Below are positions 1-64,000 of a stretch of 64,000 nucleotides of DNA, piece by piece; the stretch's first letter is position 1, and every line of letters starts with the position of its first letter. The stretch is from Poseidonocella pacifica (GTDB lineage: Bacteria > Pseudomonadota > Alphaproteobacteria > Rhodobacterales > Rhodobacteraceae). A model generated the notes under the pieces. That model was not told where the DNA came from. It was given only the letters and a program-made list of their open reading frames with translations, and did not search any database. Both the position numbers and the translations under genes were made by a program. The stretch covers positions 496,001 through 560,000 of the forward strand of contig NZ_FOJU01000003.1 in NCBI RefSeq assembly GCF_900111875.1, in the 5' to 3' direction.

Positions 1-10
1 GCAAACGCTC

Positions 11-829
11 TCACCGCGCACCCTTGCGCAGGCGCGCTTGTACCATGAGCAGATCCTGCCACGCCTCACGCTTGGAGGTGGGATTGCGCAGGAGATAAGC
101 CGGATCGCACATCGGCATCGCATCGCGGCCAAAGGCCGTGGTCCAGGCCCCGCGCAGGCGCACGACCCCCTTGCGCCCCATCGCCGCAAGACAGGAGATA
201 TTTCCCATCAGGATGACCACCTCCGGCGCGATCAGTTCGACGTGGCGCTGCACGAAAGGCAGCATCATGGCGATCTCTTCGGGGCGGGGGTCACGGTTCT
301 GTGGCGGTCGCCATGGCAGGACGGTGGTGAGATAGAGCGGCTCTCCTTCGGCGCGGCCAAGGCCGATTGCCTCAAACATCAGATCAAGAAGTTGCCCCTC
401 GCGGCCCATGAAGGGGCGCCCTTCGCGATCCTCCTCCCGTCCGGGAGCGTCGCCGATGACCATGACCCGAGCTTGTGGGCGTCCATCGGAGAACACCAGA
501 TTGCGCGCGCCCTTCTTCAACTCGCAATGGTCATAGGCCGAGAGCGCGGCGCGCAGCCCGTCGATATCCTGCGCCGATTGCGCCATGCTGCGCGCTTCGG
601 CAACCGGATCGACAGGCTCCACCGCCGGAACTGGCTGTGACGCCGCTGCCGGGGATGAGGCGGGCTTGGGCGCAGCCGCATCCAGCGCGAAGCGATCCAC
701 CGGCGTGTCACAGATGGCTTCGGACGCGCCCATTTCCAACTGCCACTCAAGCAGCGCCAGCGCGGTTTCCGGGTCAATCTGCGATTCCATGGCGGAAGCG
801 TAGGCCCCTGCCCCGTTCGGGTCCAGCAT
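11..829 (-). CDS. Family-4-like uracil-DNA glycosylase, cluster cysteines mostly missing
   Basis: Predicted to remove uracil from DNA in base-excision repair. The glycosylase core starts near residue 120 with GDAPGREED and GRPFMGREGQ, typical of family 4, and motif 2 is DPAYLLRNP (residues 242-250), where family 4 normally has HPAYLLR. Family 4 enzymes bind a 4Fe-4S cluster through four cysteines. By hand alignment only the second survives (C102); the other positions are Y99, W173 and M189. Residues 45-85 are an Ala/Pro-rich linker. It is the last gene of the pyrB operon, 4 bp after plsY. The ATG at 790 (MESQID) is an alternative start and may be the true one. Family membership is sure; activity is not. 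Confidence 0.8.
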   Translation of the reverse strand: MLDPNGAGAYASAMESQIDPETALALLEWQLEMGASEAICDTPVDRFALDAAAPKPASSPAAASQPVPAVEPVDPVAEARSMAQSAQDIDGLRAALSAYDHCELKKGARNLVFSDGRPQARVMVIGDAPGREEDREGRPFMGREGQLLDLMFEAIGLGRAEGEPLYLTTVLPWRPPQNRDPRPEEIAMMLPFVQRHVELIAPEVVILMGNISCLAAMGRKGVVRLRGAWTTAFGRDAMPMCDPAYLLRNPTSKREAWQDLLMVQARLRKGAR

Positions 830-833
830 CCGG

Positions 834-1439
834 TTACTTCTGACCGATGCGGGATTCAGTGCCCGAAATCAGGCGCGCGATGTTTTCCCTGTGCCGCCAA
901 TAAAGAAGTGCGATCGTCACGAGGGCGAGCGCTATGCCGTTCCCGGGGCCAAAGAGGCCGATAAAGATCACCGACGAGGCCGACGCGATGAGCGCGGCGA
1001 GCGACGATATCCGGAAAACCACCGCAGAGAGGAGCCAGATCGCGCAACAGGCCAGCCCCACCGGCCATGCGAGCGCGAGCCACAGTCCAAGGAACGTAGC
1101 GACACCCTTGCCGCCCCGAAACCGCAGCCAGACCGGGAAACAATGCCCCAGAAATGCCGCCAGTCCGGCAAGCTGCGCCGCATCGGGGCCAGCCATGGCG
1201 CGGGCGAGCATAACAGCGAGCGCCGCCTTGCCACCATCCAGAAGCAAGGTAGCTGCCGCTGCGCCCTTGCTTCCGGTGCGCAACACATTGGTCGCGCCGA
1301 TGTTGCCGGAGCCGACCTTGCGCAGATCCCCAAGGTTCATGGCCCGAGTGATCAGCATTCCAAAGGGGATGGAGCCGAGCAGGTAGCCGACAACCAGCCA
1401 GAGCACCAAAACGCCCGGCGCAGTGACAAGATCAGGCAT
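834..1439 (-). CDS. plsY: Glycerol-3-phosphate acyltransferase PlsY
   Basis: Integral membrane enzyme that transfers the acyl group from acyl-phosphate to glycerol-3-phosphate, the first step of phospholipid synthesis. The 201-residue product has the three PlsY signatures: GSGNIGATNVLR near residue 35, DGGKAAL near 55 and RGGKGVATFLG near 105, between hydrophobic helices. The start chosen is the ATG at 1439 (MPDLVTAP), which fits the family length; a longer reading upstream adds a non-conserved, non-hydrophobic stretch. It overlaps the end of the dihydroorotase-like gene by 8 bp, so translational coupling is likely. The usual acyl-phosphate partner PlsX is not in the window. Confidence 0.95.
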   Translation of the reverse strand: MPDLVTAPGVLVLWLVVGYLLGSIPFGMLITRAMNLGDLRKVGSGNIGATNVLRTGSKGAAAATLLLDGGKAALAVMLARAMAGPDAAQLAGLAAFLGHCFPVWLRFRGGKGVATFLGLWLALAWPVGLACCAIWLLSAVVFRISSLAALIASASSVIFIGLFGPGNGIALALVTIALLYWRHRENIARLISGTESRIGQK

Positions 1440-2721
1440 TCGCACCTCCATGCACCCGCGTGCCCCCGACCCACGTTCCGAGGACGCGGCCCTGCAGGCG
1501 GGCTCCGTCAAAGGGAGTGTTCTTGGATTTCGAACGCATGGTCCACCGATCAAGAATGAAGGGCGCATGGGGATCGAACAGGATCAGATCCGCAGGCGCG
1601 CCCTTGTCCAGACGGCCACACGGAAGGCCGAGACGCTTCGCCGGGTTGAGCGACATCGCCCGAAAGAGAACCGCGAGATCGAGCCCGTCGGAATGATGCA
1701 GGCGCATGGACGCAGGCAGCAGCGTTTCCAGCCCCACGGCGCCGCTCGCGGCCTCCTCGAAGGGCAGGCGCTTGCTTTCCTCGTCCTGCGGCGTGTGCAT
1801 CGAGCAGACCACGTCGATCAACCCCTCGCGCACCGCTTCGACCACGGCGACACGGTCGTCCTCGGCGCGGAGCGGCGGCTTGAGCTTGAAGAAGGTGCGA
1901 TAGTCGGCCACGTCGAATTCATTGAGCGTCAGATGATGGATCGAGGTGCCTGCGGTCAGGTCCACACCGTTTCGCTTGGCCCTGCGCAGCGCGGGGAGCG
2001 CGCGGGCGGTGGTGATCTGGTCGGCATGATAGCGCGCGCCCGTCATCTCCACGAGGGAGATATCGCGATCGAGCGCCATCCGCTCCGCCATGGCCGAGAC
2101 GCCCGGCAGCCCCCGGAGCGACGCGAACTTGCCGGAGGTCGCCGCCGCGCCGCGCGACAGGCCGGGATCCTGCTGATGGCCAAGCACCAAGGCCCCGAGG
2201 CTGCGCGCATAGGTCAGCGCGCGCGAGAGCACCTTGGTATCGGTGACCACGCGGTCGCAATCGGTAAAGGCCACGGCCCCGGCATCCATCAAAAAGCCGA
2301 TCTCGGTCATTTCACGGCCTTCGCGCCCCTTGGTCAGAGCAGCCATGCAGAGCACGTTGACAGGGGCCGCCTCATTGGCGCGGCGCGTGACGAATTCCAG
2401 CGTTTCAGGCGTGTCGATAGCAGGCAGCGTATCGGGCCGGGTGATCATCGTGGTGATCCCCCCCGCCGCTGCGGCCAGCCCGGCGGAGCGATAGCTTTCC
2501 TTGTGCCGCTCACCCGGCTCACACACCTTGACCCCAAGATCGACGATACCCGGCGCAAGGCATTTGCCGCCGCAATCGATCACCCCGGCGGTAGGCACGT
2601 CCGGTCCGGGCACATCAAAGCGATCAATAATCACCCCATCCTCAACCAGCACCGCGCCCGGCCTTTGCGTCAAGGCGACGGGATCGACCAACACGGCATT
2701 GGCGAAAAGTGTGCGCGCCAT
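1432..2721 (-). CDS. pyrC: Dihydroorotase-like protein, predicted non-catalytic (PyrC'-type)
   Basis: Amidohydrolase of the type I dihydroorotase family, 429 residues, with the right length and fold landmarks (GGKCLAPGIVDL, TSIHHLTLNEF, KPPLR). The catalytic features are missing. The DxHxHxR metal motif reads DLGVKVC (D61 to C67), so both metal histidines and the arginine are gone. The late TDHAPH motif reads SMHTPQ (307-312), losing the catalytic aspartate and the last histidine. H182 remains. Established parallel: Pseudomonas pyrBC', where an inactive dihydroorotase is a structural partner of aspartate transcarbamoylase. Here too the gene sits in the pyrB operon. A functional dihydroorotase is expected elsewhere in the genome. 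The start at 2721 overlaps the previous stop by 1 bp. Confidence 0.88.
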   Translation of the reverse strand: MARTLFANAVLVDPVALTQRPGAVLVEDGVIIDRFDVPGPDVPTAGVIDCGGKCLAPGIVDLGVKVCEPGERHKESYRSAGLAAAAGGITTMITRPDTLPAIDTPETLEFVTRRANEAAPVNVLCMAALTKGREGREMTEIGFLMDAGAVAFTDCDRVVTDTKVLSRALTYARSLGALVLGHQQDPGLSRGAAATSGKFASLRGLPGVSAMAERMALDRDISLVEMTGARYHADQITTARALPALRRAKRNGVDLTAGTSIHHLTLNEFDVADYRTFFKLKPPLRAEDDRVAVVEAVREGLIDVVCSMHTPQDEESKRLPFEEAASGAVGLETLLPASMRLHHSDGLDLAVLFRAMSLNPAKRLGLPCGRLDKGAPADLILFDPHAPFILDRWTMRSKSKNTPFDGARLQGRVLGTWVGGTRVHGGANA

Positions 2722-3254
2722 CAGCGGCCGCGCCCCAGAAGAATGAACCCCAGCACGATCAACAGCAGGATCACTATTCCGACGTAAACCGGAACGCGGC
2801 TGGCCCGGCGTGGCGCGTCGGTTGCGACCCCGCTTTGCGCTGCGGCACCGCCTGCGGGCAGGGATTCGAAATGCACAGGCGTGCCCGCTTCGGCATAGGT
2901 GCCGATCCACCGCAGCGGCGCGCGTGGCGCAAACGTCACTTCTCGGCCACCGAAGGCCCCCGACAGCAGCACGAGCACATGGCCCTGCAATCCATCAAGG
3001 CGCGCTTTCTCCCCGGCGAGCTGCTCCGCAGGCACCCCGAGCCCGTCGACCAGATACCCCGACAAACCAACGTCATCGAGGCTTTCTACCGGAAAGATTT
3101 CCACGTATTTCTCGTCAATCGGCCCCGCCCCGAGCGCATCGGTCAGCGGTCCCTCCCCACGATCCATCCGCCCGAACGCTTCGACATCGCCCTCCGGCAG
3201 ATCCACGGAAAACAGCCGGACCAGCCCGCGCTCCTGTGCCTTCACCTCCATCAT
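2721..3254 (-). CDS. Tail-anchored hypothetical protein between pyrB and the dihydroorotase-like gene
   Basis: Protein of 177 residues with no function I recognise. It is acidic and soluble-looking for about 145 residues, then ends in a single strongly hydrophobic segment (about 152-171, [20 protein letters not shown]) and a short GRGR tail, so a C-terminal membrane anchor with a cytoplasmic domain is the simplest topology. It starts inside the end of pyrB (ATGA overlap, AGGAGGT ribosome site within pyrB) and its stop shares one base with the next start, so it must be made with both neighbours. That coupling suggests a role in the transcarbamoylase complex, perhaps membrane attachment, but this is inference. 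Confidence 0.8.
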
Positions 3255-4201
3255 GCCCAGACCTCCTTGGGTGCCGCGCGCAGGTTCCGCGCCAAAAGAT
3301 CCATCGCCGCCATGCGCACCGCGACGCCCATCTCGACCTGTTCCTGAATCACCGAGCGGTTGATGTCGTCCGCGATCTCGCCGTCGATCTCCACCCCGCG
3401 GTTCATCGGCCCCGGATGCATGACGATCGCATCGGGCTTGGCGGCGCGCAGCTTTTCGGCATCAAGTCCATAGCGGTGGTAGTATTCGCGCTCCGACGGG
3501 ATGAACCCGCCATCCATCCGCTCTTTCTGAAGCCGAAGCATCATGACCACATCCACATCGCGCAGGCCCTCGGCCATGTCCTCATAGACCTCGACTCCGA
3601 ACTCCGCGATGCCCGCAGGCATCAACGTTGGCGGCCCGACGAGGCGCACGCGGTTCTCCATCTTGCCCAGCAGCAGGATGTTGGACCGCGCGACGCGGGA
3701 ATGGGCGATATCGCCGCAAATCGCGATGGAAAGCCGGTGGAGCCGCCCCTTTGCGCGGCGAATGGTCAGCGCGTCGAGCAGGGCTTGTGTCGGGTGTTCG
3801 TGGCGACCGTCGCCAGCGTTGAGCACGGCGCAATTGACCTTCTGCGCCAACAGATCGACCGCGCCGGAATGCGGATGACGGACAACCAGAAGATCGGGGT
3901 GCATCGCATTGAGTGTCAGGGCCGTATCGATCAACGTCTCGCCCTTCTTGAGCGAGGAGGCCTGCATCGCCATGTTCATCACGTCCGCGCCCAGCCGTTT
4001 GCCGGCCAACTCAAAGCTGGCCTGCGTGCGGGTGGACGCTTCGAAAAACATGTTAATCTGCGTGAGCCCAGAGAGGGCATCACCATGTTTGGACGCGCCG
4101 CGGTTGAGCGAAACATAGTGCTCGGCGAGGTCCAGAATTGTGCTGATCTCAACCGGATGCAGCGGTTCGATCCCCAGAAGATGCCTCTGTCCGAAGCTCA
4201 T
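3251..4201 (-). CDS. pyrB: Aspartate carbamoyltransferase catalytic chain
   Basis: Condenses carbamoyl phosphate with aspartate, the committed step of pyrimidine synthesis. The 316-residue length is standard for the catalytic chain. The carbamoyl-phosphate motif [13 protein letters not shown] lies near residues 51-63, then the SLKKGET loop, HPHSGA, and the [14 protein letters not shown] block near 135. It is the first gene of the operon, with a GGGAG ribosome site and a strong promoter immediately upstream. No pyrI regulatory-chain gene is nearby; a dihydroorotase-like protein is encoded in the same operon instead, as in class A-type transcarbamoylases. Nothing in the short leader looks like a UTP-sensing attenuator. 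Confidence 0.97.
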
Positions 4202-4228
4202 GACCCACTCCCTGCCACCATCGCCTGC

Positions 4229-4257
4229 CTTATAGAAGCGCCGGTGCCCCCCTTCAA
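4229..4257 (-). promoter_or_regulatory. Promoter of the pyrB operon
   Basis: Read on the minus strand: TTGAAG (4252-4257), a 17-base spacer, then TATAAG (4229-4234). The -10 box lies about 28 bp before the pyrB ATG, leaving a leader of roughly 20 nt, too short for an attenuator. Match judged by eye. Confidence 0.7.
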
Positions 4258-4303
4258 CCCGAGGCGTGCCGCGCGATACCGGACCATGCCGGTTAGTCGC
4301 GTG

Positions 4304-5674
4304 TCAGTAGGAATAGTCAGCGTAGATGCGGGTCAGATCGCCGTTCCAGTCGCCCTCATAGCGCTCCAGCAATTCATCCGCCGGGACGCGCCCGCTCTCG
4401 ACGCTTTCCTTGAGCGCGTTGAGAAAGTGCGTCTCATCCGGGATCATGCCGCCCGAACCGGGACGTGCGCGCGCCTTGAGCCCTGCTTCGGAGATGGCCA
4501 CGGCTTCCCGCGCCAGATCGTGCATTGAAATGCCCCCGACCTTGGCTTGCAATCCGTCGACCGAGGCCGCGACGCGCAGCGCCTCGCGCGTCTCCGCATC
4601 CCAACCTTTTGCGAGATCCCACGCGGCGTCGAGCGCGGCCTGATCGTACATCAGACCCACCCAGAAAGCCGGCAGGGCGCAGAGCCGCCGCCATGGGCCG
4701 CCGTCCGCACCACGCATCTCGATGAACTTCTTGACCCGCGCTTCGGGGAAAACAGTCGTCAAGTGGTCCGCCCAATCCGAGAGTGTCGGCGTTTCACCCG
4801 GCAGGGCGGGCAGTTCACCCTTCAGGAAATCCCGAAACGACTGACCCAGTGCATCGTGATAGACCCCGTCGCGATAGACGAAGTACATCGGCACATCGAG
4901 GGCATATTGTACCCATGCCTCAAAGCCGAACCCCTCATCAAAGACGAAGGGAAGCATTCCGGTCCGCGCATCGTCGAGGTGGCGCCAGACGCGCCCGCGC
5001 CATGATTTGTGCCCGTTGGGCTTGCCCTCAAAGAAGGGGGAGTTGGCAAAAAGCGCCGTTGCGATCGGCTGCAGGGCGAGCGCGACGCGCATCTTCTGCA
5101 CCATATCCGCTTCGGTTTCGAAGTCGAGGTTGACCTGCACGGTGCAAGTGCGGCGCATCATGGTCGTGCCGGAGGTCCCGACCTTCTCCATGTAGCCATC
5201 CATGAGCTTGTAGCGGCCCTTGGGCATGAGAGGCATATCCTCGTGCCGCCAGATCGGAGCCGCGCCCAGCCCGATGAAGCCCACCCCGATCTCGTCGGCG
5301 ATATCCTTCACATCGGCCAGATGCGCGTTCACCTCGTCGCAGGTTTCGTGGATTGTCTCCAGCGGCGCGCCGGAAAGTTCCAACTGGCCACCCGGCTCAA
5401 GCGAAATGTTCGCCCCGCCCTTGGTCAGGCCAATGAGCTTGCCGCCCTCTTCCACCGGTGCCCAATCGTGCCGGGTACGCAGGCCCTCAAGCACGGCGTG
5501 GATGGAACGCTCTCCCTCATAGGGGAGCGGCTTGAGGCTGTCCTTGCAATAGCCGAACTTCTCGTGCTCGGTGCCGATCCGCCAGTCTTCGCGCGGCTTG
5601 CACCCGTCCTCGAGATAGGCGGCGAGTTGGCTGTGGTGTTCGATGGGTCCGCCGCCGGATTGGGGAATGGACAT
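4304..5674 (-). CDS. gshA: Glutamate-cysteine ligase, plant/alphaproteobacterial type
   Basis: ATP-dependent joining of glutamate and cysteine, first step of glutathione synthesis in the cytoplasm. The 456-residue protein has the layout of the plant-type family (GCS2/EgtA-like): TEHEKFGY near residue 40, LEPGGQLELSGAP near 95, and TCTVQVNLDFE near 180. It is unrelated in length and motif to the enterobacterial GshA. It follows a small membrane protein and rsmE on the same strand. Upstream a TTGACA hexamer is present near 5741-5746 but I see no matching -10 box. Glutathione synthetase (gshB) is not in the window. Confidence 0.95.
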   Translation of the reverse strand: MSIPQSGGGPIEHHSQLAAYLEDGCKPREDWRIGTEHEKFGYCKDSLKPLPYEGERSIHAVLEGLRTRHDWAPVEEGGKLIGLTKGGANISLEPGGQLELSGAPLETIHETCDEVNAHLADVKDIADEIGVGFIGLGAAPIWRHEDMPLMPKGRYKLMDGYMEKVGTSGTTMMRRTCTVQVNLDFETEADMVQKMRVALALQPIATALFANSPFFEGKPNGHKSWRGRVWRHLDDARTGMLPFVFDEGFGFEAWVQYALDVPMYFVYRDGVYHDALGQSFRDFLKGELPALPGETPTLSDWADHLTTVFPEARVKKFIEMRGADGGPWRRLCALPAFWVGLMYDQAALDAAWDLAKGWDAETREALRVAASVDGLQAKVGGISMHDLAREAVAISEAGLKARARPGSGGMIPDETHFLNALKESVESGRVPADELLERYEGDWNGDLTRIYADYSY

Positions 5675-5734
5675 GCTGTTTGCTCCGGTCTGAGGCGCGT
5701 TGGGGGTCAGGAGTGCGGCGAAACGCTGGCTGTG

Positions 5735-6241
5735 TCAATGTAGCCGGAGGTTGGTGTTCGACCAGACTGTCACCGGACGCCCCGGTCCGGCGCGCAGTTC
5801 AGCGAGCATGCGCTCCGTACGCAGGCCCGGAAGCTGTGAGAAGGCATCGAAAAGCGCATCGGCCCCATCGGCGTTGACGGGAATGTGAAGCGCGGGCTGG
5901 CCGGGTTGGTACAAAACCCAGTGCGCAGGATAGCCAGATGGGTCGAGATCGAGGCGCGTCAGATACTCTAGCGCGGCCGAGCCACCCTCCAGCGGGCCGT
6001 AGTAGGTCACCTGCCCCTCATCGACATCGACAATCCCCGGACCGCCTTTTCCTTGCAGGAACCGTGCGCGCTGTATCCCCGACAGGATGATGCCGATGCC
6101 AGCGGCCGCCATCGCCCAGCCCAGCCAACTGAGCAGGCCGATCCATCCCAGCGCGAGCCACAATCCAACCCCGCCAACCGCGCCGCCGATCAACACCTCC
6201 CGCCAGCGGCGAAGCGTTTCTGCTGCTTCGGGACGGATCAT
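5735..6241 (-). CDS. Hypothetical membrane protein, two N-terminal helices
   Basis: Protein of 168 residues, not assigned to a family. Residues about 16-57 form two hydrophobic segments separated by a short glycine-rich turn; the remaining ~110 residues are soluble and rich in beta-strand-like sequence (VDVDEGQVTYYGP, HWVLYQPGQPALHIPV), resembling the architecture of small bacterial PH-like membrane proteins, though that is only a resemblance. Its start overlaps the rsmE stop by 4 bp (ATGA), so it is translationally coupled to rsmE. gshA follows 60 bp later. Confidence 0.75.
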   Translation of the reverse strand: MIRPEAAETLRRWREVLIGGAVGGVGLWLALGWIGLLSWLGWAMAAAGIGIILSGIQRARFLQGKGGPGIVDVDEGQVTYYGPLEGGSAALEYLTRLDLDPSGYPAHWVLYQPGQPALHIPVNADGADALFDAFSQLPGLRTERMLAELRAGPGRPVTVWSNTNLRLH

Positions 6242-6981
6242 GCCGCGCCCTCGCGTTGGCGCCAGTCGCCCAAGGCGGCTTGCCAGAGGGTCATGGCGGC
6301 CACTGCTGCAGTATCGGCGCGCAAGATGCGCGGCCCAAGGCTGACCACATGCGTAAAGGGTGCAACCCGGAGGCGATCACGCTCTGCATCGGAAAACCCG
6401 CCCTCCGGCCCGATCAGGATGGCCCAAGGTCCGCGCGGAGCCGCATCCAGCCCCTGATGCGCACCCGCCTGCGTCTCATCACAGAACATGAGATTGCGGT
6501 CGTCCGGCCAAGTGTCGAGCAGGTGGGACAGCTTCTGAAGATCTGCGACCTCCGGCACGAAGGTGCCGCCGCATTGTTCGGCCGCCTCGATGGCATGCGC
6601 CTGCAGCCGGTCTTGGCGTAGCCGCTCGGAATTGGTGAAATCCGTGGTGACGGGCACGATCCGCCGCGCGCCCATTTCCGCCGCTTTTTCCACGATGAAA
6701 TCGGTGCGCGCCTTTTTGATCGGCGCAAAGAGCAGCCAGAGATCCGGGGGCAGCCGCAGTTTGGCTGTCCGCTCCAGACAGGTGAGCACGCCGCCCCGCT
6801 TGCCCGCCTCTGTCACTTCCGCGCGCCATTCTCCGTCACGACCGTTGAAAATCGCCAGCCGATCGCCACTGCTGAGCCGCATCACCCCGAAAAGGTAATG
6901 CGCCTGTTCGCGTTCCAGCGGAACGGTTTGCCCCGCCCCCAGTTCCTGCGCTACGTACAGCCTGACCTTGCTCTCTTTCAT
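6238..6981 (-). CDS. rsmE: 16S rRNA (uracil-1498-N3)-methyltransferase RsmE
   Basis: SPOUT-class methyltransferase that modifies U1498 of 16S rRNA. The 247-residue product carries the knot motif LIGPEGGFSDAERD near residues 195-208 and the C-terminal LGPRILRADTAAVAA block that forms the SAM pocket. The start chosen is the ATG at 6981 (MKESKVRLYV), which gives the family length; a long reading upstream is a proline- and arginine-rich shadow of ubiA. It is divergent from ubiA with only 12 bp between the two start codons. Confidence 0.95.
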   Translation of the reverse strand: MKESKVRLYVAQELGAGQTVPLEREQAHYLFGVMRLSSGDRLAIFNGRDGEWRAEVTEAGKRGGVLTCLERTAKLRLPPDLWLLFAPIKKARTDFIVEKAAEMGARRIVPVTTDFTNSERLRQDRLQAHAIEAAEQCGGTFVPEVADLQKLSHLLDTWPDDRNLMFCDETQAGAHQGLDAAPRGPWAILIGPEGGFSDAERDRLRVAPFTHVVSLGPRILRADTAAVAAMTLWQAALGDWRQREGAA

Positions 6982-6993
6982 AAGGCCCGTTTT

Positions 6994-7950
6994 ATGCCCC
7001 CGATCAACGAAGCGCCAGAGCCCAGCGGACAAGTTGCCGACGCTGTGCGCGGCAACTGGGTAGATCATATCGCCCCCGAATGGTCGCGGCCTTACCTGCG
7101 CCTGTCCCGCGCGGACCGTCCGATTGGAACGTGGCTCTTGTTGCTCCCCTGTTGGTGGGGGCTTTTGCTGGCGATGCTGCATGACGGGCGCATGGGCCTG
7201 TTCGATGCGTGGATCGGGCTGGGGTGCGCGATCGGCGCGTTTCTGATGCGGGGCGCGGGCTGCACCTGGAACGACATCACCGACCGGCATATCGACGGCT
7301 CGGTCGCGCGGACACGGTCGCGGCCCATCCCCTCTGGGGCGGTCAGCGTACGCGGCGCACTTCTCTGGATGGCGGCGCAGGCCCTCGTCTCGCTCGTCAT
7401 TCTGCTGACCTTCCCTCCGGCGGCGATCCTGCTGGGGGTGCTCTCTCTCGCGCCCGTGTGTATCTATCCGTTCGCGAAACGGTTTACGTGGTGGCCGCAG
7501 GTTTTTCTGGGGCTTGCGTTCAACTGGGGCGCGCTGCTCGCATGGACGGCGCACACGGGATCGCTTTCATGGCAGGCGGTGCTTCTCTATGTCACCGGCA
7601 TCTGCTGGACGATCTTTTACGACACGATCTATGCCCATCAGGATGCGGAGGATGATGCGCTTATCGGCGTCAAATCGACCGCGCGTCTCTTCGGTGACAA
7701 TTCCGCGAAATGGCTCAGAGGGTTCTTGGCGCTGACCCTCATCGGCTTTGCGATCTGCGTAAACGGTGCGACGGATGTTCCGGCCCGTATCGTGGCATTG
7801 CTGGGAGTGGTTGCGATGGGCGTTCATATGCTTTGGCAATTGCGCCAGTTCGATCCGGAGGATGACGCCATACTGCTACGGTTGTTCCGCTCCAATCGGA
7901 ACGCGGGGCTGCTTCCTGTGCTGTTTTTCGCCTGTGCACTTTTGATGTGA
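6994..7950 (+). CDS. ubiA: 4-hydroxybenzoate octaprenyltransferase UbiA
   Basis: Membrane prenyltransferase that attaches the polyprenyl tail to 4-hydroxybenzoate in ubiquinone synthesis. The 318-residue polytopic protein has both aspartate-rich motifs: NDITDRHID followed by RTRSRPIPSG (about residues 93-114), and YAHQDAEDD near 212-220. The start chosen is ATG 6994; the in-frame reading further upstream overlaps rsmE. Divergent from rsmE, with promoter elements necessarily inside the neighbouring coding sequence. A UbiH-type hydroxylase lies 14 kb away and is not linked. Confidence 0.95.
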   Translation: MPPINEAPEPSGQVADAVRGNWVDHIAPEWSRPYLRLSRADRPIGTWLLLLPCWWGLLLAMLHDGRMGLFDAWIGLGCAIGAFLMRGAGCTWNDITDRHIDGSVARTRSRPIPSGAVSVRGALLWMAAQALVSLVILLTFPPAAILLGVLSLAPVCIYPFAKRFTWWPQVFLGLAFNWGALLAWTAHTGSLSWQAVLLYVTGICWTIFYDTIYAHQDAEDDALIGVKSTARLFGDNSAKWLRGFLALTLIGFAICVNGATDVPARIVALLGVVAMGVHMLWQLRQFDPEDDAILLRLFRSNRNAGLLPVLFFACALLM

Positions 7951-8009
7951 TTGATGCGCGGGCACGCCCGCCGTAAAACCGCCCGGCACATCAGATAACG
8001 GCAGGACCC

Positions 8010-9920
8010 ATGCCCATTTCCAGCAAACTCATCCCCCTCGCTGCTTTCATTCTCGCAGCATTGGTCGCTGTGGTCGGCGCCTCGTTCGCCGCGAACGTTG
8101 TGGAGGATGCCTCCGAGATCAATGTGCGTCAGGAATTCGACGAGAACGGTTTCGAGTGGGCGGAGGTCGAGGCAAGCGGTCTTCAGGTCATTCTGACCGG
8201 AACGGCCGAAACCGAAGCTGCACGATTCTCTGCGCTCTCCGCCGCAGGCCGCGTGGTCGATGCGGCCCGCGTCATCGACCGGATGGATGTGCGCGCCACC
8301 GCTGACATAGCAGCCCCGAAATTCTCGGTGGAGATGCTGCGGAACGAGGCGGGTATCTCCCTTATCGGATTGATCCCCGCGCAGACGGACCGAGAGGCAG
8401 TGATCGCGGATCTATCGGGCAAGGAACCGGTCAGCGACTTTCTGGAAACCGCCGATTACGACCTGCCCCGAAACTGGGAACCTGCCTTCGACTTTGCACT
8501 AGATGCACTCGCACTCCTGCCCCGTTCGAAGATCTCGGTGCGGGCCGGAGAGGTCGAAGTTACCGCCATTTCCGATTCTGCGGACCAGAAGACGAGCTGG
8601 GAATCGGAGCTTACGCGCAAATTGCCACGGGGCGTGGATCTCGCATTGGATATCTCCGCTCCGCGTCCGGTGATCACCCCCTTTACCCTCCGCTTCGTCA
8701 TCGATGATGCCGGCGCGCGATTCGACGCCTGCTCGGCCCATACCGAGACTGGGCGCGCGCGGATCCTCACGGCGGCTCGCAGCGCCGGCCTTCGGGACGG
8801 TGCGGACTGTACGCTCGGGCTTGGAGTTCCATCCCCGCAGTGGTCCGAGGCGGTCGCCACCGGGATCGCGGCATTGAACGAAATCGGAAGCGGGACGCTC
8901 ACCTTCTCCGATGCCGATGTCTCCCTCATCGTTCCGGCCGGTACATCGCGGGCCCTCTTTGACCGGGTGGCGGGCGATCTCGAAGCGGACTTGCCGGAGG
9001 TGTTCAGCCTGACCGCCGTGCTGCCCCCCGCGGCCGAAGACGCACCCGAAGGGCCGCCAGAACTGACCGTCACACGCTCCCCCGAAGGTCAGGTGCAAAT
9101 TCGTGGCCGACTGCGGGACGACATTGCCCGCAGTTCGACCGAGAGCATTGCCCGGTCCTACTTCGGAGCGGATGCCGTTTATATGGCCGCGCGGCTGGAT
9201 CAAACCCTTCCCGAAGGTTGGTCCCTGCGGGTGCTCGCCGGACTTGAGGCGTTTTCCGTGGTTGCCAATGGTGTGCTGCGGGTCACCCCCGAAACCGTGG
9301 AAGTACGCGGCAACACTGGCAACGCGGATGCCTCTGCTCAAATCGCGCGCATCCTCTCGGCGCAACTGGGTGACGGGATCGAATACGACATTGATGTGAC
9401 TTATGTCGAAGCGCTCGATCCCCTCGCTGCGCTGCCAACCCCGGAAGAGTGCATGGCCCGAATCAGCACGATCACGGCAGAATCAAAGATCACCTTCGAA
9501 CCCGGTTCCGCGACGGTCGATGGCGCCTCTCGCCCCACGCTCGACTCCATTGCCCAGGTCCTGAGCAATTGCGGTGACATCCCGATAGAGATCAGTGGCC
9601 ACACCGACAGCCAGGGCCGTGAGACCATGAACCAGCAACTCAGCCAGCAGCGCGCCGAATCCGTTCTGGCGGAATTGCGCGCGCGCCGCATTCCCACAAC
9701 CGGCTTCACCGCCGTGGGCTATGGCGAGGAGCAACCCATCGCGGATAACGACACCGCAGAGGGCCGCGAAGAGAACCGTCGCATCGAGTTCCGCCTGATT
9801 GACGATCACGATGGTCATTCGGACCTTGATCATGAGGGCCATTCGGGGGAAACAGACGCCGCGCAGGAAGAGGCGCAAGAAACAGACGTCGAGGGACAAC
9901 AGACGGATGAGCCGGACTGA
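8010..9920 (+). CDS. OmpA-family protein with long N-terminal region and His/Asp-rich tail
   Basis: Envelope protein of 636 residues. Residues 7-28 are a signal peptide or anchor (AAFILAALVAVVGASFAA). About residues 35-480 consist of repeated alpha/beta units reminiscent of BON domains (recurring ILTGTAETE and VQIRGRLRDD-like strands). The C-terminal OmpA domain (about 485-605) has the peptidoglycan-binding features SGHTDSQG, NQQLSQQRAESV and NRRIEFRL. The last 30 residues are rich in His, Asp and Glu (DDHDGHSDLDHEGHSGE), a possible metal-binding tail. It overlaps the next gene by 14 bp. Predicted to tie an envelope complex to the cell wall; exact role unknown. Confidence 0.85.
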   Translation: MPISSKLIPLAAFILAALVAVVGASFAANVVEDASEINVRQEFDENGFEWAEVEASGLQVILTGTAETEAARFSALSAAGRVVDAARVIDRMDVRATADIAAPKFSVEMLRNEAGISLIGLIPAQTDREAVIADLSGKEPVSDFLETADYDLPRNWEPAFDFALDALALLPRSKISVRAGEVEVTAISDSADQKTSWESELTRKLPRGVDLALDISAPRPVITPFTLRFVIDDAGARFDACSAHTETGRARILTAARSAGLRDGADCTLGLGVPSPQWSEAVATGIAALNEIGSGTLTFSDADVSLIVPAGTSRALFDRVAGDLEADLPEVFSLTAVLPPAAEDAPEGPPELTVTRSPEGQVQIRGRLRDDIARSSTESIARSYFGADAVYMAARLDQTLPEGWSLRVLAGLEAFSVVANGVLRVTPETVEVRGNTGNADASAQIARILSAQLGDGIEYDIDVTYVEALDPLAALPTPEECMARISTITAESKITFEPGSATVDGASRPTLDSIAQVLSNCGDIPIEISGHTDSQGRETMNQQLSQQRAESVLAELRARRIPTTGFTAVGYGEEQPIADNDTAEGREENRRIEFRLIDDHDGHSDLDHEGHSGETDAAQEEAQETDVEGQQTDEPD

Positions 9921-10233
9921 ACTGATCATGGCAACGGCAGTGGTGCTGTTCATCGCTTTTGCGCTTGGCTGGTTCGCCCACTGGATGATCCATCGGTTCA
10001 CCCGCATTTCCAAGACGGACCTGAATGAACTGGAGCGGATGGCTCAGGAGCTTCACGAAGCAGAAGAAACCCGCGATCAGGCGATCACCTATCTTCAGCA
10101 GCGCGAAGCCGAGCTTACCAACCAGCTAAGTCAGACTGAGGCAGAGCTTGCCGCGACGATGGACGGGCTTCGCGAAGCGCGCCATGAGACCGAAGAGTTG
10201 CGCAAGCAACTGAACGGCCTCAACCATTACTGA
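9907..10233 (+). CDS. Small membrane-anchored coiled-coil protein
   Basis: Protein of 108 residues with one N-terminal membrane helix (about 5-25, TELIMATAVVLFIAFALGWF) and a heptad-rich, charged region for the rest (ERMAQELHEAEETRDQ, REAELTNQLSQTEAEL), predicted to form a coiled coil. The ATG at 9907 is chosen because it lies just before the helix; it overlaps the OmpA-family gene by 14 bp, so the two are coupled and probably act together in the envelope. No enzyme motif is visible. Confidence 0.8.
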   Translation: MSRTELIMATAVVLFIAFALGWFAHWMIHRFTRISKTDLNELERMAQELHEAEETRDQAITYLQQREAELTNQLSQTEAELAATMDGLREARHETEELRKQLNGLNHY

Positions 10234-10236
10234 CGC

Positions 10237-10875
10237 TCAGTCAGGCTCGAACTGACGCAGAACTTCTTCCAGCAGCGCGTGGATTTCGGCATGGGCCGGT
10301 CCTTTGGGCGACTCGAGCACCCCGCGCCCCTGACCAAGGGTCTGGGCATAGACAACACGGTTGGCGATCGGCGTCTGTAGAACGTCCGCCTCCATCTCGC
10401 TTGCCTTTTGCGCCACTTCAGCGGCGAGTTTCGTGCCGGGCCGGGCGCGGGTCATGACCACACGGGCGGGCACCTTCTCTCGCTTCGCGAGGTCCAGCAC
10501 GCCCTCGGTCGCCCAGAGATCGACATGGCTCGAGGCAACCGGCACCAGAACGAGATGCGCCGGGCGGAGCGCCGGGCGAAGATCACTATCGGCCTTGGGC
10601 GGCGTGTCTATCAGGACAACGTCATAATCCCGCGCGAGCTTGCCAGTCTCATACCCCACCCCCCAGGCGGATGCGGTGGAAAACTCCATCCCCGGCTCAC
10701 CGTCGGTATTTTCCACCCGGGTCATGAACCATCGCCCGAGTGAGCCCTGCGGATCGGTGTCGATCAGCGCCACCCGCTTGCCAGCCTGCGAAAGGGCCAC
10801 AGCGAGGTTGACGGCCAGCGTTGTCTTGCCGGCCCCGCCCTTTTGCTGCGCGATTGTGATGATGATACCGCTCAT
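10237..10875 (-). CDS. Orphan ParA-family ATPase
   Basis: MinD/ParA-type P-loop ATPase of 212 residues. The deviant Walker A motif QKGGAGKTT is at about residues 10-18, switch [12 protein letters not shown] near 39, and Walker [12 protein letters not shown] near 85. The start at ATG 10875 gives [10 protein letters not shown] directly before the P-loop. There is no parB or recognisable centromere-like repeat beside it, so chromosome or plasmid segregation by a standard pair is unlikely; positioning of some other cargo is possible. It converges on the coiled-coil gene with a 3 bp gap and is divergent from the permease gene. Confidence 0.88.
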
Positions 10876-11012
10876 ATGTGCCCCGCGCGCGTTTCTGCGA
10901 CGCAGCGTAGCCGATTTACCCCATCCCTGCCAAGTGCTGCGATCATGGCCGCCAAGGCTTGCAACCGCGCCCCGTTTCAGGGACTTTGAACACCGGCAAG
11001 GGGCATTCATTT

Positions 11013-12077
11013 ATGGCATTACCGGTCAGGGATCAGTTCAAGTACTGGGGCATCGCAACCGCGGTGGTCCTCGCGACGCTTTGGTTTTTGGGCGATGTGC
11101 TGCTGCCCTTCATCCTCGGCGGGGGGATCGCCTATTTCCTCGACCCGCTTGCCGACCGGCTTGAGCGGCTTGGTCTCTCACGGGTGGCGGCAACGGTGCT
11201 GATTTCCTTCGGCGCGCTCGTCATCTTCGTGCTCATGGCGCTTACGGTGGTTCCGCTGATGCGCGATCAGGCGGTGCAACTCATCGACACGGTCCCCACC
11301 CTCTTCGAAGGCGTGCCAACCTTCCTGACCGAACGCTTCCCGGACCTTGTCGAAGAGGACAGCATCCTGCGCCGCTCGCTGGACTCCATCGGTCAGACCA
11401 TCCGCGAACGGGGCGGCGAGCTTTTCCAGACGGTCCTGAGTTCCGCAGCCTCCATCATCAACATCGCAATGCTGTTCGTCATCGTGCCCGTAGTTGCGTT
11501 TTACCTGTTGCTCGACTGGGATCGCATGGTGGCCAAGATCGACACCTTGCTGCCACGTGATCACGCGCCAACCATTCGCTATCTCGCCAAGCGGATCGAC
11601 GAGACGATCGCGGGTTTCGTGCGTGGCATGGGGACAGTCTGTCTGATTCTCGGCACCTACTACGCGGTCTCCTTGATGCTCGTCGGCCTACAATTCGGGT
11701 TGGTGGTGGGCGTGATTGCAGGATTACTGACCTTCATCCCGTACGTCGGGGCGCTTGTCGGCGGGGTGCTGGCCATCGGCCTTGCGCTCTTCCAGTTCTG
11801 GGGCGACTGGGTCTGGGTCATCGCGGTCTGGCTCATCTTCCAATCCGGTCAGTTCATCGAAGGCAACATCCTCACCCCGAAACTCGTCGGGAATTCCGTG
11901 GGGCTGCACCCTGTCTGGCTCCTTCTGGCACTATCCGTTTTCGGGGCGATATTCGGTTTCGTCGGGCTTCTGGTCGCTGTGCCCGTTGCGGCGGCAATCG
12001 GTGTACTTGTCCGCTTCGCCGCTGATAAATATCGCCACAGCCTACTCTATCGTGGGTTGGAAAGGGACGATATCTGA
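11013..12077 (+). CDS. AI-2E/PerM-family transporter
   Basis: Polytopic inner-membrane protein of 354 residues in the family named after the AI-2 exporter TqsA and the permease PerM. It shows the typical layout: two N-terminal helices with the conserved PFILGGGIAYFLDP stretch near residue 28, a central amphipathic region, and C-terminal helices with IPYVGALVGG and QFIEGNILTPKLVG, both diagnostic. Substrate cannot be told from sequence. ATG 11013 is used. The stop codon abuts the hdaA-like start with no spacing, implying co-translation; this permease-hdaA order is common in alphaproteobacteria. Confidence 0.9.
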   Translation: MALPVRDQFKYWGIATAVVLATLWFLGDVLLPFILGGGIAYFLDPLADRLERLGLSRVAATVLISFGALVIFVLMALTVVPLMRDQAVQLIDTVPTLFEGVPTFLTERFPDLVEEDSILRRSLDSIGQTIRERGGELFQTVLSSAASIINIAMLFVIVPVVAFYLLLDWDRMVAKIDTLLPRDHAPTIRYLAKRIDETIAGFVRGMGTVCLILGTYYAVSLMLVGLQFGLVVGVIAGLLTFIPYVGALVGGVLAIGLALFQFWGDWVWVIAVWLIFQSGQFIEGNILTPKLVGNSVGLHPVWLLLALSVFGAIFGFVGLLVAVPVAAAIGVLVRFAADKYRHSLLYRGLERDDI

Positions 12078-12773
12078 ATGGCCGAACAACTGCGCTTTGA
12101 TCTCGAGGTCCGACCGGCCCTCGGGCGAGAAGACTTCTTTATCTCTCCTGCAAACGCCGTCGCTGTGGCGAGCGTTGAGGGGTGGCGCGACTGGCCGGGA
12201 CGCAAGCTGCTCCTTATAGGTCCCGAAGGCGCGGGAAAGACCCATCTGGTTCACGTCTGGGCCGCGCAAACGGGCGCACGGATCGTCAGGGCAAAGGATC
12301 TGGAGGCAGAGCGTATCGACACGCTCGCCGCTGGTCCCGTCGCGGTCGAAGACGTTCCCGATATCGCTGGCCAGAGCGCCGCCGAAGACGCGCTTTTCCA
12401 CCTGCACAATCTGGCGCTGGCCGAAGGGCACGCGCTTCTCCTGACCGCCAACCGCCCGGCGCAGGACTGGCGCCTTTCGCTTCCCGATCTGGCCAGCCGG
12501 ATGCAAGCCACACCGGCTGCGATGCTTGCCCCTCCGGATGATGCACTTCTCGCGGCGATCCTCATGAAGCTGTTCGGCGACCGACAGATCAATCCCGCCG
12601 AGGGCACGATCCCCTTCCTCCTTCGACGGATCGAGCGCAGCTTTGCCGCCGCCGCGCATATCGTCGAGGCTCTGGACGAGGCCGCCCTCGCACAGCAACG
12701 ACCCGTCGGCCGCGCGCTGGCGCGGGACTTGCTTCAGGACGGCGGACTGGACAGAGATCGACCAGATGGTTGA
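12078..12773 (+). CDS. hdaA: DnaA-homologue regulator HdaA
   Basis: AAA+ protein of 231 residues related to domain III of DnaA, without the DNA-binding helix-turn-helix. Walker A is GPEGAGKTH near residue 48 and the Walker B region VAVEDVPDI near 89. In Caulobacter and E. coli Hda acts with the sliding clamp to promote ATP hydrolysis by DnaA and prevent re-initiation. The N-terminal QLRFDLEVRP stretch fits the clamp-binding QLxLxL-type motif (QLRFDL). It sits directly after the permease gene and 51 bp before ppk. Confidence 0.88.
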   Translation: MAEQLRFDLEVRPALGREDFFISPANAVAVASVEGWRDWPGRKLLLIGPEGAGKTHLVHVWAAQTGARIVRAKDLEAERIDTLAAGPVAVEDVPDIAGQSAAEDALFHLHNLALAEGHALLLTANRPAQDWRLSLPDLASRMQATPAAMLAPPDDALLAAILMKLFGDRQINPAEGTIPFLLRRIERSFAAAAHIVEALDEAALAQQRPVGRALARDLLQDGGLDRDRPDG

Positions 12774-12824
12774 TACTTCGGCGTCTGTCACACATCCGTC
12801 ACAAGCCCCGCGCATAAGGCCCTC

Positions 12825-14999
12825 ATGACAAACGCCGATTTCCTCAAAGCCCCGTTCCCAGAACCCATCGACATGCCCGAGGTCACCCCGGATGGGCCGG
12901 AGCGGTTCTGTAATCGCGAGCTGAGTTGGCTCGGCTTCAATTGGCGCGTTCTGGAGGAATCGGAAAACCCGCGGGTTCCATTGATGGAACGGGTTCGCTT
13001 CGTGTCGATCTCTGCTGCCAATCTCGATGAGTTCTTTACCGTCCGTGTCGCCGGTCTTCGGGAACTGGCCCACGCAGGCAATACGACGCCCTCGATTGAT
13101 GGCCGCACCCCCGCGCAGCAGTTGGTTCTGATCAATGCAGAAGCGCGTCGCCTCATGCTGCGCCAACAAGAAATGCTTGATCGGCTCATCTCCGAGATGG
13201 CCGAAGCCAAGATACATATCCTGAAGCGCGAGGAATTGACGGATGCGGACAGGACGCATCTCAACGACGTGTTCCTCAATGGAGTGTTTCCGGTTCTCTC
13301 GCCGCTCGCAATCGACCCGGCGCATCCGTTCCCCTTCATTCCCAACACCGGCTTTGCCCTCGCGCTTCAGCTTGAGCGCCGCAAGGACAAGCGGTCGTTG
13401 CAGGCACTGCTGCCCATCCCGGCCCAGATCAACCGCTTCCTCAAGCTGCCCTCGGGGCCTGACGAGCGGCGGTATCTGCCGCTGGAGGAATTGCTGCTCG
13501 AACACATCACCAGCCTCTTTCCCGGCTACAAACTGCTCACTCATTGCGGTTTCCGGGTGTTGCGCGACAGCGATTTGGAAGTTGAAGAAGAAGCCGAAGA
13601 TCTCGTGCGTGAATTCGAGACCGCCCTCAAGCGACGTCGTCGTGGCGAAGTGGTGCGCATGAAGATAAGCGCTGGCGCCCCGGAAAAGCTCAAGTCCGTC
13701 ATTATGAACGAGTTGCACGTGGGTGACGACGAAGTGGTCGAGATGGACGGGATGATCGGGATCTCCGACATCTCGGAACTGGTGTCAGACGCACCCTCTG
13801 ACCTTCTGTGGCCAAGCTTTACACCGCGCGTCCCCGAACGGGTGCAGGATCACGATGGCGACATGTTCGCCGCGATCAAGCAGAAGGACATGCTGCTGCA
13901 CCACCCCTATGAGACCTTCGATATGGTGGTGCGGTTCCTCCAGCAAGCCGCGCATGATCCCAATGTGGTGGCGATCAAGCAGACGCTTTACCGGACCTCC
14001 AAGAACTCCCCGATCGTGGAGGCGCTTTGCGAGGCTGCGGAAGAGGGCAAATCCGTCACCGCGCTGATCGAGCTAAAGGCGCGTTTCGATGAGGCGGCCA
14101 ACATTCGGCAGTCACGGCGGCTGGAACGGGCGGGCGCGCATGTGGTGTATGGGTTCGTCGATCTGAAGACCCACGCCAAGATCAGCACCGTCGTCCGGCG
14201 CGAGGGCGAAAAGCTCGTCACCTACACCCACTATGGCACCGGAAATTACCACCCGATCACGGCCAAGATCTATACCGACCTCAGCTTTTTCACCTGCGAT
14301 GAAAAGCTCGGGAGGGATGCGACCAAGGTGTTCAACTATGTCTCGGGCTATGCGCAACCCGACAGTCTGGAAAACCTCGCGATTTCTCCCATTTCGCTCA
14401 AACCTCGACTGCTGGAGATGATTCAGCGGGAGATTGCCTTTGCCAAGGCCGGCAAACCTGCTGAAATCTGGGCCAAGATGAACTCCCTTATCGAACGCGA
14501 GGTCATGGACGCGCTCTATGAAGCAAGCCGTGCGGGGGTAAAGATCAGTATCGTGGTGCGCGGCATTTGTGGTTTGCGCCCCGGCGTGAAGGGATTGAGT
14601 GAAAACATTCGCGTCAAATCGATCATCGGCCGCTTCCTCGAGCATTCTCGCATCGTTTGTTTCGGCAATGGTCACGGGCTTCCATCCAAAAAGGCCCGCG
14701 TCTACATCAGTTCCGCCGACTGGATGGGGCGCAATCTTAACCGGCGGGTGGAAACATTGGTGGAGATTGAAAACCCCACGGTGAAGGCGCAAATCGTCAG
14801 CCAGATCATGGCCGCGAACCTCGCCGATGTGGCGCAGAGCTGGATCATGGCACCGGATGGGCATTTCGCCCGCGCCGAAGTGCCCGAAGGCAGCTTTGCC
14901 TTCAATTGCCACCGGTTCTTCATGGAAAACCCATCGCTCTCGGGGCGCGGCTCCGCCGGCGCGGCAGACGTCCCCAAGCTCACCCACGCCGACGATTGA
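12825..14999 (+). CDS. ppk: Polyphosphate kinase 1
   Basis: Reversibly polymerises the ATP terminal phosphate into polyphosphate. The 724-residue protein is full length. The N-terminal domain begins with RFCNRELSWLGFNWRVLEE; the catalytic region includes TYTHYGTGNYHPITAKIYTD, with the phospho-histidine in GNYH (near residue 475), and the second HKD-like region SSADWMGRNLNRRVE. No exopolyphosphatase (ppx) gene follows, unlike in many proteobacteria; an aminotransferase gene lies downstream instead. Confidence 0.97.
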   Translation: MTNADFLKAPFPEPIDMPEVTPDGPERFCNRELSWLGFNWRVLEESENPRVPLMERVRFVSISAANLDEFFTVRVAGLRELAHAGNTTPSIDGRTPAQQLVLINAEARRLMLRQQEMLDRLISEMAEAKIHILKREELTDADRTHLNDVFLNGVFPVLSPLAIDPAHPFPFIPNTGFALALQLERRKDKRSLQALLPIPAQINRFLKLPSGPDERRYLPLEELLLEHITSLFPGYKLLTHCGFRVLRDSDLEVEEEAEDLVREFETALKRRRRGEVVRMKISAGAPEKLKSVIMNELHVGDDEVVEMDGMIGISDISELVSDAPSDLLWPSFTPRVPERVQDHDGDMFAAIKQKDMLLHHPYETFDMVVRFLQQAAHDPNVVAIKQTLYRTSKNSPIVEALCEAAEEGKSVTALIELKARFDEAANIRQSRRLERAGAHVVYGFVDLKTHAKISTVVRREGEKLVTYTHYGTGNYHPITAKIYTDLSFFTCDEKLGRDATKVFNYVSGYAQPDSLENLAISPISLKPRLLEMIQREIAFAKAGKPAEIWAKMNSLIEREVMDALYEASRAGVKISIVVRGICGLRPGVKGLSENIRVKSIIGRFLEHSRIVCFGNGHGLPSKKARVYISSADWMGRNLNRRVETLVEIENPTVKAQIVSQIMAANLADVAQSWIMAPDGHFARAEVPEGSFAFNCHRFFMENPSLSGRGSAGAADVPKLTHADD

Positions 15000-15076
15000 G
15001 GCCTATCGGCACGAAGCGCCATTCGGAATTGGCTCCCCACCTTGTCGCCCGCGGTGCCGGTCGCTAAGCCTTGGGC

Positions 15077-16183
15077 ATGACACGCGCTCGCTTTACCCCC
15101 CTCATTGCTTCCTTGCCCTCGACCGTTCCCTTCGTGGGCCCTGAAACGCTGCAACGTGATCGCGGTGCGGACTTCGTCGCTCGGCTCGGGGCCAACGAAT
15201 CCGCTTTTGGCCCTTCTCCGCGCGCGGTTGAGGCCATGCGCGAGGCGGATGCGGAAATCTGGAAATACGGTGATTCCAGCAGTCACGACCTACGGCACGC
15301 CTTGGCGCAGAAGTACGGCTGTCCGGCGGATTGCGTGATTGTTGGGGAGGGGATCGACGGGTTGCTTGGCAATCTTGTCCGGCTCACGGTCGCCACGGGG
15401 GATGCGGTCGTGACCTCCGAGGGTGCCTATCCCACGTTCAACTATCACGTGGCCGGCTGCGGCGGCACGCTGCACAAGGTGCCATATCGGGACGATCACG
15501 AAGACCTCGCCGGGCTCCTCCGAATGGCTGCCGATTGCAATGCCAAGCTTGTCTACTTCGCCAATCCCGACAACCCGATGGGCAGTTGGCATTCAGGGGC
15601 ATCAATCGCGGCTGCGTTAGAGGATCTGCCAGAGGGCGCGTTGCTCGTTCTTGATGAAGCCTATCTGGAATTCGCCCCGGCAGGAACCGAAGTGCCCCTT
15701 CCGCTGGACGATCCGCGCATCATCCGGCTGCGGACCTTTTCCAAGGCCTATGGCCTCGCCGGAGCGCGGGTTGGCTACGCCCTTGCCCACCCGGATCTGA
15801 TCGCCGCGTTCGATAAGGTCCGAAATCACTTCGGCATGAATCGCTCAGCCCAGATCGCAGCGCTCGCCGCCCTGCGGGACGAGGAATGGCTTGCAAAGGT
15901 GCAAGGCAAGGTCAAAGCCGCGCGCAACCGCGTCGGTGAAATTGCGAGAGAGAACGGTCTCCTGCCCCTCCCGTCGGCGACAAACTTCGTCGCTGTCGAT
16001 TGCCGCCGTGACGGAGAGTTTGCCCGCGCCCTTCTCTCCGCGCTGCTGGAGCAAGGCGTTTTCCTGCGTATGCCGGCCCCGCCCCCCCTTGATCGATGCA
16101 TCCGCATTTCCTGCGGCCTGCCCGCAGAACTTGATGCGTTGGCCGGGGCCCTCCCGAAGGCTCTTCGACACGTCACGAGATGA
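15077..16183 (+). CDS. HisC-like PLP-dependent aminotransferase
   Basis: Fold-type I aminotransferase of 368 residues, closest in pattern to histidinol-phosphate aminotransferase. It has LGANESAFGPSP near residue 40, YPTFNYHVAGCGG, FANPDNPMGSW, and the PLP lysine in FSKAYGLAGARVGYA near 218. The C-terminal RISCGLP motif contacts the substrate carboxylate. Because it is far from any his gene, it may act on another substrate such as phenylalanine or a threonine phosphate. ATG 15077 is preferred to the TTG six bases upstream. A small membrane protein gene follows. Confidence 0.88.
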   Translation: MTRARFTPLIASLPSTVPFVGPETLQRDRGADFVARLGANESAFGPSPRAVEAMREADAEIWKYGDSSSHDLRHALAQKYGCPADCVIVGEGIDGLLGNLVRLTVATGDAVVTSEGAYPTFNYHVAGCGGTLHKVPYRDDHEDLAGLLRMAADCNAKLVYFANPDNPMGSWHSGASIAAALEDLPEGALLVLDEAYLEFAPAGTEVPLPLDDPRIIRLRTFSKAYGLAGARVGYALAHPDLIAAFDKVRNHFGMNRSAQIAALAALRDEEWLAKVQGKVKAARNRVGEIARENGLLPLPSATNFVAVDCRRDGEFARALLSALLEQGVFLRMPAPPPLDRCIRISCGLPAELDALAGALPKALRHVTR

Positions 16184-16234
16184 CAAACCTGAAATTCAGA
16201 CTACACTTCTTGCCAAGCTGAAGTGGAGTCGCCC

Positions 16235-16426
16235 ATGCAGGACCCTGTCCGACAGCCCGCCCCGGATTACACCAACGCGGCCCTGACGATGGCCTTCATC
16301 AATTTGCTGTGGTTTTTCGTCTTTCTCTGGTCATCCTTTGGCTTTGCATCGGTGCTACTCACAGCATTGCTTCTGCATCGCGGTATTTCCTGGCTCGACC
16401 TGCGCCGGAGACGTACCAGCCGCTGA
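16235..16426 (+). CDS. Small hypothetical membrane protein
   Basis: Product of 63 residues: a short polar N-terminus (MQDPVRQPAPDYTNAAL), a 35-residue hydrophobic region forming one long or two short helices (AFINLLWFFVFLWSSFGF, then VLLTALLLHRG), and a basic tail ending RRRRTSR. It begins 51 bp after the aminotransferase stop on the same strand. Its last 72 bp overlap antisense with the end of the serine-glyoxylate aminotransferase gene. Positive-inside charge and hydrophobic design argue for a real protein; I do not recognise the family. Confidence 0.6.
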   Translation: MQDPVRQPAPDYTNAALTMAFINLLWFFVFLWSSFGFASVLLTALLLHRGISWLDLRRRRTSR

Positions 16427-17605
16427 GATGACCTGAACCGCCGCAGAGAGGCCGCCCGCGCCATGCGGAATCTGAAGCGCGCCAAGACCTGCTTCGATAG
16501 TCCCCAGCATTCCGAGGATCATGTGGGCGTTCACGTGCCCCATATGCCCGATACGAAAGAACCCGTGCCATTCGGGATCACCCGGCGGGGCCATGCCCAG
16601 ACCGATTCCCAGCGTTACCCCTGCCTCACGCTCAACCCATTCTCGCAAAGCCGTGCCATAGGGCGCGCCGATCTTGAGCGCGGTTACCGCGTGGGACCGC
16701 AGAGCGGGATCCGCGACATTCAACTCCAGCGGGCCCTCCTTCCCCCAAGCGTCGACAGCCGCCCAGATGGCCCTCGTCAAGGTGGCGTGCCGGGCCCAGA
16801 TCGCTTCAATTCCCTCTTCGGCAATCATGTCGAGCGAGGCGCGCAGCCCGAGGAGATGATGGGTCGGGGCCGTTCCCCCGAAATACTGATAGAAGAATTC
16901 CGGATCTGCCCGTGGAATCCAATCCCAATATTTGCTCACACGCGGCATGGCGGCCCGCACCGTCGCGGCCTTCGGGGAGAAGAACACGAACCCCAAACCG
17001 GGCGGCACCATCAATCCCTTCTGACTGGCGGCAACCATGATATCGACGCCCCATGCATCCATCTCAAACCGATCGCACGCGAGCGAAGCGATGCAATCAG
17101 CCATCAGGAGGCCGTCATATCCGGCCGCATCAAGAGCCTTTCGCACCGCACCGACGTCGTTTCGAATGGATGTAGACGTATCGACATGGGTGACGAGCAC
17201 CGCCCTGTAGTCACCGTCGGCGCGCAAATGCGCCTCAACCCGGGCGGGATCGACCTGTGCCTGCTTGCCGAATTCGAGGATGTCCACCTCTGCGCCGACG
17301 CCTTGCGCCACCTCTGCCCATCCGTGGGCGAATTGCCCCGTCGAGAGCACAAGCACCCGATCCCCCGGGGAGAGCACATTGGACAGCGCCGCTTCCCACG
17401 CCCCGTGACCGTTCGAGACATAGATCGCCACGTGGTGCGCCGTACGGGCCACCTGCCGCAATTCCGGGATCATCCCCGCCACCATATCCACCAGCGCGCC
17501 TTCATAGATGTTCGGTGCAGGCGCATGCATTGCCGCCAACACCCGGTCGGGCACGACGGAGGGGCCGGGTATGGCCAGATAGGGACGGCCGTGACGCAGC
17601 GACAT
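16355..17605 (-). CDS. Serine-glyoxylate / alanine-glyoxylate-type aminotransferase
   Basis: PLP enzyme of the SGA/AGT class V family, transferring the amino group of serine or alanine to glyoxylate; in alphaproteobacteria this feeds the serine cycle or photorespiration-like glyoxylate removal. It has PGPSVVPDRVLAAM near residue 14, VSNGHGAWEAALSN near 65, and the PLP lysine in ASQKGLMVPPGLGF near 195. The chosen ATG at 17605 has an AGGAG ribosome site; a TTG six bases upstream is less likely. The last ~20 residues (ending KQCCE) look non-conserved and overlap the small membrane gene on the other strand. No other serine-cycle genes are adjacent. Confidence 0.9.
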   Translation of the reverse strand: MSLRHGRPYLAIPGPSVVPDRVLAAMHAPAPNIYEGALVDMVAGMIPELRQVARTAHHVAIYVSNGHGAWEAALSNVLSPGDRVLVLSTGQFAHGWAEVAQGVGAEVDILEFGKQAQVDPARVEAHLRADGDYRAVLVTHVDTSTSIRNDVGAVRKALDAAGYDGLLMADCIASLACDRFEMDAWGVDIMVAASQKGLMVPPGLGFVFFSPKAATVRAAMPRVSKYWDWIPRADPEFFYQYFGGTAPTHHLLGLRASLDMIAEEGIEAIWARHATLTRAIWAAVDAWGKEGPLELNVADPALRSHAVTALKIGAPYGTALREWVEREAGVTLGIGLGMAPPGDPEWHGFFRIGHMGHVNAHMILGMLGTIEAGLGALQIPHGAGGLSAAVQVISAAGTSPAQVEPGNTAMQKQCCE

Positions 17606-17635
17606 GGGCAAACTCCTTCTGCCGGAACCGGGCAG

Positions 17636-17663
17636 ACCTTACCGCCACGCCTCGCCGCGTCAA
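17636..17663 (-). promoter_or_regulatory. Possible promoter of the serine-glyoxylate aminotransferase gene
   Basis: Minus-strand TTGACG (17658-17663), 16-base spacer, TAAGGT (17636-17641), about 31 bp upstream of the ATG. The -35 box is good, the -10 box weak. Confidence 0.4.
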
Positions 17664-17733
17664 TCGCGTAGCGGGTTGCCAGAACCGCCCCACCCCCCTA
17701 GATGGGGCAAGCAACAGCGCGGGGCGCACACTT

Positions 17734-18429
17734 ATGGGCATCTGGAACGCGGTCATGCGCCGGATCGACAAGGCGAACGGCAAGTTCATTCGGAGTTTCG
17801 GGCATGATCTCACCACGCCCCGTGGCCGTCGCGTTGCGCGTTTTCACTACCATTGGATCGACCACGCGATCCTGCGGTACTGGTGGACGAACTTCGCTCA
17901 GATTGCGCCGGGGGTCTATCGCTCCAACCAGCCAACTCACGCCCGTTTTGAGGTGATGAAGGAGTTGGGGGTCAAGACTGTGCTCAATCTGCGCGGCGAA
18001 GAGCGGCTGAGTCATTTTCAGTTCGAGAAGGAAAGCTGTGACAAGTTGGGCCTCAAAATGGTCAACATCCGGCTTCACGCACGCAAGGCCAAAACTGGCG
18101 AACGCTATCTCGAAGCGATCAACGCCATGCGCGAGATCGAAAAGCCTTTCCTGATCCACTGTAAATCAGGCGCGGATCGCGCAGGGCTTGCCGCAGTGCT
18201 CTATCTTCTTGCCATCGAAAAGCGCCCGATCGAGGAAGCACGCAAGCAACTATCCCTTGGCCACCTGCACATTCGCTGGACCAAGACGGGCATTCTCGAC
18301 CACATTCTTGACCTCTACGAGGCGCGCAATGAGAAATCGCCGATCGATATCGAGGAGTGGTTCCGTACGGAATACAATCGCAAGGCGGTTCAAAAGAGCT
18401 TTGACGCGCTGCCAATCTGGCGTCGCTAG
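17734..18429 (+). CDS. Dual-specificity / tyrosine phosphatase-like protein
   Basis: Cysteine-based phosphatase of 231 residues. The signature loop HCKSGADRAG (about residues 141-150) fits HCxxxxxR, with the nucleophilic cysteine and the arginine both present. Upstream, QIAPGVYRSNQPTHARFE and GVKTVLNLRGEE match the N-terminal part of the family, in which members act on phosphotyrosine, phosphoinositides or lipid A-type substrates. The ATG at 17734 is used; the longer reading upstream only mirrors the aminotransferase promoter region. Monocistronic, divergent from the aminotransferase gene and convergent with the glycosyltransferase gene. Confidence 0.85.
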   Translation: MGIWNAVMRRIDKANGKFIRSFGHDLTTPRGRRVARFHYHWIDHAILRYWWTNFAQIAPGVYRSNQPTHARFEVMKELGVKTVLNLRGEERLSHFQFEKESCDKLGLKMVNIRLHARKAKTGERYLEAINAMREIEKPFLIHCKSGADRAGLAAVLYLLAIEKRPIEEARKQLSLGHLHIRWTKTGILDHILDLYEARNEKSPIDIEEWFRTEYNRKAVQKSFDALPIWRR

Positions 18430-18444
18430 GAAACTCCCCGGCGC

Positions 18445-19128
18445 TCAGCGGCGGCGTTCATAGCGCGCGACAAGTCTCTCCGGCGTTACGCCTGCGTAGT
18501 AGAGTGCCAAGGTCGTGAGGTTCTTTGCCCCGCGCCGCATCCATCCCTCCCGCTCATACCGTTCGGCGCCTGTCCGAATCTCCGCCGCTATCGGCACCAA
18601 ATGCCCGCGTAGGGACCGTGAGAGCGCAACATCCTCCATCAACGGCTGATCTGAAAACCCTCCGACCTGATGATAAACCGTCCGGGGAAGCAGAAGCCCC
18701 TGATCCCCATATGGAATCCCGAATACCCTCGCTCGAAGGTTCGCCCACCCCGCCACGACATGCGCACCAGCCGCAGCGGAGCGGAACCGAAGGCGAAAAT
18801 ACCCGGCCTTGGTTCCCTGGATATGCGACGCCGCGGCCTCGGTCCAACCCGCCCCAAGCCAACTGTCAGCATGCAAGATCAGCAGCCATTTGCCTTCCGC
18901 GGCGGCGCATCCTCGCTGAAGCTGTCCACCACGTGAGGCCTCGCCGTGAACCACCTGCGCGCCAGCCGCCTCAGCAATCTCGAGCGTTTCATCGGTCGAG
19001 CCGCCGTCGCTTATGATCAGATCGCGGATAAGACCGCACGTCAGTCCCTCCGCCAGAGAGGCAAGGCAATCAGGCAGCGTCTTTCCCGCATTCAAAGTCG
19101 GGATCACCACGGAAATCGGTGCGCGCAT
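18445..19128 (-). CDS. Family 2 glycosyltransferase (TIGR04283-like)
   Basis: Glycosyltransferase of 227 residues with a GT-A fold. ISVVIPTLNAGKTLPDCLASL opens the protein, the nucleotide-binding SDGGSTDET lies near residue 40, the DXD-equivalent HADSWL near 87, and the PYGDQGLLLPR acceptor-side motif near 139. The GDQGL and MEDVALSRSL stretches resemble the subgroup linked to arsenosugar or related small-molecule glycosylation; that assignment is from memory of the family and is tentative. It is divergent from the ygfZ-like gene with about 60 bp between starts. Confidence 0.82.
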   Translation of the reverse strand: MRAPISVVIPTLNAGKTLPDCLASLAEGLTCGLIRDLIISDGGSTDETLEIAEAAGAQVVHGEASRGGQLQRGCAAAEGKWLLILHADSWLGAGWTEAAASHIQGTKAGYFRLRFRSAAAGAHVVAGWANLRARVFGIPYGDQGLLLPRTVYHQVGGFSDQPLMEDVALSRSLRGHLVPIAAEIRTGAERYEREGWMRRGAKNLTTLALYYAGVTPERLVARYERRR

Positions 19129-19189
19129 GCCGCCCCCTGTTGTAGCTCAAGGCCATCTCTATATTACGGGAGCACATCAGGAGGGAAGC

Positions 19190-19942
19190 ATGACCGAGGA
19201 ACACGCAGATAGTCGCACGATCCTGAAGCTGTCCGGGGACGATGCCCGCGCATTCCTTCAGGGCTTGGTGACGAACGATGTGGACCGGCTGTCAGAGGGG
19301 ATCGTCTACGCGGCACTGCTGACACCGCAGGGCAAGCTGATAAGCGATTTTTTCCTCGTCGAGCAAGCCGATGCGATTTTGATCGACGCCCCTGCGGAAC
19401 GCGCTCCGACCCTGTTCCAGAGGCTGTCGCTCTATAAGCTTCGCTCCAATGTGGCGGTCGAGCAAACAGACCTCACTGTGCAGCGCGGCTTGGGGACACC
19501 GCCCGAAGGTGCCTATGCTGACCCGCGTCACCCCGCACTGGGCTGGCGAGCCTATGGCCAAAGCGAAATGGCCCTGCCTTCAGTCGATTGGGATGCTCTT
19601 CGTGTCGCGCATCTCATCCCCGAATGGGGCACCGAACTCGACGAGGACACGTTCATCCTCGAAGCCGGTTTCGAGCGGTTGAACGGCGTCGACTTCCGAA
19701 AGGGTTGCTATGTCGGGCAGGAGGTCACGGCGCGCATGAAGCACAAGACAGAACTGCGCAAAGGCTTTGCCCGCGTGGCTGTCACGGGGGATGGGGCAGC
19801 TGGAACCCCGATTGAGACTGCCGATCAAAAACCGGCTGGCCGCTTGCACACCCGCGCAGGGAACGAAGCCATCGCCTATCTGCGTTTCGACCGTGCAGAG
19901 GGGCCGATGACAGCGGGCGAGGCGAGCGTCAGCCGCCTGTGA
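19190..19942 (+). CDS. ygfZ: Folate-binding protein YgfZ (iron-sulfur cluster maintenance)
   Basis: Protein of 250 residues related to the glycine-cleavage T protein, thought to help assemble or repair certain Fe-S enzymes using a folate cofactor. The diagnostic KGCYVGQEVTARMKHK motif is near residues 172-187, with the essential cysteine present. The N-terminal LSGDDARAFLQGLVTNDV segment is also typical. ATG 19190 is chosen for its AGGAGGGAA ribosome site. It converges on a hypothetical membrane-protein gene with 6 bp between the stops. Confidence 0.93.
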   Translation: MTEEHADSRTILKLSGDDARAFLQGLVTNDVDRLSEGIVYAALLTPQGKLISDFFLVEQADAILIDAPAERAPTLFQRLSLYKLRSNVAVEQTDLTVQRGLGTPPEGAYADPRHPALGWRAYGQSEMALPSVDWDALRVAHLIPEWGTELDEDTFILEAGFERLNGVDFRKGCYVGQEVTARMKHKTELRKGFARVAVTGDGAAGTPIETADQKPAGRLHTRAGNEAIAYLRFDRAEGPMTAGEASVSRL

Positions 19943-19948
19943 AAGCCG

Positions 19949-20539
19949 CTAGAGCACTTCGGTGATCGGATAGACATGAGTGAGGTAAAGGTAGAAAAAC
20001 GCCAATGAAATCGCGAGGATGATAATCCCCAGTACCGGCGAGGATACCTTTATCCCCCCTGTGCCGGCCTCGAACGATGTCTCTAGGGAGCCGCGCTTTT
20101 CATCCGTCGCGCGGCGCGCTTCCGCAAACTGAAGCCAAGAGAAATAGAGACCCGCGACAACGATCCCGATCACAAGGAAGAAGATCACCTTGGAGGACAG
20201 GAGTTGCCACTCAAAGACACGGCGGCGGTGATCATAGCCGCTGGCGCGGTACTCATAATAGGCCCGCAGGCTTTGCTGCATCGCCGCCATACCGTCTTCA
20301 TCGAGTTGATCGGCCGCCCATAAGTCAGGAAGCTCTGCCTGCATTCCGCCGAATTCGTCCAAGGGAAGCGGTTCGACGACGATAGGCTCCTCTTCGACAA
20401 AGTCGTTTTCAAAGATGAACACATCGTCAGTTGGGAAAAGGCTTCCGGGGGCCTCAGGAAGGTCAGCAGGCTGAACCTGATCCTGCGCCGACAATGGCAG
20501 AGCGACGAGCGCCAGTACGAATGCTATGATCAAGCGCAA
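19949..20539 (-). CDS. Hypothetical exported or membrane protein with two C-terminal helices
   Basis: Product of 196 residues, not recognised. It has a signal-peptide-like start (RLIIAFVLALVALPLSAQ, possible cleavage after SAQ), an acidic region (about 20-80) rich in Asp, Glu and Pro, then hydrophobic segments at about 117-135 (VIFFLVIGIVVAGLYF) and 168-188 (VLGIIILAISLAFFYLYL). The start is a TTG at 20539, supported by a GGGAG ribosome site 7 bases upstream and by the absence of another in-frame start before the signal sequence. Confidence 0.72.
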   Translation of the reverse strand: MRLIIAFVLALVALPLSAQDQVQPADLPEAPGSLFPTDDVFIFENDFVEEEPIVVEPLPLDEFGGMQAELPDLWAADQLDEDGMAAMQQSLRAYYEYRASGYDHRRRVFEWQLLSSKVIFFLVIGIVVAGLYFSWLQFAEARRATDEKRGSLETSFEAGTGGIKVSSPVLGIIILAISLAFFYLYLTHVYPITEVL

Positions 20540-20615
20540 GGATTACTCCCCCCATGGTTGAACCATGAAGGGCACGAACCCCTCGCAAAATCAAGACATC
20601 GCGGGATAAAACGCC

Positions 20616-21179
20616 TCAGGCGCGCTCGGAATAGTCCATCGTTTCCGTGTTGACGATGATCATCTCTTCCTGACCGACGAAGGGCGGCACCATGACCTTG
20701 ACCCCGTTGTCGAGGATCGCAGGCTTGAAGCTATTGGCCGCCGTCTGGCCCTTCACAACCGGTTCCGTTTCCACGACCTGACAGGTGACCTTCTGCGGCA
20801 GGGTGGCATTGAGCGCTTCGTTCTCGTGAAATTCGACCAGAATTGTCATGCCATCCTGAAGGAAAGGCCGACGCTCGCCGAGGATTTCCGAGGGAAGTTC
20901 CACCTGATCGAAGGTTTCCGTATCCATGAAGGTCAGCATGCCGTCCGTCTCGTAGAGGAACTGCATGTCTTTCTGCTCAAGGCGTACGCGCTCGACCTTG
21001 TCAGCGCTGCGGAAACGCTCGTTGAGTTTGGATCCGTTGCGAAGGTTGCGCATTTCCACTTGCGCAAAGGCGCCGCCCTTTCCGGGCTTCACGTGGTCAA
21101 CCTTCACCGCGGCCCAGAGGCCGCCATTATGCTCCAGAACGTTTCCGGGGCGAATTTCGTTACCGTTGATCTTGGGCAT
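20616..21179 (-). CDS. efp: Translation elongation factor P
   Basis: Ribosome-binding factor that relieves stalling at polyproline stretches. The 187-residue length is exact for the family. It opens with [19 protein letters not shown] and carries the modifiable lysine in the loop [13 protein letters not shown] near residue 34; lysine there is the form modified by EpmA-type ligases. The C-terminal block [23 protein letters not shown] is also conserved. ATG 21179 is used. It has its own promoter and is divergent from the DUF6280-type gene. Confidence 0.97.
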
Positions 21180-21220
21180 CAGTAAACACCGTGGCAATGG
21201 TTGATGGATCGTTGACGCGC

Positions 21221-21249
21221 TCTATATCTGGCCGGGTGCGGTGGAGCAA
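21221..21249 (-). promoter_or_regulatory. Promoter of efp
   Basis: Minus-strand TTGCTC (21244-21249), 17-base spacer, TATAGA (21221-21226); the ATG is 42 bp downstream of the -10 box. Good spacing and a good -10 match. Confidence 0.6.
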
Positions 21250-21282
21250 GCCTGCGAGATAGGGTGCGTCATCGCGACGAGT

Positions 21283-21299
21283 TATGCGTCAGTCGCATA
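21283..21299. repeat. Inverted repeat in the efp / DUF6280 intergenic region
   Basis: Perfect 6-bp arms TATGCG and CGCATA separated by 5 bases, upstream of the possible + strand -35 box (TTGGGT at 21313-21318, TATCAG at 21336-21341). It could be an operator; short arms make chance possible. Confidence 0.35.
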
Positions 21300-21391
21300 T
21301 GTGCTATGCAAATTGGGTGTATCCGAATCGCGGCATATCAGTCATAAGCACCGGCACGCCGGAAACACAAGACCAATAAAAAGGACGGATC

Positions 21392-21709
21392 ATGAAGGAT
21401 TTCGTTGACGGTACGGCCTTCAATAACGAGCAAGGAAACCGTGCCCGAAAGCTATTCGCCGCCGTTGTGCTTGCAGCACTCGACGATGCGATCGCTGACG
21501 ACAAGAAATACGGCAATGGCCCCGAGCAGATCGCCCGCTGGGCGCGCTCTCGTGATGGCCGCGAGGTACTGAGCTGTGCCGGAATCGACCCCAATGAGCG
21601 GGTCGTCGAGGGCCTGATGGACTTCGTATCGAAGGGTGTGCGGACCTCCGTCGCCCTGTCGCGCGAAGAGAGCGAGCGTCGAAACGCTGCGCAGGCCGAA
21701 GCTGCCTGA
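21392..21709 (+). CDS. DUF6280-type small conserved protein
   Basis: Protein of 105 residues that I recognise as the roseobacter-specific DUF6280 type; function unknown. It is helical and charged, with no membrane segment and one cysteine (SCAGIDP near residue 62). The sequence begins MKDFVDGTAFNNEQGNRARK and includes a DDAIADDKKYGNGPEQIARW helix. It is monocistronic, with its own upstream region containing an inverted repeat and a strong terminator 23 bp after the stop, the arrangement of a well-expressed independent gene. Recognition is from memory. Confidence 0.78.
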   Translation: MKDFVDGTAFNNEQGNRARKLFAAVVLAALDDAIADDKKYGNGPEQIARWARSRDGREVLSCAGIDPNERVVEGLMDFVSKGVRTSVALSREESERRNAAQAEAA

Positions 21710-21731
21710 GACTTACCTCGCCGAATGATTG

Positions 21732-21770
21732 AACCCCGCATGTGCTCCGCACTGCGGGGTTTTTTCTTTT
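21732..21770 (+). terminator. Intrinsic terminator of the DUF6280-type gene
   Basis: Stem AACCCCGCA / TGCGGGGTT (21732-21740 with 21753-21761), 12-base loop, followed by a T-rich run on the + strand (TTTTTTCTTTT). Classic intrinsic terminator form. Confidence 0.88.
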
Positions 21771-21900
21771 CAGGGATCAGCATCGCGGGTCATGGAACTC
21801 AGCCCACGGAGCGATAGACAACCAGAGGTCCCTTGTTCCTTCTTCACCACCAAAGAAGACGGAGTCTTACCAAGCAGGATCGCGTTCCGATCAGCCAGCG

Positions 21901-23124
21901 CTATATCATGCGGCCTTGCAGCAGGCGGGGAACCTCACCTGTCAGCCCGGCCGCTTCGCGGATGAAGCCTCTGCGCAACCCCGGCAAAGCGTTCACAACC
22001 CCAAGCCCCAGATCACGCCCGAGGCGCAAGATTGGGTTATCCGTCGAGAACAGTCGGTTGAAGGTATCTGTGGCGGCGGCGAGCCCAACGACGTCAAACC
22101 GTCGCCACTGCTCATAGCGTTGCAGGACGTCAATCGTGCCGATGTCCTCCCCCCGGCGGGCCGCAAGCACAATCACCTCCACGAGCGACGCCACGTCCCT
22201 CAGGCCCGCGTTCAGCCCCTGCCCGGCGATTGGGTGCACCACATGCGCCGCATCTCCCAGAAGCGCGACGCGGGGCGCTACGAACCGCTCAGCGAGGCTC
22301 AGCGCGAGCGGATAGTGGTATCGGGCCCCGTCGAGATGGATATCCCCGAGAAAGTCGCCGAAACGCGGGCGAAGGACCTCGAGATATTCCTCCGCGCCAA
22401 GATTGCTGATCCGGTCAGCCTCTTGCGTTTCCTCGGTCCAGACAATGGAGGCGCGATTGCCGTGAAGCGGCAGAATCGCGAGCGGGCCGGAGGGCATGAA
22501 GAATTGATGCGCCACCCCGTCGTGCGAACGTTCGTGCCCGATAGCGCATACCAAGGCCGTCTGATGGTAGGACCACCCGCGCCGAGCAATTCCCGCGCGC
22601 TCTGCAACTCCGGATGCTCGACCATCCGCTCCCATCAGAAGCTGGCCCGTGAGGTCAGTTCCATCCGCAAGACGCACTCGCACCCCTCCGGGGATCGTGT
22701 CTTGCGCCACCACCGATGAGCCGCTGCGCAACGTGATCGCAGGACTGGCTTCGATCATTGCCTGTAATACGGGGCGGAAATGGCGGTCTTCGACCATGAA
22801 GCCCATCGGCCCTTCTTCGATTTCCGCATGATCGAAGTGCAGAAAGAATGGTGACGGTCCTTCTCCCGCGCGGCCATCCGATACCTTGATATCCAAAATG
22901 GGTTGCGCTCGTGCGTCCAACACTTCCCAGATGCCAATGACCTTGAGCAGGCGCTGTGAAGCCAGCGCAAGCGCATAGGACCGGCCGTCGAACTCGCCGC
23001 TGCCCACAGTGGGCGCCCGCCCTTCGATCAACGTGATCGAAAACCCGGTTTGGGCAAGAGCAAGGGCAAGCGTTCCGCCGTTCAGGCCGCCACCGACAAT
23101 CAGGATATCGCTATCGTGTTTCAT
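21901..23124 (-). CDS. UbiH/UbiF/COQ6-family FAD monooxygenase
   Basis: Flavoprotein hydroxylase of 407 residues acting on the ubiquinone ring. It has the N-terminal dinucleotide fold DILIVGGGLNGGTLALAL, the GADGRASGVAERAGI motif near residue 165, and the second FAD motif ALLGDAAHVVHPIAGQGLNA near 283. Which ring carbon it hydroxylates cannot be decided from sequence, so no symbol is given. The ATG at 23124 directly precedes the FAD fold; a much longer reading upstream is a shadow of the amidase gene. It is divergent from the amidase gene, with 82 bp between starts. Confidence 0.9.
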   Translation of the reverse strand: MKHDSDILIVGGGLNGGTLALALAQTGFSITLIEGRAPTVGSGEFDGRSYALALASQRLLKVIGIWEVLDARAQPILDIKVSDGRAGEGPSPFFLHFDHAEIEEGPMGFMVEDRHFRPVLQAMIEASPAITLRSGSSVVAQDTIPGGVRVRLADGTDLTGQLLMGADGRASGVAERAGIARRGWSYHQTALVCAIGHERSHDGVAHQFFMPSGPLAILPLHGNRASIVWTEETQEADRISNLGAEEYLEVLRPRFGDFLGDIHLDGARYHYPLALSLAERFVAPRVALLGDAAHVVHPIAGQGLNAGLRDVASLVEVIVLAARRGEDIGTIDVLQRYEQWRRFDVVGLAAATDTFNRLFSTDNPILRLGRDLGLGVVNALPGLRRGFIREAAGLTGEVPRLLQGRMI

Positions 23125-23206
23125 GATGCCGAATATGCGCCGTCTTGCGGGATTGTCCATCCATGGACAGCCCGCTACCGTCCGCGCGCAGGATATGGAG
23201 AGAGCG

Positions 23207-24550
23207 ATGAACGATTGGACTGGCAAGAGCGCAGCAGACCTTGGCCGCGGGATCGCTTCGGGGGAAATCGACCCGGTAGAGCTTTGCGAGCAAACCCTGG
23301 ACGCAGCGACCCGCCATCCCGTATTCGCCCGCATATACGCTCGTCTCACCCCCGAACGCGCACTGTCCGAAGCGAAGGCCGCGCGGAACCGTGCGTTGGA
23401 GGGGAAACGCCGCTCCATTCTCGATGGCGTTCCCATCAGTTGGAAGGACCTCTTCGATACAGCGGGGGTCGCCACCGAGGCGGGTTCTGCCCTGCTTGCC
23501 GGGCGGGTACCTGAACGCGACGCCGAAGTGCTGCGGGTCGCGACAGAAATGGGCCTCGTCTGTCTTGGCAAGACACACATGTCGGAGCTTGCCTTCTCCG
23601 GGCTAGGCCTCAACCCAGTGACTGAGACATCTCCGTGCATAAATGATCCAGAGGCCGTTTCCGGTGGCTCCTCTTCGGGCGCGGCGGCGTCAGTCGCCCA
23701 TGGGATCGCGCCTGCGGCTATTGGATCCGATACGGGAGGATCCGTGCGCATTCCGGCGGCGTGGAACGACCTTGTCGGCCTCAAGACAACCTCAGGGCAG
23801 CTCTCCCTCGAGGGTACGGTGCCGCTCGCCCCTAGATTCGACACAGTCGGGCCACTAACCCGCACGGTTGAGGACGCAGCCCTGCTTCTCGCGGCCTTGG
23901 AAGGACGCAACGCCCCTGCACCCCAGGCGGCGCCCCTTCGCGGGCGCCGTTTCGCCCTTCTTGAAACCGTGGCGCTAGACGACCTGCGGGATACGCCCGC
24001 AGCAGGCTACGATCGCGCGCTTGAGGCATTGAAGAGCGCTGGCGCGGAACTGGTCCCTTTGAAAGTTCCATTCCTTGAGGATGCAATGGCGCTCTCCGCC
24101 GTGTTGTACAGCAGCGAGGCCTACGGGATCTGGCGCGATACCATCGAAGCCGCGCCCGAGAAGATGTTCGATCAGATCCTTGAACGGTTCCGGGGCGGCA
24201 AGGACTTCTCCGCACCCGATTATGTCGCGGCTTGGGTAGAGTTGGACCGGCATCGCAAACGGTGGCTCGATGAGACCGCGGAATTTGACGCAGTGCTTTG
24301 CCCGACCTGCCCGATCCTGCCGCCGACCACGGCACGGCTTCTGTCCGACCACGCCTATTACGTACGGGAGAACCTGTTGACCCTGCGAAACACGCGGATC
24401 GGCAACCTCATGGGGCTATCTGCGTTGACCCTGCCTACCGGCATACCGAGCACAGGAATTTCCCTGATGTGCGCGCCGATGCAGGAAGAGACGCTACTCG
24501 GGCTTGGGCGCGCAGCAGAGGCTACGATTGGCATGGTGCCCGCAGGGTGA
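23207..24550 (+). CDS. Amidase-signature hydrolase
   Basis: Amidase of 447 residues with the complete Ser-Ser-Lys triad of the signature family: lysine in GVPISWKDLFDTAGV near residue 81, the first serine in AVSGGSSSGAAASVAHG near 155, and the nucleophile in GSDTGGSVRIPAAW near 180. The family includes GatA, but the surrounding sequence is not GatA and no gatB or gatC is near, so hydrolysis of small amides is more likely. Start ATG 23207 has a GGAGAGA ribosome site; the ATG 12 bases upstream is less well placed. It converges with the tRNA-Arg gene. Confidence 0.9.
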   Translation: MNDWTGKSAADLGRGIASGEIDPVELCEQTLDAATRHPVFARIYARLTPERALSEAKAARNRALEGKRRSILDGVPISWKDLFDTAGVATEAGSALLAGRVPERDAEVLRVATEMGLVCLGKTHMSELAFSGLGLNPVTETSPCINDPEAVSGGSSSGAAASVAHGIAPAAIGSDTGGSVRIPAAWNDLVGLKTTSGQLSLEGTVPLAPRFDTVGPLTRTVEDAALLLAALEGRNAPAPQAAPLRGRRFALLETVALDDLRDTPAAGYDRALEALKSAGAELVPLKVPFLEDAMALSAVLYSSEAYGIWRDTIEAAPEKMFDQILERFRGGKDFSAPDYVAAWVELDRHRKRWLDETAEFDAVLCPTCPILPPTTARLLSDHAYYVRENLLTLRNTRIGNLMGLSALTLPTGIPSTGISLMCAPMQEETLLGLGRAAEATIGMVPAG

Positions 24551-24569
24551 AGTCGAATTAGGAGGAAAA

Positions 24570-24646
24570 TGGCGGACCGAGGAGGATTCGAACCCCCGAC
24601 CCCCTGATTCGTAGTCAGGTACTCTATCCAGCTGAGCTATCGGTCC
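24570..24646 (-). tRNA. tRNA-Arg (anticodon ACG)
   Basis: Cloverleaf read on the minus strand: acceptor stem GGACCGA / TCGGTCC, D arm AGCTCAGCTGGATAGAG, anticodon stem CCTGA / TCAGG around loop CTACGAA (anticodon ACG), TPsiC arm GGGGGTTCGAATCC. Discriminator G, and the 3' CCA is encoded (24570-24572). ACG is the inosine-modified isoacceptor for CGN codons. Confidence 0.97.
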
Positions 24647-24712
24647 GTTGGGCGGTCATCTACGTGAGGTGCCCAACCTGTGCAAGTGCAAATTCACACT
24701 TTTTTCGACCGT

Positions 24713-26101
24713 TCAACTGCCTGCCGTGACGCCCCGGGGCAGGACGATCTCGAACGTCGTCCCGGAGGCATCGGACCTCAGCAGGCGCAACTCTCCGCCA
24801 TGGCCCCGGATCAGTTCCAGGCTGATGGTCAACCCGAGTCCAGCACCGCCTTTGCTTACGCCCCCCTGAAACGGCTTGAAGATATTGTCCCTCGCCCGCT
24901 TCGGCAGGCCGGGCCCCGTATCCCTGACGTGAATGACCCATGCCGTTGCGGTTTCCTCGGCGGTCAAGGCGATTTCACCCGGAACTCCGGCGGAAATAAT
25001 CGCCTGCCGCGCGTTTCTCACGAGGTTCGATAGCACGCGATGAAGCTGTTCGGGGTCGGCACGAAGCGACAATTGCGGCGGCATTTCCTGACTGAAGATC
25101 AGCGGGTGGGTATCGACCGCGAGGCGCTCTGCGGCAAAGACATCCTCAACGATTTCCGAGAGTGACACGCGAGTCAGCCGGGGCGAAGGCTCTTCGGCGC
25201 GGCCAAACGCAAGGGTCGATTCGCACAGGGTGATGGCCCGCGTCATGGAATTGACCAGTTTCGGGGCAAGCCGCCGAACCGTCGGATCCTGGCTGTCGTC
25301 GATGCGGTCGGCAAAAAGCTGGGCGCTGGTGAGAATATTGCGAAGATCATGGCTGATCTTGGCGACGGCCTGACCAAGCTGGGCCAGACGCTCCTTCTGT
25401 CGCAAAGCCCCGGTAAGCTCGAGTTGAAGCGACCTTAGGGCCTCTTCGGCCTCGCGCAACTCTCGGACCCGGTGGGATGGCTCTATGATCCGCCGCGCAT
25501 CCTCGGGAGCCTCGGCATAGCTGGTGATATGGTCCACGACCCTGCGGATCGGGACCACCAGCAAGCGCCGCACCGCCACAAACAACATGCCCGCCGTGAT
25601 GATCGAGATCACCAGCGACAAAAGCAGGATTCGTGCGGCGTAATCCAGCATGGCAGCCCGCAGAGGCCCCGTTGGCATCGTCACTTCGATCAACAGACCG
25701 GCCTCGCGCACCGGATCGCCGATCACCCGAATGATGTCCTCCTCCGGGTCCAGAAGACGCTTCAGCGCATCCAGGATAAGGTCCGTTGCGGTGTCGGTTC
25801 TCAAATCGAATGTCGCGTCGATCGGCTCGGGGATCGGAGAGGCAAGGATAAGCTGTCGCGCTTCATCCCGCCGAAGCACCACGTTGAGCACCCCGGCGTT
25901 TCGCAGCAACTCCTGCTCCAACTCGCTGTCGATCACGTCATCCGCGAGCAGCGCAAGCGATGCGATCTGGGCCCTTTCCAGACGAGATAGAAGGAAATCC
26001 TGCCGAAACCGCGCGACCGACGGCAGGAAGATGAGAATTTCCGCGAGCATGACGAAGATTATCGTCAGGATCAGGAAGCGACCTGAGAGCGTCTTCAACA
26101 T
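24713..26101 (-). CDS. Membrane sensor histidine kinase
   Basis: Kinase of 462 residues. Two membrane helices (about 8-28 and 155-178) enclose a ~125-residue periplasmic sensor domain, followed by a HAMP-like linker and coiled coil (EAEEALRSLQLELTGALRQ). The phospho-acceptor is H251 in KISHDLRN. ATPase boxes are complete: N box HRVLSNLVRNARQAI, G1 DTGPGLP, F IFKPFQGG, G2 GGAGLGL. There is no response-regulator gene beside it. It lies 18 bp after a flavoprotein gene in a three-gene unit with a VTT-domain membrane protein, so its signal may concern redox or envelope lipid state, which is inference. Confidence 0.92.
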   Translation of the reverse strand: MLKTLSGRFLILTIIFVMLAEILIFLPSVARFRQDFLLSRLERAQIASLALLADDVIDSELEQELLRNAGVLNVVLRRDEARQLILASPIPEPIDATFDLRTDTATDLILDALKRLLDPEEDIIRVIGDPVREAGLLIEVTMPTGPLRAAMLDYAARILLLSLVISIITAGMLFVAVRRLLVVPIRRVVDHITSYAEAPEDARRIIEPSHRVRELREAEEALRSLQLELTGALRQKERLAQLGQAVAKISHDLRNILTSAQLFADRIDDSQDPTVRRLAPKLVNSMTRAITLCESTLAFGRAEEPSPRLTRVSLSEIVEDVFAAERLAVDTHPLIFSQEMPPQLSLRADPEQLHRVLSNLVRNARQAIISAGVPGEIALTAEETATAWVIHVRDTGPGLPKRARDNIFKPFQGGVSKGGAGLGLTISLELIRGHGGELRLLRSDASGTTFEIVLPRGVTAGS

Positions 26102-26119
26102 GCTCGTTTGCTTGCCTCG

Positions 26120-27538
26120 TTACGGGATCCAGCGCTGTACCAGCCGGACGATCCGTTTCACAGTGGGGTTTTCGAACAATCTGGGGCTAAAGTAGGCGCC
26201 GACCACCCTCTTGTTAACCTCCGAAATCGTTGGATAGGGCACAACCATGTTCGCAAGCTGGGTCATTTTGAAGCGGTTCGCGATGGCAAGCGACCAGAAT
26301 CCGATCAAATCTCCGGCCTGCGCACCAACAATAGAGGCCCCGACGGGCCGCCCCGAGACGACCATGATCTTGATAAGCCCGTCCGTTTCGCGTTCAGCGA
26401 TAGCCCGATCATTCTCATCATAGTTGAACCGGAAAACCTCAACCCGTCCGCCATATTCCTTCCGCGCCTGTGCCTCGGTCAGACCGACTTGGGCAAGTTC
26501 GGGCCGGGTGTAGCTGCACCATGGTAGGTGGGCGGTCTTGGTCTTGGCAGGAAGAGCAAAGAGCAATGATCGGATGATGACCCCGGCGTGATACCCGGCG
26601 ACATGGGTGAATTGCATCCCGCCTGCTGCATCTCCAATCGCATAGACCCGCCGGTTTGTCGTCCGCATCGAGGCATCGACCTTGATGCCCGATTTTGTGC
26701 GCTCGACGCCGGCTTTCTCGAGAGACATCCCATCGGTATTGACCTGACGGCCAACCGCCACGAGCAGATGACTGCCACGGATCGTCCGGCCATCGCTGGT
26801 GTCGAGTTCAATTGCGCCCTCTTCACCGCGAACGGCTTCTGCCTGTGCACCTTCGAAGATCTCGATCCCTTCGGCGCGCAGCTTCTTCAATACGATCTCG
26901 GCAAGCTCGGGGTCATCCTTGCCAAAAGCCCGCTGACCTTCGACCACAGTCACCGCCGAACCCAGTCTGCGATGGGCTTGCGCCATTTCCATCCCGATCG
27001 GGCCACCGCCTACCACGATGAGATGGTCCGGGCGGTCCCGCAGCTTCCAGAGAGATTCATTGGTAAGGTAGGGTGCGCCGTCCAGCCCGGGGATGGGCGG
27101 AACGAGCGGGGATGAGCCCGTCGCCAACACGATGCGGCGCGCAGTGATGGTATATTCCCCCGCCTGCACACGGCGATCGTCGATAAACTCGGCCCATTCT
27201 CGTATGACCCTCACGCCAAGGCCTTCGAAGCGCTCTTCGCTGTCTACCGGGGCGATGGACGCGATGACCTCCGCCACGTGATCTTGCGCCTTCGCGTAAT
27301 CAATCTCCGGCTCATGTCCCGCGATCCCGAGCGGCCCGCTCTGTCGATGCGTCTGGGCGGCGGCGGCAGCAGCGATCAGGGCTTTCGACGGAACGCATCC
27401 GTAGTTGAGGCAATCGCCCCCCATCTCGCGGCCTTCGACAAGGATCACATCCGCGCCCATCTGTACCGCCCCCGCCGCAACCGAAAGCCCCGCAGAGCCA
27501 GCGCCGATAACGAGGATGTCGGTTTTGAGTTCAGCCAT
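26120..27538 (-). CDS. FAD/NAD(P)-dependent disulfide-reductase-family protein
   Basis: Flavoprotein of 472 residues in the dihydrolipoamide dehydrogenase / mercuric reductase family. It has FAD motif DILVIGAGSAGLSVAAGA, redox-active cysteines C43 and C48 (GGDCLNYGCVPSK), NAD(P) motif VVGGGPIGMEMAQ and the second FAD motif VYAIGDAAGG. The catalytic histidine of true dihydrolipoamide dehydrogenases (HPTxSE) is replaced: the motif reads PYPTISE, so the disulfide substrate must differ. There is no N-terminal metal-binding domain or C-terminal vicinal cysteine pair as in MerA. It overlaps the VTT-domain gene by 8 bp, and VTT-flavoprotein fusions are known in other bacteria. Confidence 0.9.
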   Translation of the reverse strand: MAELKTDILVIGAGSAGLSVAAGAVQMGADVILVEGREMGGDCLNYGCVPSKALIAAAAAAQTHRQSGPLGIAGHEPEIDYAKAQDHVAEVIASIAPVDSEERFEGLGVRVIREWAEFIDDRRVQAGEYTITARRIVLATGSSPLVPPIPGLDGAPYLTNESLWKLRDRPDHLIVVGGGPIGMEMAQAHRRLGSAVTVVEGQRAFGKDDPELAEIVLKKLRAEGIEIFEGAQAEAVRGEEGAIELDTSDGRTIRGSHLLVAVGRQVNTDGMSLEKAGVERTKSGIKVDASMRTTNRRVYAIGDAAGGMQFTHVAGYHAGVIIRSLLFALPAKTKTAHLPWCSYTRPELAQVGLTEAQARKEYGGRVEVFRFNYDENDRAIAERETDGLIKIMVVSGRPVGASIVGAQAGDLIGFWSLAIANRFKMTQLANMVVPYPTISEVNKRVVGAYFSPRLFENPTVKRIVRLVQRWIP

Positions 27539-28268
27539 TGTCGAGGGCTCCTTTTCCACGCAACAGTTTCCAGATGATCGGCAGGGCTGCCAGCAGGCAG
27601 AGTCCGAGAATCGGTAGTAGGATCTGTGGCTCCAACAGAATGCCGAGGTCGGGCGTCCCTCCCCGTTCGAAGACTTCTCCAAGGCCAGCACCAACCGACG
27701 TGAACACCACAGCGCCGGGGATGATCCCAAGAAAGGTAGAAACGACAAACCGGAACACCGGGACCCCGACCAACGCTGGAATGAGATTGGCCGCAAAAAA
27801 TGGAACTGCGGGAACCAAGCGGATGAGAAAGAGCATGGACCATTGATTCTGGTCGATTCCCTCCTTGATGCGCCGGATCATCCCCTCACCCGTTTCCATC
27901 CGGGACGCGAGCCTTTCGCCGAATCCCCAACGCGCTGCAAGAAAGATGAAGGTGGCCCCCATCGTCGCGCCCAAAACATTGAAGAGCGCCCCCGGAAAGA
28001 GAGAGAAGAGAAACCCGCCCGTCAGCGTTGCAATGGTCGCGCCGGGAAGGGAGAAACCAACAAGCGCAGTGTAGACGGCAACGAACACGAGCGCCGTCAG
28101 CACATAATTTTCATCGCGGAAGGCGATAAGCGCCTCCCGGTTGTCTCGCAGCGCCTCGAAGGTCAGATGGTCGCGCAGCGTAAAAGCCCCCACCAGCGCA
28201 ACAACGCCAATGGCAAGCACAGGGAGGCGTCGAAGCCATTGGGAGGGCGCCGGGGCGCGATCGCTCAT
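27531..28268 (-). CDS. TVP38/TMEM64 (VTT-domain) membrane protein
   Basis: Polytopic inner-membrane protein of 245 residues in the DedA/VTT superfamily, whose members are linked to lipid scrambling or flipping. It has a first helix near residue 15 (LPVLAIGVVALVGAF), the motif SLPGATIATLTGGFLFSLFPG in the first half, the RLVPAVPFFAANLIPAL stretch with the conserved arginine near 148, and VSTFLGIIPGAVVFTSVGAG. Start ATG 28268 is chosen; a GTG nine bases upstream is possible. It is the first gene of the unit with the flavoprotein and kinase genes. Confidence 0.88.
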   Translation of the reverse strand: MSDRAPAPSQWLRRLPVLAIGVVALVGAFTLRDHLTFEALRDNREALIAFRDENYVLTALVFVAVYTALVGFSLPGATIATLTGGFLFSLFPGALFNVLGATMGATFIFLAARWGFGERLASRMETGEGMIRRIKEGIDQNQWSMLFLIRLVPAVPFFAANLIPALVGVPVFRFVVSTFLGIIPGAVVFTSVGAGLGEVFERGGTPDLGILLEPQILLPILGLCLLAALPIIWKLLRGKGALDNG

Positions 28269-28286
28269 ATCACTCACTTTTCAATC

Positions 28287-28340
28287 CATCATGTTGTCGG
28301 GGGCGGATAATCGCCAGACTTTCTTTGCACCAACATGATG
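28287..28340. repeat. Ten-base inverted repeat upstream of the VTT-domain gene
   Basis: Perfect arms CATCATGTTG (28287-28296) and CAACATGATG (28331-28340), 34 bases apart. A weak minus-strand promoter (TTGGTG, 17 bases, TTATCC) begins in the distal arm and lies in the spacer, so the arms could be a paired operator. Repeats of this size also occur by chance in 64 kb. Confidence 0.35.
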
Positions 28341-28488
28341 CATGGCGCCTTGCCGGGACATGACCGATCACGGGGCATTGATGGTCAGTGACATCGAACG
28401 GCAGACAGGTCAGGGTTTTCACCGGGGCTGAAACAATCCCGCGCCCAACCCGGCGACCAATTGTTGCAAAAAATGCGGCGGGAGGTGT
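28341..28488. other. Non-coding stretch between divergent units
   Basis: The gap between the VTT-domain gene (start 28268) and rpmH (28607) is 338 bp. Apart from the inverted repeat at 28287-28340 and the rpmH promoter at 28489-28517, I see no reading frame, RNA gene or repeat here. Confidence 0.5.
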
Positions 28489-28517
28489 TTGACTCGGGCA
28501 AACGGCTTGCGTATAGG
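28489..28517 (+). promoter_or_regulatory. Promoter of the rpmH-rnpA-yidD cluster
   Basis: TTGACT (28489-28494), a 17-base spacer, TATAGG (28512-28517). It is the best sigma-70-like match in this region, about 90 bp upstream of rpmH, leaving an ~80 nt leader. Confidence 0.75.
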
Positions 28518-28606
28518 CAGTGCTTCGAATGCCTCAGGTGGCCCGTGATCGGTGCTACCTAAAGAGATGCGCTCCCGTTGGGGGGCAATGCCACGGAGAC
28601 GGAGCG

Positions 28607-28741
28607 ATGAAACGCACCTTTCAACCCTCGAACCTCGTCCGCAAGCGGCGCCACGGCTTCCGTGCACGCATGGCGACGAAGGCCGGACGCAAGATCCTCA
28701 ATGCGCGCCGCGCACAGGGCCGGAAATCGCTGAGCGCCTGA
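28607..28741 (+). CDS. rpmH: 50S ribosomal protein L34
   Basis: Small, very basic ribosomal protein of 44 residues: [20 protein letters not shown] and the C-terminal [12 protein letters not shown] are the standard L34 ends. ATG 28607 follows a GGAG ribosome site. It heads the conserved rpmH-rnpA-yidD order. Confidence 0.98.
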
Positions 28742-28755
28742 GCGGCGCAAGGCTG

Positions 28756-29157
28756 ATGACAGAGATGCCGCCGGAGGCCCCCGTGAGCACTGCGGGGATG
28801 ATGCCCCCGGCGGCTTCTGCTTGCCCAAAGATCATCCAGAACCGAGCGGACTTTCTGCTGGCGGCACGCGCCCGCAAACAGGGAAGTGCGGCGATGATGG
28901 TGCAGGGACGCGATCGCATGGATGGCGATCCGGCCATCAGGATGGGATTCACCTGCTCCAAAAAAGTCGGAAACGCAGTTGCGCGGAATCGCGCCAAACG
29001 GCGATTGCGGGAGGTTGCGCGCAGCACGCTTCCCGAACTCGGTCGCCCCGGGTGGGATTACGTTTTGATTGGGCGAAAGGATGTGACGGCGTCGCGTCCC
29101 TTCCATCTGTTGCTGGACGATATGCGATACACCTTGCGAAAACTGCACGGCGGATGA
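28756..29157 (+). CDS. rnpA: Ribonuclease P protein component
   Basis: Protein subunit of RNase P, which trims tRNA 5' leaders. The 133-residue product has the RNR motif in [20 protein letters not shown] (about residues 65-84) and a basic C-terminal helix. The N-terminal ~20 residues ([20 protein letters not shown]) look non-conserved; a later start at M15 or M16 is possible. Its stop overlaps the yidD start by 4 bp. Confidence 0.95.
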
Positions 29158-29372
29158 GCCCCGCGGCTTGGGTTTTAGCCTTGCCGGTCAGGGCCTACCG
29201 CCTGATTTTCTCTCCGTGGGTGGGATACAACTGCCGGTATCATCCCACCTGTTCGGCCTATGCGCTCGAAGCGCTTGCCAAACATGGCGCAGTGAAGGGC
29301 GGCTGGCTGGCCGTGCGGCGCATCGCCCGATGTCATCCCTGGGGCAGCAGCGGGATCGACAACGTGCCATAG
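29154..29372 (+). CDS. yidD: Membrane protein insertion factor YidD
   Basis: Small protein of 72 residues thought to assist YidC. It contains the family core [20 protein letters not shown] (residues 14-33) with [20 protein letters not shown] and [17 protein letters not shown], including all conserved cysteines. It starts within the end of rnpA (ATGA overlap). yidC itself is displaced 2.7 kb downstream by two inserted genes. Confidence 0.95.
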
Positions 29373-29459
29373 CGGTTCCGGTTGTTGTGGCCCCGCCCCC
29401 TTCTGTTGCGGACCACTGTTCCTCTTGCCGCACCGTCCCGGCTCGGATAAACGCCGACC

Positions 29460-30329
29460 ATGCTGGACCAATCTGACGAAATCCATCCGCTGTTTCACGG
29501 GGCGCCCAAAAGCACCGAATTCAAGAAGCTGCGCAAACGGATCGTTCAGCATACCCGCGAAGCGATCGAGCAATACGGCATGATCGAGCCCGGAACCCGG
29601 TGGCTCGTCTGTCTCTCGGGCGGCAAGGACAGCTACACCCTACTTGCCGTTCTGCATGAATTGAAATGGCGGGGGTTGCTACCTGTCGACCTGCTGGCTT
29701 GTAATCTTGATCAGGGACAACCGGGCTTTCCGGCGACTGTCCTGCCGCGCTTCCTCGAAGAGATGGGCGTAGCGCACCGGATCGAGTATCAGGACACCTA
29801 TTCCGTCGTCATGGACAAGATCCCACAGGGGCGCACCTTCTGCGCGCTCTGTTCACGCCTGCGGCGTGGGCACCTCTACCGTATCGCGCGCGAAGAAGGA
29901 TGCTCAGCCGTAGTTCTGGGCCATCATCGCGACGACATCCTCGAAACCTTCTTCATGAACCTCTTCCACGGCGGGCGGCTTGCGACGATGCCGCCCAAGC
30001 TCCTGAACGAGGAAGGGGATGTTTTCGTCTATCGCCCCCTTGCACATGTAGCCGAGGCGGATTGCGAGAAATTCGCCCGCGCAATGAGCTATCCAATCAT
30101 CCCTTGCGATCTCTGCGGCTCGCAGGACGGGCTGCAGCGGCAACAGGTGAAACAGATCCTCGATGGGTGGGAAAAGAACAGCCCCGGCCGACGGCAGATC
30201 ATGTTCCGCGCCCTCATGAATGCCCGCCCTTCGCATTTGCTCGATCCAAAACTCTTTGATTTTGAGGGCCTTGCCCGTCGCTCTGTCGAGTTTGAAGAAA
30301 ATACCACCGACAATCGAAGCCAGGATTAA
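29460..30329 (+). CDS. ttcA: tRNA 2-thiocytidine synthetase TtcA
   Basis: ATP-dependent thiolation of cytidine 32 in tRNA. The 289-residue protein has the PP-loop [17 protein letters not shown] near residue 53, the central cysteine pair [10 protein letters not shown] near 126, and the third cluster cysteine in [14 protein letters not shown] near 219, matching the Fe-S-dependent TtcA type. The start ATG is 87 bp after yidD. Its place between yidD and yidC is unusual compared with the classic rpmH cluster order. Confidence 0.95.
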
Positions 30330-30393
30330 CCGCTCTCTCACTCCAGACCGCTGATATCCCGCTTGGGAATTGGGCAATTTGGGGTTCGAAACG

Positions 30394-31932
30394 ATGTTGT
30401 TGGCGAGTTTTATGCGCATTCGGCGAGTGGCGGCTCTCTTGTTTTCTGGGCCGCAAGTCATCGCATTCACACCTGCCGTATCGCTTGGCGCTTTCTGGAT
30501 CGGCGGCGAGGGCGCGCTTCTGGCCGCTTCGCTCGGCTATCCGATGATTTACATGCTTTTCGCACCAGAGGGATGGGTCCCGCACGAAACCGTCTCGCGA
30601 CGCGATGCTGTAACCGGTTTGCCATTGCGGGAATTCATGCTCGAAAGGCTGGACGACTATTTCGAGATCTCCGCCAATCGTGCCCGGAACGGCGCCTGTA
30701 TGCTGATCGAGCTGACGAATGCGGCGCATGTCGAGACCACCTTTGGATCCGAGGTTCTGAGCGAATTGCGCCGCGCAGTCGCAGATCGCCTGCGCGCCGC
30801 GCTGCGCGACAACGACATGGTTTACTGTCTCACCGACGATCGGTTTGGTCTTGTGTTGGGGACGACCACCAACCTCGACCTTGAGGCAGGCATCCAGTTG
30901 TCGAACCGACTGCTTCGAACCGTACAGGATCCCATCAAGGTGGGAAGCAATACGATCTATCCCTCGAGTTGCCTTGGATTCTGCCTTGCGAACGTTTCGC
31001 CTGAACCAACGGGTGAGGCCTTGATGGACGCCGCGCAATCGGCACTCTTGAGCGCTATGAAGAGCGGCGAAAGCACCATAAGAGCCTATGCCCCCGACAC
31101 AATCCGCGCCGCCGCAAAGGTCGACAACAATGCGCGTGAGGTCATCGAAGCGCTGGAAGACGGGCGTATTACCGCATGGTTCCAACCGCAGGTGAGCACT
31201 GATACGGGCCTTGTCTCGGGCTTTGAAGCGCTTGCCCGCTGGATCCACCCCGAGAAAGGTCCTATCGGGCCGAGCAGCTTTATCCCCGCTCTCGAAGCTG
31301 CTGGCCGGATGGAGCAGCTTGGCGATATTATCCTTCGGCATTCGCTCTTGGCATTGCGCAAATGGGATGCGGCGGGCTTCGACGTGCCATCCATTTCGGT
31401 CAATTTCTCCGAAGTAGAGCTCAGCAATCCGCGCCTCGTCGACAAGGTGCGTTGGGAACTGGACCGGAATGAACTCCCCCCGGAGCGGCTGACTGTCGAG
31501 ATTGTCGAAAGTGTCGTGACGGCGGACCCCAACAACTTGGTTACGCGGAATATCGCGGGCCTCGCGGCGCTTGGTTGTACCGTGGATCTTGACGATTTCG
31601 GGACCGGAAACGCCTCCATTGCGGCCATCCGACAGTTCGATATCAACAGGATCAAGATCGACCGCTCCTATGTATCGCGGATCGACCGGGACCCCGAACA
31701 ACAGCGGCTGATATCGGCGATCATCACCATGGCCGAACAACTTGGCCTGCAAACCGTGGCCGAAGGCGTGGAGACACAAGGAGAGCATGCGCTCATTTCC
31801 CAGCTTGGATGTGATCACGCTCAGGGGTTTGCACTGGCGCGGCCGATGGCGCTGGACAACACCTTTGGCTGGATGGAGCAGCACTACGCCCACCTTCTGC
31901 CCATACCCCAGATCGGTGGCCGCGCGTTTTGA
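30394..31932 (+). CDS. c-di-GMP phosphodiesterase: degenerate GGDEF plus EAL domain
   Basis: Protein of 512 residues. Two N-terminal hydrophobic stretches (about 8-55) suggest membrane attachment. The GGDEF domain follows (starting near RRDAVTGLPLREFML), but its signature reads TDDRF in place of GGDEF, so it should not make c-di-GMP. The EAL domain appears intact: GFEALARW, SVNFSEVEL (Asn), TVEIVES (Glu), LDDFGTG (Asp-Asp), RIKIDRSYV (Lys) and VAEGVET (Glu). It is thus a likely phosphodiesterase, possibly GTP-regulated through the degenerate domain. ATG 30394 is preferred over the TTG at 30370. Confidence 0.88.
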   Translation: MLLASFMRIRRVAALLFSGPQVIAFTPAVSLGAFWIGGEGALLAASLGYPMIYMLFAPEGWVPHETVSRRDAVTGLPLREFMLERLDDYFEISANRARNGACMLIELTNAAHVETTFGSEVLSELRRAVADRLRAALRDNDMVYCLTDDRFGLVLGTTTNLDLEAGIQLSNRLLRTVQDPIKVGSNTIYPSSCLGFCLANVSPEPTGEALMDAAQSALLSAMKSGESTIRAYAPDTIRAAAKVDNNAREVIEALEDGRITAWFQPQVSTDTGLVSGFEALARWIHPEKGPIGPSSFIPALEAAGRMEQLGDIILRHSLLALRKWDAAGFDVPSISVNFSEVELSNPRLVDKVRWELDRNELPPERLTVEIVESVVTADPNNLVTRNIAGLAALGCTVDLDDFGTGNASIAAIRQFDINRIKIDRSYVSRIDRDPEQQRLISAIITMAEQLGLQTVAEGVETQGEHALISQLGCDHAQGFALARPMALDNTFGWMEQHYAHLLPIPQIGGRAF

Positions 31933-32032
31933 CGGTGCGGCCCAACCGCCGCAGGGTCAAAATCGCTTGACGTTCCGGCCAATGCTCTGTTGAACCCCAC
32001 CAAGTTTGAACAGACGTAGGTGGCGGTCCCAA

Positions 32033-33835
32033 ATGGACAATCAGAACAAGAACCTCATTCTCGCGACGGCGCTTTCTTTCGTCGTGATCCTCGTGTGGTT
32101 CCTACTCTTCCCGCCGCCCGATCGTGCGCCGACCACGGATGTGGCGGAGCAGTCGGAGCAAATCGAAGCGGCTGATCCGGCCCTTCCGCGCGCTGACGGC
32201 CCCGCAGCTTCGACGGCAAGCACCGATATCGCGGCAACCGACGCCGATGCGCCGCGCATTCAGATCGATACCCCACGGGTTTCCGGCTCCATCTCGCTTC
32301 TGGGTGGACGGATCGACGATCTGAGCCTCAAGGACTACCGAGTCTCGATCGACGAGGATTCGGATAACGTCACCGTTCTCAAGCCGGTAGGCTCGTCCTC
32401 TGCCTACTACGCCCTCTTCGGCTGGGCCGCTTCGACCGGGGTCGATGCCACCGCCGTACCAGGTCCTGACACGATCTGGGAAGGCGTCGAAGGCCAGACC
32501 CTGACCCCCTCCAGCCCTGTCACTCTTACGTGGGACAATGGCGCGGGCCTCCTTTTTGAGCGCACTATCGCGGTCGACGAAGATTTCATGTTCACCGTCT
32601 CGCAATCAGTCACCAACGCGGGGAACGGCGAAGCGACGCTGCGCCCCTATGGCTTGCTGCGCCGCCATGGTGAGCCTGAGAACCTGAAGGACTTCTTCAT
32701 CCTGCACGAAGGACTTGTCCGCATGTCGGACGGAGCGCTGCAGGAAGCGGACTACGGCAAGATTGCTGACTTCCCGGTCGACGACCGCGAGGGCGCCGCT
32801 GCAGAGCGTGTCGAGGTTGCCGAAAACGGGTGGATCGGCTTCACGGATCACTACTGGATGGCGACGCTGGTCCCCCAGAACGGATTCCGCTCGACTGCCA
32901 AGTACTTCTCTGGTCGCGATATCTATCAGGCCGAAGCGGTCAGCGGGCTGCAGACGATTGCCCCCGGCGAAAGCGCAACCGTCGAAACGCGCCTGTTCGC
33001 AGGTGCCAAGGAATGGGAAACCATCCGCCATTATCAGAACGATGAAGGTGTCGAGGGCTTTGTCGACAGCATCGACTGGGGTTGGTTCTTTTTCCTGACG
33101 AAGCCGATCTTTGCCGTACTGCACTGGCTCAACCAACTGATCGGCAACATGGGCTGGGCCATCATCGGCCTGACCGTGCTCATCAAGATCATTCTCTTCC
33201 CCTTGGCCTATAAATCCTATTCCTCCATGGCCAAGATGAAGGAATTGCAGCCTGAGATGGAGAAGCTCAAGGAGCGGACCGGCGACGACCGCCAAAAGCT
33301 CCAACAAGAGATGATGGCGCTCTACAAGAAGGAGAAGGTGAACCCCGCCGCAGGTTGCCTTCCGATCCTGATGCAGATCCCGATCTTCTTCTCGCTCTAC
33401 AAGGTGATCTTTGTCACGCTAGAGCTGCGCCACGCGCCATGGATCGGCTGGATCCGCGATCTGTCCGCCCCCGATCCGTCGTCGATCTACAACCTCTTCG
33501 GGCTGCTTCCATGGGGCCCGCCGGAAACCGGTACGATTATGGCAACGGTGTTCATTGGCCTCCTGCCGATCATTCTGGGTATCTCCATGTGGTTGCAGCA
33601 AAAGCTGAACCCGGCACCCGCCGATCCAACGCAGCAGATGATCTTTGCGTGGATGCCATGGGTCTTCATGTTCATGTTGGGCGGCTTCGCGTCGGGGCTG
33701 GTGGTTTACTGGATTGCGAACAACACGATCACGTTCACGCAGCAGTACCTGATCATGCGCAGCCACGGCTACAAGCCGGACGTGTTCGGCAATATCCTCG
33801 GCAGTTTCCGCCGCAAATCCCGTGATGAAACCTGA
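32033..33835 (+). CDS. yidC: Membrane protein insertase YidC
   Basis: Inserts and folds inner-membrane proteins, alone or with SecYEG. The 600-residue length is that of the Gram-negative form. An N-terminal helix (about 7-25, ILATALSFVVILVWFLLF) is followed by an Asp/Ala-rich linker and the large periplasmic domain (about 75-355), then five C-terminal helices with the conserved VNPAAGCLPILMQIPIFFSL stretch, including the core arginine-lysine-rich loop (SMAKMKELQPEMEKLKER). ATG 32033. The stop overlaps the engB start by one base (TGATG). Confidence 0.97.
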   Translation: MDNQNKNLILATALSFVVILVWFLLFPPPDRAPTTDVAEQSEQIEAADPALPRADGPAASTASTDIAATDADAPRIQIDTPRVSGSISLLGGRIDDLSLKDYRVSIDEDSDNVTVLKPVGSSSAYYALFGWAASTGVDATAVPGPDTIWEGVEGQTLTPSSPVTLTWDNGAGLLFERTIAVDEDFMFTVSQSVTNAGNGEATLRPYGLLRRHGEPENLKDFFILHEGLVRMSDGALQEADYGKIADFPVDDREGAAAERVEVAENGWIGFTDHYWMATLVPQNGFRSTAKYFSGRDIYQAEAVSGLQTIAPGESATVETRLFAGAKEWETIRHYQNDEGVEGFVDSIDWGWFFFLTKPIFAVLHWLNQLIGNMGWAIIGLTVLIKIILFPLAYKSYSSMAKMKELQPEMEKLKERTGDDRQKLQQEMMALYKKEKVNPAAGCLPILMQIPIFFSLYKVIFVTLELRHAPWIGWIRDLSAPDPSSIYNLFGLLPWGPPETGTIMATVFIGLLPIILGISMWLQQKLNPAPADPTQQMIFAWMPWVFMFMLGGFASGLVVYWIANNTITFTQQYLIMRSHGYKPDVFGNILGSFRRKSRDET

Positions 33836-34479
33836 TGTCACTTCCCTATCCCCTCGTTGAGGAGCCAGATCCTCTTGCCGCTGAAACGGGGCGAAAGCTC
33901 TTCGCAGGGCCATGTGATTTCGTGAAGGGCGTGGTCGCCATGTCCGGCCTGCCTGATCCCGACAGGCCGGAAATCTGCTTTGCAGGGCGGTCCAATGTGG
34001 GCAAGTCCAGCTTGATCAACGCACTGACCGGTCGCAAGTCTCTCGCCCGCGCCTCGAACACGCCCGGACGCACGCAGGAGATCAACTACTTCGCGCTCGG
34101 CCCGGCCTTCTACCTCGTCGACCTGCCCGGCTACGGCTACGCCAATGCGCCGCTTAGCAAGGTCGAGCAGTGGCAGAAGCTGCTCAAGCAATACCTCGCC
34201 GGCCGTCAGACGCTACGCCGGGCCTTCGTCCTCGTTGACGCGCGCCATGGGATAAAGTCGGTCGATGAGGAGATCATGTCTCTGCTCGATACCAGCGCCG
34301 TCACCTTTCAATGCGTGCTGACGAAGGCCGACAAGATGAAGGCAGGCGACGGGGTTCTGGATCAGGTTCGGAGCAGGCTTGCCAAACACCCGGCGGCCTA
34401 TCCCGAGCTTGTCCTCACCTCCTCCGAAAAGGGCGATGGCATCGCCACGCTCAGGGCTATCGTCGCCTCGCTCCTGTGA
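33835..34479 (+). CDS. engB: Ribosome-biogenesis GTPase EngB (YsxC)
   Basis: Essential GTPase for large-subunit assembly, 214 residues. G1 is GRSNVGKSSLINAL near residue 51, G2 NTPGRTQEINYF near 75, G3 VDLPGYGYA near 97, and G4 VLTKADKMK near 160. It begins on the last base of the yidC stop, implying translational coupling; yidC-engB adjacency is conserved in alphaproteobacteria. Confidence 0.96.
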   Translation: MSLPYPLVEEPDPLAAETGRKLFAGPCDFVKGVVAMSGLPDPDRPEICFAGRSNVGKSSLINALTGRKSLARASNTPGRTQEINYFALGPAFYLVDLPGYGYANAPLSKVEQWQKLLKQYLAGRQTLRRAFVLVDARHGIKSVDEEIMSLLDTSAVTFQCVLTKADKMKAGDGVLDQVRSRLAKHPAAYPELVLTSSEKGDGIATLRAIVASLL

Positions 34480-34593
34480 TCCGCGAGCAGGCCGGGATCC
34501 GGTCTGTTTCGGCGAGATTTGCGGGGGTGCAAGCCTCTTGCGCAGCGGGCCGCCTTTCAGGATAAGCGGTCAAGACCGCGAGGATCACGAAAG

Positions 34594-35481
34594 ATGAAGC
34601 CGAGAGACATGAACCGCGACTGGATCGCCACTGCACGCACCCTGAGCCAAGCCCTGCCCTATCTGCAGCGCTACTCCGAGGCCGTTGTCGTCATCAAGCT
34701 CGGCGGTCACGCCATGAGCTCTCCCGAGGCGATGGACGAATTCGCCCGTGACGTGGTGCTGATGCGGCAAGTTGGCGTCAACCCCGTGATCGTTCATGGC
34801 GGCGGGCCGATGATCAATGCCATGCTCGACAAGCTTGGGATCGAATCGACCTTCGTACGGGGGAAGCGCGTGACCGATGCCGCGACCGTCGAGGTCGTGG
34901 AGATGATCCTCTCGGGCTTGGTCAACAAACAGATCGTGCAAGCGATAAACCGCCAAGGTGGCAAGGCCGTTGGCCTGTCGGGCAAGGATGCGGATCTGAT
35001 GATCTGCGAGCAGACGGATCCCAATCTTGGGTTCGTCGGAACCCCTGTCGAGGTTCGCCCGCAAATCCTCCAGGATCTATTCCAGAACAACACCATCCCC
35101 GTCATCGCGCCACTGGGTGCAGGCCGCGAGGGCGAGACCTTCAATGTGAACGGAGACACCGCAGCAGGCGCCATCGCGGGGGCGCTGAAGGCAGACCGGC
35201 TTCTGCTCCTGACAGATGTCAGCGGCGTGAAGGATGACAGCGGCGACGTTGTAACCGACCTTACCGAGGGCCAGATCCGGGCGATGATCGCCGACGGCAC
35301 TATCGCGGGTGGTATGATCCCCAAGACGGAAACCGCGCTCGAGGCGATTGCGGGCGGCGTTCGCGCCGTGGTGATTCTCGATGGGCGCGCCCCCAACGCC
35401 TGCCTTCTTGAGTTGTTTACAGAGCATGGCGCGGGTTCGATCATCCGCTCAGAGGCCAGTGCCGCCGCGCAGCGCACCTGA
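34594..35481 (+). CDS. argB: Acetylglutamate kinase
   Basis: Phosphorylates N-acetylglutamate in arginine synthesis. The 295-residue protein has [17 protein letters not shown] near residue 31, [18 protein letters not shown] near 67, the substrate residues in [13 protein letters not shown] near 186, and the C-terminal [12 protein letters not shown] / [13 protein letters not shown] blocks. ATG 34594 is preferred ([10 protein letters not shown]) over the ATG 15 bases later. The 3' end overlaps the probable start of the ferredoxin-like gene in another frame. Confidence 0.96.
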
Positions 35482-36118
35482 AGACCTCATCCTCGGGGAG
35501 CCGGTCCCTCGGGGACTGCGGCTCTTTGGGGGGTTTTCACCCACAGTTCACGATCTTGTCCCGGGTGGCACGCGGGTTATTCTGCTACTCGCCCCGCAGG
35601 AGCCGGAGTTCTGGTCCGTGCTCCGGGCCTCCGATGAATACGGTGATGGTATGGCTGATCCATTGGATCGTTGGTCCCGGCGCGTCATCGGCAACTGGGC
35701 TACGGATCTGGGCGGCACGGCACTCTTCCCCTTCGACGGCCCGCCCTACCGACCATTCGTCACTTGGGCCTTCGCCACGGGACGGGCCTTTCCATCGCCC
35801 CTTGGTCTTGCCATGGACCGGGCCGCTGGATTGTTCCTGAGCCTGCGCGGCGCGGTCGCCCTACCCGTCCCAGTGCCCCTGCCCGAGGCACAAGTTTCAC
35901 CCTGCGCCAGTTGCGCCGGGCAACCCTGCAAATCGGCCTGCCCTGTCGGGGCCTTTCAAAGCGAAAGCTATGATGCGTCGGCCTGCCGAGAATGGACGCG
36001 GAGTGTGCCCGGAGCGGCGTGCCGCCATGGTGGATGCGCGGCGCGGCGGGCCTGCCCCTTCAGCGCCCGGCGCCTCCCTGAGCAATCAGCGTTTCACATG
36101 ACAACATTTCTCGAATAG
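35459..36118 (+). CDS. Ferredoxin-like Fe-S protein with N-terminal domain of unknown function
   Basis: Protein of about 219 residues. The C-terminal third carries a ferredoxin-like cysteine set, [18 protein letters not shown], then further cysteines in [23 protein letters not shown]; together these could bind one or two Fe-S clusters. The N-terminal ~140 residues ([34 protein letters not shown]) resemble the start of the QueG-like or 4Fe-4S dehydrogenase group, but I cannot name the family. The GTG at 35459 is the likely start, with an AGAGG site, and overlaps argB by 23 bp; ATGs at 35426 and 35381 are alternatives. The start is uncertain. Confidence 0.75.
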
Positions 36119-36127
36119 CATTCACCC

Positions 36128-36619
36128 ATGACGCTCCGCCTGATCCTTATGCGCCATGCAAAATCCGACTGGTCGGGTGATCTTACCGACCATGATAGAT
36201 CCTTGAATGCTCGGGGCCGTGCCTCGGCAGAGGCCTTGGGAAATTGGCTGAGGGAAAAGCGTATTACGCCGGGGGAAATCCTGTGTTCCTCCGCACGTCG
36301 AACTGTTGAAACACTAGAGCGGCTCAACCTGAACGGCGGCCATACGAACCTCAGCGATGTACTCTACCTCGCCGAGGCGGAAACGCTGCTACATGCGATC
36401 CGGAAGGGTGTATCGGAGACTCAGCTTCTGCTCGCCCACAATCCCGGCATCGGAGAGTTGGCAAACCACATTCTGGATCGCCCGGTCAAACATCCACGCT
36501 TCAACGCCTATCCAACCGGGGCGACCCTTATTGCGACCTTCGACTCCGGCACGTGGGAAGAGGTCCGCCCCGGTTCGGGACCGGTCGAACACTTCACCGT
36601 CCCGAGGGAACTAGTCTGA
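36128..36619 (+). CDS. SixA-type histidine phosphatase
   Basis: Histidine-acid phosphatase of 163 residues with the phospho-histidine motif LILMRHAKSDWS at the N-terminus, DHDRSLNARGRASAEALG near residue 20, the arginine in CSSARRTVET and the second histidine in LLLAHNPGIGEL near 102. SixA in E. coli removes phosphate from histidine phosphotransfer proteins, including NPr. Substrate here is unknown. It starts 9 bp after the ferredoxin-like gene and is convergent with the bzt operon, 6 bp apart. Confidence 0.9.
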   Translation: MTLRLILMRHAKSDWSGDLTDHDRSLNARGRASAEALGNWLREKRITPGEILCSSARRTVETLERLNLNGGHTNLSDVLYLAEAETLLHAIRKGVSETQLLLAHNPGIGELANHILDRPVKHPRFNAYPTGATLIATFDSGTWEEVRPGSGPVEHFTVPRELV

Positions 36620-36625
36620 ACCGGA

Positions 36626-37396
36626 TCAATGACCGAGTATCTGGCTGAGGAACAACTTGGTCCGCTCCGACTTGGGATTGTTGAAGAATTCCTCAGGCTC
36701 GTTCTGCTCGACGATTTGCCCCTGATCCATAAAGATGACCCGGTTCGCGACCTGCCGTGCAAAGCCCATCTCATGCGTCACACAGATCATCGTCATGCCT
36801 TCTTCGGCAAGGCTCACCATCGTATCGAGCACTTCCTTGATCATCTCCGGATCAAGCGCCGAAGTCGGCTCATCAAACAGCATGATCCGTGGCATCATGC
36901 AGAGAGAGCGTGCGATTGCGACCCGCTGTTGCTGCCCCCCTGACAACTGTCCGGGGTATTTGTTGGCTTGATCCGGGATCTTCACCTTTTCGAGGAAATG
37001 CATGGCCGTCTCTTCGGCCTCCCGCTTGGGCGTCTTGCGCACCCAGATTGGCGCGAGCGTGCAGTTCTCAAGAATGGTCAGGTGCGGGAAAAGGTTGAAG
37101 TGTTGAAACACCATGCCGACCTCGGAGCGGATCTTGTCGATGTTCTTCAGGTCGCTCGACAGCAGCGTCCCATCCACGACGATCTTGCCCTTCTGGTGCT
37201 CTTCCAGAGCATTGATACAACGAATGAGCGTGGATTTCCCCGAACCGGACGGGCCAGCGATGACGATCCGCTCCCCTGCATAGACGGTGAGGTCGATGTC
37301 GCGCAGGACGTGAAACGTCCCGTACCATTTGTTCATGCGTTGGATCGAGATCGCGACCTCGTCGGAAACGTGCATCTGTGGTGCGGTGTCGGCCAT
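36626..37396 (-). CDS. bztD: Amino-acid ABC transporter ATP-binding protein BztD
   Basis: ATPase subunit of 256 residues that powers the glutamate/glutamine/aspartate/asparagine importer. Walker A is [13 protein letters not shown] near residue 48, Q loop [12 protein letters not shown], signature [15 protein letters not shown], Walker [15 protein letters not shown] loop [10 protein letters not shown] 37396 gives the family length; a longer reading upstream is the 3' end of bztC. Last gene of the operon, 10 bp after bztC. Confidence 0.95.
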
Positions 37397-37406
37397 GGTC
37401 AGCCCC

Positions 37407-38696
37407 CTAGCGATGATCGGTCCGAAGCTCACGCTCCAGCCATTGTGAATATTGAGAGATGCCGTAGCAGGTGACAAAGAACAGAAGGCCCGCTGCGAGG
37501 AACAACTCCCAGTAGACCCCATTCCACTCTTGCGAACTGGAAATCGGCCCGCGGATCATGCCGACCAAGTCGAACATGGAAATGACCGAGACGAGCGTGG
37601 TGTCCTTGAAGAGGCCAACCGCTACGTTCACGATCCCCGGGATGGATATCTTGAGGGCCTGTGGCAGAATAATCAGGCGCATGGATTGCGCATAGTCGAG
37701 CCCGAGACTGTTTGCCGCCTCGTACTGGCCGCGCGGAAGGGCTGCGAGCCCGCCCCTGATGACCTCGGCGATATAGGCCGAGGCAAACATCGTGATCATG
37801 ATGATGACCCGTAAGATAAGGTCAAAGTTTGTCCCCGGCGGCAGGAAATAGGCCAGCACAACGTTCGCCACGAAAAGCAAGGTAATGAGCGGTACGCCAC
37901 GGATGAATTCGATGAAGACGACGCAAATCCATTTGATGATCGGCATTGAGCTCTGGCGTCCGAGGGCCAGCGCGATCCCGAAGGGAATGGAGAGCGATAC
38001 GCAAACCGTCCCGAGGATCAGGTTCAGCATGAAGCCACCGATCTCTCGCGATTCCACAGGTTCTATCGCGAGTATCCCTTCGACGGGGAGGTATCCCGAG
38101 AGGATCCAGAAGGCGAGCGCGGCGAACAGTCCACCGAAGAACCCGAGGGCAAAACTCTGTGCCACCAGTTTCGTGTAGACGAAGTACCCCACCACAAATC
38201 CTGCGAGCGCGAGCACAGGTGTCAGCAGCGATCCCCCCCAAATGAGGAAAAAGGCGATGAACGGGTAGAGCGCCGTGAAGATGAGCATCTTGGACGGGAC
38301 GTATTTCTGGAACAACACCGGCGCGATTGCCACAAACAACAGCAGAAACGCTGCGAGCGGGCGCCAGTAGAGTTCAGAAGGATACTGGAAGCCGAAGAGC
38401 AACTGGTTCCAGCGCTCGGACAGCACTGCGAAGCAGGCGCCGGTCTCGCCTGCCAAGGCCTCCCGGCAATCGGAAAGGCTGGACCCGGACCAGACGCCAT
38501 TCGCCAACCAAGGCACCACTGTCAGCGCGATCTGGATGACGACCACAAAGACGAAAATGGTCATCACCGTGTTTATGGTCGAGGAAAAGAAGTTCTGGCG
38601 GACCCATTTCGCTGCGCCCCGTTCCGACGCCGGGGGCGGTGCTTCTGGAAGCATTTTGGAGCGGACGAATGCGAACTGAGCGTGCGTGTCGGACAT
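37407..38696 (-). CDS. bztC: Amino-acid ABC transporter permease BztC
   Basis: Inner-membrane permease of 429 residues. As in Rhodobacter capsulatus BztC, it is much longer than standard HEAA permeases because of extra N-terminal helices and a periplasmic loop (with [13 protein letters not shown], a possible disulfide). The coupling motif [26 protein letters not shown] near residue 335 contacts the ATPase. It starts one base before the bztB stop region ends (gap 1 bp), so the two are translated together. Confidence 0.94.
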
Positions 38697-38697
38697 C

Positions 38698-39912
38698 TCA
38701 GCGCTCCTTCAGTTTCATGGCGTTGTTATAGGCGTTCATGATCGCCGAGATCCCGAGCGATATGGCGAGATAGAACAGCATCAGCAGCAGGATGGCCTCA
38801 ATAGCGCGCCCCGTTTGGTTCAGGGTGATCCCACCAAGCGTCCCGGTGATGTCCATGTAGCCCACGGCGATGGCGAGGGAGCTGTTCTTGGTCAGGTTCA
38901 GGTACTGCGAAATGAGCGGCGGGATGATCACGCGCAGCGCTTGGGGCAGGATGACGAGGTTCATGATGCGGCGCGGACGCAGCCCAAGAGCGGCGGCGGC
39001 TTCAGTTTGCCCGGCGGATACCGCCTGAATGCCCGCGCGCACGTTTTCAGCCACGAAGGCACCTGTATAGATCCCCAGCGCAAGCCAAAGCGCGATCAGG
39101 GAGCCGCGAATTTGCACCCCACCTTGAAAGTTGAACCCTTTGAGTTCGGGGATCTCCCATCCTATGGGCATCCCGAGGGCGAAGTAAACGAGCAAGGCAG
39201 GCAGAAAAAGAATGCCGAGCGTTGGCCAGAATGTCGGAAGCAATTTGCCCGTATTGAAGAGCAGATTGCGCGCATAGCGCCGATAGAAAAAGACACCCAC
39301 GATCGAGAGCAGAAACACGGCAAAGACGATACCGCTTCCGTTTTCGAGGATAGGTTTGGGAATATAGACCCCGCGGTTCGTCAGCGCGATGATGCCGAAA
39401 AGTGGGCTAGCTTCAGGATCCTCACCGCGGAAAGCCCTCGGGGCCGGCATCGCGGCGGCCATGATCGCAAAGATGATCAGGATCCAGATGAAAACGGGGA
39501 TATTGCGGAAGATCTCGACGTACACCGACATCAGCTTGCGCAGGAGCCAGTTCGGAGACAACCGCGCCACACCCGCGAGCACCCCGAGTATGGTCGCCGT
39601 GATGCACCCGAGGACCGAGACGATAAGCGTGTTGAGCACTCCGACGATGGCGGCGCGCATATGCGTCGATTGACTGTCGTAGGGAATAGGGCGCTGGTTG
39701 ATGTCGTACCCGGCAGGTTCGCCGAGGAATTTATAACTGATATTCTGACCTTGATCCGCAAGGTTCGTCACAAGGTTGGACGCCAGATATCCGAAAAGCA
39801 GCAGCAGCAGGACGAGCGCGATGAACTGAAGCGTGTAAGAGCGATAGCGCGTGTCGTTCAACAGCATGGAAAGCCGGAACGACTCCCGAGGGGGGTCGCT
39901 GAGGGTGGTCAT
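38698..39912 (-). CDS. bztB: Amino-acid ABC transporter permease BztB
   Basis: Permease subunit of 404 residues, enlarged at the N-terminus as in the bzt system. It has an N-terminal helix (about 25-45), several further helices, and the coupling motif AENVRAGIQAVSAGQTEAAAALGL near residue 305 with the following RIMNLVILPQALRVIIPPL. Pairs with BztC to form the translocation pore. It is separated from bztA by 120 bp containing a 14-bp hairpin. Confidence 0.94.
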   Translation of the reverse strand: MTTLSDPPRESFRLSMLLNDTRYRSYTLQFIALVLLLLLFGYLASNLVTNLADQGQNISYKFLGEPAGYDINQRPIPYDSQSTHMRAAIVGVLNTLIVSVLGCITATILGVLAGVARLSPNWLLRKLMSVYVEIFRNIPVFIWILIIFAIMAAAMPAPRAFRGEDPEASPLFGIIALTNRGVYIPKPILENGSGIVFAVFLLSIVGVFFYRRYARNLLFNTGKLLPTFWPTLGILFLPALLVYFALGMPIGWEIPELKGFNFQGGVQIRGSLIALWLALGIYTGAFVAENVRAGIQAVSAGQTEAAAALGLRPRRIMNLVILPQALRVIIPPLISQYLNLTKNSSLAIAVGYMDITGTLGGITLNQTGRAIEAILLLMLFYLAISLGISAIMNAYNNAMKLKER

Positions 39913-39992
39913 CCTGAAGTTCCCTGTTTGACGGCCTTTGTGGTGGGGTCTCTTTGCCCCGGGGCCTTTGCGAAACGTCTGTTGGCCAGAAG

Positions 39993-40026
39993 CGAAGAAG
40001 GCGCGGGATGATCCGCGCCTTCTTCG
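39993..40026 (-). promoter_or_regulatory. Fourteen-base-pair hairpin between bztA and bztB
   Basis: Perfect stem CGAAGAAGGCGCGG (39993-40006) with CCGCGCCTTCTTCG (40013-40026) around a 6-base loop, only a few bases after the bztA stop. There is no T-run afterwards, so it fits an mRNA-stabilising or partial-termination element that raises binding-protein output over permease output. Confidence 0.7.
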
Positions 40027-40032
40027 TCGTGT

Positions 40033-41052
40033 TTAGCGGAACGGCGGCGAGTAGATGAGACCGCCTTCGGTCCATTGCGCGTTGAGACCGCGCGCGAGAC
40101 CGATCGGGGTGTTCTCACCGATGTTCTTTTCGAAGAGCTCACCGTAGTTGCCAGCCGCGGCGATGGCGTTGACGGCCCAGTCGGATTCAAGGCCGATCAT
40201 CTCACCAAGGTTGCCTTCGGTACCGAGCAGACGGTTCATCTCCGGGTTGTCGGTTCCTGCTTCGGCGAGTTCCTTGACGTTGGCGGAGCTGATGTTCAGC
40301 TCTTCTGCTGCGACCAGCGCATTCAAGGTCCAGCGAACGATGTCGCCCCATTCGCTGTCGCCGTGACGAACCAGCGGTCCAAGCGGCTCCTTGGAGACGA
40401 TCTCGGGCAGGATGACGTGATCGGACGGATTCTCAAACGTCGCTCGAACGGCCGCGAGGCCGGAGGCGTCGGTCGTGTAGGCGTCGCAAGCCCCGGCGAG
40501 GTACTGCTGCTGGGCTTCGTTGTCCGTTTCGATCGGAACGGGCTCGTAGTCCATGTTGTTCTTGCGGAAATAGTCGGCAAGGTTGAGTTCAGTGGTCGTC
40601 CCCGTCTGGATACAGATGGTCGCGCCGCCAAGCTCCTTGGCGGACGTGACGCCAAGCTCCTTGGGCACCATGAAGCCCTGACCATCATAGTAGTTGATGC
40701 CGACGAATTCGAACTTGAGGTCCGTATCGCGGCTGAACGTCCATGTCGTGTTCCGTGCCAGAACGTCGATCTCGCCGGACGCCAGCGCGGTGAACCGCGT
40801 CTTGCCCGTGGTCGGTACGAACTGAATCGCGGTCGGATCGCCAAGAACAGCGGCAGCAACTGCGCGGCAAACGCCGACGTCGAACCCTTCCCACTCTCCG
40901 TTGGCATTGGGCGACGCAAATCCGACGAGGCCGGTATTCACCCCACAATTGAGCGACCCGCGTGCCTTCACATCCTCAAGCGTCGTGGCCGCCGCCATGC
41001 CCGCCGCCATTCCGGCGACTGCAACGGTGCCAAGAAATACCGTTTTCCTCAT
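40033..41052 (-). CDS. bztA: Amino-acid ABC transporter substrate-binding protein BztA
   Basis: Periplasmic solute-binding protein of 339 residues for glutamate, glutamine, aspartate and asparagine (as characterised for R. capsulatus Bzt). A signal peptide occupies about residues 1-22 (VFLGTVAVAGMAAGMAAA), then GSLNCGVNTGLVGFASP, RFTALASGEIDVLARNTTWT and ICIQTGTTTELNLADYF. Cysteines near 36 and 64 could form a disulfide. It is the first gene of the operon, with two hairpins in its leader. Confidence 0.95.
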   Translation of the reverse strand: MRKTVFLGTVAVAGMAAGMAAATTLEDVKARGSLNCGVNTGLVGFASPNANGEWEGFDVGVCRAVAAAVLGDPTAIQFVPTTGKTRFTALASGEIDVLARNTTWTFSRDTDLKFEFVGINYYDGQGFMVPKELGVTSAKELGGATICIQTGTTTELNLADYFRKNNMDYEPVPIETDNEAQQQYLAGACDAYTTDASGLAAVRATFENPSDHVILPEIVSKEPLGPLVRHGDSEWGDIVRWTLNALVAAEELNISSANVKELAEAGTDNPEMNRLLGTEGNLGEMIGLESDWAVNAIAAAGNYGELFEKNIGENTPIGLARGLNAQWTEGGLIYSPPFR

Positions 41053-41071
41053 GTATACCTCTTCCTGATTG

Positions 41072-41091
41072 GCCGTTCTGTCCCAAACGGC
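41072..41091 (-). promoter_or_regulatory. Leader hairpin 1 of bztA
   Basis: Stem GCCGTT (41072-41077) with AACGGC (41086-41091), 8-base loop, about 20 bases upstream of the bztA start codon. Confidence 0.45.
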
Positions 41092-41095
41092 TTAG

Positions 41096-41112
41096 CCGGC
41101 TCTAGGAGCCGG
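41096..41112 (-). promoter_or_regulatory. Leader hairpin 2 of bztA
   Basis: Perfect stem CCGGCTC / GAGCCGG with a 3-base loop, 4 bp from leader hairpin 1. Together they form a compact tandem structure just before the ribosome-binding region. It does not match the glnA or other riboswitches I know. Confidence 0.5.
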
Positions 41113-41240
41113 ATTGTTATGCGAAGGCTTCATCCCCCTTCAGTGCGGTGAGTTTGGGCGAAAATAATTGCGCAGGTCAAGGCTTTCAAAGCGCTTTTTG
41201 ACGATAGGTTATGCAACCGATGCGAAATCGGGCAGTGCCT

Positions 41241-41960
41241 TTAGATCGCCGAAGGGCGGTGCAAATCGAGAAAGCGACGCGCTTGCAGAAAGTCGTTTTG
41301 TTTCAATGCTCTTGTCGCGTCCGCTTCCTCATCTGCGCCCCAGACTTCGCGCTGATAAATCTCGTCCACCAGAGAGCGATTCCAGAGATCCTCCGCCTCC
41401 AGGTGACGTTCCGTCACGGCAAGACCGATGATCAGCGACCCCGACAAGGTGACCACCTCGTTCAACGCAGTCAGTTCAAACGGATCGTGGCGACGCACTT
41501 CTGCGGCGAGGCGATCAATGCTCTCTTGGGGCTGTGGCTGATACATGACGCCGGGCATCGCATGCAAACGCGCGCCAAACCGATCCGCAGCCCACTCCAG
41601 GAGCGGATCCCATGCCTCGCTCTGACGAAGTGCGAGCGTTTCGGGTGCCACCGCCCGATAGCACAAAAGATCGGTTTCACCATAACTGGCAAGCAGCGCG
41701 GCGACATCGTCAAACTGTGGCACGACCTTATCGACGGTGGCATTGGCGGCACGGGTGACCGGCATCGAGAGCGGGTTGATCTTTTCGTCCTGCGCATCCC
41801 ATTCCGCCGCAATGGCCGCTGCCATCTGCTGCGACGGGACAACGAGCGGTGCCTTTGCCGGTGTCCGAACGGGGCGGCCGTCAAGCTGCACCGTGAACCC
41901 ATCGGCCTTTGCTATGACCTCTGCCGTTTTCCAGAACCGTTTCGCCGCCCATTCACTCAT
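41241..41960 (-). CDS. ATP12-family ATP synthase assembly chaperone
   Basis: Protein of 239 residues in the ATP12 family, which in mitochondria and alphaproteobacteria chaperones the F1 alpha subunit. Recognised features: RFWKTAEVIAKADGFTVQLDGRPVRTP at the N-terminus (quoted only in part: RFWKTAEV, LDGRPVRTP), AEWDAQDEKINPLSMPVTRA near residue 52, and YGETDLLCYRA near 92. It overlaps the HAD phosphatase gene by 8 bp and ends the degQ-rarA-crcB-rluC operon. The bzt operon follows on the same strand after 188 bp. Confidence 0.92.
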   Translation of the reverse strand: MSEWAAKRFWKTAEVIAKADGFTVQLDGRPVRTPAKAPLVVPSQQMAAAIAAEWDAQDEKINPLSMPVTRAANATVDKVVPQFDDVAALLASYGETDLLCYRAVAPETLALRQSEAWDPLLEWAADRFGARLHAMPGVMYQPQPQESIDRLAAEVRRHDPFELTALNEVVTLSGSLIIGLAVTERHLEAEDLWNRSLVDEIYQREVWGADEEADATRALKQNDFLQARRFLDLHRPSAI

Positions 41961-42636
41961 ATGCTACGTTCCAGATCTGGTCGATCGCGGGCAAAAGCTC
42001 CGCAAAGTCGTGAATTACCCGGTCTGCCAATGCGAGGCTTTCGACCGCATGATATCCCCAGCTCACCCCAATCGCAGCCACACCGGCGGATCGCGCCATT
42101 TCCATGTCAAAGCTGGTATCGCCGATCATGATCGCCTGTTCCGGCCCAACGCCCGCTTCGGCCAATGCGGCTTGGAGCATTGCGGGATGCGGTTTCGAAG
42201 GATGAAAATCACAAACCTGCCGCGTGACGAAAAAATGCCCCAGATCATGCCCTTCCATCAGCACATCCAGCCCGCGTCGTGATTTGCCCGTGGCCACCCC
42301 GAGCAGCGTGTGGGGACGTGCGTGCAGCGCCTCGATCGCGCTGCGCGCGCCGGGATAGAGCGGTGACGTTTCCGAAATGACCGACTTCGCCCTTAGGCTG
42401 GCGTAGCTGTCGCGGTAGGTGGCCACCATGTGGGTGTGTTCGGCGGCGCTGCACTGAGGGGCCAGACGCGGGATGGCAATTTCCAGTGAAAGCCCCACAA
42501 TCGACAGGACATCGGCTCGGGTTGGTGCGGGTGCGCCAACCGAAGCAAACGCAGCGCCCATCGCCGCCACGATATCGCCTTGGCTGTCGACCAGCGTTCC
42601 GTCGACGTCGAAAACAACCAGCTTCAGTTCGCTCAT
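41953..42636 (-). CDS. HAD-superfamily phosphatase (phosphoglycolate-phosphatase-like)
   Basis: HAD hydrolase of 227 residues with motif I VFDVDGTLVDSQGD near residue 7, a helical cap, motif II LGVATGKSRRGLD near 113, motif III lysine in HPSKPHPAML near 147 and motif IV IGDTSFDMEMARSAG near 170. It resembles Gph. Coupled to rluC by a 4-bp overlap; rluC-HAD-ATP12 is a conserved alphaproteobacterial order, so a housekeeping repair phosphatase role is likely. Confidence 0.9.
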   Translation of the reverse strand: MSELKLVVFDVDGTLVDSQGDIVAAMGAAFASVGAPAPTRADVLSIVGLSLEIAIPRLAPQCSAAEHTHMVATYRDSYASLRAKSVISETSPLYPGARSAIEALHARPHTLLGVATGKSRRGLDVLMEGHDLGHFFVTRQVCDFHPSKPHPAMLQAALAEAGVGPEQAIMIGDTSFDMEMARSAGVAAIGVSWGYHAVESLALADRVIHDFAELLPAIDQIWNVAYE

Positions 42637-43679
42637 AGATCTTCCTCAAAGGGATCGGCAGGCACATCGCCGGGCAACCATTCCAGATAGTCCCATGTGC
42701 GTTTCATATGGTCCGGCAAGGGGGCCGTCAGTTGCAGCACTGCGCCAGTCACCGGGTGTTTGAGGGTCAGCGAGCGCGCATGAAGATGCAGCTTGCGGCT
42801 GACCTCTCCGCCGAGTTGTGCGCCCCAGCCATCGCCAAGGTTCTCTTGACCGGAACCGCCATATTTGCCGTCTCCAATAATTGGATGGCCCAGTTCCGCC
42901 ATATGCGCGCGAAGCTGGTGGGTGCGGCCGGTGATCGGGACAAGCGCGACCCATGCCGCGCGCCGCCCGAGTGGAGCGAGCACGGCATAGTCAGTGGTTG
43001 CAGCCTTGGCGCCGGGGGTGGCGTCGATCTCACGGGGATGAACGCAGATCATCTTTTCCGCTTCACCCTTCGCCCCGTGTCCGGGGGCTTTGACCAATCC
43101 GTATCGGATCGTGCCCATCTGGGGGGTCGGCACGCCCGCGACGGCGGCCCAATAAATCTTGCGCGTAGCACGGTGGCGGAAGGCCGTGGTCAGGTCAGCG
43201 GCGACCGCGCGCGTGCGAGCCATGATCAGAACCCCGGAGGTATCCTTGTCCAGCCGGTGCACCAGCCGTGGCTTTTCCTCCGACCCGAACCGCAGCGCAT
43301 CGGCAAGACCGTCCACATGCCGGGTCAGCTTGCTGCCCCCTTGCACGGGAAGGCCCGGCGGCTTGTTGAGCGCAATGATATGATCGTCGCGAAAGATCAC
43401 ACAGTTTTGGATCATCTCCGCGTCGGCGTCACTGACCCGCTGTACCTGCACCACGGGGCGATCATCGCTTTTCTCCGGCATGGGCGGCACGCGCACCTGT
43501 TGGCCGACCAAGAGCCGCGTATTGGCCTTCACCCGTCCGCCATCGACCCGCAGATCCCCCTTGCGGCACATCTTTTCGATGCGCCCCTGCGTTACGGCGG
43601 GAAACAGGCGGCGAAGCCAGCGATCGAGCCGTTGGTCGGCATCCGCCGGGGAAACCGTAATCGTTTGAACACCGCTCAT
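42633..43679 (-). CDS. RluA-family pseudouridine synthase (RluC-like)
   Basis: rRNA pseudouridine synthase of 348 residues. An N-terminal S4 RNA-binding domain (DQRLDRWLRRLFPAVTQGRI near 14) precedes the catalytic domain with the nucleophilic aspartate in RLVHRLDKDTSGVL near residue 140 and the substrate motif TGRTHQLRAHMAELGHPI near 255. RluC-type specificity (23S positions 955, 2504, 2580) is likely but not proven. It overlaps crcB and the HAD gene by 4 bp each. Confidence 0.92.
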   Translation of the reverse strand: MSGVQTITVSPADADQRLDRWLRRLFPAVTQGRIEKMCRKGDLRVDGGRVKANTRLLVGQQVRVPPMPEKSDDRPVVQVQRVSDADAEMIQNCVIFRDDHIIALNKPPGLPVQGGSKLTRHVDGLADALRFGSEEKPRLVHRLDKDTSGVLIMARTRAVAADLTTAFRHRATRKIYWAAVAGVPTPQMGTIRYGLVKAPGHGAKGEAEKMICVHPREIDATPGAKAATTDYAVLAPLGRRAAWVALVPITGRTHQLRAHMAELGHPIIGDGKYGGSGQENLGDGWGAQLGGEVSRKLHLHARSLTLKHPVTGAVLQLTAPLPDHMKRTWDYLEWLPGDVPADPFEEDL

Positions 43680-44053
43680 GACAGAACTCCACGCGACAAA
43701 AGAATTCCAAGCGCGAGCGCCGCAATCGAACCCAGAATGGAGAAGATGACATAGGCCATGGCCTGTACCGGCTCCCCCCGCTCAAACAGGGTCACCGTTT
43801 CCAGCGAGAAGGCCGAGAATGTCGTGAAGCCGCCAAGCAGGCCGGTCATCACGAAGGGGCCAAGGTAGGTCAGCCCGCGCTCGGCCGCGACCACGACGAA
43901 CACGCCCATCAGAAAGGAGCCGAGGACATTGACCGAGAGGACCCCGAGCGGAAAGCTTCCGCCCCAGATCCGTGCGATCCCGATCCCGCTGAGAAAGCGC
44001 AGGCTGGCACCGATGGCGCCTCCGGCAGCGACGGAGAGAAGGCTTGTAAACAT
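43676..44053 (-). CDS. crcB: Fluoride channel CrcB (Fluc)
   Basis: Dual-topology fluoride exporter of 125 residues with four helices. Family motifs GGAIGASLRFLSG near residue 11, LSVNVLGSFLMGVF near 38 (the conserved Asn), and GLLGGFTTFSAFSLET near 70 are all present. No crcB fluoride riboswitch can be seen in the 44 bp between it and rarA, so expression follows the operon. Confidence 0.94.
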   Translation of the reverse strand: MFTSLLSVAAGGAIGASLRFLSGIGIARIWGGSFPLGVLSVNVLGSFLMGVFVVVAAERGLTYLGPFVMTGLLGGFTTFSAFSLETVTLFERGEPVQAMAYVIFSILGSIAALALGILLSRGVLS

Positions 44054-44097
44054 GGCTTCCTGTCGCGCGGAGGGCGCCGCTTGTCAAGCCGCCGCCC

Positions 44098-45405
44098 TCA
44101 GGACTCGCGCTTGAGACGGAGCTTGGCGAAGTAGTCCATCCGCTTCTTCAGGTCTCGCTCGAACCCCCGCTCCACCGGAGCGTAAAGCGCAGGGCGCGCC
44201 ATGCCTTCCGGGAAGTAGTTCTGGCCTGAGAACCCGTCTTCGGCGTCGTGGTCATAGGCGTAGCCCTGGCCATATCCCTGCTCGCGCATGAGCGAGGTAG
44301 GCGCATTCATGATATGCTTCGGCGGCGGCTCGCTTCCGGTTTTCTTGGCCGTGGCTCTGGCCCCCTTATAGGCGGCATAGCCTGCATTCGATTTGGGGGC
44401 CAAGGCGAGGTAAATGAGCGCCTGTGCCAGTGCCAGTTCGCCTTCGGGACTTCCCAGACGCTCATACGTCTCCCAACTCTGGAGGCAGATCGCCTGTGCC
44501 TGCGGATCGGCAAGGCCGATATCCTCCACAGCCATGCGGGTGATGCGGCGGGCGAGATAGCGGGGATCTTCGCCCCCTTCGAGCATCCGTGCAAACCAGT
44601 AGAGCGCGGCTTCGGGATCTGATCCCCGCACCGATTTGTGCAGCGCACTGATGAGGTTGTAGTGCGCATCGCCTGATTTATCGTATTGCGCGGCACGGCG
44701 CATCAACCGCGCGGACAGCCCCTTGGTATCCAGATCGCCCTCGATCTTCCACGCGCTAACCTGCTCGATGAGATTGAGCAGGGCCCGCCCGTCACCGTCC
44801 GCCATCTCCAGCAGGGCCTCTCGGGCGTGCGCATCAAGGGGCAACGTCTTGCCCAGTTCCTGCTCCGCCCGCGAGGCGAGGCGCTCCAATTCCGCGAAAT
44901 CGAGACGTTCCAGCACCAGCACCTGCGCCCGGGACAGCAAGGCGGCGTTGAGTTCAAAGGACGGATTCTCCGTCGTTGCCCCCACGAGCAGGATGGTTCC
45001 GTCCTCCATATGCGGCAGGAAACCGTCCTGTTGCGCCTTGTTGAAGCGGTGGATCTCATCAACGAAGAGCAGCGTCCCCTGCCGGTTTGCATGCCGGTGC
45101 TTTGCCGCGTCGAACACTTTGCGCAGTTCCGGTACGCCCGTGAAAATCGCGCTGATCTGTACGAAGTGCAGATCCGTCTCATCCGCGAGTAAGCGCGCGA
45201 TCGTCGTCTTCCCCACGCCCGGCGGCCCCCAGAAGATGAGCGACGACAAGCTCCCCGAGGCGAGCATCACCCCAAGCGGCGCATCCGGCCCCAGAACCTG
45301 ATCCTGCCCGATGACCTCGCCAATTGCCTTCGGACGCAAACGGTCGGCCAGCGGGCGCGGCCCGGCCTGCGTCGAAGGAGTGGATGTTTCAAACAGATCC
45401 GCCAT
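44098..45405 (-). CDS. rarA: Replication-associated AAA+ ATPase RarA (MgsA)
   Basis: Clamp-loader-like ATPase of 435 residues acting at stalled forks. Walker A GPPGVGKTTIARLLA near residue 54, Walker B LLFVDEIHRFNKAQQDGFLP near 108, sensor 1 GATTENPSFELNAALLSR near 136. The C-terminal tetramerisation domain ends with AYDHDAEDGFSGQNYFPEGM, typical of the family. ATG 45405 is used, 4 bp after the degQ-like stop; a further upstream reading lies inside the protease gene. Confidence 0.95.
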   Translation of the reverse strand: MADLFETSTPSTQAGPRPLADRLRPKAIGEVIGQDQVLGPDAPLGVMLASGSLSSLIFWGPPGVGKTTIARLLADETDLHFVQISAIFTGVPELRKVFDAAKHRHANRQGTLLFVDEIHRFNKAQQDGFLPHMEDGTILLVGATTENPSFELNAALLSRAQVLVLERLDFAELERLASRAEQELGKTLPLDAHAREALLEMADGDGRALLNLIEQVSAWKIEGDLDTKGLSARLMRRAAQYDKSGDAHYNLISALHKSVRGSDPEAALYWFARMLEGGEDPRYLARRITRMAVEDIGLADPQAQAICLQSWETYERLGSPEGELALAQALIYLALAPKSNAGYAAYKGARATAKKTGSEPPPKHIMNAPTSLMREQGYGQGYAYDHDAEDGFSGQNYFPEGMARPALYAPVERGFERDLKKRMDYFAKLRLKRES

Positions 45406-45409
45406 GCGG

Positions 45410-46789
45410 TCAGAGCCTGACCTGAAATGAAAGCCGCCGTCCATCCCGTTCGATCAGAATGGAAACTGCCCGGCCATAGGCGGCAAGCAATCCGGGAACA
45501 TCCGCGGGCTGGCGAACCTCCGCACCGTTTATCGCGACGATATGATCCCCCGGACGCAACCCGAGCCGTGCGCCAATCGGACCGGGCTCCCACACGATGA
45601 CGCCTTCGGCAGGCTGACGCTGGCCGAGTTCGCCCAGCAATGCCGGGTTGGAATTCGCGACTAGCAATCCCGCGAGCGGTAGCCGGGCGGGAACCTGTAC
45701 CTCATCCCGTGCGGGAACCTCGGGGGGCGCGATCAGCGGGACGTGCAAGGTTTCACGTTCCCCTTCGCGGATACGCTCCACTCCGATGCGCGCACCCGGC
45801 CCGCGCACCGCCATGTGGTATTCCAACTCCGCCTCGGTGCTGACCTCCTGCCCTTCCACCGTGGCCAGAATATCCCCGGACATGAAGCCCGCTTCGGCAA
45901 AGGGGCTAGAGGGGTGAAGCTCTGCAATTGCGATCCCCTCGGGGAAATCCAGACCCATCGCGGCCGCCAGATCGGAGGTGACGGGCTGGGCACTCAGGCC
46001 GCTCCACGGGCGTTCGAACCGCTTCTTGCCCGCGCGCGCCTGATCGACGAAGCGCGCCACGAGGTTGGCAGGAATGGCGAAACCAATCCCATTGGAGCCG
46101 CCGGAGCGGGTCAGGATGGAGGTATTGACCCCGATCAAGCGGCCGGCATTGTCGATCAGCGCCCCGCCCGAGTTGCCGGGATTGATCGGAGCGTCCGTCT
46201 GGATGAAATAGCCGCGCGCGGATCCCGTGGCCGTTCCGGACCGCGCAAGCCCCGAGACGATCCCGCTGCTGACAGTCTGGCCCACACCAAACGGGTTGCC
46301 GATCGCAAGCACCAACTCACCAACCTCCACCTCATCGCTGTCACGCAGGGGCAGGACGGGCATGTCGACCGCCCCGTAAAGCTGCAATATGGCAAGGTCG
46401 GCCTCCTCGTCGGCCAGCAGCACCTCGGCGCCGTATTCCCGCCGATCGTTCAGCACCACCCGGATATCCGTTGCATCGCCAACAACATGGTAGTTCGAGA
46501 CGACAATCCCGTCGCTGGAGAGTATCACGCCCGATCCCAACGAATTCTGCACACGAGGGCGCGGGGCGCTGAAGCTACGAAAAAACTCACTGAAAAACGG
46601 ATCATCGCGCAGGGGAGAGCGGCGCCCCTCAACCACCCTTCGGGCATAGATGTTCACGACCGCTGGCGCCGCCTGCTTGACCAGTGGGGCAAAGCTGAGA
46701 GCAATCTCAGAGCGCCCTGCCGGGACCTGTTCGGCCCAGCCCTGGAGCGGGACCAACAGGCTCAGGATCAGGCATGTCACGCGGATCAT
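45410..46789 (-). CDS. DegP/DegQ-family periplasmic serine protease
   Basis: Periplasmic protease/chaperone of 459 residues. Signal peptide (about 1-19, LILSLLVPLQGWAEQ). The trypsin-like domain has His in VVSNYHVVGD near residue 100, Asp in ADEEADLAILQL near 130 and Ser in PINPGNSGGALIDN near 205. Two PDZ domains follow (about 265-350 with EGIAIAELHPSSPF, and 390-455 with RLGLRPGDHIVAING). It starts the rarA-crcB-rluC-HAD-ATP12 run. Confidence 0.94.
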   Translation of the reverse strand: MIRVTCLILSLLVPLQGWAEQVPAGRSEIALSFAPLVKQAAPAVVNIYARRVVEGRRSPLRDDPFFSEFFRSFSAPRPRVQNSLGSGVILSSDGIVVSNYHVVGDATDIRVVLNDRREYGAEVLLADEEADLAILQLYGAVDMPVLPLRDSDEVEVGELVLAIGNPFGVGQTVSSGIVSGLARSGTATGSARGYFIQTDAPINPGNSGGALIDNAGRLIGVNTSILTRSGGSNGIGFAIPANLVARFVDQARAGKKRFERPWSGLSAQPVTSDLAAAMGLDFPEGIAIAELHPSSPFAEAGFMSGDILATVEGQEVSTEAELEYHMAVRGPGARIGVERIREGERETLHVPLIAPPEVPARDEVQVPARLPLAGLLVANSNPALLGELGQRQPAEGVIVWEPGPIGARLGLRPGDHIVAINGAEVRQPADVPGLLAAYGRAVSILIERDGRRLSFQVRL

Positions 46790-46853
46790 CCGGACCTCCG
46801 TCTTGCTACGGGGCCAGATATGCGCAAGCCGCGCACTGATTGCAAGGAAAGGG

Positions 46854-47540
46854 TCAGTCGGGGAAGATATCCGCCATTTGCCGGGAAAAATGCGCGCGAG
46901 TCATCCCTGCCGAATTGCCCGCGTATCCTTCGTAATACGACCCCCCAGATGCCGTCGGCAGCCCGGCCCAGATCTTGGCGAGATTGTCCATGAAGCTATC
47001 GCGATCAAGCTCCCCCGCCTGAAAGGCCGTGAACCCTGCTTCGCGCAGCAATTGGTCAGCAAAGCGGTCCTGCACCTTCGGAGAAAAGCGTTCCTTGGGG
47101 TCAACGCCCAGCGTTTTGACCAGACGCCGCAGGGTCTTGGGGATGAGTTGATAGCGCCCGATGGCATGATGCTGTCCCGGAGTGGCGCGGATCCAGTCAT
47201 AGATTTCCGCGATCGTCAGATCGGAGGGGCGCCTTGGCGGTTTGATACGTGCAGCGAGTTGCACAGCATCATAACCCGCCTTCCCCGCCTCTACGCTGGC
47301 GATCAGGGTTCTGAGCCGCTCCACATGCGGGCTCGATCGCTTCATGGGCTGAAAGATACTCGCACCCGCACGCCCGACGAAAAGGCTCGAACCGCTGGTT
47401 GAGATGATCGGAGTGTCCGGGGCTGCCAAGGGAGCCGGGGCCGCCTCTCGCCGGAAATAGGTATCGCGGAACAGCGCCTGCGCACTCGCGGTTTCAGCGA
47501 GGAGTATCAACAAGAGGAGGATCGGCAATCTGACAGTCAT
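46854..47540 (-). CDS. Exported muramidase-like protein (lambda-lysozyme / GH104 type, tentative)
   Basis: Secreted protein of 228 residues. Signal peptide with a clean ASA cleavage site at residue 20. The core (about 75-190) resembles phage lambda-type lytic transglycosylases: LRTLIASVEAGKAGYDAVQ with candidate catalytic E84, IAEIYDWIRATPGQHHAIGR, YQLIPKTLRRLVKTLG and FSPKVQDRFADQLL. No holin, antiholin or other phage gene is near, so a wall-remodelling role in the cell is more likely than lysis. Assignment is by motif likeness only. Confidence 0.7.
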   Translation of the reverse strand: MTVRLPILLLLILLAETASAQALFRDTYFRREAAPAPLAAPDTPIISTSGSSLFVGRAGASIFQPMKRSSPHVERLRTLIASVEAGKAGYDAVQLAARIKPPRRPSDLTIAEIYDWIRATPGQHHAIGRYQLIPKTLRRLVKTLGVDPKERFSPKVQDRFADQLLREAGFTAFQAGELDRDSFMDNLAKIWAGLPTASGGSYYEGYAGNSAGMTRAHFSRQMADIFPD

Positions 47541-47615
47541 TCCGGCCTTCTGGCGCTAGAGCAGTTGCCGAAGACTGGCCCGTCATGGTTGATATTTCGT
47601 GTGCGCCTAGCGGAA

Positions 47616-47653
47616 AATGAAAAACCCCCACTCGGCTTATGCCGAATGGGGGT
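47616..47653 (-). terminator. Intrinsic terminator after rplQ
   Basis: On the minus strand a 13-bp stem (ACCCCCATTCGGC with GCCGAGTGGGGGT, one T-G wobble) around loop ATAA, followed by TTTTCATTTTCC. It lies 27 bp after the rplQ stop and closes the ribosomal block. Confidence 0.88.
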
Positions 47654-47679
47654 CTAAACCGTTGAGGAGAGAGCGGATC

Positions 47680-48093
47680 TTATTCCGCGTCTTCGGCCTC
47701 AAGGCGGGCCTTGTCGGCGGCGCCTTTCGCGTCGACATCGCGGTCGACGAATTCGATGATCGCCATGGGTGCCATGTCGCCGTAGCGGAATCCGGCCTTC
47801 AGGATGCGGACGTAGCCGCCCTGACGCTCAGCATAACGGGGCCCGAGGACCTCGAAGAGCTTCTCCACATAGGCGTCCTGCTTGAGGCGCGACGCGGCGT
47901 TGCGGCGTGCGTGCAGATCGCCGCGCTTGGCGAGCGTGATGAGCTTTTCCACGATGGGGCGAAGTTCCTTCGCCTTGGGCAGCGTGGTCTTGATCTGCTC
48001 ATGTTCGATGAGCGAGCCGGCCATGTTGGCAAAGAGCGCCTTGCGGTGCTCGTGGGTGCGGTTCAGGCGGCGGTAGCCTCGTGCGTGACGCAT
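47680..48093 (-). CDS. rplQ: 50S ribosomal protein L17
   Basis: Large-subunit protein of 137 residues: [20 protein letters not shown] at the start, the central [19 protein letters not shown], and [20 protein letters not shown]. The acidic C-terminal tail ([10 protein letters not shown]) is common in alphaproteobacterial L17. Last gene of the alpha-type operon, followed by a terminator. Confidence 0.98.
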
Positions 48094-48208
48094 TTGATGG
48101 TCTCCTAGCTTTTATGCTTTGTCCGGGGCTCCATGCGTTGCGGAACCCTCTCCTTGGGGCGGGATTGCCCGAATTTGCCGGTATGACAAACGTTTGACTT
48201 GTGTATGA

Positions 48209-48238
48209 CACCCGTATGCCACCTGCGACATACGGGTG
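48209..48238 (-). promoter_or_regulatory. Hairpin between rpoA and rplQ
   Basis: Perfect 10-bp stem CACCCGTATG (48209-48218) / CATACGGGTG (48229-48238), 10-base loop, 15 bp after the rpoA stop. No T-run follows, so it may be an mRNA-processing or partial-termination site. Confidence 0.5.
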
Positions 48239-48252
48239 CCAGAAGGACGCCC

Positions 48253-49269
48253 TTAAAAGGCGTCTTCGAATTTCTTGGCCAGATCCTCGATGTTGTCCGG
48301 CGGCCAGTCCTCGACGTCCATCCCGAGGTGCAGCCCCATGCCGGAGAGCACTTCCTTGATCTCGTTGAGCGACTTGCGGCCGAAGTTCGGGGTGCGGAGC
48401 ATCTCGGCTTCGGTCTTCTGGATCAAATCGCCGATATAGACGATGTTGTCGTTCTTCAGGCAGTTCGCGGAACGCACCGACAGTTCCAACTCGTCGACCT
48501 TCTTGAGCAGGAGCGGGTTGAACTCCAGCCCGTCTTCGTCGTCCTGACGGGTTGCCGATTCCGGCTCGTCGAAGTTGACGAAGATGGACAGCTGATCCTG
48601 CAGGATCCGCGCGGCATAGGCCACGGCATCTTCTGCAGTAACGGAGCCATCAGTTTCGATCTTCAGCGTCAGCTTGTCATAATCGAGCACCTGCCCCTCG
48701 CGGGTCGGCTGCACGTCATAAGCGACCTTCTTGATCGGCGAATAGATCGCGTCGATCGGGATCAGGCCGATAGGTGCATCTTCGGGTTTGTTGCGGTCGG
48801 CCGCGACATAGCCCTTGCCGGTGTTGACCGTCAGCTCGACATAGAAATCCGCACCTTCATCAAGGTGACAGATCACGTGATCCTTGTTGAGGATCTCGAT
48901 GCCGGCGCTTTCAGTGATCTCGGCCGCGGTGACAACACCGGGGCCCTTTGCGTTGATCGACAGCCGCTTGGGTCCCTCGACCTCCATCTTCAGGCAGACG
49001 CCCTTGAGGTTGAGGATGATGTCGGTGACGTCTTCGCGAACGCCCGGCACGGAGGAAAACTCGTGCAGCACGTTGTCGATCTGTACGGAGGTGATGGCTG
49101 CCCCTTGCAGGGAGCTCATGAGCACGCGACGCAGCGCGTTGCCCAGCGTCAGGCCGAAGCCCCGCTCAAGCGGTTCGGCAACCACGGTTGCCTGCCGGGT
49201 CGGATCGTTGCCCGGCTTGATGTCAAGCTGTGTCGGCTTGATCAGCTCGGCCCAGTTCTTATGGATCAT
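48253..49269 (-). CDS. rpoA: RNA polymerase alpha subunit
   Basis: Scaffold subunit of RNA polymerase, 338 residues. N-terminal dimer domain with [20 protein letters not shown] near residue 34; C-terminal domain with [20 protein letters not shown] and [15 protein letters not shown], which contact UP elements and activators. ATG 49269 follows a GGAGGGA ribosome site; a reading with a further ATG 12 bases upstream is less likely. Confidence 0.98.
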
Positions 49270-49385
49270 GCGTCCCTCCATTCCTGCTTCTGCCCCATGT
49301 CCAAAGGCGAGAAGCGCCCGAGGTTAAATGACGACAACGGGGGCCGGTGCACAGCACTGGCCCCAGTCGGTAGTGGTCTGTTTGA

Positions 49386-49778
49386 TCAGACGCGACGGCG
49401 CTTCGGCGGACGGCAGCCGTTGTGCGCCATCGGGGTCACGTCACGGATGGACGTGATGTTGAAGCCCGCAGCCGCGAGAGCGCGAAGTGCGGATTCACGA
49501 CCCGAACCGGGGCCCTGAACTTCGACTTCGAGCGTCTTGACGCCATGTTCCTGCGCCTTTTTGCCCGCATCTTCTGCGGCCATCTGAGCGGCGTAGGGTG
49601 TCGACTTCCGGGAGCCCTTGAACCCCATCGTGCCAGCGGACGACCATGCGATCGCATTGCCCTGCACGTCGGAGATCAGGATCTTGGTGTTGTTGAACGA
49701 GCTGTTCACATGCGCCACGCCTGCGGCGATGTTCTTGGAGACCTTCTTCTTGCCTCCACGACGAGTATCGCGTGCCAT
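49386..49778 (-). CDS. rpsK: 30S ribosomal protein S11
   Basis: Small-subunit platform protein of 130 residues with [40 protein letters not shown] and the C-terminal [17 protein letters not shown]. Follows rpsM by 14 bp and precedes rpoA by 116 bp. Confidence 0.98.
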
Positions 49779-49792
49779 TGTCTAAGCCTCCC

Positions 49793-50161
49793 TTACTTCT
49801 TCTTGCCGGCAATGGCCTTCGCGGGGCCTTTGCGGGTACGAGCGTTGGTGTGGGTCCGCTGACCGCGGACGGGGAGGTTGCGACGATGACGCAGGCCGCG
49901 GTAGCAGCCGAGGTCCATCAGGCGCTTGATGTTCATCTGCGTCTCACGGCGCAGGTCGCCTTCGACGGTGAAGTTCGCGTCGATGTGCTCGCGCACGGCC
50001 AGAACTTCGGAATCCGACAGCTCATTCACGCGGCGCGACGGGTCAATACCCACGGCTTCGCAAATGGACTTGGCGGAAGCCTGGCCAATTCCGGTAATAT
50101 AGGTGAGTGCGATCGGCACCCGTTTGGCAGTCGGGATGTTTACGCCGGCGATACGTGCCAC
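49793..50161 (-). CDS. rpsM: 30S ribosomal protein S13
   Basis: Small-subunit head protein of 122 residues: [20 protein letters not shown] at the N-terminus, [20 protein letters not shown], and the basic C-terminal [19 protein letters not shown]. The start codon is GTG, supported by an AGGAAAG site upstream and by exact family length. It is 247 bp downstream of adk with a hairpin and possible promoter in between. Confidence 0.98.
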
Positions 50162-50313
50162 GTGTCACTTTCCTTTCGTTGCGGTTCCGTAGCTCCAGAA
50201 CCTTTTTTCACAACGTAAGCCCGAGGCAGGTGCCTGCGAGCCGCAGCTGATGTTGATCGATCCTGATACTCGGGCGCACCCGAACAGAATCACGTCTCTT
50301 GCGGAGATAGCGT

Positions 50314-50342
50314 TGGCTATGGAATTTTGACCGGTGCGTCAA
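50314..50342 (-). promoter_or_regulatory. Possible promoter upstream of rpsM
   Basis: Minus-strand TTGACG (50337-50342), 17-base spacer, TAGCCA (50314-50319). The -35 box is good, the -10 weak. It would allow separate expression of rpsM-rpsK-rpoA-rplQ. Confidence 0.38.
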
Positions 50343-50371
50343 CCCGGAATTAAGCTCTGCGTGGAAAGGCG

Positions 50372-50398
50372 CGAAAGGGCGCGGAATCGGCCCTTTCG
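50372..50398 (-). promoter_or_regulatory. Hairpin after adk
   Basis: Perfect 9-bp stem CGAAAGGGC (50372-50380) / GCCCTTTCG (50390-50398), 9-base loop, 11 bp after the adk stop. It is not followed by a long T-run, so partial termination or mRNA stabilisation fits better than full termination. Confidence 0.55.
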
Positions 50399-50408
50399 GC
50401 ATTCATGA

Positions 50409-51056
50409 TCACTCAGCGAGCGCCGCATCGATCCGGCTTGCGACTTCACCGATTTCGCCCAGACCATCGAGGGTCTGAAGATCGCCCTTCGCGTGGTAGT
50501 ACCCCACCAGCGGCGAGGTCTGCTTGTAGTAGGCAAGCAAGCGGGTCTTGAGGCTTTCTTCGTTGTCGTCAGCACGGCGCTTGAATTCGGTTCCGCCGCA
50601 TTTCGCGCACTTGCCGTCGTCCGGGATCGGCTTGGTGATGTCGTTATACACCTCGCCGCAGGTACCGCAGGTGGAACGCGCCGTGATCCGCGCTACGAGC
50701 GCATCATCGTCAACCCGCATCTCCAGAACCGCGTCCAGCGTCTCGCCCAACTCACTCAGCAAATTGCTGAGCGCGTCGGCCTGGGCCAGGGTGCGGGGGA
50801 AGCCGTCGAAAATATAGCCGCCCTTGGCATCGCCCGCCTGAAGCTTCTCACGGATCAGGCCGATGACGATCTCATCCGTCACCAGATCGCCACGATCCAT
50901 CACATCGGCGACGACCTTGCCCATCTCGGTCCCGGAACTCCGCGCGTCGCGCAGCATGTCCCCGGTGGAAAGCTGGATCATGTCACGCTGCTCGACGAGT
51001 CTGCGCGCCTGTGTGCCCTTGCCCGCTCCGGGGGGGCCGAGAAGAATGATGTTCAT
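50409..51056 (-). CDS. adk: Adenylate kinase
   Basis: Interconverts ATP + AMP and 2 ADP. The 215-residue form has the P-loop [18 protein letters not shown]-binding SGFPRT-equivalent [13 protein letters not shown], and a lid with a zinc-type cysteine quartet CGTC ... CAKC (about residues 129-152). Zn-lid adenylate kinases are known in several bacteria. Sits between secY (3 bp gap) and rpsM, the usual order in this operon. Confidence 0.97.
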
Positions 51057-51059
51057 GTG

Positions 51060-52427
<1,368 letters not shown>

Positions 52428-52532
52428 TCGCCGGTCTCTTTCATGCAAGCGCCGCCGGGCCGGTCTTCCGGCCGGCGGCGTCTTTGGAAAACTCGAGGTT
52501 ATGTAAGCGGCTCAGGCGCCGCTCACAACTCC

Positions 52533-53006
52533 TTATTCCGCAGCGGGTGCCGAAGCGACCGTCAGCGTACCGCCAGCTTTCTCAACCGCATCGACCGCGG
52601 ATTTCGACGCGCCGGTGACATCAAGGGTCACTTTTGCGTTGAATTCACCCTTGGCGAGGATGCGCACACCGTCGAGTTTGCGGCGAACGAGCCCGCTCTC
52701 CACGAGCGCGTCTTCGGTGATCGCAGCGGAGGCGTCGAGTTTCTTGGCGTCGATGAACTTCTGGATGAGGCCGAGGTTCACAACAGCGAATTTCTTACGG
52801 TTGGGCTTGTTGAAGCCACGCTTCGGAAGGCGCTGGTAGAGCGGCATCTGGCCACCCTCGTAGCCATTGATCGCCACACCCGAACGGGATTTCTGACCCT
52901 TGATACCGCGCCCTGCGGTCTTGCCCTTGCCGGAGCCGGGGCCGCGGCCGACGCGCTTGGCCTTTTTGGTCGCGCCGTCATTATCACGAAGTTCGTGCAG
53001 TTTCAT
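52533..53006 (-). CDS. rplO: 50S ribosomal protein L15
   Basis: Large-subunit protein of 157 residues: [40 protein letters not shown], and [20 protein letters not shown] 53006 with an AAGGAGAAG site. In most bacteria rpsE and rpmD lie directly upstream; here they are absent, and the gene has its own promoter. Confidence 0.97.
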
Positions 53007-53098
53007 GTCGCTTCTCCTTTGCCGGATGCGGCCCCCAGCGACGGATGGGCCGACCACGGCGTTGATGATGGAATCGTGGCCCGGACGGCCACCGGGCG

Positions 53099-53127
53099 CG
53101 TATAGACGGCAGGGGTGACGGGATCAA
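53099..53127 (-). promoter_or_regulatory. Promoter of the rplO-secY-adk-rpsM-rpsK-rpoA-rplQ block
   Basis: Minus-strand TTGATC (53122-53127), 17-base spacer, TATACG (53099-53104), giving an ~85 nt leader before rplO. It would explain how this detached block is transcribed. Confidence 0.6.
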
Positions 53128-53380
53128 GGGGTGTGCTCTTGATGCTTGGGCGGCGCAGGACCAAGCTCACACAACAAAGAACGGGGATAGAAGTTTGTCA
53201 GCGCACTCTTCCCGAGCAGCTAGGGCGCTAAGCTATCGCGGAATGCTCGCGGTATTTGTCGGGATACCTGTCGCGCTTCAGGGTTTCTGTTCGCCGCTGG
53301 ACACGGTTTCGTCACTAAAGCGATCATTCATGATTTTCGCGCATATGCCCGCCTCATTGGCGCGCTCTGAACGGTAGCTT
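53128..53380. other. Apparently non-coding gap upstream of the ribosomal block
   Basis: The 439-bp gap from 53007 to 53445 holds the rplO promoter (53099-53127) and the GlsB-gene terminator (about 53381-53427). In the middle I see only one weak 60-codon frame (53195-53377, +) with no recognisable protein, no rpmD or rpsE remnant, and no mobile-element scar. Confidence 0.5.
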
Positions 53381-53427
53381 GAAAATGAAAAGGGGCCGTC
53401 GCATCCAGCCAGATGGACAGCCCCTTC
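53381..53427 (-). terminator. Intrinsic terminator after the GlsB-type gene
   Basis: Minus-strand stem AAGGGGC / GCCCCTT (outer arms 53420-53426 and 53390-53396), extended by an imperfect inner stem, followed by a TTTTCATTTTC run. It lies about 20 bp after the stop of the GlsB-type gene. Confidence 0.75.
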
Positions 53428-53445
53428 GCGTGTCAGGCGTATGCT

Positions 53446-53694
53446 TCAGCGTTTGATCGCGCGCCAGCCGGCAATGAGGACGCACGCCCCGATCAGGCCG
53501 ACGATCAGTTGGGCAAGCCATGTGCCCGATGCGTTGATCCCGAGAATTCCCAACAGGAAATTCGCCACGATCGCGCCGATGATCCCCAGAATGATATTTG
53601 TGAAAAGGCCGGTGTCGGCCTTCATGATCATGCTGGCGATCCATCCTGCCAACCCGCCGACGATGATCGCCGCAAACCAACCTAGTCCTTGCAT
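53446..53694 (-). CDS. GlsB/YeaQ/YmgE-family small membrane protein
   Basis: Stress-associated membrane protein of 82 residues with three hydrophobic helices rich in Gly, Ile and Ala: WFAAIIVGGLAGWIASMIM, TNIILGIIGAIVANFLLGIL and TWLAQLIVGLIGACVLIAGW. The GGLAGWIAS and LGIIGAIVA motifs mark the transglycosylase-associated family. ATG 53694 has a GGAGGGT ribosome site. Monocistronic with its own terminator. Confidence 0.92.
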   Translation of the reverse strand: MQGLGWFAAIIVGGLAGWIASMIMKADTGLFTNIILGIIGAIVANFLLGILGINASGTWLAQLIVGLIGACVLIAGWRAIKR

Positions 53695-53760
53695 CTTAAC
53701 CCTCCGGTTTTCGCTGTCTCTCGTGGCATAGTATGGGGCGCGGTGCGATCCCGGCAAGGT

Positions 53761-54594
53761 TCAGTCGCGCAGCAGCTCGTTGATGCCCGTCTTGGAGCGG
53801 GTTCGCTCATCCACGCGCTTGACGATTACGGCGCAGTAGAGGTTTAGGTTGTTCTTGGTTGGCATGGAGCCGGAGACCACCACCGAATAGGGCGGCACTT
53901 CGCCCATGAAGACCTGACCGGTTTCGCGGTCAACGATCTTGGTGGACTGCCCGAGATAGACACCCATGCCCAGAACGGAGCCCTCGCGGACGATGACGCC
54001 CTCGACCACCTCGGAGCGTGCCCCGATGAAGCAGTTATCCTCGATGATCGTCGGGCCCGCCTGCATCGGTTCCAGCACGCCGCCGATACCGACACCGCCC
54101 GAAAGGTGCACGCCCTTGCCGATTTGTGCGCAAGAGCCGACGGTGGCCCATGTATCAACCATGGTCCCCTCGCCCACATAGGCGCCAAGATTGACGAAAG
54201 AGGGCATCAGAACCACGCCCGGCGCGATATAGGCCGATTTGCGGACCACGGCATTGGGCACCGCGCGGAAGCCCGCCGCGCGCCATTGGTTGTCGCCCCA
54301 GCCCTTGAACTTGCTGTCGACCTTGTCCCACCAGCCGCCGCCCTGGGGCCCGCCGGATTGTTGCTCCATGTCCTTGATGCGGAAGCCGAGCAGCACGGCC
54401 TTCTTGGCCCATTGGTTGACGTGCCAGTCCTGCCCGCGCTTTTCCGCGACGCGCAACTGCCCGCTGTCGAGTGCGTTCAGCGTGTCCTCGATGGCTTCGC
54501 GCGTCTCACCGCCCGTGCTGGGGGTGATCTCATCGCGGGCCTCCCAAGCGGCTTCGATGGCGGTCTCAAGTTGGGCGTTGGTTGCGGTCGTCAT
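53761..54594 (-). CDS. dapD: Tetrahydrodipicolinate N-succinyltransferase
   Basis: Succinylates tetrahydrodipicolinate in the lysine and diaminopimelate pathway. The 277-residue protein has an N-terminal helical domain and a left-handed hexapeptide-repeat beta-helix ([40 protein letters not shown]). ATG 54594 follows a GGAGGA site. A much longer upstream frame is not conserved and overlaps the TRAP-gene leader. No dapE or dapA is adjacent. Confidence 0.97.
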
Positions 54595-54780
54595 GTCGGT
54601 CCTCCTGCATTCGGTTGGCCGCCCTATAGCCGCCCTACTCGCGCCGCACAATCCGCACGCGGACGTCACGGCAGCCGCCGCGCACCGGGGCAGGCGGCCC
54701 TTTTTCCTTGTAAGCATCGCATTGTTCAATACTCTGCCCCGAGACGAAAAGGTAAGTTTCGCATCATCTGGGAGGATTGC

Positions 54781-55773
54781 ATGAAAATCACCAACACGCT
54801 TATCGCGGCAACCGCCGTCGCCGGGCTGGCCGGGACCGCGTTCGCAGAAGCGCACATGGACCGCGACGGTTGGCCCGAAAGCTTCACCGTCGGCACGGCA
54901 TCGCAGGGCGGCACGTACTTCGCCTATGGCTCTGGCTGGGCCAACCTTGTTGCAGAAGAGCTTGGCATTTCCGGCGGCGGCGAAGTGACCGGCGGCCCCA
55001 TGCAGAACATGGCGCTGGTCCATACGGGCGATGCGCAGTTCGGCATGACGACCATGGGCCCCGCGAAAGAGTCGCTCGACGGAACGAACCCGATCGCTCC
55101 GGGCCTCCAGATGACCGGCGCCTGCGCGATGTTCCCGATGTATCAGACGCCCTTCTCCGTCACGGCGCTGTCGTCATCAGGCATCGAAACGATTGCCGAC
55201 ATTCCGGACGGGGCCAAGATCGGCTTCGGTCCAGCGGGATCGACTTCGGACACCTACTTCCCGCGCATGATGGACGCGCTCGGCGTCAACTACGACCGGC
55301 GCAATGGCGGGTGGTCCGATCTCGGGGGGCAGCTTCAGGACGGTTTGCTCGACGTCATCGCCTTTGCGGCGGGTGTACCAGTTCCGGCGGTCAGCCAGCT
55401 CGAAGTGCAGACGGACGTGAACATCATCGAATTCACCGAAGAGGAACAGGCGACCTTGCTCGGCGAATTCCCAGTGTCCGAATTCGATATTGCCGCCGAT
55501 ACCTACACCACGCTTGAGGCCCCTGCCCGCTCTGTCTCGATGTGGAATTTCTCGATCGCCAACTGCGACCTTCCGGAGAGTTTCGTCAACGCCGTGGTCG
55601 ACATCGTCATGTCCGACAACGAGCGCATGGTGAACATCCACCGCGCGGCGGCGAGCACACTTCCGGAGAACTGGGACAAGAACAAGGTTCTCAAGTGGCA
55701 CCCCGGTGCGGCCCGCTGGTTCAAGGAAAACGCCGGCGCCGACATTCCGGATGACATGATCCACGGAATGTAA
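54781..55773 (+). CDS. TAXI-family TRAP transporter solute-binding protein
   Basis: Periplasmic binding protein of 330 residues. Signal peptide about 1-22 ([18 protein letters not shown]), then [20 protein letters not shown] and [20 protein letters not shown], typical of TAXI receptors. TAXI systems import C4-dicarboxylates, glutamate or related anions; the ligand cannot be named. The next gene encodes its fused membrane unit, and a possible promoter (TTGTAA, 16 bases, TACTCT) lies just upstream. GGGAGG ribosome site. Confidence 0.93.
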
Positions 55774-55884
55774 TTCGCACATTGATCAGACTTATATCGG
55801 GGCCGCTTTTCGATGGGAATGCGGCCCCGACGTCTTAAAGACGCGACACAAGACGCAAGGCGGCGACGCCGCGGAGGGACAAAC

Positions 55885-58125
55885 ATGGTTCAGAGCACCG
55901 GTGATCAAGACGGGGTCGTCATGGCCGAAGGCGTCGACGAGGAGCCCATCGAAAGCAATCGCCGGATGTTCGACGGGTGGCGCATGGTCTTCATCTTCGC
56001 CTTCGCGGCACTCTATGCCGCGTTCCATATGGCGGCGCTCAATGGCCTGTCGATCTATGAATGGACCGGGGTTTCCGTCCCTCTCCTCCCGACCTTCCCG
56101 ATGGAGACATGGAATTTCCGCATCGTTCACGTGGCCGGGGCCCTTTCCCTTGGCTTCCTGCTCTTTGCCGGGCGGGAGACTTTCCCCGAACCGGGCAAAG
56201 GGGAAACACCGTTTCTCGGCTACATCTCCTATGCGCTGATGATCCCCGCGATCCTGTCACTCGGCGCGGCGATCTCCTTCGCGCTCGATATTGAATCCGG
56301 AACCATGTGGAACGGAATGGACGCGGGCATCAAATCTCGGGAGACGTGGCTGTTCGGCGTACCTCTGATCGCGGCAACCGGTGGAGGGATCGTGGTATCA
56401 TGGTTGCACGGGCGGCACCGCTCGGGGTTCGCCGCGCCGGATGTTCTGCTGCTGATTTGCGCAGTCACCGTCGCCACGTATCTCATCACGATCTACGGCA
56501 CCTTGATGCGAAACTCGACCGGAACGCCCTTCGCACCTATCGGTATCTCCATCGCGGCAGTCGCCGGGACCGCTCTGATCATGGAATTGACCCGCCGCAT
56601 GGCGGGGCTTGCGTTGATCATCATTGCGGGGATCTTCCTTGCCTATGTTTTCGCTGGGCAATTTCTCCCCGGTTTTCTGAATTCACCTGCCATCACGTGG
56701 CAGCGGTTCTTCTCGCAGGTGTACACGGATGCTGGCATCCTCGGGCCGACTACCGCGGTATCCTCTACCTACATTATCCTCTTCATCATCTTCGCGGCCT
56801 TCCTGCAGGCCTCCAAGGTGGGGGACTACTTCGTCAACTTCGCCTTTGCAACGGCTGGTCGCGCACGGGGCGGCCCTGCAAAGGTGGCGATCTTTGCCTC
56901 TGGCCTGATGGGCATGATCAACGGCACCAGCGCAGGTAATGTCGTCGCCACGGGCTCGCTCACCATCCCGCTGATGAAGAAGGTGGGGTATCACAAAAAG
57001 GTCGCGGGCGCGGTAGAGGCCGCGGCCTCCACCGGCGGGCAGATCATGCCCCCGATCATGGGCGCCGGGGCCTTCATCATGGCCGAAATCACCGGCATTC
57101 CATACACTGACATTGCCGTCGCCGCGATCATCCCCGCCGTGCTCTATTTCGTTTCCGTCTACTTCATGGTGGATTTCGAAGCGGCGAAACTCGGCATGCG
57201 CGGCATGCGTGAGGATGAACTGCCGAATTTCCGCGAACTGGTGAAAAGGGTCTATCTGTTCCTGCCGATCATCATCCTGATCTACGCCCTCTTCATGGGC
57301 TACTCGGTGATCCGGGCGGGCACGCTTGCGACCCTGTCGGCGGCGGTCATCTCATGGCTCACCCCATTCCGTATGGGATTGCGCGAGATTGCCAAGGCCT
57401 TTGAAATCGCCGGGGTCATGTCGATCCAGATCATTGCCGTCTGTGCCTGTGCCGGCATCATCGTCGGCGTGATCTCCCTGACCGGGGTGGGCGCACGGTT
57501 CTCGTCCTTGCTCCTCGGGCTGGCCGAAGCCTCTCAACTGCTCGCCCTCTTCTTTGCGATGTGCATCGCGATCCTGCTCGGAATGGGGATGCCCACAACA
57601 GCGGCCTATGCCGTTGCCGCGTCAGTGGTGGCTCCGGGGCTGGTCCAGCTCGGCATTCCGCATCTCACGGCGCATTTCTTCGTATTCTACTTCGCGGTGC
57701 TGTCTGCGATCACGCCGCCGGTTGCCTTGGCAAGCTATGCGGCGGCGGGGATATCAGGGGCGAACGCGATGGAAACCTCCGTCGCCTCGTTCAAGATCGG
57801 TATCGCGGCCTTCATCGTGCCGTTCATGTTCTTCTACAATTCGGCTCTGCTGATGGAGGGCACCTGGCTCGAAGTGATCCCTGCGGGCATTACGGCAATC
57901 GTGGGCGTCTTCCTGCTCTCCTCCGGGGTTCAGGGCTGGTTCCTCGGGGGCAGAGCGGCATGGTACATCCGGCTTGCCGTCATCATCGCTGCGTTGCTCA
58001 TGATCGAAGGTGGCTTGCTTACGGATCTGTTTGGTATCGCCGTGGCGGGCGGCGCGTTCCTCGTTCAAAAGTACCTCAGACCGGATCCAGAGACGCCCCT
58101 TCCAGTGCGCGGTACCGCGGATTAA
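55885..58125 (+). CDS. TRAP transporter fused permease (DctQ-DctM type)
   Basis: Membrane unit of the TAXI-TRAP system, 746 residues. The N-terminal quarter contains four helices equivalent to DctQ; the rest is the 12-helix DctM-like domain with GLMGMINGTSAGNVVATGSL, AASTGGQIMPPIMGAGAFIM and GMGMPTTAAYAVAASVVAPG. Sodium- or proton-coupled uptake is expected. ATG 55885 with GGAGGGA is chosen; an upstream ATG at 55813 would add an Arg-rich stretch. It follows the receptor gene by 111 bp. Confidence 0.94.
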   Translation: MVQSTGDQDGVVMAEGVDEEPIESNRRMFDGWRMVFIFAFAALYAAFHMAALNGLSIYEWTGVSVPLLPTFPMETWNFRIVHVAGALSLGFLLFAGRETFPEPGKGETPFLGYISYALMIPAILSLGAAISFALDIESGTMWNGMDAGIKSRETWLFGVPLIAATGGGIVVSWLHGRHRSGFAAPDVLLLICAVTVATYLITIYGTLMRNSTGTPFAPIGISIAAVAGTALIMELTRRMAGLALIIIAGIFLAYVFAGQFLPGFLNSPAITWQRFFSQVYTDAGILGPTTAVSSTYIILFIIFAAFLQASKVGDYFVNFAFATAGRARGGPAKVAIFASGLMGMINGTSAGNVVATGSLTIPLMKKVGYHKKVAGAVEAAASTGGQIMPPIMGAGAFIMAEITGIPYTDIAVAAIIPAVLYFVSVYFMVDFEAAKLGMRGMREDELPNFRELVKRVYLFLPIIILIYALFMGYSVIRAGTLATLSAAVISWLTPFRMGLREIAKAFEIAGVMSIQIIAVCACAGIIVGVISLTGVGARFSSLLLGLAEASQLLALFFAMCIAILLGMGMPTTAAYAVAASVVAPGLVQLGIPHLTAHFFVFYFAVLSAITPPVALASYAAAGISGANAMETSVASFKIGIAAFIVPFMFFYNSALLMEGTWLEVIPAGITAIVGVFLLSSGVQGWFLGGRAAWYIRLAVIIAALLMIEGGLLTDLFGIAVAGGAFLVQKYLRPDPETPLPVRGTAD

Positions 58126-58212
58126 AGCGCGTCATACGTGGCGGTCACTGGCCCGGTGACCGCCACGATGTGACAGTTCCGGCACTGTCCAAGCCTGCGA
58201 ACCGCCGGGCGC

Positions 58213-59091
58213 TCAAATCCACTTCGCGAGGGGGGGCAAGCTCATCAAGACCGCATCGGGATCGTGCCCCGTCTCCAGCCCGAATTTCGTGCCGCGATCA
58301 TAGACAAGATTGTATTCGGCATAGAGCCCGCGGTGGACAAGCTGTATCTCTCGTTCCGCCTTGCCCCAATCCAGTGCTTGGCGCCGCTCCACCAGCGGCA
58401 GGTAGGCGGGTAGAAACGCGCGCCCGATATCACGCGTCAGCGCGAAATCGGCATCCCAATCACCACTGCAGTGATCATCCATAAAAATGCCGCCCACACC
58501 GCGGGCGCGTTTGCGGTGCGGAATGTAGAAATACTCGTCCGCCCACGCCTTCAGCCGGGGATAGAACCCATCACCATGCGGATCGAGATGCGCCTTTTGA
58601 ACGGCGTGGAAATGCTCGGTATCCTCGGGGTATTCGATACAAGGGTTGAGGTCGGAGCCGCCACCGAACCACCATGCATGGGGGGTCCAGAACATCCGCG
58701 TGTTCATGTGCACTGCTGGTGCATGAGGGTTTTGCATATGGGCCACAAGGCTTATCCCCGAAGCCCAGAAACGCGGATCTTCGGCCATGCCCGGAATGCC
58801 CTTGCGCGCGGCCATCGCGACCTGTGCCCGATCCCCGAGACGTCCGTAGACCTCCGAGACGTTCACGCCGACCTTCTCGAAAACCCGCCCGCCGCGCAGC
58901 ACGCTCATCAACCCGCCGCCTGTGTCGGAGCCATCCTCGGAGGCGCGCCGGGTTTCGCGCACATCGAACTTCACCGGATCGCTATCCCCGGCAGCCTCGG
59001 CTTCGAGTGTCTCGAAGGCGGCGACAATCTCATCCCGCAGGCTGTGGAACCACTCGGCGGCCTTGCGCCTTTGTTCGGTAAGCTCGGTCAT
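58213..59091 (-). CDS. hemF: Oxygen-dependent coproporphyrinogen III oxidase
   Basis: Aerobic heme-pathway enzyme that decarboxylates coproporphyrinogen III to protoporphyrinogen IX. The 292-residue protein has SLVAHMQNPHAPAVHMNTRM near residue 115 (catalytic histidines), the WWFGGGSDLNPCIEY motif near 140, and RGVGGIFMDDHCSG near 205. HemN, the anaerobic alternative, is not in the window. It converges with the TRAP operon. Confidence 0.97.
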   Translation of the reverse strand: MTELTEQRRKAAEWFHSLRDEIVAAFETLEAEAAGDSDPVKFDVRETRRASEDGSDTGGGLMSVLRGGRVFEKVGVNVSEVYGRLGDRAQVAMAARKGIPGMAEDPRFWASGISLVAHMQNPHAPAVHMNTRMFWTPHAWWFGGGSDLNPCIEYPEDTEHFHAVQKAHLDPHGDGFYPRLKAWADEYFYIPHRKRARGVGGIFMDDHCSGDWDADFALTRDIGRAFLPAYLPLVERRQALDWGKAEREIQLVHRGLYAEYNLVYDRGTKFGLETGHDPDAVLMSLPPLAKWI

Positions 59092-59190
59092 CTCGGGTCT
59101 CCTATCGGCAGTCCGGCGCTTCTAGCAAGGCGTGGCCTCTTCCGCCATAGGGGCCCGCGCGCTAGGATCGCATCCAACTGGAGGTGCCAT

Positions 59191-59565
59191 ATGTGGAAAT
59201 TCGCCCTGCCCGCTGTTCTGATCATCGCCGGCTGCGCCAGCCCGCAGCAACAATGCGTCTCCCGCGCGAACAAGGACCTGCGGGTCATCGACCGCCTGAT
59301 TGCGGAGAAGCAGGAAATCGTGACCCGTGGCTATGCCGTGGTGACCGAAACGGAAACCCGCACCCGATTTGAGCGGTGCCGCGATGAAGACGGCGATGCA
59401 CGGCTTTGCCGGGTAGAGCGAGACTTTGAGAGGACGCGCCCGGTGGCGGTCAACCTTGAGGAACAGCGGGATATCCTGCGTCAACTACGGGCCAAACGCG
59501 CACAGCTCGCGGATGAGGCGCAATCGAGAATTGCTGCCTGTCGCACTGCCTACCCAGAGGGCTAG
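59191..59565 (+). CDS. Small predicted lipoprotein
   Basis: Protein of 124 residues. The lipobox IAGC (residues 12-15) follows a short hydrophobic segment, so the mature protein should be lipid-anchored at C15. The rest is charged and coiled-coil-prone (RVIDRLIAEKQEIVTRG, EEQRDILRQLRAKRAQLADE), with a Thr-rich turn (VVTETETRTRFERC) and four further cysteines, perhaps two disulfides. Function unknown. Its stop codon shares the palindrome CTAG with the convergent SDR gene. Confidence 0.75.
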   Translation: MWKFALPAVLIIAGCASPQQQCVSRANKDLRVIDRLIAEKQEIVTRGYAVVTETETRTRFERCRDEDGDARLCRVERDFERTRPVAVNLEEQRDILRQLRAKRAQLADEAQSRIAACRTAYPEG

Positions 59566-60365
59566 TGCGCGGGGGCGGCCACCGGATCAAGGAGGGTCCG
59601 GCCTCCATCGACAGTCATGATCTGACCCGTGACGAAGCCCGCGGCTTCGGAGCAAAGGAACTGAACCGATCCTGCCACCTCGGCGGGATTGGCGATGCGC
59701 GACAGCGGCGTGTGATCCTCTATGTCCTCGCGGTAATCGCTGTTTTCCTTGAGCGTATCACGGAGGCTCTGGCTCATGACGGAACCAAAGGCCACGGAAT
59801 TGACCCGGATCCGCTCCGGCGCGAGCGCCACGGCCATCGATCTGGTAAGTTGATCGAGCGCGGCCGAGCTTACGGAATACGCCAGAAGATCGGGATGCGT
59901 GCGGCGTGCGGCAATGGAGGAAAGGTTCACGATAGACCCTGCGCTCCCCTGATCCTCAGGGTTCGACTGTTTGATGAACCGGCGAGCCACGGCTTGCGAC
60001 AGTCGATATGCCGTCATGACATTCTGGTCGATCAAGGTGCGCAGCGTTTCGCCGTCCCCCTCGAGGCAACTGGAGGACATCATCTGGCGACTTGCATTGA
60101 TGAGGATATCCACGCGATCGAAGTTATCGAGTGTAGCGGAAAGCAGGTTGGCGATCGTCAGCTTTTCCCGGAGGTCACCCGCGAAGTAAGCAACATGCTC
60201 TCGGTCATCCGACCATTCCGCCAGTTCATGGAGCAATCGGCCTTCGTCCATGTCTGCAAACATGACACGCGCGCCTTGGCCCACGAAATGCCGACCGATG
60301 GCAAGCCCAACACCATTGGCCGCCCCGGTGACGATGGCCGTGCGCCCTTCGATGGAATATGACAA
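59562..60365 (-). CDS. Short-chain dehydrogenase/reductase
   Basis: SDR of 267 residues. The nucleotide-binding motif VTGAANGVGLAIG is at about residues 13-25; the active-site Tyr-Lys pair normally spaced YxxxK is weak here: the region reads LLAYSVSSAALDQLTRSMA, with Tyr present but Ser/Ala in place of the lysine, so activity may be altered. C-terminal TGQIMTVDGGRTLL is typical. The start is TTG at 60365 with a GGAG site; the next in-frame ATG falls after the cofactor motif. Confidence 0.82.
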   Translation of the reverse strand: MSYSIEGRTAIVTGAANGVGLAIGRHFVGQGARVMFADMDEGRLLHELAEWSDDREHVAYFAGDLREKLTIANLLSATLDNFDRVDILINASRQMMSSSCLEGDGETLRTLIDQNVMTAYRLSQAVARRFIKQSNPEDQGSAGSIVNLSSIAARRTHPDLLAYSVSSAALDQLTRSMAVALAPERIRVNSVAFGSVMSQSLRDTLKENSDYREDIEDHTPLSRIANPAEVAGSVQFLCSEAAGFVTGQIMTVDGGRTLLDPVAAPAH

Positions 60366-60380
60366 CAGTTGTCTCCAGTC

Positions 60381-61358
60381 CTAGTGTCTAGGTTTGGCGG
60401 CCCGCAGGATCTTGAAACCGCGGTCCCCGCCAATTTCTTCTGTTTGCCCAAATCGTTCGGCAAGCGATACCTCGTAAGGCAAATGCCGGTTGGCTACGAG
60501 TAGGAGTTGCCCTTTCGGCGCAAGCATCCCGGCCGCTGCCGCAATAAAGGCCTGTCCAAGAGCGGGATCGGCATTGCGTCCCTGATGAAACGGCGGATTG
60601 GTGATGATCACGTCAGGTTTCTTTTCAGGGGTCCAGCGCGTCGCATCCGCCCAGTGGAACGCGGCCCTCGGATCGTCCAAATTCATGCGGGCGCAATCCA
60701 GGGCGCGGCCATCAGCCTCTACCAGATCGAGTTTGGTAATCTCCTCAGAGGTGCCAAGCGCATGCTTTGCGAGAAAGCCCCACCCTGCACCAAGATCCAC
60801 GACATGGCCCGACAGCCCTTCGATCTCGGCCGCGAGCAAAACCGAAGCCTTATCCGGACCGTCCGCGGAGAAGATGCCCGGCGCAGTCACGAAACCGCCC
60901 TCAATCGTGCGTTGGCCTTCGGCCCACTGCGCCGGAGGCTCTTGCCCGGCGGCAATGCTGAACACCTTGCCATGGGCCTTGGACCATGCAGGGGAAACCG
61001 CCGCGTGCTTGCCGATTTCACGATAGAGACTGTCGACACCGTGGACCTTCGCCCCGTTGACAAGGACCTCCGCACCGCTGCGCATTGCGGCATGCAAGTG
61101 GGCCCGCGCCAAATCACGTGCGCGTGGAAGGAAAACGATGACCACGGCGACATCTTCCGGCAGCGTCTCCGCGCGATCATACCCAAATGGCCCGAGCGCA
61201 TCATGCACCAACCGATCCCGGCTGATCACAACGGTCCGATCCTTGGGCAAACCCCAAAGGTCTTGCTCGACCACCGGACCAAGGGTCGCGATGGTGCCCT
61301 CTTCAGGAAGCGCGACGATCCCCGCATCCAGAGCAAGTGTCAGGCGCGCGGCACTCAT
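60381..61358 (-). CDS. RsmC-like class I rRNA methyltransferase
   Basis: SAM-dependent methyltransferase of 325 residues with the two-domain RsmC/RlmG layout: a degenerate N-terminal half (about 1-150) and a catalytic C-terminal half with VVDLGAGWGFLAKHAL near residue 188 and the base-methylation motif ITNPPFHQG near 253. RsmC methylates G1207 of 16S rRNA; specificity is inferred. It precedes the SDR gene by 15 bp and follows clpS. Confidence 0.88.
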   Translation of the reverse strand: MSAARLTLALDAGIVALPEEGTIATLGPVVEQDLWGLPKDRTVVISRDRLVHDALGPFGYDRAETLPEDVAVVIVFLPRARDLARAHLHAAMRSGAEVLVNGAKVHGVDSLYREIGKHAAVSPAWSKAHGKVFSIAAGQEPPAQWAEGQRTIEGGFVTAPGIFSADGPDKASVLLAAEIEGLSGHVVDLGAGWGFLAKHALGTSEEITKLDLVEADGRALDCARMNLDDPRAAFHWADATRWTPEKKPDVIITNPPFHQGRNADPALGQAFIAAAAGMLAPKGQLLLVANRHLPYEVSLAERFGQTEEIGGDRGFKILRAAKPRH

Positions 61359-61380
61359 GGGGCGGAGCGAGGACAGAGTC

Positions 61381-61719
61381 TCACTCTTTCTCCATCGTGC
61401 ATTGCAACGGGTGCTGATGACGACGCGCGAAATCCATCACTTGGGTGACTTTGGTTTCGGCAACCTCGTGGGAAAATACCCCGACGACGGCAAGACCCTT
61501 TTTGTGGACGGTGAGCATGATTTCAAACGCCTGTGCGTGGTTCAGACCAAAGAAACGTTCCAGCACATGGACCACGAATTCCATCGGCGTATAGTCGTCG
61601 TTAAGCAGAAGCACCTTGTAGAGAGGCGGGCGTTTGGTCTTGGGCTTGGTATCGACCACTACCGAACCGTCCGGCGAGTGGCCGGGGGGATCTGCCATCA
61701 TGCGAGGAGGTAGGGGCAT
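61381..61719 (-). CDS. clpS: ATP-dependent Clp protease adaptor ClpS
   Basis: N-end-rule adaptor that delivers substrates to ClpA-ClpP. The core has [20 protein letters not shown] near residue 34 (including the DD pair and Met for ligand binding), [19 protein letters not shown] and [20 protein letters not shown], all typical. Start at ATG 61719 is uncertain; a TTG four codons upstream and Met-Met 18-21 bases downstream are alternatives. clpA is not adjacent; the HAD gene is divergent. Confidence 0.95.
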
Positions 61720-61812
61720 AGTTCGGGTCAATCCACTCGTATCTATATGGGCTTTCTATATAGCCAATGCCGGCCGACAGAAAAGAGTGCGGTTCACGAA
61801 AAGGGCACAGAT

Positions 61813-62523
61813 ATGACGCGAAAGCTATCCATCGTCGGTTTCGATGCCGACGATACGCTCTGGCACAACGAGCGCGTGTTCAAACTCAGCCAAGATCGCT
61901 TTGCAGCTTTGCTCGCCGACGAAACCCCGCCGGAGAACCTTATGGCACGGCTGGAGGCGGCAGAGAGGCGAAATCTCGGGCACTATGGTTACGGGGTCAA
62001 AGGCTTCACGCTCTCGATGATCGAAACCGCCATCGAAGTCACCGACGGACGGGCGTCCGCGACCACCATACAAGCGCTGATCGACATCGGGCGCGAGATG
62101 CTCGAACACCCGATCGAGTTGCTGGAAGGCGCACGGGAAGCAGTCGAATCGGTTTCGCGGTCGCATCGCGTGTTGCTGATCACCAAAGGCGACCTTTTGG
62201 ACCAGGAGCGCAAACTCGCGCAGTCCGGCTTGGGCGATCTGTTCCATGGGGTGGAGGTTGTCAGCGAAAAGACGCCGACCGTGTACGAGACGGTTTTCCA
62301 GAGGCATGGCAGCACCGGAGAGCACGCCTTGATGGTGGGCAACTCTTTGAAATCCGACGTCCTTCCGGTGATCGAAACGGGTGGTTTCGGTGTCTACCTC
62401 CCTCATGCCCTGACTTGGGCGCTGGAACGCGCCGATCCTCCCGAAAGCTCACACCGATTTTACCAGATCGAGCAACTTTCGGCCCTTGGCGAGGTGCTTT
62501 CGCGCATTGAGGGAGATGCGTGA
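61813..62523 (+). CDS. HAD-superfamily hydrolase (YjjG/REG-2-like)
   Basis: HAD phosphatase of 236 residues with motif I VGFDADDTLWHNERVF near residue 8, a helical cap, motif II RVLLITKGD near 120, lysine in VVSEKTPTVYETVF near 150 and motif IV MVGNSLKSDVLPVIETGG near 175. The DDTLW form resembles house-cleaning nucleotidases. ATG 61813 is used. It is divergent from clpS and not in an obvious operon. Confidence 0.88.
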   Translation: MTRKLSIVGFDADDTLWHNERVFKLSQDRFAALLADETPPENLMARLEAAERRNLGHYGYGVKGFTLSMIETAIEVTDGRASATTIQALIDIGREMLEHPIELLEGAREAVESVSRSHRVLLITKGDLLDQERKLAQSGLGDLFHGVEVVSEKTPTVYETVFQRHGSTGEHALMVGNSLKSDVLPVIETGGFGVYLPHALTWALERADPPESSHRFYQIEQLSALGEVLSRIEGDA

Positions 62524-62627
62524 GCATTTTGGGGCAGCAAAACATGCTTGCACAAGATATAGCCCTTTAACACTTCCGTAACCAAAATCGGTTTTTCCCT
62601 TAGATGTAAAGGGTTTCTCCGCGCAGG

Positions 62628-62645
62628 CTGATGTGCTAACATCAG
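62628..62645. repeat. Small inverted repeat upstream of the carboxypeptidase gene
   Basis: Perfect 7-bp arms CTGATGT (62628-62634) and ACATCAG (62639-62645) with a 4-base loop, 67 bp before the start codon. It could be an operator or an RNA hairpin; chance is possible. Confidence 0.3.
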
Positions 62646-62711
62646 ATCAATTAACGTTGACCGGACGGAACAAGTTTCGGCAATGAGGCACAGTAAAAAG
62701 AGGCAGGCACC

Positions 62712-64000
62712 ATGAAGGCATGGCTTGGGTCATCGGCCCATCGTTCACCCGTGATCGTCGTACTCATCACACTTCTGGCACTTTCTCCGATCTCTGCGAT
62801 TGCCGCGCCCTACGCGGCCATGGTGATGGATGCCAGAACAGGTGAGGTTCTTCATTCGCGCAACGCCGACACGCGGCTTCATCCCGCCTCCCTGACGAAG
62901 ATGATGACACTCTACACCGTGTTTCAGGCAATCGAAGCCGGAAAGCTGAGCCTTGATCAGAAGATTACCATTTCCGCCAATGCAGCAGCAGAGCCGCCCT
63001 CGAAGCTGGGTTTGCGCAAGGGCCAGACCATCGCGCTGCGCTACTTGATCCGCGCCGCGGCAGTGAAATCGGCGAACGATGCGGCGACCGCGCTTGGCGA
63101 GGCTGTCGCAGGGTCAGAGGCCGCCTTTGCACGGCACATGAACCGCACGGCCAAATCCCTCGGGATGACCCGCACCACCTTCAAGAACGCACATGGCCTG
63201 ACCGAGCAGGGGCATCTTTCCACCGCGCGGGACATGTCGATCCTCGGCCGTCACATGCTCTATGATTACCCTGAGTACTATAACCTCTTCTCCCGCCGTT
63301 CGACCCATGCCGGTCTGCGCGAAGTTGCCAATACGAACCGTCGCTTCCTCGCGGCCTACAAGGGCGCCGATGGTATCAAGACGGGGTACACCCGCGCGGC
63401 GGGCTTTAACCTTGTCGCCAGCGCGGAGCGTGGTCAGACCCGCATCATCGCGACCATGTTCGGGGGCCGCTCTACGGCGCAGCGCAACGAACGGGTGGCC
63501 GAACTGCTTGATATGGGTTTTGCACGCGCCCCTCGTGTGGCCCGCCTGCAAAAACCGCATAAGCCCGGATTTGAGGGCGTAGGTGTTGCCGTCGCAACAG
63601 TCACCGCCGTCAAACGCAGCTTGTTCCCACAGGCACGACCCATCGTAGCGACCGCAGCCGTCGTCGCGGCTATGGAAGCTCCTGCTGCCGTCGCAGTCGA
63701 TCTCAAGGACGACATTGCCGAAGCCGTAGCGCTCGCCGCAACGACGCCAGAAGGTGCCGCGCCCATCCCCGTGATCGCCAGCCCGACCGGTCTGCCGCCG
63801 GTCCGTCCGGCGGCGCTTATGGAATCCCGGGCGAACTCGGAGCCAGAACTTGAAGTCGTGACCCGGATCAGTTCCTCTGGCGGGCGTCTGTGGGGGATCA
63901 ATGTGGGCCGGTATGGGTCGCGCTATCAGGCTGAGAGGATCCTGTTGCAAACGGCCCTGACGGAGATGTCCACTCTTGATGGAAGCCTGCGCAAGGTTGT
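62712..64000 (+). CDS. D-alanyl-D-alanine carboxypeptidase with C-terminal SPOR domain (3' end beyond window)
   Basis: Penicillin-binding protein of the S11 family that trims peptidoglycan stem peptides. Signal peptide about residues 12-33 (ending ISAIAA). The penicillin-binding motifs are complete: ASLTKMM (SxxK), KSAND (SxN) and GIKTGYT (KTG). An Ala/Val-rich linker follows, and the last visible residues (SGGRLWGINVGRYGSRYQAE) begin a SPOR domain, which binds denuded glycan at division sites. No stop codon appears by base 64000, so the gene is partial. Confidence 0.93.
   Translation, partial: MKAWLGSSAHRSPVIVVLITLLALSPISAIAAPYAAMVMDARTGEVLHSRNADTRLHPASLTKMMTLYTVFQAIEAGKLSLDQKITISANAAAEPPSKLGLRKGQTIALRYLIRAAAVKSANDAATALGEAVAGSEAAFARHMNRTAKSLGMTRTTFKNAHGLTEQGHLSTARDMSILGRHMLYDYPEYYNLFSRRSTHAGLREVANTNRRFLAAYKGADGIKTGYTRAAGFNLVASAERGQTRIIATMFGGRSTAQRNERVAELLDMGFARAPRVARLQKPHKPGFEGVGVAVATVTAVKRSLFPQARPIVATAAVVAAMEAPAAVAVDLKDDIAEAVALAATTPEGAAPIPVIASPTGLPPVRPAALMESRANSEPELEVVTRISSSGGRLWGINVGRYGSRYQAERILLQTALTEMSTLDGSLRKV

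Follow-up and report, generated by a model that had tools for sequence, protein, structure and literature searches.

A conserved gene cluster for a VTT-domain membrane protein, a MerA-like flavoprotein and an orphan sensor kinase in Poseidonocella pacifica and other Alphaproteobacteria

In the window (the whole stretch of 64,000 nucleotides of Poseidonocella pacifica DNA that was analysed), three genes lie one after another on the minus strand. The most upstream one (27531–28277) encodes an inner-membrane protein of 248 amino acids with a VTT domain (DedA superfamily, COG0398-like); the next (26120–27538) encodes an FAD-dependent pyridine-nucleotide disulfide reductase of 472 amino acids, which is MerA-like and belongs to a VTT-linked clade; and the last (24713–26101) encodes a sensor histidine kinase of 462 amino acids with two transmembrane segments and no receiver domain. 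They are, respectively, referred to as V, F and HK hereafter, and their arrangement as V-F-H. Both positions and domains agree with a preliminary description of this DNA, except at the start of V: the ATG at 28268 given there is real and also possible, but it lies downstream of a GTG at 28277, which is favoured by the starts of relatives (consensus MxDMT). The ATG of F overlaps V by 8 nt, and HK begins 18 nt beyond F. Two flanking features lie outside the unit: a tRNA-Arg(acg) gene (24570–24646, minus strand), 66 nt after HK, and the divergent rpmH (28610–28742, plus strand), recognised by reading the sequence, with rnpA, recognised by its domain, next to it.

The membership of V in the VTT/DedA superfamily is clear from its score against PF09335 (74.4 bits; cut-off, 33.9). 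Its AlphaFold model is all-helical (mean pLDDT, 82.7), and a fold search of the PDB with this model gave no match at E ≤ 0.001. Against the model of the UndP transporter UptA (NF052604), V scored 23.3 bits, below the equivalog cut-off of 250. According to the account of COG0398 in PMC10127716, the DedA proteins of this group, which have the VTT domain in common with V, have a re-entrant helix 1 whose tip carries no acidic residue; they are related to eukaryotic lipid scramblases, their bacterial function being treated as open, and are essential in two alphaproteobacteria, Caulobacter and Dinoroseobacter. The stretch FSLPGATIATLTGGFLF of V, which we assume to be the re-entrant tip, has no acidic residue. 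The same source already reports the VTT/flavoprotein fusion and the association of COG0398 with Pyr_redox domains; the earlier view that the locus represents no described pathway therefore fits the literature only in part, although our searches gave no paper on the kinase. The COG0398 section of PMC10127716 mentions no kinase, whereas V is adjoined by F and HK.

F is a class I pyridine-nucleotide disulfide reductase, in which Pyr_redox_2 and the dimerisation domain (Pyr_redox_dim) both exceed their cut-offs and the CxxxxC motif is present. As had been noted, the redox cysteines are retained: C43 and C48 of the CLNYGC motif (27395–27412, minus strand) both occur in all 105 non-reference aligned sequences, which include the Lpd-like L177. 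This alignment excluded matches with E above 1e-25 or with fewer than 350 matched residues. Tyr435 (26234–26236, minus strand) occupies the position that the catalytic His has in dihydrolipoamide dehydrogenase (Lpd) and glutathione reductase; E. coli Lpd has His there. The Tyr is found in 104 of the 104 VTT-linked F sequences, from which L177 (a class row with His, Lpd-like by the tree) was left out. The replacement had previously been taken to mark a different substrate. The residue itself was seen as described, but it is not special and names no substrate, because MerA and the SthA transhydrogenase carry the same Tyr. Near the end of F, a basic amphipathic C-terminal helix, YFSPRLFENPTVKRIVRLVQRWIP (26123–26194, minus strand), may serve as a tail for docking to the membrane or to V. 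Its best moment over seven windows is 0.62, a value reached by 4.2% of shuffled tails, the 95th percentile for single 18-mers of F being 0.42; the model of F places a helix at residues 458–470.

HK carries HisKA and HATPase_c domains, both above cut-off, together with the His, N, G1 and G2 boxes, and is clearly a two-component histidine kinase. The best-matching NCBIfam models included AtoS, ZraS, CreC and PrsK, with which it has the catalytic core, H-box and N, G1 and G2 boxes in common; however, HK falls far below the cut-offs of these models, and the AtoS, ZraS and PrsK matches span its catalytic half only. Unlike typical HisKA/HATPase_c kinases, it combines an unusually conserved first transmembrane helix (TM1) with the lack of an adjacent response regulator. 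The latter was verified by an inventory of the genome, which contains 41 PF00072 matches (39 over the cut-off): no receiver domain was found in the window or on the contig for some 150 kb around HK, and the nearest one on the same contig is ~158 kb away (C3:680419, as against 520716–522101 for HK). Some long open frames hinted at a hybrid kinase, with HK fused to a receiver; none of the 187 filtered HKs extends more than 40 residues past the matched end, and this candidate was rejected.

For the conservation analysis, HK matches were required to run from residue 12 or earlier to residue 440 or later at E ≤ 1e-45, which kept 187 sequences (167 unique). The phospho-acceptor His251 (H-box HDLRN; 25349–25351, minus strand) is invariant, gaps being ignored, in the wider set of 50 rows, which are labelled non-Rhodobacteraceae, although one of them (L133) actually comes from the window's family. 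TM1 (residues 7–30; 26012–26083, minus strand) contains conserved Glu21 and Pro27, the Glu being present in 45 of the 50 sequences in one set and in 116 of the 117 in the other. The mean column conservation is 0.723 for TM1, 0.687 for the DHp domain and 0.477 for the periplasmic part, while in EnvZ-like control kinases the values are 0.453 for TM1 and 0.643 for DHp; the contrast is rough, as the 28 control sequences are mixed paralogues, many of them aligned over the catalytic half alone. That a helix with an embedded Glu slightly exceeds the phosphorylation domain in conservation, with the periplasmic part drifting, suggests that HK senses inside the membrane through TM1. We also considered TM1 as a docking helix for V. 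Neither V nor F was found in 14 genomes with HK, and among the 11 of these that were checked Glu21 is kept in nine, the exceptions having Gln (one) and Val (one); since TM1 persists there, it does not serve to contact V, and this reading was rejected. The narrow alphabet of membrane helices may account for part of the TM1 score.

Upstream of V, a conserved site, ATCAA-N5-CGTGA (28368–28382, minus strand), lies just 5′ of a promoter-like pair. It is conserved in Rhodobacteraceae; it was found in 61 of the 77 upstream regions, at least one of which (L104) is too short to show it, and it is kept in L127, where V and HK occur without F. The region before V did not show the site in L126 and L129 or in the six loci checked outside the family (L161, L166, L173, L232, L233 and L240). 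A regulon was not supported in the window's genome: it has two sites, the second in an intergenic gap between convergent genes, and the reversed-pattern control also gave two. In three relatives, sites and controls numbered 3 vs 2, 5 vs 1 and 6 vs 1.

Could F be nothing more than a standard dihydrolipoamide dehydrogenase or glutathione reductase, placed beside V by chance? It has the same fold and redox cysteines, and its match to TIGR01350 is strong. Nevertheless, this score (340.3 bits) is below the curated cut-off of 408.8, the Tyr is universal among the VTT-linked sequences, and the tree places E. coli Lpd (support 99/97) and Gor outside the VTT-linked clade; moreover, of the 95 class genomes with both V and F, 78 have them side by side. 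By sequence, F is not a dihydrolipoamide dehydrogenase, and we consider the chance reading very improbable. Within the VTT-linked clade, the F proteins of V-F-H loci group with two V-linked ones that have no adjacent kinase (100/98), and are sister to a clade of fused or adjacent VTT partners (joint support 99/97). The latter clade includes the F halves of proteins annotated as bifunctional TVP38/TMEM64 family protein/FAD-dependent oxidoreductase, which have the same two domains, CxxxxC motif and Tyr. Such fusions, found in Paracoccus, Catenovulum and Burkholderia glumae, are single polypeptides whose reductase part is about 40% identical to F; these three examples have no adjacent kinase gene, and the neighbours differ (DUF547, ABC transporter, CDP-alcohol phosphatidyltransferase and arsenosugar genes). 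The closest solved relative of F, both by sequence and by fold (best PDB match; mean pLDDT of the F model, 91.3), is MerA, which has the redox cysteines and the Tyr in common with it. F might accordingly handle metals or metalloids, acting as a mercuric-reductase-like enzyme on Hg(II) or on As or Se thiolates, with V as the partner for a lipid-bound metalloid, and in B. glumae the sister fused clade does lie near TIGR04282/TIGR04283 arsenosugar glycosyltransferases. However, F scores 338 bits against TIGR02053 (cut-off, 454.45), and the heavy-metal-associated domain is absent from its Pfam table. MerA has a C-terminal Cys pair, and the sequence of F has none at that end. We therefore rejected a canonical mercuric reductase. 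The annotated neighbours in the window and in S. meliloti include neither mer nor ars nor arsenosugar genes, and the wider metal reading also seems improbable.

The remaining alternative concerns the kinase: V and F would be the functional pair, and HK a mere neighbour of unrelated function, inherited in the slow-changing rpmH-rnpA-yidC block. V-F-H is contiguous and in order in 79 of the 100 Rhodobacteraceae genomes and in 46 of the 190 genomes of Alphaproteobacteria (39 families), and this excludes a chance arrangement; the kinase is thus conserved with the other two genes, and V-F linkage is general. In the 79 genomes, F and HK lie on the same strand, with match ends at a median distance of 24 nt (319 nt at the largest; median for V-F, 15 nt), which does not favour a mere neighbour. 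However, the block usually adjoins rpmH-rnpA-yidC: rnpA is upstream and divergent in 29 of the 42 class loci, and it was found in 75 of the 80 named Rhodobacteraceae loci; S. meliloti, too, carries V-F-H next to this block, adjoining rpmH. HK itself was found in 84 of the 190 class genomes, and in a sample of the phylum all 38 matches were in Alphaproteobacteria. It adjoins V or F in 57 of those 84, and occurs without both in 8 of them and in 6 of 94 Rhodobacteraceae genomes; where V-F is missing, it can remain beside rnpA (L113–L117, L119, L121 and L123; also L167, L168 and L243). Conversely, 22 class genomes, a good many of which are small, have V and F but lack HK, and F occurs without HK in 24, of which 16 are ≤ 2.0 Mb, some being incomplete. 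Against passive inheritance, HK still follows V where F alone is missing (L127, L129, L229, L231 and L237) and follows F where V alone was not found (L226 and L241). Furthermore, neither rnpA nor yidC was found in the 3.9 to 5.2 kb examined upstream of V in the V-F-H blocks L232, L233 and L240, an indication that the three genes can stay together outside that synteny. On balance, passive synteny is a tentative but serious possibility. The proposal that the three genes form one unit is consequently upheld as to wide contiguity and weakened by the adjoining block and by the separate survival of HK and of V-F; dedicated sensing is doubtful, because each is kept without the other.

We favour, with about even confidence, the reading that V-F-H is an ancestral alphaproteobacterial cluster, probably an operon, in which an NAD(P)H-dependent reductase pair, associated with the membrane, is joined by a semi-independent orphan kinase. 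V would be a scramblase-like membrane protein of the COG0398 type, and F a MerA-like NAD(P)H:FAD disulfide reductase working next to it at the inner membrane face. The basic amphipathic tail would hold F in place there, a role filled in other lineages by direct fusion to V. The C43/C48 pair may hand electrons on to a substrate that is thiol-reactive or oxidised and is located at, or derived from, the membrane. HK, co-transcribed with V and F, would act as a regulator that monitors the membrane's state by means of TM1 and not by way of a ligand in the periplasm; its response regulator would be encoded elsewhere, and its output would reach beyond V-F. A bolder version, which we regard as speculative and rather unlikely, is that of a widespread undescribed system in which V and the docked F reduce or repair a membrane component (an oxidised lipid, quinone or lipid-borne thiol), and HK reads the same state in the bilayer via the TM1 Glu and signals to a distant regulator. 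The conserved link of a COG0398 VTT protein to a specific flavoenzyme and an orphan kinase provides three handles on COG0398 function, and HK, with its unusually conserved transmembrane helix, is a candidate for direct intramembrane sensing.

Three genes lie in the following transcription order on the minus strand: V (27531-28277) encodes a VTT-domain membrane protein, F (26120-27538) a class I flavoprotein disulfide reductase, and HK (24713-26101) a histidine kinase. The first 8 nt of F overlap V, and HK follows F after 18 nt. A tRNA-Arg gene is located 66 nt downstream of HK, and rpmH and rnpA lie divergently upstream of V. A GGDEF-EAL protein is encoded between ttcA and yidC (30370-31932, plus strand); a match to it (at least 40% identity) was found in the examined flank of 49 of the 80 named Rhodobacteraceae kinase loci, a set retained out of 425 kinase relatives. 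Nearly all of these loci carry the label of this family or one of its genera, a few having imprecise or unusual titles, which places the window in a Rhodobacteraceae genome. No receiver domain (PF00072) was found in the window; the whole-genome search gave 41 matches, 39 over the cut-off, the nearest on the contig being about 158 kb away. HK is an orphan by position, as the preliminary description had claimed.

The V-F-H trio is real and deeply conserved. Among 100 Rhodobacteraceae genomes from 99 genera, HK matched in 94 (E ≤ 1e-25), F in 90 (E ≤ 1e-70; six have only a paralogue of 40–43% identity) and V in 91 (E ≤ 1e-15; four only at 30–34%). F of at least 54% identity occurs in 84 genomes, and V, without a match in nine, is not universal. 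In 79 genomes the trio was found in order on a single strand, consecutive matches being −50 to 400 nt apart. In 190 Alphaproteobacteria (thresholds of 1e-12 for V, 1e-75 for F and 1e-40 for HK), the respective totals were 107, 97 and 84 genomes, and the ordered trio (gaps of up to 900 nt) occurred in 46, which span 39 families by their family codes, the window's included. HK adjoins V or F in 57 of the 84 HK-bearing genomes, and of the 95 genomes carrying both V and F, 78 have them next to each other, in either order. Thus, the kinase is conserved with V and F at both levels, contrary to the outcome named beforehand as refuting a single unit. HK was also found in 38 of 200 sampled Pseudomonadota, all of them Alphaproteobacteria; because 142 of the 162 genomes without a match are unlisted (those listed being 13 inside and 7 outside the class), we state only that no match was found outside the class.

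The trio is commonly divergent to rpmH-rnpA-yidD-yidC: rnpA was found in 75 of the 80 named loci, and among 42 class loci rnpA and yidC were found in 29 and 31, respectively. The annotated order in S. meliloti is yihA, yidC and rpmH, and then a TVP38/TMEM64 protein, an NAD(P)/FAD-dependent oxidoreductase and a HAMP histidine kinase. At some loci V and F are missing, yet HK lies beside rnpA (L113-L117, L119, L121, L123, L167, L168 and L243); at others F alone is missing (L127, L129, L229, L231 and L237) or V alone was not found (L226 and L241). Since HK persists where V, F or both are gone, it does not need them, and therefore passive synteny of HK beside the rpmH-rnpA-yidC block, rather than linkage to V-F, is a real rival. 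However, the distances from V to F to HK are short and on the same strand, HK stays behind whichever of V and F is left, and at three V-F-H loci (L232, L233 and L240) the 3.9–5.2 kb examined upstream of V shows neither rnpA nor yidC. We regard passive synteny as the less likely reading, and favor linkage to V-F.

F without HK was found in 24 class genomes, 16 of which are of 2.0 Mb or less, some being incomplete, versus 3 of the 84 HK genomes; in reduced genomes V-F tends to be retained while the regulator is lost. Three large genomes among the 24 (G113, G244 and G246) have an F that is only 41–44% identical and forms one long open frame with V, like the fused type. In three Rhodobacteraceae genomes, where V-F beside the kinase is lost (L119, L121 and L123), a fused VTT-FAD protein of the other, fused-type clade is encoded elsewhere (L120, L122 and L124), possibly as a replacement.

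The closest solved sequences and folds to F (model pLDDT 91.3) are mercuric reductases, followed by dihydrolipoamide dehydrogenases; as a lipoamide dehydrogenase or MerA equivalog, F scored below both cut-offs. Its C43 and C48 are invariant, and the Tyr at position 435 is shared by all 104 VTT-linked F proteins examined. The only His at this position in the class set belongs to L177, which is Lpd-like and clusters with Lpd of E. coli (support 98/67). The Tyr noticed in the preliminary description in place of the catalytic His is therefore correct, but the different substrate deduced from it does not follow: E. coli Lpd, Gor and RclA carry His, whereas MerA and SthA carry Tyr as in F, so that Tyr alone defines no new substrate. 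In the tree, the F proteins of the V-F-H loci and two V-linked ones without an adjacent kinase (G017 and Roseomonas) group together (100/98); their sister clade comprises the VTT flavoproteins that are fused or adjacent (joint support 99/97). The nearest reference is MerA (94/80, just under the tool's mark), the references being on long branches and their order unsure. F ends in a basic amphipathic helix, for which the reference enzymes have no match in the alignment. Its amphipathic moment was reached by 4.2% of shuffled tails, which is only suggestive of a genuine feature; F may be peripherally attached to the membrane or to V.

V fits PF09335 and not the UptA equivalog. According to PMC10127716, COG0398 DedA proteins probably do not flip UndP and are similar to eukaryotic scramblases; their commonest fusion partners are Pyr_redox_2 and the dimerisation domain, and in Caulobacter crescentus and Dinoroseobacter shibae they are reported to be essential. 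The fused protein of Catenovulum neighbors DUF547, ABC-transporter and CDP-alcohol phosphatidyltransferase genes; this run on a C. adriaticum plasmid (L219, 7224-14391) resembles a portion of the ydjXYZ-ynjABCDEF run of E. coli (L185), in which the DedA genes ydjX and ydjZ accompany ynjBCD and the CDP-alcohol phosphatidyltransferase gene ynjF closes the run on the other strand. The Paracoccus fused protein also adjoins a CDP-alcohol phosphatidyltransferase. These contexts hint at phospholipid-linked chemistry, as a lead and not as evidence for the window's trio. On a Burkholderia glumae plasmid (L222, 7167-12632), arsenosugar glycosyltransferases (TIGR04282 and TIGR04283) lie 1.8–2.5 kb from the fused gene on the opposite strand, and in that clade VTT flavoproteins may take part in the chemistry of arsenosugars or arsenolipids. 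A merA-annotated flavoprotein on a Synechococcus sp. NIES-970 plasmid (L221, 7929-14134) groups with the VTT-linked fusions (94/74) and is convergent with a DedA gene; a sensor kinase and a response regulator lie about 1.7 kb beyond. In Roseomonas, where the V-F pair belongs to the same clade as that of the window, no kinase is annotated alongside; DUF547, DoxX-like and, farther off, radical SAM genes surround the pair.

Upstream of V, ATCAA-N5-CGTGA occurs at 28368-28382 (minus strand). It is present in 61 of 77 Rhodobacteraceae V-upstream regions (L033-L112), at a median of 96 nt before V codon 5, and is followed by conserved T-rich and then CAT-T columns, which, being spaced like −35 and −10 elements, may constitute a promoter. 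The V-HK locus L127 keeps the motif, which is absent upstream in L129 (V-HK) and L126 (V-F without HK). The eight HK-only loci with rnpA have no copy in the HK orientation between rnpA and HK; one of them, L113, has a copy in the opposite orientation. In the window's genome the motif is not enriched (2 sites versus 2 for the reversed control), and it looks like a putative operon-specific site.

All three members of the trio belong to known kinds, and the link between V and F has already been published (PMC10127716); the three-gene form was not found in the literature searched, which includes few subscription journals. HK consists of TM1 (about residues 7–30), a periplasmic part ending near residue 150, TM2 ending near 178, a linker, a DHp domain with HDLRN and a catalytic domain. 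In 50 unique HKs treated as non-Rhodobacteraceae (one, L133, is actually inside), the mean column conservation was 0.723 for TM1, 0.477 for the periplasmic part, 0.616 for TM2 and 0.687 for DHp; in 117 Rhodobacteraceae HKs, it was 0.897 for TM1 and 0.880 for DHp. Glu21 in TM1 is found in 45 of the former and 116 of the latter. An EnvZ-like control gave a lower TM1 value (0.453; DHp 0.643), a rough contrast given that this control is a paralogue mixture and that membrane helices score high partly from their narrow alphabet. Of the 84 HK matches in the class, 82 extend back to residue 5 or less, whereas for the EnvZ-like kinase of the same genome 17 of 30 matches with assigned loci begin after residue 100. 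TM1 persists in genomes that gave no match to V or F, with Glu in 9 of the 11 checked out of 14 such genomes; we read TM1 as a putative sensor of a general membrane property or component and not of V itself. HK is the most interesting of the three, and the one with the loosest tie to V and F.
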